IMG/VR virus record: IMGVR_UViG_3300046000_005999
Location: 1 to 23,626 of that record
Strand: one strand, 5' to 3'
Length of the DNA: 23,626 nucleotides
Source: a virus
Part shown: in pieces, positions 1 through 23,626 of the stretch
How positions within the stretch are numbered: position 1 is the stretch's first letter
Layout: each line of letters begins with the position of its first letter
Program-made: the position numbers and the translations under genes
The notes under the pieces: generated by a model
Database searches by the model: none
Told to the model about the DNA's origin: nothing
Seen by the model: only the letters and a program-made list of their open reading frames with translations

Positions 1-509
1 GATGCGTTGTCAAAGGTGCCATTTATGACAACATCCGCACCCACACTCCCCTCCGCATCCAGCACCAACCCTACAGGCTGATCCACTGTGCCTTGCGTCG
101 TGCCTGCGCTGTCTAAGAAGTTAGCCGCTTGGAGGCCGTTCAAGACGCCTACGCCGGGGAGGTACACATGGGCAGATGTTCCATACCGAGCAAGCAGCGC
201 CAAAGCAGTGCGCTCTGCACCGCTGCCAATCTCATTCGGGCTTGCTGTTACCTTTGCCGTACCCGATACACTCAAGACGTTAAAGCAGTACACACCGCTG
301 ACGTTCAAACCGATAGAGTCGCCTTGCTGCAATAGCAGGTCGCCCGTAGTCGCGGGAAATGGCCCGAAACTTAGATAACACGGTGCAGTCGCAGCGAACA
401 CCACGAACCTAGCAATGCCACCGTCGCCACTGTCAGGCAGTGGTGATTGAACGCTAGTCCCGGTGGATGTGACTGTTACCCCGGTTGTGAGCGGTGTAAC
501 GACTGGCAT
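1..509 (-). CDS. virion structural protein, partial (runs off window)
   Basis: The frame is open from an ATG at 509 to the left edge, about 169 residues, with no stop. The ATG shares one base with the TAA of the gene upstream (TAATG), which supports this start. Residues about 10-90 resemble the 96-residue neighbour: both have a GTS...LP.S stretch, a GDS motif and a final V.ASP or VQVSP strand, so the two are tandem paralogs. After this domain the sequence continues with a Gly/Ala/Val-rich part that ends in an 'NGTFDNA' segment at the window edge, a pattern seen in beta-sandwich virion proteins. I infer a head or tail decoration or fibre protein; the exact role is unknown. Confidence 0.7.
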   Translation of the reverse strand, partial: MPVVTPLTTGVTVTSTGTSVQSPLPDSGDGGIARFVVFAATAPCYLSFGPFPATTGDLLLQQGDSIGLNVSGVYCFNVLSVSGTAKVTASPNEIGSGAERTALALLARYGTSAHVYLPGVGVLNGLQAANFLDSAGTTQGTVDQPVGLVLDAEGSVGADVVINGTFDNA

Positions 510-799
510 TACAGACCATCCACGGGGCTGACTTGCACTACACCCGCCGCAGCTACTTGGATCGCAGCAATGTGCGTGTTTCCATTGGTTGCCACGACTA
601 CAGAGTCGCCGGGTATCAGCATCATGTCAGTCGTCACAGCAGTTTGCGCACCAGTTCCAATGCGAACATAAGCTGCAACGGTCACTGCGATGCGGATATA
701 CAGCGCCACCGCACCCGATGACGAAGTTGGCAACGTAGCGCCTGCCGATGTGCCAGATGTGGTGATGCTAATGCCGGTTTTCAGAATAGTCAGAGCCAT
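509..799 (-). CDS. small virion-associated beta-rich protein
   Basis: A 96-residue protein made almost wholly of alternating Thr/Val/Ala strands with no charged cluster, as in small phage decoration or fibre-base proteins. A good ribosome site (AAGGA, seven bases before the ATG) fixes the start at 799. It contains a GDSVVVATNG turn near residue 70 and ends in VSPVDGL. The next gene, running off the window, repeats the same domain, pointing to a duplication. A copy of the motif CCTTTACC lies about 34 bases upstream. No enzymatic motif is visible. The role as a virion component is inferred from position in the late operon and composition. Confidence 0.65.
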   Translation of the reverse strand: MALTILKTGISITTSGTSAGATLPTSSSGAVALYIRIAVTVAAYVRIGTGAQTAVTTDMMLIPGDSVVVATNGNTHIAAIQVAAAGVVQVSPVDGL

Positions 800-832
800 T
801 TCAATCCTTCAAGTTGGGTTATTGTCAGTTTA

Positions 833-840
833 GGTAAAGG
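833..840 (-). promoter_or_regulatory. CCTTTACC motif, copy A
   Basis: CCTTTACC on the minus strand in the 42-base gap before the 96-residue gene, about 34 bases from its ATG. It is one of four copies in the window, all minus strand. Its function is unknown; a phage-specific promoter or activator site is possible. Confidence 0.4.
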
Positions 841-841
841 G

Positions 842-1285
842 CTACATGAGTAGCAGCATCTCTACATCGTCCTCGTCCTGCATCTCAAGCGCCAAGGCCA
901 TGATCTGCATCACACGCTCAAAGTCTTGCTGCGCTATCAGTTGCGGCAGGTTGACCGGCATCTGGTAGCGATCCACCAAAGCGCCTAGAAGGTCAATATC
1001 TACCGTGTCAGCAGGCAATACACCTTCGACCTTGAATACGCGCTCCCGCAGCCGTTTACGCGCCCTGCGTGACGTTCTTTGCGCCTGTTCAATCGCTTGC
1101 TCTGCGATCTGTTCAGCATCAATGAAAGCGTCGGCCTGCTGTGCGGTATCGAACACAAGGATTTGCTTCTTGCGCTTGACGTACCACTTGCGACTAAGTT
1201 CGACCTCTGCTGTGTAGCTTGGTGTATCTACAACCGGAGGCTCTACCGCCTGAACATCCAGCAGTGACCGGAGTAAGAGCAGCAC
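842..1285 (-). CDS. late-operon protein of unknown function, 147 aa
   Basis: The frame starts with GTG at 1285, preceded by GAGGG about nine bases upstream, which supports this rare start. The protein has a basic middle (RRARKRLRER near residues 75-84), a long helix rich in Ala/Glu/Gln before it (about 45-75), and an acidic C-terminus (EDDVEMLLLM). A PP-rich linker follows a leucine-rich N-terminus of about 12 residues that is too short for a clear membrane span. It follows the 38-residue gene by three bases. I do not recognise the family; helical virion, scaffold-like or connector roles are all possible. Confidence 0.6.
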   Translation of the reverse strand: MLLLLRSLLDVQAVEPPVVDTPSYTAEVELSRKWYVKRKKQILVFDTAQQADAFIDAEQIAEQAIEQAQRTSRRARKRLRERVFKVEGVLPADTVDIDLLGALVDRYQMPVNLPQLIAQQDFERVMQIMALALEMQDEDDVEMLLLM

Positions 1286-1288
1286 AGA

Positions 1289-1405
1289 TTAGCCCTCAGA
1301 TACCGGGCAGACGTGGTGCTTCACCGTGCCGTCCTTCTCTGTGACGTGCGCCTCGGTGTTGGTGTCTACAGGTTGATTGCACAGTGGGCAGATTGGGAAA
1401 TCCAT
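1289..1405 (-). CDS. 38-aa putative zinc-binding microprotein
   Basis: A 38-residue frame fits exactly between the 410-residue gene (stop at 1409) and the 147-residue gene (start at 1285), leaving three to four bases each side. It reads CPLC near residues 6-9 and HHVC near residues 30-33, a plausible Cys2-His-Cys zinc site that would fold this tiny protein. The ribosome site is weak (GGCGG), so it may depend on read-through of ribosomes from the gene before. Such tiny zinc knuckles occur among phage late genes, but no partner can be named here. Confidence 0.6.
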   Translation of the reverse strand: MDFPICPLCNQPVDTNTEAHVTEKDGTVKHHVCPVSEG

Positions 1406-1408
1406 GAT

Positions 1409-2641
1409 TTATGCCGCCAGAACGATAGAGCCAAGGGAGAAGCGTGTTTGCAAAGTCGCGCCGTTGGTGAAGCCGAATCGCGCATACCGCCAACTAGGAC
1501 GATGCACAATCTCCGCGTACTGGCCTCCACCCGTGACCGCTGCTGTCGAGACAGATTTGGCCCTGCGCCAGTTGGTGTTATCCCGCGAGACTTCTAGCCA
1601 TAGCGTTCCCGACTGATCCGATTCAGCAGATCCGCGCAGTTCTTTAACGTAGGTAGCAGCGTTCGCCATTGCGGTGGCTGTGGCGGTCACGGTCAAATCG
1701 CGTGATGTGCCGGTGAATGTTGCCGCGCCAGCTAAGACCACCGCACTATCGTCGTACCAGATTGCAGCACCAGCGACAAAGCCTGCACGGACGACCGCTG
1801 CTGCGAGTGTGGCAGTGACAGAGCCAGAGACAGGTTGAGTGCCGCTGATCTGTGCGCCGGGGATCGGCTCAGTCGCATAGGTGCCGGGGATCATCGTCCA
1901 GACCTGTGTTCCACTTGTCCACGCGGTTGCACGGATGCGGAAATACTTCAAGGCATTAACCGACAGTTCCCAAGCGTAGGCCGGAGCAGCAGCTAGAACA
2001 CCTGTGACCGTTTCGATGGTATTGGCATTCGAGCGAATTGCCTGCACTGCAAACCAATTGCCGTCTACGCCATTGGTTGAATTCAGCGAGCCCTCAAAAG
2101 TACAGTTTGCCCCGGCGAAAGTTCCAGTACAGTGAATCATCAAGTTACTGAATCGCTCGGCATTGCAAGGGACGGTGCTGGTTGCGCTGGTGACGTTGCC
2201 AACGGTTGCCGCGTAGCTGGCTGGCTTGCTTGCAACTTTCAAACGCCCTTCCTCGTCCATGTTGAGGATATTCAAGTCGCCATCAGCAACCGCTGTGCTG
2301 TCTGAATCTCTCCGCTTGGCAAGCATCACCTGACCCACCGCGCCATCAACGAATGGCGAGTTATGGGCTTGGATTGACCCCGCAATGGTTGTCAGCAAGG
2401 TTTGCAACAGCACCAGCGTAGCATCTGCCGCCGCTCCTGCTGGCAGTGGCAGTGCGGCTGCGCTTACTGGCTGCGTGGCTTGGTAGAACGTGCCAGAAAC
2501 GGGCAAAGCACCGCTAACGGGAGAACTTACACCATCGCCTCCGAGGTCGAGCTTTACGACTTGGTACTTGACCCCGCCAACATCATCAGCGGCTACAACG
2601 TCACCGCCAGCACCGGGGTTTAGTGTGGTGTTATCACTCAT
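1409..2641 (-). CDS. virion structural (fibre-like) protein, 410 aa
   Basis: The protein opens with a Gly/Asp-rich head (TTLNPGAGGDVVAADDVGG) and then a GVKYQVVKLDLG strand, a layout I know from phage structural proteins encoded next to portal or capsid genes. The rest is rich in Thr, Ala, Val and Ser, with repeated QPVSG segments near residues 57 and 270 and a C-terminal part that looks like a beta-sandwich with Trp and Tyr. The ATG at 2641 abuts the portal stop at 2642, so translation is probably coupled; GGGGCGC lies upstream. No enzyme motif is seen. Head fibre, decoration or tail-tip component are the likely roles. Confidence 0.7.
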   Translation of the reverse strand: MSDNTTLNPGAGGDVVAADDVGGVKYQVVKLDLGGDGVSSPVSGALPVSGTFYQATQPVSAAALPLPAGAAADATLVLLQTLLTTIAGSIQAHNSPFVDGAVGQVMLAKRRDSDSTAVADGDLNILNMDEEGRLKVASKPASYAATVGNVTSATSTVPCNAERFSNLMIHCTGTFAGANCTFEGSLNSTNGVDGNWFAVQAIRSNANTIETVTGVLAAAPAYAWELSVNALKYFRIRATAWTSGTQVWTMIPGTYATEPIPGAQISGTQPVSGSVTATLAAAVVRAGFVAGAAIWYDDSAVVLAGAATFTGTSRDLTVTATATAMANAATYVKELRGSAESDQSGTLWLEVSRDNTNWRRAKSVSTAAVTGGGQYAEIVHRPSWRYARFGFTNGATLQTRFSLGSIVLAA

Positions 2642-4966
2642 TTATTGCGCCCCTTGTACGCCGATGGCCTTGCCGTTTTGGTCACGGACAATCATCTTTG
2701 GCGCGTTCATGTTGTTAGCGAGTTGACCGATCATTTGCAGCGTTTGCATGTGCATTTCTGCCAATCTGTCCATTGGGTTAGCGTTGCCCATTGCAATCTC
2801 GCCCTCCATCTCATTCATCAGTTCGTCGCCTGACGCTTCCTTGCCGATAGCAGCAACGCGCAGTTTCACCCGTGCGTCAAGTTCGGCCTTCCACTTTTCA
2901 AACTCAAGCTGCTGCGTGGCAAGCTGCATATCCATTGCTGCCTTGTGCATCTCGCGCTCTGAATCGCGCTGATCGTTCGCGGCTTGCAGTTCCAGGCTGG
3001 CCTGAATCTCTTGCAGCTTGGCAGTGGCTTTCAACTGCTCCACTTCACGCGACATTTGCGTTTCAGCTTGGAATTTCTGAATGTCGGACTGCGCATCGGC
3101 TTGGTGCTTTTGTGCGTCGGCCTGAATCTTCATCTGCTCCAACTGGATCGGCAGCGGTGTCTGTGGTTGCTGTGGTGGCGCACGGCGTGGGTCTTGCAGG
3201 AAGTTCTGCACATCCTTAAACCCTGCGTTCTCGATGATCTTGCTGCCGGTGTGGTACAGGTGTTGCGAGGTTGCAAGACCTACCGCCATGCCCTCTTTCT
3301 GCAATTGCGCGATCATCATCAATTGCTGCGCCTTTTGTTGCGTGTCGCCAGTGCCAAGACCGACATTTATCGTCATGTCGTAGCTGTCGCGCCATTCATT
3401 TGGGTCGTACTCCACGAACTCATCACGCAAACGAAATGCCAGCTTCTCCATCTCGCCATCCGTCAACACCTTCAAGATGCCTTGGAAGATGGGCTTGACC
3501 AGCGTTTCAGCGACGATACGGGCAATCAGTTCCACGCGCTGCATTGCGGCTGACATATCCATTGCGCGGCCCGTTGCCGTGTTGTTCATGCTGTCCGGGT
3601 TCAATCCTTGGCTGGTGCGTGATACACCCGTCCGGTTTTCCCGCATCGACTGCACATACTCCAGCATGGGCATTGAAGCGCCAGCAGAGAAAGGAATTAC
3701 TTGCTCAGTAATCGCGTTAATGTCCCTCTGACGAATAACGCCACCCGCCCTGCTATCCAGTAAATCATCAATGTTCGCAAGTGGACTCCAATTGGCATCC
3801 GTCAGCACCTTAGTGCGCGGGTTGTTGGTCAAGTACAGATTGTTCAGCGTCTGGCGCAATAGCTCGGTGTGCAGCTTTTGCAAGTCAGACACAGCATCTG
3901 CCATGCTCATGCCATCCCATCGGTGCGCATTCAGGATGGGGCTAGATGTGGCGATTGGCACATGGCTGCAAACTTCTTGCGAAAGAATCTTGTCCTGCAA
4001 GCGGTAGATGCACAGACGCTCTGCAATGCCATCACCGTCCGCATCCGCTAGCACGTACTCAATGCGCAGCCAGCCGGTAGCCAGCGCATCATCATCTTCG
4101 TCTTGATCGTCGTAGCCAACAATGGATTGCTGGTCTAGCTGGTTGATGTTGGATAGGCGTGTAGATGGATTGCCGATCTGGTCACTACCGCGCAACTCAG
4201 CCGCGGTAACGTCTTTGAAGCCCATCATCTTCAATTCTGTCAGCGTGACACGCATCAATCGTGCGACATAAGGGCAGTCTTGCAGCAGTGGGCTTGTCCA
4301 ATCCCGATCAATCAGCAAATCCTCTGGGGCGAACGCTTCGACCTTCACAATCGTGCGCTTCTCCGTCTTTTTCATGCGGCCGTTGTAGCCCATGACAGGC
4401 TGACCTGTGTAGGGATCAATCTGCGGCTGGCCTTGTTCGTCCAATACCGGTGCGGGTGATGCTTGCTCAATCGAAGAATCTTCAGACTCTTGCAGCATCA
4501 TCGCCAACATTTCTTCGCTGGCGCCTTTGAATGGCACACTGCTAACGGTTTCGCTGGTTTCCTTGCGCCACATCACCGCGCAATTGCGGATAGTCAGCAT
4601 GTCTTTCAGTGCGGTGTAGAGGACTAGAAAGCCGTTGTTTTGCTTATAGAAAACGTAGTTACAGGTATCTGTTGCTTGTTCAGCGCCTTTAACGTCTTTT
4701 GCCGTATTAGGCTCAAACGACACCGCTTTGTCGGTGCTGGTGAAGGTCTTGAGCAGTGCTGGAAGAATCCACTCGACGGAATCAGATACGTCCGATGCGA
4801 CGATCTGCGATTCACCATCAACCTCATTCCCGTATGGCTGGCGATAGTATTCTCTAAGGGATTGCTCACGCTCAGAACCTAATTGCCCATGGATGTAGTG
4901 AGAGGCTGCATCTTCCCGGCGTTGCAGGATTTCCAGCAAATCCTCGTCATCCATCTTGTCAGACAT
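2642..4966 (-). CDS. portal protein, 774 aa
   Basis: Large P22-type portal, forming the dodecameric vertex through which DNA enters and leaves the head. It follows terminase directly. An acidic N-terminus (MSDKMDDEDLLEIL) leads into the portal core. The segment from about 390 to 490, with RQRDINAITEQVIPF, NRTGVSRTSQGLNPD and NNTATGRAMDMS, is characteristic of these portals. From about 590 to 720 comes a long Gln/Ala/Glu/Lys coiled coil after a PPQQPQTPLP linker, matching the C-terminal barrel of P22-like portals. AAAGGGG seven bases before the ATG fixes the start. A CCTTTACC copy lies 42 bases upstream. No scaffold or coat gene follows, which is unusual. Confidence 0.9.
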   Translation of the reverse strand: MSDKMDDEDLLEILQRREDAASHYIHGQLGSEREQSLREYYRQPYGNEVDGESQIVASDVSDSVEWILPALLKTFTSTDKAVSFEPNTAKDVKGAEQATDTCNYVFYKQNNGFLVLYTALKDMLTIRNCAVMWRKETSETVSSVPFKGASEEMLAMMLQESEDSSIEQASPAPVLDEQGQPQIDPYTGQPVMGYNGRMKKTEKRTIVKVEAFAPEDLLIDRDWTSPLLQDCPYVARLMRVTLTELKMMGFKDVTAAELRGSDQIGNPSTRLSNINQLDQQSIVGYDDQDEDDDALATGWLRIEYVLADADGDGIAERLCIYRLQDKILSQEVCSHVPIATSSPILNAHRWDGMSMADAVSDLQKLHTELLRQTLNNLYLTNNPRTKVLTDANWSPLANIDDLLDSRAGGVIRQRDINAITEQVIPFSAGASMPMLEYVQSMRENRTGVSRTSQGLNPDSMNNTATGRAMDMSAAMQRVELIARIVAETLVKPIFQGILKVLTDGEMEKLAFRLRDEFVEYDPNEWRDSYDMTINVGLGTGDTQQKAQQLMMIAQLQKEGMAVGLATSQHLYHTGSKIIENAGFKDVQNFLQDPRRAPPQQPQTPLPIQLEQMKIQADAQKHQADAQSDIQKFQAETQMSREVEQLKATAKLQEIQASLELQAANDQRDSEREMHKAAMDMQLATQQLEFEKWKAELDARVKLRVAAIGKEASGDELMNEMEGEIAMGNANPMDRLAEMHMQTLQMIGQLANNMNAPKMIVRDQNGKAIGVQGAQ

Positions 4967-5007
4967 TCATACCCCTTTGCGTTTAGCTTGTTGGCATTAT
5001 CAAAAGT

Positions 5008-5015
5008 GGTAAAGG
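5008..5015 (-). promoter_or_regulatory. CCTTTACC motif, copy B
   Basis: CCTTTACC on the minus strand in the 49-base gap between terminase large subunit and portal, 42 bases before the portal ATG. It lies directly after the terminase stop. TGATAAT follows eight to nine bases further down and could act as a -10-like element. Confidence 0.4.
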
Positions 5016-6287
5016 CTAGGCGAGGTAGGTCTTGCGGTAGGCAATAGGCTTCACACTGCCTGAACTGTTGCCCAGCGCATCAGCAACGATTGCCGCATAT
5101 CGGAAAGCGTCGGCCCCGTGACTAAATTCGTCGTGCAATGCTGAACCAGCTTCATTCGTCTGACGGTTGATATGCCGCCTGTAACGCTTCAAGCACTCAA
5201 TAAGGCGCTTGGCCTTGGTCTTGTCGAAGTAGACGCGGCTGAAGGTCATACGTGCTGCCTTGATACCTTCCTCAATGCCCATGTTTGGAGTCTGCTCAAC
5301 AGCGCAGCCCAAAGCCTCTAGGATTTCCTGCGCACTCTTGCCGGTCTTGTAATCCTTGTGAAACCCATCGTGCGGCAGGTAATGCACACCCCAATTGAGA
5401 TTCATGTTCTTCAATTGCAGCGCGTAATCAGCCAAGGTTCTATGCGAATCCTCGATGTAATCCACGATGCGCAACTCACTGGCTGACCGTTGTACAAGGA
5501 TGATAGACATTGAATCGTTCCATCCCAAGTCCCATACAGCGTGTGTTTTCAGCATCAGATCATTTGGCACATCACGGATTCTGCTTTCACGCTCTGCCGT
5601 TGCCACCTCATCAAAGTAGATAGCACCAGTTACCGCGGGAAGGCACTCACCCTCCCACACGTTGCGATATTCCTCCGCTTTCATGGTCTTTTCAGCGTGA
5701 CTACGTTCTTCTTTCAGCACCTCGGGAAAGTAGGGGTTGTCCTGCCAGTTCATCAGCACGGACACGCAATCAGGCGGTGGATTGACCACAAACATTTGAT
5801 GCGTTGGGTCTGATTCAAGCTCAGGGTTGTACGTCACCCAAATCTCTGAGCCTTCCTTGCGAATCGTTGGCACTAGCGTTTTCCATGACTTCGCACTGAT
5901 AGCCTGGGCTTCTTCGCACCAACAAATGTCAACCCCCTCGAACGACTTCAAGGCTGTAGCTGTAACGTCTGACAAGCCGCTGAAGTAGATGCATGACCCA
6001 TTAGGGCCGCGAATCTCAGTGTTCAAGACGGTGAACAGCGCACCCATGCCCATAGCCTCAATCTGATCGCTTAGAAGCTGGTGAACTGATTGCTGAATTG
6101 ATTTCTGCACTTCACGGGTGCAAAGTACGCGGGTTTGTTGTTTAGCGCATAGGAACAGGATGGCACGGGCAAAGCTCCACGACTTACCCGACCCACGCCC
6201 TCCCCTTGCAACCTTGTAGCGCGAAGGCTTGAAAAGAAACTGTAGCGCCTTGGGAAACGCTAAATCCTTCTTAATCAAACTTGACAT
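5016..6287 (-). CDS. terL: terminase large subunit
   Basis: ATP-driven packaging motor and nuclease that cuts concatemers and pumps DNA into the head through the portal. Walker A is GGRGSGKS at residues 29-36, Walker B is ICWCEE at about 121-126, and the coupling motif VTYNPE lies at 151-156. The RNase H-like nuclease starts with VWDLGWND (Asp near 253) and ends with HDEFSHGADAFRYA near residue 390. Length, 423 residues, fits the PBSX-type Terminase_3 family. It overlaps the small subunit gene by 17 bases, a common arrangement for coupled terminase genes. All key residues are present, so it should be functional. Confidence 0.95.
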   Translation of the reverse strand: MSSLIKKDLAFPKALQFLFKPSRYKVARGGRGSGKSWSFARAILFLCAKQQTRVLCTREVQKSIQQSVHQLLSDQIEAMGMGALFTVLNTEIRGPNGSCIYFSGLSDVTATALKSFEGVDICWCEEAQAISAKSWKTLVPTIRKEGSEIWVTYNPELESDPTHQMFVVNPPPDCVSVLMNWQDNPYFPEVLKEERSHAEKTMKAEEYRNVWEGECLPAVTGAIYFDEVATAERESRIRDVPNDLMLKTHAVWDLGWNDSMSIILVQRSASELRIVDYIEDSHRTLADYALQLKNMNLNWGVHYLPHDGFHKDYKTGKSAQEILEALGCAVEQTPNMGIEEGIKAARMTFSRVYFDKTKAKRLIECLKRYRRHINRQTNEAGSALHDEFSHGADAFRYAAIVADALGNSSGSVKPIAYRKTYLA

Positions 6288-6543
6288 TGAACTGAATGTT
6301 TAGCGCATCACCATCAGCGCCCGTTACCTGCAACGGCAAGACCTTACCCACCAGCCCAAGGAAGGCCGCAGCGGTCTTAGGATCGTTTGCACGGCGCTCT
6401 AGGTACTCTGCCCCTCCCGCATTGCTTAACGCGGTCAGGATCATGTCCTTGATGGCTCCGGTGGATTTGTTTGGTACACCCTTGCGGCTGCCACCTGTTA
6501 AGTTCTTTTGTTTGCCACTTTTCGGCAGTTTGTCGGTAATCAT
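6271..6543 (-). CDS. terS: putative terminase small subunit
   Basis: A 90-residue protein immediately upstream of and overlapping terL. It begins with a basic, Gly-rich segment (GGSRKGVPNKSTGAIKD, residues 17-33), a pattern found in short phage proteins encoded before terminase large subunits. This leads to a helix ending in ALSNAGGAEYLERRAND, and then a hydrophobic C-terminus. The small subunit normally recognises the packaging site and delivers DNA to the large subunit; that role here rests mainly on position. GGAA five bases before the ATG fits initiation at 6543. The repeat-rich region just upstream would be the natural recognition site. Confidence 0.7.
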   Translation of the reverse strand: MITDKLPKSGKQKNLTGGSRKGVPNKSTGAIKDMILTALSNAGGAEYLERRANDPKTAAAFLGLVGKVLPLQVTGADGDALNIQFNVKFD

Positions 6544-6586
6544 GCGAGTTCCAATGGGATTGTTCGATGCTTAAAGTTTAGGCATT

Positions 6587-6594
6587 GGTAAAGG
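6587..6594 (-). promoter_or_regulatory. CCTTTACC motif, copy C
   Basis: CCTTTACC on the minus strand, about 44 bases before the terS ATG. The flanking bases extend the match with copy D to the 11-mer ATTGGTAAAGG on the plus strand. Confidence 0.4.
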
Positions 6595-6607
6595 ATTGTT
6601 TTTAGAC

Positions 6608-6706
6608 ATAGGACACCCCCGAGTCTCCTGAAACCATCAATTGGATGATCTAGCTTAGAGACTACCAGCCAACCATTGAGGTCTACTGCGCACCGAAGTG
6701 TCCTAT
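6608..6706. repeat. 9-bp inverted repeat with nested stems
   Basis: ATAGGACAC at 6608-6616 is perfectly complementary to GTGTCCTAT at 6698-6706. Inside, AGTCTC (6621-6626) pairs with GAGACT (6657-6662), closing a loop that itself holds CATC/GATG. The nested layout resembles a multi-branched RNA or a protein-binding packaging site. It does not fit a tRNA because no T-loop sequence is present. Confidence 0.55.
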
Positions 6707-6806
6707 TCAAACTATCGAGCGCCCTGTTAAGTGGGCCAATCTACCTGTCAGTATGAGTTGCTCGTTTTGTCAGTCGCTAGGAAACGCTGAGGCGCCGGGG
6801 GTGTCA

Positions 6807-6859
6807 GTGAAGCGCCATCACTTTATGGGTGCCACCGTGACATGGTGCATTAGCTTCAC
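6807..6859. repeat. 7-bp inverted repeat with inner stem
   Basis: GTGAAGC at 6807-6813 pairs with GCTTCAC at 6853-6859. Within the loop, TGCCACC and GGTGCA can pair with one bulged base. ACGCTGA flanks the block as direct repeats at 6784 and 6875. Confidence 0.45.
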
Positions 6860-6880
6860 CGATTACGCGCCCTGACGCTG

Positions 6881-6957
6881 AAAAGCAAAAGGCCTAGGTC
6901 TAATGCTCTCCGTGGTCACAACACGTCCCTTGCGGGCAAGAACATCAGGCCTAGGCC
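6881..6957 (-). terminator. likely terminator of the replication operon
   Basis: On the minus strand GGCCTAGG (from 6957) pairs with CCTAGGCC (ending 6891), followed by TTTTGCTTTT. The 51-base loop contains a smaller CTTG/CAAG hairpin. It lies just after the stop at 6967, where the replication operon ends. Both arms are also self-complementary around CCTAGG. Confidence 0.45.
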
Positions 6958-6986
6958 ATCTGTATTTTATCTTGTGTTGTGACCAC
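6912..6986. repeat. 13-bp perfect inverted repeat
   Basis: GTGGTCACAACAC at 6912-6924 and its exact reverse complement at 6974-6986, separated by 49 bases. The right arm encodes the last residues of the 75-residue protein. The arms interlock with the CCTAGG-containing stem, so the two foldings exclude each other. Confidence 0.6.
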
Positions 6987-7194
6987 TCGATGTGCCAATT
7001 TTCAATATTGGTAAAGGCTCACCACGCATAAGACTAGCTAACCCATCTTGAAGCTCTCGCCCTTGCTTGTAACTCCTGCATGGCCTTCCATCCTTTATGA
7101 CAAGCCCGTCAGTTATGTGGTCGAAGTATTTATGCCCATGCTTGTCTATGTACCCTTGAGCATCGGAATATTTCTCACCATGTACAACAATCAT
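6967..7194 (-). CDS. hypothetical protein, 75 aa
   Basis: Last gene of the minus-strand replication operon. It starts three bases after the stop of the winged-helix gene and is rich in Gly, Asp, Lys and His, with YIDKHGHKYFDHITDGLV near residues 15-32. No known motif is recognised. Its final codons lie inside a 13-bp inverted repeat, and a CCTTTACC copy lies within its C-terminal part, so gene end and regulatory sequence overlap here. Coding nature is supported by tight packing with its neighbour. Confidence 0.6.
   Translation of the reverse strand: MIVVHGEKYSDAQGYIDKHGHKYFDHITDGLVIKDGRPCRSYKQGRELQDGLASLMRGEPLPILKIGTSSGHNTR
7010..7017 (-). promoter_or_regulatory. CCTTTACC motif, copy D
   Basis: CCTTTACC on the minus strand inside the 3' part of the 75-residue gene, about 470 bases before terS. 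Transcription from here would run through the whole structured region into terminase. Confidence 0.35.
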
Positions 7195-7197
7195 TTG

Positions 7198-7479
7198 TTA
7201 CTTCACATCAAAGATCGAACGCACACCCCTGAGACACTGCGCAACCCCATATTGCCTGCCCGGTATCAAGTACACCGACCGCCCATTGGCGTCACGGTCA
7301 CGGTTAACAACGCCGATGTAGGTTAAGTTCCAGAGTGCTGAACGCACCTGACCGACCAACAGCTTGGTCTCGTCCACTATGTCAGCCTGCGACTCAAAGC
7401 CATGCTCAACAGCGAGTAAAACAACCCGCATAGTTGACATGGGACGTGTGAACTTTACGGGTTTGTCTTTTTTCAGCAT
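7198..7479 (-). CDS. winged-helix DNA-binding protein, 93 aa
   Basis: A small regulator with a predicted winged helix: MRVVLLAVEHGFESQADIV as helices 1-2 (about 17-35), then LLVGQVRSALWNLTYIGVV as the recognition helix and start of the wing, and DRDANGRSVYLIPG as the wing (to about residue 74). Its start overlaps the preceding stop by one base (TAATG). It sits next to last in the operon, directly before the packaging control region, the place where lambdoid phages carry a late-gene regulator. A late activator or repressor role is therefore possible but not shown. Confidence 0.65.
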   Translation of the reverse strand: MLKKDKPVKFTRPMSTMRVVLLAVEHGFESQADIVDETKLLVGQVRSALWNLTYIGVVNRDRDANGRSVYLIPGRQYGVAQCLRGVRSIFDVK

Positions 7480-7718
7480 TAGCGGCCATCGTCCTGTTTC
7501 TTATCAATTTCTTCAATTGCTCGCGCCAGGTATATCGACTGGTCTAGGCTCTCCTCCAGCGCATGAACAAGCCACTGACGAAGCGGTAGCGGGTTCCCCT
7601 CTACGGTAAGCCCGTACTTTGCAAGGCCAAATTCCTGACGCTTTGCAATAAGTTCACATACACGCGCCTCAGTTCCATGTACGCGAACGAAGCCGCCGCC
7701 TGTATCTAGTGTTTTCAT
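7479..7718 (-). CDS. MazG-like all-alpha protein, 79 aa
   Basis: The C-terminal half carries KYGLTVEGNPLPLRQWL followed by HALEESLDQSIYLARAIEEI (about 34-70). The EE..D pattern and helical layout resemble all-alpha NTP pyrophosphatases of the MazG class, which house-clean non-canonical nucleotides, and short phage versions are common near NinG. This copy is only 79 residues, so activity is uncertain. It overlaps the upstream gene by four bases (ATGA) and the downstream one by one base. Confidence 0.6.
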   Translation of the reverse strand: MKTLDTGGGFVRVHGTEARVCELIAKRQEFGLAKYGLTVEGNPLPLRQWLVHALEESLDQSIYLARAIEEIDKKQDDGR

Positions 7719-8038
7719 CGTGTCGCCCTATCTTGGTTTCGGTTAGATGCTTGCTCTGTGCGCCAAATATCCACTCTCATCCTTGCGGCTTCCATGTGCC
7801 ATTTCAAAGTTTCCTCCACCTCTATCGCAGCCTTCAAGCCCTCTAGGAGTTGCTGATACTCCACATGGGCATAGGCGTACTGCTCTCGTGCGTTTGCGGC
7901 TTTATCGTCGCTTTGCGCCATCAATAACGCCTTCTTGGTCTTGGCGAATCCTTCAAGATAGATTCGTGCGGCTTTTGCTTGCGCGAACTTCTCGGAGTTC
8001 TTTATGATGTAGTCCACCGCGATATTCGGATCAGTCAT
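7715..8038 (-). CDS. phage helical protein, 107 aa
   Basis: Almost wholly helical, with an Ala/Lys/Glu-rich core (AQAKAARIYLEGFAKTKKAL, about 19-38) and a second helix through about residue 95. The N-terminus overlaps the end of ninG by eight bases, and its stop overlaps the next ATG (ATGA). Proteins of this size and look often sit beside ninG in temperate phages, but I know no function. A coiled-coil or DNA-associated accessory role would be a guess. Confidence 0.6.
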   Translation of the reverse strand: MTDPNIAVDYIIKNSEKFAQAKAARIYLEGFAKTKKALLMAQSDDKAANAREQYAYAHVEYQQLLEGLKAAIEVEETLKWHMEAARMRVDIWRTEQASNRNQDRATR

Positions 8039-8570
8039 GCAACTCCTTGGCGCGGGTAATGTAATGCTTTTTTATCTCTATCAAATCTTCTTTTGTGTAG
8101 CGTTTCGGCTCATGGTGCGACTCCAGCCAATCAACCAATTGCAGGCCGAATTGCTTCACCAGCGCCATGCGGTACATGACGATGTTTCCGCTTAGGTGGT
8201 TGTTGCAAACGCTGCACTGCTTATGCACGTTTTGTTCCTCAAACCGCAGTTCAGGCCGTGCGCCCACCGATAGGAAATGTCCCGCGTGGTATTGCCCGTT
8301 GTGGTGCTTGCCGCAGGATATGCATGGCTTGTCAGCATCCCTAGCCCTGATAAACGAATTGAATGCTGTCTGCGCCTCCCGTGCATAGTCAGCCTTGCTT
8401 TTCAGCTTTTCGCGCTGTACCTTGTCTTGCCTGCGCTCTTTGACTTGCTCAACCTTGACAGCCTTGGCACGTTCTGAGATAGCGAGGGATAGTGCGCAAT
8501 CGAACCCGCATACCTTTTGCATGGGCTTTGTGGGCTGGAATTGCTGTTTGCATACTTTGCAGGCTTTCAT
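8031..8570 (-). CDS. ninG: NinG (Rap) recombination protein
   Basis: Homolog of lambda NinG, also called Rap, a structure-specific nuclease acting on branched DNA in phage recombination. The start at 8570 (MKACKVCKQQF) is chosen because its ATG overlaps the upstream stop (ATGA); a longer reading would add 11 unlike residues. Two Cys clusters are visible: CKVC...VCGFDC in the first 30 residues, and CISCGK followed by HAGHF and CSVCNNH (about 85-125), the HNH-like zinc nuclease core. A Lys/Glu-rich helix links them. Length is 179 residues, close to the family norm. Its partners here would be the Erf and SSB proteins of the other operon. Confidence 0.93.
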   Translation of the reverse strand: MKACKVCKQQFQPTKPMQKVCGFDCALSLAISERAKAVKVEQVKERRQDKVQREKLKSKADYAREAQTAFNSFIRARDADKPCISCGKHHNGQYHAGHFLSVGARPELRFEEQNVHKQCSVCNNHLSGNIVMYRMALVKQFGLQLVDWLESHHEPKRYTKEDLIEIKKHYITRAKELHD

Positions 8571-9145
8571 GCTGCAATCTCCATCTGGCGCACGTTGCCC
8601 CATTGGTCTGCCATTGCTTGTGCAACGCCTTCCAGCGTCCTGCTGCGCTCTTTCCAGCGATTAGGTCCGGGTGGCATCTTGTGAACCCGTGCCTCACGCC
8701 CTTGGACAATGTTGGTCGGGTAGAGTTTCGGCAAACCTTTTAGCCACAAGCAAGTCGCCTTGACCTCACCATGTCCAAACATCCAAGGCTGGATTACCTG
8801 GTCAGGCTTTCTGATCTGGCTTGAAATGATGCTGATTGGGTTTTCCAGCGCAATACGCGGGATTGGTGCATTCAGCAACATGCGAACAAACTCCAATGCT
8901 TCTTGCTGTACACCAGATTCCAGCTTGGCAGCGAAGTGACGCGCACCAGAGACTGCCAGGTGTGTGCAAGGTGGGTGGCACACCATTAAGTCCCATCCAT
9001 CATTGATAACGTCGCGCAGGTCGCCCTGATAGTGCGGCCCAGATACTTCAGTGGGTAGCAGGTCGCAACTCATGGCGTCATGCCCCCCCCGGATGAATGC
9101 ATCACGGACGCGGCCTGAATATTCGCAAGATATTAAAATTCTCAT
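8567..9145 (-). CDS. Dcm-like DNA methylase-related protein, 192 aa
   Basis: Starts MRILISCEYSGRVRDAF, a Rossmann-type glycine-poor SAM-like motif I; then WDLMVCHPPCTHLAVSG (about 52-68) with the PPC of C5-cytosine methyltransferase motif IV, and LENPISI (about 103-109) like motif VI ENV. There is no obvious target-recognition domain, and the protein is shorter than true C5 methylases. Similar short proteins are frequent in phages and are annotated as DNA methylases without proof. GGGGGAGGA just before the ATG and the ATGA overlap with its upstream neighbour fix this start. Activity on DNA, for example anti-restriction, is inferred. Confidence 0.75.
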   Translation of the reverse strand: MRILISCEYSGRVRDAFIRGGHDAMSCDLLPTEVSGPHYQGDLRDVINDGWDLMVCHPPCTHLAVSGARHFAAKLESGVQQEALEFVRMLLNAPIPRIALENPISIISSQIRKPDQVIQPWMFGHGEVKATCLWLKGLPKLYPTNIVQGREARVHKMPPGPNRWKERSRTLEGVAQAMADQWGNVRQMEIAA

Positions 9146-9243
9146 TCCTCCCCCTTTCGCAGCACACAAATTGCCCGTGCAATGGCTTTTGCTTCGATCA
9201 ACTTCCCTGCTGCGTGGTAGTTTTTGCGCAGTCGTTCAAGCCT
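9142..9243 (-). pseudogene. C-terminal fragment in shifted frame
   Basis: These codons read ARLERLRKNYHAAGKLIEAK and then a basic helix ending RKGEE before TGA. The helix looks like a real protein end, but the frame has no ATG, GTG or TTG in front of it except one far upstream at 9426, whose intervening reading looks like a shadow frame. It continues naturally from the other frame (residues ending MRELQ) after a -1 shift. Either the gene has a 1-base indel, or a frameshift produces a fusion. A complete 94-residue reading from 9426 is possible in principle. Confidence 0.45.
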
Positions 9244-9422
9244 TGCAACTCCCGCATGGAGCGCGTCAGTAGTTCCGGCATATCCGCAAGCTGGTGCGGG
9301 TCGATCTGCGCGTATTTCTGGGCCATCTCCCACGCTGTTGCTTTTTGCGGTGGCAAATTTCTCTGCGCTCCCGTTGCAATTTCTATTAAGTGCAAAAGGA
9401 ACATTTCTTGATAAGGTGTCAT
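9198..9422 (-). CDS. phage protein, 74 aa, possibly frameshifted
   Basis: Starts at the ATG at 9422 with MTPYQEMFLLHLIEIATGAQ, an opening I recognise from small phage proteins beside helicase genes, followed by an acidic helix with QLADMPELLTRSMRELQ. After about residue 61 the reading degrades to NDCAKTTTQQGS and stops, while the -1 frame carries a convincing helical C-terminus. GGAG lies 12 bases from this ATG and eight from the alternative ATG at 9426. Function unknown. Confidence 0.55.
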   Translation of the reverse strand: MTPYQEMFLLHLIEIATGAQRNLPPQKATAWEMAQKYAQIDPHQLADMPELLTRSMRELQGLNDCAKTTTQQGS

Positions 9423-9425
9423 GCA

Positions 9426-10409
9426 TTACATAGACTCCACATGGGGGTAATTGCCAAAGAACTGCGCACGGGCGCCAGCCTCTGCCACAAAATCACCAGC
9501 ATCCCAATGCCGCCAAAGTGAAATCATGGGCTCACCGTCTGCGCTGCCCTCATAGTTGCGCTGCTTTCTGCAAAGTAGGTAGCTGTCAGGATCGGTCTGC
9601 TTATTGCTCTGGCTTCCGTTGGCGCGGATTGAGTCCTCTTTGGGTTTGTTGCGCCACACCATGAAAAGGTTGTCCACCTGGTCGGTGATCGAGCCGCTGC
9701 CCTTGGTGTCGTGCTTGTCAGGCATATCACCCTCTTTGGCTGGCTTTTTCAGGTGGTGGACTAGGTGTATATGCACATCACAGTCTTTTGCCATTGCGCA
9801 CAATTGATCTACAAAGCTCTTTTGCCCGTTGTAGTCATCCTCGGCCTTCACGCACTTCATAAGTGAGTCAATGAAAATGTGCGTGATACCAAGCTCCTGG
9901 GCGCAATACTTGACCATTCCCAGAACTGTTTCAGGGTGCGCTGTTCCGGTCTGGTCATAGAGCCACATTCGGCCATTGCTCCATACGCCAAATTCGTCGT
10001 AGAGCGTATCCAGCAGGTTCAATCCGTCATCGCCCTGAAACTCTGGGCTGAATGGGTTTGTCATGGCGAACATGCGAACCATGCGGCCAATGGTGGTTAC
10101 AGGGCGCATTTCAAACGAAGCAACACACACCTTTTCATCTTGTCCAACAAGGCTTAAAGCAATCTGTGTGGTCACATCGGTTTTGCCGTGTCCGTTTTGC
10201 CCCGCCCATACCGTGACTTCACCACGGCGAAACTCAAACGACTCATTACACTTGGGCCACGGCAGGTAAGTCCGTTTTGCTTTCGCACGACTGCGCAGCC
10301 TCTCTTTTGCGTCTTGCACAAAGTCGCTCGCTGGCTTTACCTTGCTTTTCGCGTCCGTGTCTTTCAGGTACGCGGCGAAATCAATCTCGTCTGTCAGGTA
10401 CTCAGCCAT
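9426..10409 (-). CDS. replicative helicase, RecA-fold (DnaB-like)
   Basis: ATPase of the DnaB/Twinkle class, expected to unwind the phage fork. Walker A is GQNGHGKT at residues 70-77. ITHIFIDSL near 175-183 gives Walker B, and LVHHLKKP near 218-225 fits the RecA-family switch motif, followed by GSGSITDQVDN. At 327 residues it is shorter than bacterial DnaB and lacks the N-terminal domain, as seen for phage-encoded helicases. It lies one gene after the initiator, so the two may act as a lambda O/P-like pair in which the phage brings its own helicase. The start shares a base with the preceding stop (TAATG). Confidence 0.88.
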   Translation of the reverse strand: MAEYLTDEIDFAAYLKDTDAKSKVKPASDFVQDAKERLRSRAKAKRTYLPWPKCNESFEFRRGEVTVWAGQNGHGKTDVTTQIALSLVGQDEKVCVASFEMRPVTTIGRMVRMFAMTNPFSPEFQGDDGLNLLDTLYDEFGVWSNGRMWLYDQTGTAHPETVLGMVKYCAQELGITHIFIDSLMKCVKAEDDYNGQKSFVDQLCAMAKDCDVHIHLVHHLKKPAKEGDMPDKHDTKGSGSITDQVDNLFMVWRNKPKEDSIRANGSQSNKQTDPDSYLLCRKQRNYEGSADGEPMISLWRHWDAGDFVAEAGARAQFFGNYPHVESM

Positions 10410-10744
10410 TACGCAGCCTCTTTTCTAAAAATCTGCATCCATCCGTCTTGGTCAAATTGGTGTTTATCGGGCTTAACATGGCACGCTGCTACTACCCCCG
10501 CACCTGCCTGCTTAACTCGCTCAAAAAGTGCCTTTGCGCGGCTCTCAGACGTGGCGCTGATACTTACAGTCAGTCCAACAAGGAAGCGCAGGTCAAGTGA
10601 CCCCATGAAATCGTGATGCGTACAGACAGTGGCCTGGTCGCCATGTTCAAACCAATCGGTTTCACACGGGTAGTCGTTTAGGAACACGATCTTTGGTTTG
10701 TGGCCTTGCATGCGCAGAGCAATGATGTTTTCGTGCCCCTTCAT
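10409..10744 (-). CDS. conserved-type phage protein, 111 aa
   Basis: The start at 10744 (MKGHENIIALRM) is chosen for its ATGA overlap with the preceding stop and for the GGGGGCGAT ribosome site; a longer reading overlaps the initiator gene. The protein reads GHKPKIVFLNDYPC near residues 14-27, then a strand-rich centre (DLRFLVGLTVSIS) and ends DQDGWMQIFRKEAA. It lies between initiator and helicase, where lambda would carry a helicase loader, but size and motifs do not support that. No family is recognised. Confidence 0.65.
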   Translation of the reverse strand: MKGHENIIALRMQGHKPKIVFLNDYPCETDWFEHGDQATVCTHHDFMGSLDLRFLVGLTVSISATSESRAKALFERVKQAGAGVVAACHVKPDKHQFDQDGWMQIFRKEAA

Positions 10745-11406
10745 ATCGCCCCCGCCAGTACGCCTCGTGTGTCTGGCTGTTTTCCAGAAACCCAATCAGC
10801 ATTAAATCCAGTCCAACCGCGTGAACATGTTTCCACAATTGCGTTTTCCATCGTCCATCCCGCTTTGTCAGCCTCGCGCTTGATTCCTGCAATCACGGTG
10901 TCGGTGATTGGGGCTTTCTTTGCTTTGCGGTGTTTCTGGAAGTCTTGCCAAACTGATGCTGATACGCCATCAGGCGGTGCTGATACATTCCCTTCCATTC
11001 CCTTCCTATCCGCAGATGGAGAATCCGCGACCCTGCTGGATGATTCGCGAGGATTCGCGAGGATTCGCGAGGATTCGGGTGGAGTTGGTAGTTTTGACGG
11101 TGTTGGTTTATCTATCTTTTGATGAACCCCCCATTTATTGATAGACAAAAAAGAGTCTCCATCCACCTGATAACGCTGGATGCAACCAACTTTATCCAAC
11201 TCACCCAACCACGAATCAATGTGTTTTTTTGCGTCGTCGTCGTATGGGTATAGAAGGCTCGCGAGCATTCGCGAATTCCCGCGAAGCCTCCCCGAGTCAT
11301 CGGCCATTGTGAAAAGCAGGAGAAACGTCAATCTGGCATCACGGGTGCATTGACCCATAGATTCAGATTGAGGGAACTCGGGTTTTATCGTCCGAATTCT
11401 TGCCAT
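10741..11406 (-). CDS. replication initiator-like protein
   Basis: N-terminal part MARIRTIKPEFPQSE, then DARLTFLLLFTMADDSGRLR and MLASLLYPYDDDAKKHIDSW (about 24-65), a winged-helix domain of a type common in phage replication proteins. A Pro/Ser linker (about 100-125) is encoded by 10-bp DNA repeats; the C-terminal part (SVWQDFQKHRKAKKAPIT onward, about 150) resembles the domain that contacts helicase in lambda O-like or DnaT-like proteins. ATG at 11406 is preferred over GTG at 11409: it overlaps the helicase-methylase stop. The role in origin binding is inferred from architecture and the internal repeats. Confidence 0.8.
   Translation of the reverse strand: MARIRTIKPEFPQSESMGQCTRDARLTFLLLFTMADDSGRLRGNSRMLASLLYPYDDDAKKHIDSWLGELDKVGCIQRYQVDGDSFLSINKWGVHQKIDKPTPSKLPTPPESSRILANPRESSSRVADSPSADRKGMEGNVSAPPDGVSASVWQDFQKHRKAKKAPITDTVIAGIKREADKAGWTMENAIVETCSRGWTGFNADWVSGKQPDTRGVLAGAI
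11042..11077. repeat. 10-bp iterons, candidate phage origin
   Basis: GATTCGCGAG occurs three times head to tail (11042, 11052, 11062) plus a six-base partial copy. Because ten is not a multiple of three, the repeat is read in three frames and cannot be a protein repeat. TCGCGA also occurs at 11259 and 11269 in the same gene, the latter within the palindrome ATTCGCGAAT. An AT-richer tract follows at about 11091-11160. Lambda carries its origin iterons inside gene O in the same way. Confidence 0.65.
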
Positions 11407-13634
11407 CACGCAGCCTCTAATTCTTCGGCTGCGAACAGTCCAGATGCTTGGTGCTCACGCGCTTCGCTCAGATTGCGCTTTGCCAACTCCCAATAGCTGC
11501 GCTTGAGTTCAGAGCCAACGAACTTGCGGCCCATCTCAATCGACACGTAACCCTCAGAGCCAATGCCGGTAAACGGGGAGAACACCAGATCGCCGGGGTT
11601 GCTCCAAAGCTCCATTGCTCGCTCAATCACATCAAGCTGCAATGGGCAGATATGGCGCTCGTCATCCGATGCCCTGGCGGTCTTATATTGCAGGGTTCTT
11701 GACGGGTTTATATCCATCCACACGGGTGACGCGTAGTTCTGCCACTTGCTGACCGGGAATGTTTCGTGCGTGTGGCTTATTGGCTCCATGTTTTCACCCG
11801 GCTTGCGAACCGTTACCAGGTAGTCGGCAATACCTTGGCGGCTCATGCTGGAATCTTTTCGGATTGTTTTATGCAGCAATCCCAATGCTTTTGTGCGCTG
11901 CATGGCTGTTACCGGGTCTTTCCAGATCGTCACCTTGGAGTGATAAATCCACCCCTCCTCGGTGAACATGCGCGTCAATTCGCCAGTGAAGTCATGCAAG
12001 CCAATAACGCCATCACGGAATTTACTAGTCTGCAAGTCCATGCAATGAAATGACAATAGGCGACCAGGCTTAACCACGCGCAGCAACTCTTTCACCAGAA
12101 AGCGGAAATGTTCATAGAACTCGCTGGTTGACTTGCAGTTGCCCATGTCGCGGTCGCTGTTGCTGTAGGTGTACAGACTGGCAAATGGCGGTGAAAACAC
12201 GCTGTAATCAATGGAGTTATCAGGCATTTCCCGCGCCACTTCTACGCAGTCGCCCAAGTGAACCATCCAGCCTTCGCCTTGTGCTATATCGCGCTTGTAT
12301 TCGCTCTTTTCCATTGTTGCCCCTTTGATTTTTTGTTGAGTGAGTTCGCGCATGTGGTTGACCATGCTCTGCGCCATGTCGTCAGCCTGTGACTGCTTGC
12401 GCTCTAAATTTGCTTTGACTGCGCCTTCTGATTCAGCCGATACCAGATGCACATTGACAATCTTGTGTTGACCAAACCGGTAGCATCGGCGAATGGCTTG
12501 GTAGAATCTCTCGTAAGAGTCATCCAATCCAGCGAAAACCATATCGCTGCAATGTTGCCAATTCATGCCCATCCCGCAGATCGAAGCCTTGGAAACCAGT
12601 ACCCGGCGCGATCCATGCGTGAAAGCCATCACAGCGCGTTCTTTTTCGTCCAGCGTCATTGATCCAGTGACTTCGATTGCGTCGGGAATGGCGGCAGTCA
12701 GTGCTTTTGATTCGTCATTCAGGTGGCACCAGACGATTGCAGGCCGGTTATGACTGTTGACCAAATCAGCCGCCAGCTTGATGCGCTCGTCCAGGCTCTT
12801 GCGTTTAGCATCGCGGCGCTCTGTCAGGGTTTGCGCCAATCCTGCGAATAGCTGACCATCCAGCGCCTCGTTAGACTCCACAATATGCTCGTGCATTTGC
12901 AGTCCCGGTAGGACGTAGCGCGAACCATCAAAGCCAAGATCAGCAGGGTTGCGAATGCAAATGGCCCACGTACTCATCCACTCCCAGAAGCGCGTCTTGC
13001 CGTGGCCTTTGAGCCGCCATTGCGATGTGTCCCCGCCGTCATGCACGAAGTACATTGCCAGCATTTCAACCGCAGTCATCACGCCCAAGAACTCAGCTTG
13101 ATTGCCAAGCTCCATGTGATCGTTGGGCGATGGTGTAGCGGTGCAGCTCAGTTTGTACGGAGTGCGCCGAAACATCTCAATAATGAGAGCGCGTGTTTTG
13201 CCTGTTTGGTTTTTCAGGATGGATGATTCGTCCAGCACCACGCCCACGAACTCGTCGGGGTTGAAGTGTTCCAGCATCTCGTAATTGGTGATGACAATCA
13301 TCGTGCCGGACTTAATATCCTCGGGCTTGCGGCAATATTGAATGTGAATGCCGAACTTGGCAGCTTCTTCAACTGTTTGCTGGGCCACGCACAAAGGCGC
13401 TGCAATCAACACCATGCCGCCAGTATGCTCAGACACTTGACGCGCCCACTCGGTTTGCATTGCAGTCTTGCCAAGCCCTGTATCCGCGAAGATCGCAGCA
13501 CGGCCACGCTTGCAAGCCCATTCAACAATGGACGATTGAAAGTCGAATAGGTGATCGCCTAGCTCGTTTGGCTCGAAACCAGTCTCAATGTTCTCTGATG
13601 ATTTGGCATCAATGAATGATGCGTAATCGTTCAT
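11406..13634 (-). CDS. fused SNF2-type helicase / DNA methyltransferase
   Basis: Residues 1-430 form a superfamily 2 helicase: DTGLGKT (51-57) Walker A, LDES (134-137) in place of DEAH, TATPSPND (165-172) motif III, and RRCYRFGQ (382-389) motif VI with arginine fingers. Residues about 445-720 form an amino-methyltransferase: GDCVEVAREMPDNSIDY, SPPF (481-484) as catalytic motif IV, and SPFTGIGSEG (686-695) as the SAM-binding motif I. The order IV then I marks the beta class, and SPP-type motifs are frequent in N4-cytosine enzymes, though N6-adenine is not excluded. No nuclease is visible. It overlaps both neighbours (ATGA upstream, TGATG downstream). Self-methylation of phage DNA is the likely role. 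Confidence 0.9.
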   Translation of the reverse strand: MNDYASFIDAKSSENIETGFEPNELGDHLFDFQSSIVEWACKRGRAAIFADTGLGKTAMQTEWARQVSEHTGGMVLIAAPLCVAQQTVEEAAKFGIHIQYCRKPEDIKSGTMIVITNYEMLEHFNPDEFVGVVLDESSILKNQTGKTRALIIEMFRRTPYKLSCTATPSPNDHMELGNQAEFLGVMTAVEMLAMYFVHDGGDTSQWRLKGHGKTRFWEWMSTWAICIRNPADLGFDGSRYVLPGLQMHEHIVESNEALDGQLFAGLAQTLTERRDAKRKSLDERIKLAADLVNSHNRPAIVWCHLNDESKALTAAIPDAIEVTGSMTLDEKERAVMAFTHGSRRVLVSKASICGMGMNWQHCSDMVFAGLDDSYERFYQAIRRCYRFGQHKIVNVHLVSAESEGAVKANLERKQSQADDMAQSMVNHMRELTQQKIKGATMEKSEYKRDIAQGEGWMVHLGDCVEVAREMPDNSIDYSVFSPPFASLYTYSNSDRDMGNCKSTSEFYEHFRFLVKELLRVVKPGRLLSFHCMDLQTSKFRDGVIGLHDFTGELTRMFTEEGWIYHSKVTIWKDPVTAMQRTKALGLLHKTIRKDSSMSRQGIADYLVTVRKPGENMEPISHTHETFPVSKWQNYASPVWMDINPSRTLQYKTARASDDERHICPLQLDVIERAMELWSNPGDLVFSPFTGIGSEGYVSIEMGRKFVGSELKRSYWELAKRNLSEAREHQASGLFAAEELEAA

Positions 13635-14143
13635 TGCACACCGCCAGATTGGAAAAAATTACCATACTGGTTGGCTACAGAAGCAATGTAGGCAACGTGT
13701 GCATCTTGCGGAGTTTCGAATAATCCTATGTATTTCCTAACCCCATCAACACGCCCCGATGCAACCCATTTTTTGGCTCTTTTATGGAAGCTGACGCCCT
13801 TAAATCCAGATGCATTGCTTCTTGTTATTCCGACATTCGCCATGTTTTGCGATCGTGTAGCTAGTCGCAAATTGGATAGCTTGTTATTGCCTTTTGCGCC
13901 ATCAACATGATCTATTTCTAAATCAGTGTCGCCATGATGGATGGCCCATGCAATCCTGTGGGCTGAGTACATTTCTCCTGCAATTGCTATGCGCACATAC
14001 CCAGACTTGCAGGTAGACCCGGCAATAGACCCCTTCCTTGCTCTATTGCTTAATGTTTTTGCCCAATAAAAAACGCCAGACTTACAGTCGTAGTCAAGCA
14101 GTTTTTTTAAATAATCAATGTCTGGTAAAATTTTCTTACTCAT
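13631..14143 (-). CDS. HNH homing endonuclease with AP2 domain (copy 1)
   Basis: A 170-residue free-standing endonuclease. HRIAWAIHHGDTD, EIDHVDGAKGNN and LSNLRLATRSQN (about 64-105) form the HNH fold, with the conserved His of DHVDG. SGFKGVSFHKRAKKW to YIGLFETPQDA (about 115-150) forms an AP2-type DNA-binding domain. The start at 14143 has AAGGGA nine bases upstream; a longer reading is unlike the family. Unlike its neighbours it is set off from the gene upstream by 37 bases, but its stop overlaps the helicase start by ATGA, so it joined the operon without breaking it. It is a paralog of the plus-strand copy at 15620. Confidence 0.9.
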   Translation of the reverse strand: MSKKILPDIDYLKKLLDYDCKSGVFYWAKTLSNRARKGSIAGSTCKSGYVRIAIAGEMYSAHRIAWAIHHGDTDLEIDHVDGAKGNNKLSNLRLATRSQNMANVGITRSNASGFKGVSFHKRAKKWVASGRVDGVRKYIGLFETPQDAHVAYIASVANQYGNFFQSGGVQ

Positions 14144-14180
14144 AATCAAGTTCCCTTTGGTTCTGATAGAAGGCCCTGGA

Positions 14181-14402
14181 TCAACGCGAATTGACCGGGG
14201 TTTTTGCTTTTGGCGCAATGCCAAAAAATCGAAAGTAGTGCTGACCTAGCACTGGCTTCTTGGTGATAGTCCATCCCATCTCACGCAGATCAGACAACCG
14301 GCGCGTTGGGGTGGTTGTGAATGCCATCTCAATCATTTCCAAGCAAGTGACACCGCGTTTACGTTGCAACAGCTTTCCGATGGTTTCGCATTGGGTTTTC
14401 AT
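14181..14402 (-). CDS. small winged-helix-like protein, 73 aa
   Basis: Reads like a small winged helix: LLQRKRGVTCLEMIEMAF (about 11-28) as helices one and two, then TTPTRRLSDLREMGW (about 30-44) as recognition helix, and GQHYFRFFG as wing. Such proteins are common in early phage operons near cro. The ATG overlaps the previous stop (ATGA). Ligand and target are unknown; the HNH insertion directly follows it. Confidence 0.65.
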   Translation of the reverse strand: MKTQCETIGKLLQRKRGVTCLEMIEMAFTTTPTRRLSDLREMGWTITKKPVLGQHYFRFFGIAPKAKTPVNSR

Positions 14403-14650
14403 AAGGTGCGTCCTAGATAGATTGATTTGCCAGTAATGGCGGCGGTTCGGTCTTTGCTTGCTTGAGTGGTGATAACGAAGGTGTCGCGGTTCTTTTTAAG
14501 CACCTGTGCAGTACGTTCTGCAACGGACTCGCGCAGAATCCGCACCTTGTAATCAATCTGACCTTTTGTGAGAGGTGTGTGCTTAGGTGGCAGCGTGAAG
14601 GCGTTGTTTTGGCTCTTTGGTGTGCCGCATGACCATGTATGAATAGACAT
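14399..14650 (-). CDS. basic early protein, 83 aa
   Basis: Second gene of the cro operon, 12 bases after cro. It opens MSIHTWSCGTPKSQ, with a basic helical middle (DYKVRILRESVAERTAQVLKKN would span it, about 33-54) and ends in KSIYLGRTL. No family is recognised. A nucleic-acid-binding regulator, such as an antitermination factor, would fit position and charge, but this is only a guess. Its ribosome site is weak. Confidence 0.55.
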   Translation of the reverse strand: MSIHTWSCGTPKSQNNAFTLPPKHTPLTKGQIDYKVRILRESVAERTAQVLKKNRDTFVITTQASKDRTAAITGKSIYLGRTL

Positions 14651-14662
14651 ATGGTTAAACGA

Positions 14663-14893
14663 TCAGCCTTGAATCTTTGCGTTTTCGCAACTATCTTTAT
14701 CGGAGTGGCGATTAACCTTTGGCATGATCTTCTTGGAGGCTTTTAGCTTTCCTTGAGTCAAATGCTCAATTTGCAGTTGTCGCAGTGCTGGTGGGTGTTC
14801 TCCCCATCCAGAAATGCTGTGCTGCTTAATGCCAAGTGCTGCACCCAATTTGGCTTGGGTGAGGTAGTGTTTTATTGCGTCTGATGTTTTCAT
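14663..14893 (-). CDS. cro: Cro-like repressor
   Basis: First gene of the leftward operon, read divergently from cI. The HTH is clear: SDAIKHYLTQAKLGAALGI (about 4-22) then QHSISGWGEHPPAL (about 24-37), with the Cro/YdaS pattern in which a single asparagine- or glycine-rich turn precedes the recognition helix. The ATG at 14893 lies three bases from the palindromic operator, whereas a longer upstream reading would cover the operators. The Lys-rich C-terminal tail (KLKASKKIMPKVNRH) is unusual in length. It would bind the operators beside it and block cI transcription. Confidence 0.8.
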   Translation of the reverse strand: MKTSDAIKHYLTQAKLGAALGIKQHSISGWGEHPPALRQLQIEHLTQGKLKASKKIMPKVNRHSDKDSCENAKIQG

Positions 14894-14895
14894 AC

Positions 14896-14910
14896 CCCGA
14901 TTGTATCGGG
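14896..14910. promoter_or_regulatory. operator 1, perfect 15-bp palindrome
   Basis: CCCGATTGTATCGGG: six-base arms CCCGAT/ATCGGG about a three-base centre. It overlaps the presumed cro -10. Confidence 0.7.
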
Positions 14911-14912
14911 TT

Positions 14913-14924
14913 TCTGATATCAGA
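14913..14924. promoter_or_regulatory. operator 2, perfect 12-bp palindrome
   Basis: TCTGATATCAGA, self-complementary. Its half site TCTGATA shares GATA with the CCCGATA half of operator 1. The centres are about 15 bases apart. Confidence 0.65.
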
Positions 14925-14964
14925 TAAAGATGATTGCGAAAAATCAATGACCCATACTGTCAAT

Positions 14965-15294
14965 ATGGAAAACATAGGCCAACGAATCAAAAGACTGAGA
15001 ACAGAGCGCGGATTGCGCCAAAAGGACTTAGTTGCCTCTGTGGATGCTGTCAAACAATCCACGCTATCAGCTATTGAGTCTTTAAATCTGGATTTTGGAG
15101 CTGTTGCCTTGATGCAGTTTTCCAGGGCGTTGATGGTGTCGCCTGAATACATCGTCTATGGGGGAGAGGAAGAAGATATGGGAACAGTAGAAATCGTCCA
15201 ACTATTCAAAGCATTGCCAGCACAAGAGCGCGAGATGCTTCTTAAAACTGCTCGGGCATTGCTGCCAAACACATCACACATCAAAGCGGCATAG
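14965..15294 (+). CDS. cI: CI-like prophage repressor, short form
   Basis: A 109-residue XRE-family repressor: MENIGQRIKRLRTERGLRQK, then DLVASVDAVKQSTLSAIES (about 21-39) gives the helix-turn-helix, with SPEYIVYGG ending the domain near 67. The C-terminal 40 residues (EIVQLFKALPAQEREMLLKT) form a helical dimerisation segment. There is no S24/LexA-type peptidase, so RecA-stimulated self-cleavage is not expected. The start at 14965 fits the family; ATG at 14947 would add six residues. No Shine-Dalgarno sequence is visible before either, so a leaderless or short-leader transcript is possible. It would hold both arms silent in the lysogen. Confidence 0.8.
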   Translation: MENIGQRIKRLRTERGLRQKDLVASVDAVKQSTLSAIESLNLDFGAVALMQFSRALMVSPEYIVYGGEEEDMGTVEIVQLFKALPAQEREMLLKTARALLPNTSHIKAA

Positions 15295-15408
15295 TCGCCA
15301 CCGCGCAAATTTATCAGTTCAAGGGTCTAGGCAGCACCCGGAAGTAGTAGCTGATTCCAGCCCTGTAAAAAATATTTTTAATTTATTTCGCCTTTTTACG
15401 CCTATTCG
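15295..15408. other. AT-rich leader upstream of rightward promoter
   Basis: No gene is seen here. The tract at about 15365-15400 is very rich in A and T (runs of AAAAAATATTTTTAATTTATTT), as in UP-elements or bent DNA upstream of a strong promoter. No terminator for cI is evident. Confidence 0.4.
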
Positions 15409-15437
15409 TATCGCATTCCCGATATCTGATGTATGAT
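15409..15437 (+). promoter_or_regulatory. second operator and rightward (pL-like) promoter
   Basis: TATCG (15409) and CGATA (15420) form an inverted repeat, and CCCGATATCTGAT at 15418-15430 joins the half sites of both switch operators. TATGAT at 15432-15437 is a good -10; no clear -35 is found. The arrangement mirrors lambda oL/pL, with cI lying between the two operators. Confidence 0.55.
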
Positions 15438-15443
15438 TCAGCC

Positions 15444-15491
15444 ATGCCAGCAGAAATGCAAAGCAAGGTAGCTCGAAAGAGATGGCCGTGA
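15444..15491 (+). CDS. possible 15-aa leader ORF
   Basis: ATG at 15444 gives a 15-residue basic peptide (MPAEMQSKVARKRWP) directly after the promoter, with no clear ribosome site. It is arginine/lysine-rich like the start of lambda N, but far too short. It may be a leader peptide, a remnant of an interrupted gene, or chance. Confidence 0.25.
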   Translation: MPAEMQSKVARKRWP

Positions 15492-15611
15492 GGTAACCCC
15501 GCCACCTGAAGCCGGGGATAGATAGCGAAATGAATACAAGGTCGCTTAGTTACCTACTCGTGAGAGTAGGAAAACACAAGGGTTGTGACAGTGCCCTTCT
15601 GTTTTACAGAA
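15492..15611 (+). ncRNA. structured leader with nut-like element
   Basis: Three hairpins follow the promoter: CCCCG/CGGGG (15497-15517), CCTACTC-GTGA-GAGTAGG (15553-15570, perfect seven-base stem with a GNRA loop), and TTCTGT/ACAGAA (15597-15611). CGCTTAGTTA at 15543-15552 lies directly before the second hairpin and resembles boxA before a boxB hairpin, which has a GNRA-like fold in lambdoid nut sites. The leader may thus carry an antitermination signal. An intron origin is the rival reading. Confidence 0.45.
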
Positions 15612-15619
15612 AGAAGTCA

Positions 15620-16105
15620 ATGCTTACACAAGAGAGACTCAAATGTGTTTTGTTGTACGACAAGACAAACGGATGTTTTACATGGATTGGGGCCATGAAA
15701 AACTACAAGCAATACGGATCAATTGCAGGGACAACTAAAGCAAGCGGTTATCGGCAAATAAAAGTTGATGGAATGTTCTATCTAGCTCATAGGCTTGCAT
15801 GGCTGTATGAGTTTGGCGTCATCCCGGATCATCAGATCGACCACATAGATGGTGACAAATCAAACAACTCCATAAGTAACTTGCGGGATGTTACTAGCGC
15901 TGTAAACCATCAGAACAAAAAAGCCGCCAGAACTGATAACGCAACTGGACTGCTTGGGGTTTGCAAAAAGCGCAATAAATATCGGGCGCAAATTTGCATT
16001 GAAGGACGAGTCATGCAGATAGGGGTTTATGAGACTGCTCAATTGGCTCACGAAGCATATATAGCAGTGAAGAGAGTAATTCATGCAGACGGTAACACCA
16101 TATAA
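15620..16105 (+). CDS. HNH homing endonuclease with AP2 domain (copy 2)
   Basis: A 161-residue protein with the same build as the minus-strand copy at 13631: HRLAWLYEFG, QIDHIDGDKSNN and ISNLRDVTSAVN form the HNH fold (about 58-100), and TGLLGVCKKRNKYRA to IGVYETAQLAHEAY (about 110-148) forms the AP2-like domain. ATG at 15620 is preferred (AGAAAGAAG upstream); an ATG at 15530 would add 30 unlike residues that cover the leader hairpins. It sits alone between structured RNA segments, which fits a mobile element lodged in an RNA region. It is unlike its neighbours, lacking coupling to any gene. Confidence 0.88.
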   Translation: MLTQERLKCVLLYDKTNGCFTWIGAMKNYKQYGSIAGTTKASGYRQIKVDGMFYLAHRLAWLYEFGVIPDHQIDHIDGDKSNNSISNLRDVTSAVNHQNKKAARTDNATGLLGVCKKRNKYRAQICIEGRVMQIGVYETAQLAHEAYIAVKRVIHADGNTI

Positions 16106-16120
16106 GACCGCTGCACTGTT

Positions 16121-16132
16121 CCTAGCAATAGG
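16121..16132 (+). other. GNRA-capped hairpin
   Basis: CCTAGCAATAGG folds as CCTA/TAGG with a GCAA tetraloop, directly after the HNH gene and two bases before the 19-bp inverted repeat. Confidence 0.45.
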
Positions 16133-16133
16133 A

Positions 16134-16221
16134 GCATCAAGAAATCTGACAGGGTTAATCAACCTGAGAAAACGGCTCCTAAGTTACCCAATCACGGGCG
16201 CTCTGTCAGATTCCTTGATGC
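16134..16221 (+). repeat. 19-bp inverted repeat
   Basis: GCATCAAGAAATCTGACAG (16134-16152) matches the reverse complement of 16203-16221 in 18 of 19 positions, closing a 50-base loop that contains a GGTT/AACC hairpin. It would make a strong RNA stem or a protein site. AGTTACC recurs in the loop (16182) and in the leader (15548). Confidence 0.65.
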
Positions 16222-16434
16222 GTGAGTAATTTTTAACCAATCTGCCCTTCAGTCTGTGGATATTCCGAAGGCTCATGCATCAACCTTTTCGATTGCCAGC
16301 AGCGCCCGAGTGTCAGCACCTTGGGCAAAACAAACCTAGTTTGATGCGGAAAAGTACGCTGCTTTATGCGACCTGCTGGCAATCAATTCAATCCCGCACT
16401 TGATGCGGTTTTTTTACGTCTAAAGGGGTTCGAT
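16222..16434 (+). ncRNA. structured RNA ending in terminator, candidate regulator
   Basis: No gene here, but many pairings: GATTGCCAGCAG (16291-16302) is perfectly complementary to 16373-16384; GCATCAA (16277) can pair with TTGATGC at 16341 or at 16400 in the terminator; GCCC/GGGC encloses GTG/CAC near 16304-16326. The nine-base TTGATGCGG occurs at 16341 and 16400. Competing pairings suggest an attenuator or small RNA rather than a fixed fold. Confidence 0.45.
16394..16415 (+). terminator. intrinsic terminator
   Basis: CCGCA (16394) pairs with TGCGG (16404-16408) over a CTTGA loop and is followed by seven T. Placed between the rightward promoter and its gene chain, it is like lambda tL1. Confidence 0.8.
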
Positions 16435-16611
16435 ATGACTCAAACAGATTTCGCCATTAACGCAATCCGCAAGATCGAAACGCTAACTTGCGACGACTTG
16501 CTAGACCTGTTCAATGTGATCGCATCGAAGATGGTTGATGCGGGTTTTAGCGAATTGGATGTGCAAATGGTTGACGAAGCAAACGGTTTTATTTGTGGAG
16601 AAAAAGCATGA
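16435..16611 (+). CDS. small early protein, 58 aa
   Basis: First gene after the terminator. AAAGGGG, seven bases before the ATG, fixes the start MTQTDFAINA. Acidic helical protein with two helices (AIRKIETLTCDDLLDLFNVI, about 9-28) and no known motif. Its stop overlaps the next ATG. Function unknown. Confidence 0.6.
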   Translation: MTQTDFAINAIRKIETLTCDDLLDLFNVIASKMVDAGFSELDVQMVDEANGFICGEKA

Positions 16612-16865
16612 AAACAACTTACACAACGGATGACGGTGATCTGGTCATCGAATTTGATTATCAGCCCTACGAACCGGCTACACACCATGACCCGCACACG
16701 CCAGAGAGCGCAGACGTTTATTCAGTGATGGCGGGGAACTTTGAGATTCTTGACTGGTGCAGCGATGCTTCAATCACCTTCTTTGAAGAAAAGTGCTTGG
16801 AAGCAGTCGCATTTGCGCGTGAGTGCAGCGAGATTGACCGCGCAGACGCAAGGAGCGAAGCATGA
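16608..16865 (+). CDS. hypothetical acidic protein, 85 aa
   Basis: ATG at 16608 overlaps the previous stop by ATGA. A beta-rich start (TTYTTDDGDLVIEFDYQPYE) precedes a His/Pro stretch and an acidic helical tail (EKCLEAVAFARECSEIDRAD). Strongly acidic overall, like DNA-mimic or accessory phage proteins, but no family is recognised. Confidence 0.55.
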   Translation: MKTTYTTDDGDLVIEFDYQPYEPATHHDPHTPESADVYSVMAGNFEILDWCSDASITFFEEKCLEAVAFARECSEIDRADARSEA

Positions 16866-16990
16866 GGCGCCAACATTACACCGACTTAAACACCCGCCCG
16901 ATTGATTGGGCCGACCGGGTGGTAATGACCGGCGCTTCAATCGTTTGCGCTATTTGGTTGATCTGGATTTGTGAAGGACTTTTGAAATGA
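16862..16990 (+). CDS. single-pass membrane microprotein, 42 aa
   Basis: ATG at 16862 overlaps the previous stop; its own stop overlaps the next ATG. A basic-polar N-terminus (MRRQHYTDLNTRPIDWADR) leads to one hydrophobic segment, VVMTGASIVCAIWLIWIC (about 20-37), then EGLLK. The charge pattern suggests an N-terminus in the cytoplasm. Too short for a holin with several spans; the role is unknown. Confidence 0.6.
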   Translation: MRRQHYTDLNTRPIDWADRVVMTGASIVCAIWLIWICEGLLK

Positions 16991-17298
16991 CTATAAAACA
17001 CACGCCTGGCCCATGGAAGTCATTGGGATTATTAAGCCCATTTGGGTGGGTTATCAAATACGACGGTAGTGATGGAAAAGAATCAATTGCGTACATCCAG
17101 GCGTACGACATAGAAGATGATGATCCAGAACCGTATGGCGAATGGAGTGATGAGAATAAAGCGAATCATGATCTTGTTCTTGCAGCGCCTGATTTGCTTG
17201 AGGCTTTGTTGTCATTCGTTAATCATGGAACGTGCTTTGATGAATTGGATATGTCAAAGGCCAGAGCAGCAATCAATAAAGCAACGGGGAAATCATGA
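16987..17298 (+). CDS. 'HTPGPW' phage family protein, 103 aa
   Basis: Begins MTIKHTPGPWKS, a hallmark of a widespread small phage family, and ends with the matching NHDLVLAAPDLLEALLSF and ARAAINKATG motifs (about 60-100). Function is unknown in the family. Coupled to both neighbours by ATGA overlaps. Confidence 0.75.
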   Translation: MTIKHTPGPWKSLGLLSPFGWVIKYDGSDGKESIAYIQAYDIEDDDPEPYGEWSDENKANHDLVLAAPDLLEALLSFVNHGTCFDELDMSKARAAINKATGKS

Positions 17299-17393
17299 AA
17301 ACCTTTTTTAATTTGTACCGTTTACGCCGTGATTGCGGCTGGACTATCAAAAACGCCGTGCGCAGTGCATGGAAACTTTCAAGGGGGATGTGA
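17295..17393 (+). CDS. small basic protein, 32 aa
   Basis: MKTFFNLYRLRRDCGWTIKN and then AVRSAW...: one amphipathic basic helix. ATG overlaps the previous stop (ATGA), and its TGA shares a base with the next ATG. Similar short proteins with aromatic starts occur in phage early operons. May be a peptide regulator; unproven. Confidence 0.55.
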   Translation: MKTFFNLYRLRRDCGWTIKNAVRSAWKLSRGM

Positions 17394-17623
17394 TGACCAT
17401 CGGAACAATGTGTGCAGACGCTGAAAAAGTAGTGTCAGAGCGCATCAACCGCAGCGCAGGCCAGCACCTTCGCGCCATGCGTGAACAGCACAACGCAGAC
17501 ACGCCAAGCGATGCAGACGTATATGCGATGTGCATGGAGTCGGACACGGCCTACCACTTCGCTGCATGGATTTGCAAACAGGCCGGTATTAACTTCCCAC
17601 CACAACAGGAGAACCCACGATGA
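17393..17623 (+). CDS. hypothetical protein, 76 aa
   Basis: Start at 17393 (MTIGTMCADAEK) chosen because AAGGGGG lies seven bases upstream and the ATG abuts the previous stop; an upstream ATG would add 20 shadow residues. Helical, with CADAEKVVSERINRSAGQHL and WICKQAGINF. No family is recognised. Its stop overlaps the erf start. Confidence 0.55.
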   Translation: MTIGTMCADAEKVVSERINRSAGQHLRAMREQHNADTPSDADVYAMCMESDTAYHFAAWICKQAGINFPPQQENPR

Positions 17624-18174
17624 AAGCTATAGCAGCAGCATTCATTGCCGCCAAGAAAGCATTTGGCCCCGCACTGAAAGACAAGACGAACCCAGCATTT
17701 CGCAGCAAGTATGCCGACTTAGGCGCTTGCATTGACGCGGTGGAAGGCGCATTGCTGGACAACGACATCGCACTTATCCAAGAGACTTTCGACGATGCCA
17801 CTGGCGTGACGGTTGAGACTGTTTTCCTGCATGTATCGGGTGAGTCAATGCGATGCGGAAAATTCCACGTTCCAGCCGCCAAGCAAGACCCGCAAGGCTA
17901 CGGATCGGCGCTTACCTATGCTCGTCGGTATAGCTTGATTACGGCCTGCGGAATAGCCCCGGAGGATGACGATGGGCAAGCAGCTTGCAAGCCACAACGC
18001 GCAGCACCAGACGTTGCGGCGATCCTGAAAGGTATCAGCAACAGCGCGACATTAGCACTGCTGAAAACCAACTTCACCCACGCAATGAACATGCTGGACA
18101 ACGTACACCACGAATCATTGATAAGCGCGAAAGACAAGCGCAAGGCCGAATTAACTCCGAAAGAAACAGTATGA
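17620..18174 (+). CDS. erf: Erf-type single-strand annealing protein
   Basis: Phage recombinase that anneals complementary strands, used for circularisation and recombination. NPAFRSKYADLG (about 24-35) and YGSALTYARRYSLITACGI (about 94-112) are diagnostic for the ERF family. The C-terminal part (about 125-184) is variable. AGGAG eight bases before the ATG fixes the start. Directly followed by the SSB gene with an ATGA overlap, the usual pairing of annealing protein and binding protein. NinG in the other arm would resolve its products. No 5'-3' exonuclease of lambda Exo type is seen. Confidence 0.92.
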   Translation: MKAIAAAFIAAKKAFGPALKDKTNPAFRSKYADLGACIDAVEGALLDNDIALIQETFDDATGVTVETVFLHVSGESMRCGKFHVPAAKQDPQGYGSALTYARRYSLITACGIAPEDDDGQAACKPQRAAPDVAAILKGISNSATLALLKTNFTHAMNMLDNVHHESLISAKDKRKAELTPKETV

Positions 18175-18557
18175 ACAACATCACTATCGCCGGTCAATTG
18201 GGCAGAGATGCAGAGCAACGATTCCTTCCAAACGGGGATGCAGTTTGCTCCTTTTCGGTTGCCGATTCGCTTGGCAAGGACAAGCCGACTATCTGGTGGG
18301 CTTGCTCACTATTTGGCAAACGTGCCGAAGCCTTGGGGCAGTACCTAACCAAAGGTCAAGCCGTTACCGTGTCTGGAAGTGTCAGCCAGCGCGAGTACAC
18401 CGACAAGGATGGCAACAAGCGCACCAGCATGGATGTGCGTGTGAATGACATTGCTTTGCAGGGTGGCAAGCGTGAGCAGCAAGCACCAGCAAAGAAAGAG
18501 CCATACACGCCAAACAACATGGACTTTGCAAACGATTCAGACCCGATCCCATTTTGA
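18171..18557 (+). CDS. ssb: single-stranded DNA-binding protein
   Basis: 128 residues. The OB fold begins MNNITIAGQLGRDAEQRF, with FSVADS, WWACSLFGKRAEAL and GSVSQREYTDKDG (to about 80). The C-terminal tail is acidic and ends DSDPIPF, the tip that recruits partner proteins in bacterial SSB. Start at 18171 overlaps the erf stop; an upstream ATG would lie in the erf gene. It would protect replication and recombination intermediates. Confidence 0.93.
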   Translation: MNNITIAGQLGRDAEQRFLPNGDAVCSFSVADSLGKDKPTIWWACSLFGKRAEALGQYLTKGQAVTVSGSVSQREYTDKDGNKRTSMDVRVNDIALQGGKREQQAPAKKEPYTPNNMDFANDSDPIPF

Positions 18558-18563
18558 TTGATG

Positions 18564-18580
18564 CCAAGGTAGCACCTTGG
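18564..18580 (+). other. perfect hairpin after ssb
   Basis: CCAAGGT-AGC-ACCTTGG, a seven-base stem with a three-base loop, at the start of a 140-base gap between ssb and the exonuclease. No T run follows, so it is not a classic terminator; an RNA processing or stability signal is possible. Confidence 0.45.
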
Positions 18581-18698
18581 ATGAACTGAGAAGCGGCTTA
18601 CCGCACCGGGATAAATCAGAGATGCATAGACCTGCTGACGCATTGTTTAGTCAATCGAATACGCAGGTAAATCCCGACCAACACCAAGGAGTAGAGAA

Positions 18699-19397
18699 AT
18701 GAACAACGCAATCATCATAGACATTGAAACCATCCCGGCATCCAGCCAATCAGTGCGCGACTACATTGCCGCCACCATCAAGCCGCCCAAGACCATGAGC
18801 GTTGCGGCAACCATCGAAAAATGGCACAAGGAAAGCAAGCAAGGCGCGATTGATGACGCTGTGAGCATGACCGGGCTAGACGGTGCTTTCGGTCAAGTCT
18901 GCGTCATTGGGTACGACCTGCACAACACGGGCGAGCCTGATGCCGTGTACGGGCTTAACGAGGCTGATGTGCTGACCCGCTTCAATGCGGTGCTTGACCA
19001 GATCCCGCGCAATATGCACAGCGCGACAACAGTAGTCGGTCACAACGTCAGCGGGTTTGATTTGCGCTTTCTGTGGCAACGGTATGTGGTGAATGGCATC
19101 CGTCCGCACGGAATCATCAACATGGCAGCACAAGCGAAATCATGGGACGCGAAGATTTACGACACCATGACGCAGTTTGCCGGGTATGGCAATCGCATCA
19201 GCCTGGACAAGCTATGCATGGCATTGGGCATCCCTTCGCCCAAGGGTGACATGGATGGATCAATGGTGGGTCAAGCGGTTGCAGACGGTCGATTGCTGGA
19301 GGTTGTCGAATATTGCAAACGTGACGTAAGAGCCACGCGGGAGGCCTACCAGCGAATGACCTTTGCCGAAGCCGATCAAATGCGCCTAGCCGCCTAA
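18699..19397 (+). CDS. DEDD-type 3'-5' exonuclease
   Basis: DnaQ-like nuclease: IIDIETIP (about 6-13) supplies the first two acids, VVGHNVSGFDLRFL (about 112-125) the Exo II region, and YCKRDVRATREAY (about 207-219) the Exo III region with the terminal Tyr and Asp. GISIDKLC-like RISLDKLCMALGIP (166-179) fits the polymerase-like 3'-5' exonuclease family. AAGGAG eight bases before the ATG is a strong ribosome site. Placed after erf and ssb, it probably processes ends for strand annealing. A terminator follows. Confidence 0.88.
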   Translation: MNNAIIIDIETIPASSQSVRDYIAATIKPPKTMSVAATIEKWHKESKQGAIDDAVSMTGLDGAFGQVCVIGYDLHNTGEPDAVYGLNEADVLTRFNAVLDQIPRNMHSATTVVGHNVSGFDLRFLWQRYVVNGIRPHGIINMAAQAKSWDAKIYDTMTQFAGYGNRISLDKLCMALGIPSPKGDMDGSMVGQAVADGRLLEVVEYCKRDVRATREAYQRMTFAEADQMRLAA

Positions 19398-19403
19398 ACA
19401 AAC

Positions 19404-19428
19404 AGCCCTGCAAGTCGGGGCTTTTTTT
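19404..19428 (+). terminator. intrinsic terminator after exonuclease
   Basis: AGCCC (19404) pairs with GGGCT (19418-19422) and is followed by TTTTTT, giving seven T in a row with the stem's last base. The next ATG starts at 19429, so GGGG of the stem also sits where its ribosome site would be. Confidence 0.75.
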
Positions 19429-19734
19429 ATGACCATCCATTACAAACCAGCGCCGATAAAAACGATCAGCCCCCAGCTTGCGTACTACTACCGGAAAAAA
19501 GAATCAGGCGCTGAAACTTACTACTCGCGCTGCCAAAACATGAAACCAAATCTGCAAAACATCGTGCCAAAAGACAAGCTAAACCCAACTCAACTCAGGC
19601 GCATGGGTGGCATTGGCTACACAACGCGAGAGCGCGAAGAAGGAGAGGCCAGCAGCAACGGCATCGACTTGATGAAGCAACCGCGCTACAAGCCTGCAAA
19701 GCACCTTGATGCACGTTCGGGGATTGCGCAGTGA
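19429..19734 (+). CDS. basic hypothetical protein, 101 aa
   Basis: Strongly basic (KPAPIKTISPQLAYYYRKKE at the start; TQLRRMGGIGYTTREREEGE later) and likely nucleic-acid binding, but not recognised. Its ATG follows a terminator T run without a gap; the only possible ribosome site is in the terminator stem. Ends by overlapping a GTG start. Confidence 0.6.
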   Translation: MTIHYKPAPIKTISPQLAYYYRKKESGAETYYSRCQNMKPNLQNIVPKDKLNPTQLRRMGGIGYTTREREEGEASSNGIDLMKQPRYKPAKHLDARSGIAQ

Positions 19735-20045
19735 ACGGACACGGTGGAAAACGCCGCGTACACGCACCGCGCAAGTTGAGCCACGACCAAGCGCGTGAAA
19801 TCTCCGCGCTTATCTCGCAGGGTGTGCTTGGCAAGGTGATTGCTGATCGGTACAACGTGGCCCGTAGGACGATCTACGCAGCACTTGCAAGGCTTGAAGC
19901 AGAGGTGCAAGAACCCCACGCATGGGCCATACAAGGCTGCTCGCGCATGTGGACTGGTGAGTATGCAGAGGACGATGCAAAAGACGAAGCACGCCGCTGT
20001 GGTGGTAGCTGCTATGCGTATCCACTCTATAAAAAGGAGAAGTGA
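19731..20045 (+). CDS. Hin/resolvase-type HTH protein, 104 aa
   Basis: GTG at 19731 overlaps the previous stop (GTGA). Residues about 13-58 (RKLSHDQAREISALISQGVL, then VIADRYNVARRTIYAALARL) form a helix-turn-helix of the type seen in Hin-like recombinases. There is no catalytic domain. The C-terminal part (WAIQGCSRMWTGEY) is unlike known domains. Possibly a transcriptional regulator in the right arm. Confidence 0.7.
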   Translation: MNGHGGKRRVHAPRKLSHDQAREISALISQGVLGKVIADRYNVARRTIYAALARLEAEVQEPHAWAIQGCSRMWTGEYAEDDAKDEARRCGGSCYAYPLYKKEK

Positions 20046-20046
20046 A

Positions 20047-20235
20047 ATGACCATCCCCTACGCAGAGATTGATTTTGGTTTCCAGTACGGCGCGGCGAAG
20101 GTAACGCGCTGCATGTCAGACGACCGTGTTGGGTGGGTTGTTATTGCGGTGGACACACCAAAGGCCCACGTTCAGGTGTATGTCACCAAGACGGGCAAGG
20201 TGCGTGTTTACACGGACAAGAAGGAGTTGAAATGA
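20047..20235 (+). CDS. small beta-rich protein, 62 aa
   Basis: AAAGGAGAAG before the ATG at 20047 fixes the start. Reads as strands: GFQYGAAKVTRC, GWVVIAVDTP, HVQVYVTKTGKVRVYTDKK. Small beta barrel, function unknown. Its stop overlaps the next ATG. Confidence 0.6.
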   Translation: MTIPYAEIDFGFQYGAAKVTRCMSDDRVGWVVIAVDTPKAHVQVYVTKTGKVRVYTDKKELK

Positions 20236-20426
20236 CCACTATCAAAACCATGTCTCAGCGATTCCGAGATTTAGCAGCAGAAGAATTAATCATCACTCTG
20301 AAAGCTGAAATCACAGTGCTCCGCGCTGCCATCAATCGCAAGGATGCGCTGTTGCTTGATCTATCTCAATACCTCCCGGAGTGCAGCACTATGGCTGCGG
20401 CAATTGCAAAGGAACTGTCAACATGA
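20232..20426 (+). CDS. helical hypothetical protein, 64 aa
   Basis: ATG at 20232 overlaps the previous stop. Reads as a helix with heptad-like LIITLKAEITVLRAAINRKD (about 20-39), then a short C-terminal helix. No family is recognised. Confidence 0.55.
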   Translation: MTTIKTMSQRFRDLAAEELIITLKAEITVLRAAINRKDALLLDLSQYLPECSTMAAAIAKELST

Positions 20427-20713
20427 AAACGACAATGGAACTGGCTGATGCATACGCTGTAGCCGCAAGCATGACGCTAGGAGAGCCTAGCCTGAAAAGG
20501 CTGAAGGACAACATCACAACCCGATCAGCACTGGCCCAGCGTATCGAACAGCTTGAGAAAGATGCGGAACGGTATCGGTGGCTGCGTGACTACTGCGGTG
20601 ACTTCACCATCGGAGTGTTTGACCACGCTGCCGACGACAAGAAGCGATTTTGGCTATCGGGTGAACAGCTTGATAAAGAAATCGACGCAGCAATGAAAGG
20701 TGAAACACCATGA
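20423..20713 (+). CDS. phage protein, 96 aa
   Basis: ATG at 20423 overlaps the previous stop. ALAQRIEQLEKDAERYRWLR (about 37-56) is a coiled-coil followed by a conserved-looking RYRWLRDYCG segment that is frequent in phage Ea22-like and other small proteins. A short C-terminal helix (LDKEIDAAMKGETP) ends the protein. Role unknown. Confidence 0.65.
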   Translation: MKTTMELADAYAVAASMTLGEPSLKRLKDNITTRSALAQRIEQLEKDAERYRWLRDYCGDFTIGVFDHAADDKKRFWLSGEQLDKEIDAAMKGETP

Positions 20714-20943
20714 GCCACATTCTCGTTCCCCGCGAGCTACTCGCAAAAGCCCTGATTGAATTCGATGGTCTGGATTCTGTGGCATTTGTCCGCAGTATGA
20801 ACAAGCTCAGAGCGTTACTAGATGCGCCGTGTGAGCCAAAGTACACCACTGGACATTGCCGACACCACCAGATGCCGGGAGGGTGCCAACTACCTAACGT
20901 GCAATGCGGATACCCAAAATGCGACAGAGAGGAAACACCATGA
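20710..20943 (+). CDS. Cys/His-rich small protein, 77 aa
   Basis: ATG at 20710 overlaps the previous stop. N-terminal helix (LVPRELLAKALIEFDGLDSV), then a C-terminal tail with six Cys/His in a row of spacings: GHCRHHQMPGGC, QCGYPKC. This could bind zinc. No family is known. Its stop overlaps the next ATG. Confidence 0.6.
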   Translation: MSHILVPRELLAKALIEFDGLDSVAFVRSMNKLRALLDAPCEPKYTTGHCRHHQMPGGCQLPNVQCGYPKCDREETP

Positions 20944-21047
20944 AAAAATACACTCAAACTGAACTAGACCGTTACGCAGCAAACAGGGAGGCACGTCAGG
21001 TGATGGACATTATTCGTGCAATACTTTCTCGGGTGGTGCAGTCATGA
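20940..21047 (+). CDS. hypothetical microprotein, 35 aa
   Basis: MKKYTQTELDRYAANREARQ and a helical tail ending ILSRVVQS. ATG at 20940 and stop at 21047 both overlap neighbours by ATGA, which supports it as a real gene. No family recognised. Confidence 0.5.
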   Translation: MKKYTQTELDRYAANREARQVMDIIRAILSRVVQS

Positions 21048-21718
21048 AAAACTACGATGAACTGATTGCCATGCTCTCGCAAGGTGCGTCAATCTCCCGT
21101 GAACGAAACCTGAATCTCGACTTTGCAAAGGTGGCAGACGCCGCCGCGAATGCAATCCAAGAACTGCAAGCCGAACTCAGCCAGACCAAGATACTGCACC
21201 TTGCAGCCTCTGAGACAGTAAATGACCTTTGGGTGCAGCGTGACGAACTCCGTGACGAACTCGACCGCTGCAAGCTCCACGTCAAGCACATCGGCAACGA
21301 TGCTTTGCGGACTGAGAATGAGGCGCTACAAAACAGGATTGACGACCTCACAAGCGACCGCGACGAGTACCGCAAAGCCGCTGATACCCAAGCAGCAGCG
21401 CACAAGGTGGAGCGTGATGAACTTGAAAAATCGCTTAAAGACGCCTCTGTTGCAGCTATTGCTGAAGCGTTGGAAGTTGACAACCTGCGGCACGAATTGA
21501 GTGTGCTGAAGGAAAAGCACTGCTACACAAAGGCAGACCTTGAGCAGCAGGAGCCGGTGGCCTGGCTGAAAACATGGAACAGTGTCGGTAACGCGCAAGA
21601 GGGTATGCGTCGAGTTGACCTTACGCCTGAAAGCGAATTGTGGCTGGCAAATATGTTCCCGAAAGTCACCCCGCTGTTTCTCGCAGCCGGTGCAGCACCA
21701 CAAGGAGAGCAGCAATGA
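21044..21718 (+). CDS. Ead/Ea22-like coiled-coil protein, 224 aa
   Basis: A long coiled coil (about 35-155; DELRDELDRCKLHVKHIG and further heptads) between a short N-terminal helix and a C-terminal tail with QEPVAWL (about 168-174) and TPLFLAAGAAPQGEQQ. This tail layout is typical of Ead/Ea22-like phage proteins, which lie in pL-type arms and have no known molecular role. ATG at 21044 overlaps the previous stop. Confidence 0.7.
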   Translation: MKNYDELIAMLSQGASISRERNLNLDFAKVADAAANAIQELQAELSQTKILHLAASETVNDLWVQRDELRDELDRCKLHVKHIGNDALRTENEALQNRIDDLTSDRDEYRKAADTQAAAHKVERDELEKSLKDASVAAIAEALEVDNLRHELSVLKEKHCYTKADLEQQEPVAWLKTWNSVGNAQEGMRRVDLTPESELWLANMFPKVTPLFLAAGAAPQGEQQ

Positions 21719-22095
21719 AACCCTCAACAGGACGAACCCCCACACTCTCAAACGAAGTGCTGCGCCTGATCACGGAGATCGGCGGCATGAGCGCAGCGGA
21801 GCTGGTGCCACTAACCGGCAGGACTCGCATGTCAATCAAAGACAGTGTGAGCAGACTGCGAGTGCGCGGCTTGGTCTACATCCAGCACTACGAGCGTCAG
21901 GAGTGCGGCAAGCAGGGCCAGCTCGTGCCGATCTACGCCGCTGGAAAGTGGCGGCCTGACGCTGTGCGACCAGAGCGTGTTGACCATAACACCGTGTGCC
22001 GCAAGTCGTATGAGCGCAACAAGACGATCCTCACGGTGCAGCGCCCGCAATCTCAACGCAAGGCCGCAGTCGGTATGTGGGCGGGGTTGCTATGA
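21715..22095 (+). CDS. winged-helix DNA-binding protein, 126 aa
   Basis: ATG at 21715 overlaps the previous stop. NEVLRLITEIGGMSAAELVP and RTRMSIKDSVSRLRVRGLVY (about 12-60) form a winged helix of the MarR/DeoR type, with a basic tail. A regulator of the right arm or of host genes is plausible; the target is not known. Confidence 0.7.
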   Translation: MKPSTGRTPTLSNEVLRLITEIGGMSAAELVPLTGRTRMSIKDSVSRLRVRGLVYIQHYERQECGKQGQLVPIYAAGKWRPDAVRPERVDHNTVCRKSYERNKTILTVQRPQSQRKAAVGMWAGLL

Positions 22096-22211
22096 ATGCT
22101 TTTCACTGGAGAGAACCGCGACAAATCACACCACCGAAACCGCGCAAGCCGACACGCTGGGAGCGCGAGTTGGCTGCACTTTTACGATCTAGGGAATGGA
22201 GGAATAAATGA
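22092..22211 (+). CDS. basic hypothetical microprotein, 39 aa
   Basis: MNAFHWREPRQITPPKPRKP then TRWERELAALLRSREWRNK: Pro/Arg-rich start and an amphipathic helix. Both ends overlap neighbours by ATGA. No family recognised. Confidence 0.55.
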   Translation: MNAFHWREPRQITPPKPRKPTRWERELAALLRSREWRNK

Positions 22212-22366
22212 CATTTGTAATAACTAAAGCGAAAGTTGGGTACATCGTGCGCCCAGAATCAATGCGAGCGGGGACAGACTACTCGCCTATTCAGGATTGG
22301 GCGGCATTCGATTCTTGGGAGCAGGCTTCAGTGTGGATCGGAGAGCAGTTGAGGGCTTTGAAATGA
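22208..22366 (+). CDS. hypothetical protein, 52 aa
   Basis: ATG at 22208 overlaps the previous stop (GGAGGAATAA gives a ribosome site). Reads MTFVITKAKVGYIVRPES, a strand pair, and ends with a helix WASFDSW-like DSWEQASVWIGEQLRALK. No family recognised. Confidence 0.55.
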   Translation: MTFVITKAKVGYIVRPESMRAGTDYSPIQDWAAFDSWEQASVWIGEQLRALK

Positions 22367-22464
22367 CCGCAGGCAAAGGCGACAAACAACGCCCAACCGA
22401 TCCGCAGAAATATCGGGATAGCTGGGAGCGCATCTTTGGCAAGAAAAAGGAGGATAAGAAATGA
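22363..22464 (+). CDS. small basic phage protein, 33 aa
   Basis: Opens MTAGKGDKQRPTDPQKYRDS and ends with WERIFGKKKEDKK. Short proteins beginning with a GKGD.RP pattern and an aromatic-basic end are frequent in phages. ATGA overlaps at both ends. Function unknown. Confidence 0.6.
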   Translation: MTAGKGDKQRPTDPQKYRDSWERIFGKKKEDKK

Positions 22465-22694
22465 GCGAGATTGAACTACTGCGCCGAGAGGTTGCCGCGC
22501 TGGTGGCCCACCTATCACCATACATTGGTCAGGACGAGATGCAGGCCAGATACCAGGTGACAAGCCAAACACTAAGGGCAATGGAAAACCGCAGGGAAAT
22601 CCCGGAGCGTTGCCGTGGTCGCTGGCTGCGGGTGGAAGTATTGTCTTGGGAGTCTGCACGGAATATGCACGGAAAACATCACAAACCCGCATGA
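22461..22694 (+). CDS. excisionase-like (MerR/AlpA-type) HTH protein
   Basis: 77 residues. Residues about 26-60 (MQARYQVTSQTLRAMENRRE, RCRGRWLRVEVLSW) give the short HTH of AlpA/excisionase proteins. It lies just before the integrase, as expected for Xis, which steers the integrase to excision. AAAAAGGAGG seven bases before the ATG is a strong ribosome site. Its 3' end carries two of the TGCACGGA copies. Confidence 0.7.
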   Translation: MSEIELLRREVAALVAHLSPYIGQDEMQARYQVTSQTLRAMENRREIPERCRGRWLRVEVLSWESARNMHGKHHKPA

Positions 22695-22697
22695 ATA

Positions 22698-22724
22698 GGG
22701 CCTTTCACTGGCCCTTTTCGGGCC
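22698..22724 (+). other. alternating hairpins after excisionase gene
   Basis: GGGCC (22698), GGCCC (22710) and GGGCC (22720) can form either of two stems that share the middle element. TTTTC lies in the second loop. This may be a weak or switchable terminator before the integrase. Confidence 0.5.
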
Positions 22725-22734
22725 GCTGGTTTCA

Positions 22735-22762
22735 TTGTTAAATAGCTTTCTATAGCTACAAC
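22735..22762 (+). promoter_or_regulatory. possible integrase promoter
   Basis: TTGTTA at 22735 and TACAAC at 22757, 16 bases apart, about 86 bases before the integrase ATG. AATAGCT occurs twice inside (22741 and 22751, near-matching). The only evidence is the hexamers. Confidence 0.35.
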
Positions 22763-22847
22763 ACAATGATTTACCACGGAAACATCGCCATAATCGTGTA
22801 ATCCGTGAATCAAACTTCCGGAATCTGCACGGATTTTAGAGGTCAAT

Positions 22848-23626
22848 ATGGCGACTCCAACCAAAACCAGCGAGGGTACATGGCGCATCATCATCACCGT
22901 AAAGGGTGAGCGTGATTCAGCCACTTTCCCAACGAAGCGCGAAGCCCAATCATGGGCAGAGACTCGCGCAAATGAAATGCGAGCTATCGGAAGTGGCCGC
23001 ATTTCAGAGTATGTCACGACCCACCAAGCCTTCAGCCGCTACCTAGACGAAGAAACCCCCAAGCACAGGGGTTCTGACCGAGAGCATGGCAGGGTTCTGG
23101 CGATCAAGGCGCAATTCCCAGACATACCGCTTTCCAAGGTAACGCACGGCCACATCATCGCATGGCGTGACGCAAGGCTTGCAACAGTCAAACCCGCTAC
23201 GGCGCTGCGGGAGTTGAAGATTGTCAATTTAATGTTCAAGCGGTGTTGCTCAATCGAATGGAGCTACATCACCAAAAACCCATGCGACGGGGTTGACCGT
23301 CCAAAAAGTTCAGCCAGCAGGACGCGAACGATTGCCGGGGTGGAGGTGCGTGGCTTGTTGCGGGAACTTGGCTATCCAAACCGGGAGCATGGTCGCAATT
23401 CGGTAGCTTGGGCGCTCTTGTTTGCGTTGTCAACTGGAATGCGTCAGGGTGAGATATTGGGCCTGCAATGGGCGCACGTTTACCCATTGCATGTACACCT
23501 ACCCAAAACTAAGAACAGCGAAACAAGGGACGTACCACTATCACCCGTTGCACGTAAGATTCTTGCAAGAATGCACGGATTACACGAAACCAGTGTTTTT
23601 GATTTATCCGCAGCGAAAACGTCTCT
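22848..23626 (+). CDS. int: tyrosine integrase, 3' part missing
   Basis: Site-specific recombinase for integration and excision, cut by the right edge at residue 259. An N-terminal arm-binding-like segment (MATPTKTSEGTWRIIITVKG), SAM-like core from about 58 to 140, then the catalytic domain: LSTGMRQGEILGLQW with catalytic Arg at 199, and the beta-turn Lys in HLPKTKNSETRDVPLS (about 218-232). The HxxR, second His and Tyr lie beyond the window. ATG at 22848 follows AGAGG at seven bases. Whether attP or attL lies in the window cannot be told. Confidence 0.9.
   Translation, partial: MATPTKTSEGTWRIIITVKGERDSATFPTKREAQSWAETRANEMRAIGSGRISEYVTTHQAFSRYLDEETPKHRGSDREHGRVLAIKAQFPDIPLSKVTHGHIIAWRDARLATVKPATALRELKIVNLMFKRCCSIEWSYITKNPCDGVDRPKSSASRTRTIAGVEVRGLLRELGYPNREHGRNSVAWALLFALSTGMRQGEILGLQWAHVYPLHVHLPKTKNSETRDVPLSPVARKILARMHGLHETSVFDLSAAKTS

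Follow-up and report, generated by a model that had tools for sequence, protein, structure and literature searches.

An uncatalogued structured RNA predicted in an early operon leader of a temperate phage of Burkholderiaceae type

Results

A structured RNA at the end of an early phage leader

Judged from covariance searches and comparative folding, the element termed H3 at the 3′ end of an early phage leader belongs to a previously uncatalogued RNA family carried by many Burkholderiaceae phages. The window analyzed here is the whole 23.6-kb virus record (IMGVR_UViG_3300046000_005999, 23,626 nt). The 924-nt stretch from 15,492 to 16,415 is the untranslated start of an early operon, comparable to that of lambda pL, which runs rightward in a temperate phage of Burkholderiaceae type; the stretch makes up most of a ~1-kb untranslated leader between a CI-like repressor gene and an Erf/SSB operon. 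The leader was assigned to a pL-like operon because the cro-CI-leader-recombination region mirrors the cro-cI-pL-recombination region of lambda; the leader is followed by small rightward genes and then by the Erf (17,620-18,174), SSB and exonuclease genes. A preliminary description had read the region as a rightward leader with hairpins, an HNH gene and a downstream terminator. In this respect it was confirmed: the leader is long and structured, heads an early operon, contains an HNH gene and ends in a terminator, and the hairpins, repeated words, HNH ORF, terminator and 15-codon ORF were all found where the description had placed them. The main features are listed below.

14,663-14,947, minus strand: Cro-like repressor gene of the leftward operon (Pfam P22_Cro, E 2e-15; phrog_409)
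14,965-15,294, plus strand: CI-like HTH repressor gene (phrog_4, E 2e-9; phrog_2967, E 3e-9)
15,295-16,434: untranslated stretch, broken by the HNH gene
15,421-15,437, plus strand: putative promoter/operator of the leader, GATATCTGATGTATGAT (-10 element TATGAT, 15,432-15,437)
15,444-15,491, plus strand: 15-codon ORF, not conserved in relatives
15,553-15,570, plus strand: GNRA hairpin CCTACTC-GTGA-GAGTAGG, 7 bp
15,620-16,105, plus strand: HNH endonuclease gene (Pfam HNH_3, E 8.5e-17; phrog_99, E 1.3e-54)
16,117-16,136, plus strand: GNRA hairpin TGTTCCTA-GCAA-TAGGAGCA, 8 pairs including G-U
16,134-16,221, plus strand: hairpin H1 (arms 16,134-16,152 and 16,203-16,221, one mismatch)
16,215-16,283, plus strand: hairpin H2 (TTGATGCGTGAG / CTCATGCATCAA)
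16,286-16,387, plus strand: H3, member of the structured RNA family, ending 6 nt before the terminator
16,394-16,415, plus strand: intrinsic terminator CCGCACTTGATGCGG followed by seven T residues (stem 16,394-16,408)
16,435-16,611, plus strand: first gene downstream of the leader (ORF; 59% identical to a protein of L113)
17,620-18,174, plus strand: Erf-like single-strand annealing protein gene (Pfam ERF, E 9e-18; phrog_2324)

A consensus promoter scan found no promoter for the leader; the putative promoter string GATATCTGATGTATGAT is identical, and at the same position, in the related locus L210. Pfam and PHROGs searches with the product of the first downstream gene gave no match.

The strongest signal in the leader is the fold of 16,100-16,420, which contains H1, H2 and H3 and was missing from the preliminary description. 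This fold had a z-score of -4.7 and was 27 kcal/mol better than the shuffle mean; H3 alone (16,287-16,390) had a z-score of -4.8. H1 is one of only three such inverted repeats across the whole window. H2 overlaps the 3′ arm of H1, so that the outer parts of the two hairpins are mutually exclusive. Comparative support was sought for both and none was found, and no relative of H1 was detected. A pairing of the terminator 3′ arm with AAGACCGC (16,105-16,112), which is present in the minimum free energy fold, was likewise unsupported by relatives.

Detection of the family and its predicted fold

A covariance model (R1) was built from the leaders of six other phages, with the window left out. In this held-out test, R1 matched the window at 16,287-16,386 with an E-value of 3.7e-11, and it recovered 65 members at E < 3e-4. 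A further model, R2, scored the window copy at 58.5 bits. A degenerate pattern describing the 3′ core only (AANMACRCTGCTTYATGYG) matched at least 120 viral stretches. When 115 of these matches were examined, TTAGC was present upstream in 105 and a closing stem with a score of at least 8 in 106; neither feature was part of the search pattern. Two weak model matches (L004, E 0.006; L165, 6,007-6,107) were excluded from the members. The parts of the window copy are as follows.

16,291-16,302 / 16,373-16,384: P1
16,305-16,311 / 16,319-16,325: P2, loop GTCAGCA
16,357-16,359 / 16,368-16,370: P3, loop TGCTTTAT
16,315-16,318 / 16,360-16,363: predicted loop contact, AGCA with TGCT

In the family consensus, P1 has 8-16 bp of variable sequence, P2 ends in GG-GUUAGCG-CC, and an A-rich joiner leads to P3 (CRC-UGCUUYAU-GYG). 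In alignment A8, 97.2% of cells were paired and two-sided changes occurred at 21 of the 23 pairs. Its covariation score was 0.757, compared with 0.192 for shuffled alignments and at most 0.129 for slid structures, in an alignment that was fitted to the model structure and so favors that structure. Alignment A9, with 80 sequences and the loop contact included, gave similar values (0.681, compared with 0.17 shuffled and at most 0.16 slid). Covariation was found at all 20 pairs of P1 and P2. Five or six pair types occur at most P1 positions, a diversity that, judged from the alignment, fitting alone cannot produce. Covariation thus showed the predicted fold of H3 to be a compact three-way junction closed by P1 and carrying hairpins P2 and P3. 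The window copy belongs to the family both by its R1 match and by its loops, GTCAGCA and TGCTTTAT, which are compatible with a mutual contact.

The P2 and P3 loops are predicted to contact each other. On inspection of the genome members, the AGC of the P2 loop was able to pair with the GCU of the P3 loop, and in the window the loop CAGCA allows full Watson-Crick pairs in the contact. In a test scan that required GGC in the P2 loop and allowed either C or T as the partner base, GCC was found in all 10 distinct examples, two of which were genome members. Among the 80 aligned members, 72 had AGC/GCU, eight had GGC/GCC and none had a mixture, the eight GGC cases representing a few lineages only. 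The pair was scored as covarying in A9. The weight of this evidence lies with the GGC set and the genome members, because the T of many AGC members was fixed by the search pattern.

Distribution and comparison with catalogued RNAs

More than 100 IMG/VR contigs carry family members, as do seven of the genomes sampled. With an Acidovorax genome as the reference point, R2 matched 6 of 401 genomes of its GTDB family, 1 of 399 of its order and 0 of 369 of its class; within one genus, 4 of 6 genomes were matched. Several genomic copies adjoin phage genes (terminase, CI, RecT/RecE, integrase). Most virus records carry one copy and a few carry two. Paired copies, 260-520 nt apart in one noncoding region, were observed in L221, L233, L271, L274, L282 and L301.

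Rfam 15 gave no family at the gathering threshold for the window and five relatives, and at 11 further loci only tRNAs and a separate neighboring RNA were matched. BLAST of the leader against phages and plasmids returned only HNH gene fragments and short chance matches. With the leaders of relatives and the consensus hairpin as queries, no named phage was matched by BLAST, a method that is weak for RNAs of this type. Nearly all relatives retrieved by gp742 and by Erf lacked the RNA in the model search. The first downstream protein as query gave a single false match, on the wrong strand (L002). An exact pattern run against GTDB contigs gave 41 chance matches, in none of which the closing stem was present; true members in genomes were found later by the model.

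Genomic contexts of family members

In the window, in L164, L165 and L168, and in the unrelated prophage L348, the RNA lies in an early leader directly before a terminator. The order in the prophage (CI, RNA and terminator, RecT, RecE) parallels that of the window (CI, RNA and terminator, Erf). A GC-rich terminator-like hairpin was also found immediately 3′ of most genomic copies, among them L343-L345 and L349-L351, with short T runs in some. For the family as a whole, a terminator-like hairpin lay no more than 70 nt downstream in 6 of 96 cases and upstream in 6 of 94, and 1.6% of random stretches had one. Because the downstream and upstream counts are alike, the terminator is not a defining partner of the RNA, and its neighborhood was not upheld as a general rule.

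A tRNA gene begins 3-9 nt downstream of the RNA in 7 of 79 members (L234, L302, L244, L338, L356, L357 and L363); on the upstream side the count was 0 of 77, and among random stretches it was 3 of 240. In one phage lineage, ~45 loci (roughly half of the members listed) carry the RNA within an operon, flanked by a helicase gene and a phrog_13900 gene, and a start codon follows 36-44 nt downstream. The genes downstream of the RNA are of many kinds.

Other RNA-related elements were observed at these loci. In L338 (1,044-1,492, minus strand) and L357 (7,034-7,606), a permuted tmRNA of betaproteobacterial type lies in a phage tRNA array and directly follows the new RNA and a tRNA-Met. Further long hairpin modules precede or replace H3 in L003 (3,980-4,330), L165 (5,979-6,195) and L004 (4,290-4,760, minus strand); some contain stretches resembling a tRNA T-arm, they are reshuffled between phages, and they have no Rfam match. 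A Betaproteobacteria-1 RNA (RF02932; L272, 4,468-4,583) lies ~130 nt downstream of a family member in the same phage. A putative RtcB-like RNA ligase ORF, recognized by eye, lies near a tRNA-Pro and an RNA copy in L145 (1,470-2,660).

Discussion

Proposed action of the RNA

H3 may be a stand-alone noncoding RNA that is encoded in the phage leader and most likely acts in trans, a reading that we hold with about even confidence. A promoter near 15,432 would transcribe the leader RNA, and the 3′ part of this RNA (16,286-16,387) would fold into the compact three-way junction. The terminator at 16,394-16,415 would probably set a defined 3′ end; in relatives, the end could be set by the 5′ end of a tRNA a few bases on, or the RNA could lie within an operon. 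The early transcript would yield a discrete noncoding RNA that binds a component of the Burkholderiaceae host. The partner would more likely be a protein or an RNP than an mRNA, because both conserved loops are engaged in the fold. RNA polymerase passing the terminator would continue into the Erf/SSB operon. Trans action is suggested by the mostly single copy of the RNA, its variable place and the recurrence of a terminator or a tRNA at its 3′ end, since a cis-acting operon element should stay at the heads of operons. These arguments are drawn from genomic context, and the context also holds points against them: the half of the listed members that lie in mid-operon, shortly before a start codon, would also fit a cis element, and terminator-like hairpins are no commoner downstream than upstream.

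The main rival is a cis antiterminator comparable to put of phage HK022. In such a case the RNA would bind the elongating RNA polymerase, which would then pass the terminator just downstream, so that the Erf/SSB operon would be turned on with no need for an N protein. The put RNA, ~70 nt long with two stems, is found in early leaders and works without phage proteins; each early operon has one copy close to the promoter, putL or putR (PMC9378689). H3 is similar in being a structured RNA of ~70-100 nt located in a lambdoid early leader upstream of terminators (PMC9378689), which makes put the nearest known system in position and possible action. The early-leader copies directly before a terminator, including that of the unrelated prophage, argue for this reading. 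So do the constant location of the RNA on the operon strand and the result of Pfam and PHROGs searches, in which an N-like gene was recognized nowhere between CI and Erf. However, many copies lie in mid-operon or before tRNAs with no terminator nearby, and the other early operon has no second copy, whereas HK022 has both putL and putR. One copy per operon, as in put, was not upheld by the copy counts; unlike put, H3 is mostly present once per genome and occurs also in tRNA arrays and in mid-operon. The folds differ as well, put consisting of two successive stem-loops and H3 of a three-way junction with a loop-loop contact, and R2 did not match the complete HK022 genome in a comparison made in this direction only. 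We consider a put-like action of H3 possible, although rather unlikely.

More doubtful still is that the RNA serves as a processing, stability or translation element of its own messenger, for example as a cleavage signal or a protective barrier. The short distance to the gene start in the ~45 mid-operon loci and the tRNA genes that begin a few nucleotides downstream would agree with such a role. However, conserved loops held in a loop contact exceed the needs of a cleavage site, and the genes that follow the RNA are of many kinds.

HNH gene, nut and intron readings of the leader

The gene at 15,620-16,105 scored 61 bits for the HNH_3 domain (gathering cut-off 24.8) and appears to be an ordinary free-standing homing endonuclease gene of the HNH_3 / phrog_99 type. 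It is absent, and H3 is kept, in the same-position leaders of L003, L163, L164, L165 and L168. These leaders have CI upstream and small genes downstream, followed by Erf where the fetched sequence extends that far. In L210, whose promoter region is the same as that of the window, the HNH gene of the leader belongs to a different family (phrog_3377; 3,781-4,239) and is unrelated to the window gene. It seems that HNH genes have landed more than once in leaders of this type. Since related leaders retain the RNA whether they have no HNH gene or one of another kind, we read the gene as a selfish mobile passenger, and the RNA is not built around it. The cro operon of this phage contains a second phrog_99 HNH gene (HNH_3 plus AP2; 13,631-14,224, minus strand).

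The preliminary description had also proposed that the leader contains a lambda-type nut site, which would lie at 15,543-15,570 and be bound by an N-like protein. Like lambda nutL, the leader of the window is situated between CI and a recombination operon; the word CGCTTAGTTA stands immediately 5′ of the hairpin CCTACTC-GTGA-GAGTAGG at 15,553, and boxA-like words (CTC(T/A)TTAAMA, 9-10 of 12 positions) occur in L003, L164, L165 and L168. However, CGCTTAGTTA agrees with boxA (CGCTCTTTAA) at only 6 of 10 positions and is not conserved in relatives, and the best boxA-like word in 15,430-15,622 was equalled in 27% of shuffles. Thus, unlike nutL, the window has no above-chance boxA-like word, a lambda-type arrangement of boxA followed by a boxB hairpin was not found in it, and the conserved element is a different fold. 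A nut site is very improbable here.

The same description had suggested that a self-splicing intron surrounds the HNH gene and that the 15-codon ORF might be a truncated exon. Two GNRA hairpins with stems of 7 bp or more do occur in the window (0.034 expected per shuffle); these long hairpins, at 15,553-15,570 and 16,117-16,136, flank the HNH gene and were found in no relative. The words GGTAAC (15,492 and 16,091) and GTTACC (15,549 and 16,183) gave a p-value of 0.0008 as fixed words; equally many such words of some kind occurred in 14% of shuffles, and with the freedom to choose the word taken into account these repeats are unexceptional. The proposed search with group I covariance models was run as part of Rfam 15, which includes group I and II models, and the window matched no family at the gathering score; cmscan of 15,280-16,480 found no family at E-values up to 10, intron families with their conserved catalytic core included. 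No empty site was found. ATG at the position of the 15-codon ORF opens frames of 4-11 codons in L003, L163, L164, L168 and L210; the ORF is not conserved, which argues against a truncated exon. With the whole conserved fold lying downstream of the HNH gene and not depending on that gene, a group I or II intron is scarcely credible.

Relation to known phage RNAs and significance

In lifestyle, the nearest known RNAs are ROOL and GOLLD, which are structured RNAs of phages and prophages, of unknown function and often near tRNA genes (PMC12286853). They differ from H3 in being far larger and in forming separate Rfam families, and their Rfam models gave no match at the family loci. H3 is regarded as a new family within a broadly known kind of RNA because the tests for put, ROOL and GOLLD gave no match. 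The stable RNAs C and D of phage T4 are likewise phage noncoding RNAs of unknown function that lie within a tRNA cluster. To our knowledge, phage noncoding RNAs are understood in very few cases, and we know of essentially no factor-free RNA antitermination other than that of put.

The analysis corrects the intron reading of the leader and indicates that HNH genes repeatedly settle in leaders of this kind. It describes a compact fold of ~100 nt with strong covariation in P1 and P2 and a contact between loops that was tested by scanning, present in more than 100 phage contigs, a few prophages and the leader studied here, and absent from Rfam 15. Tentatively, the family may represent either a new class of early, discrete RNA of Burkholderiaceae phages, a three-way junction with kissing loops that acts on a host machine of this bacterial family, or a second factor-free cis antiterminator, unrelated to put; we find such an outcome quite conceivable, if somewhat short of probable. 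H3 provides a defined, mutable target for studying the effects of phage RNA on the host.
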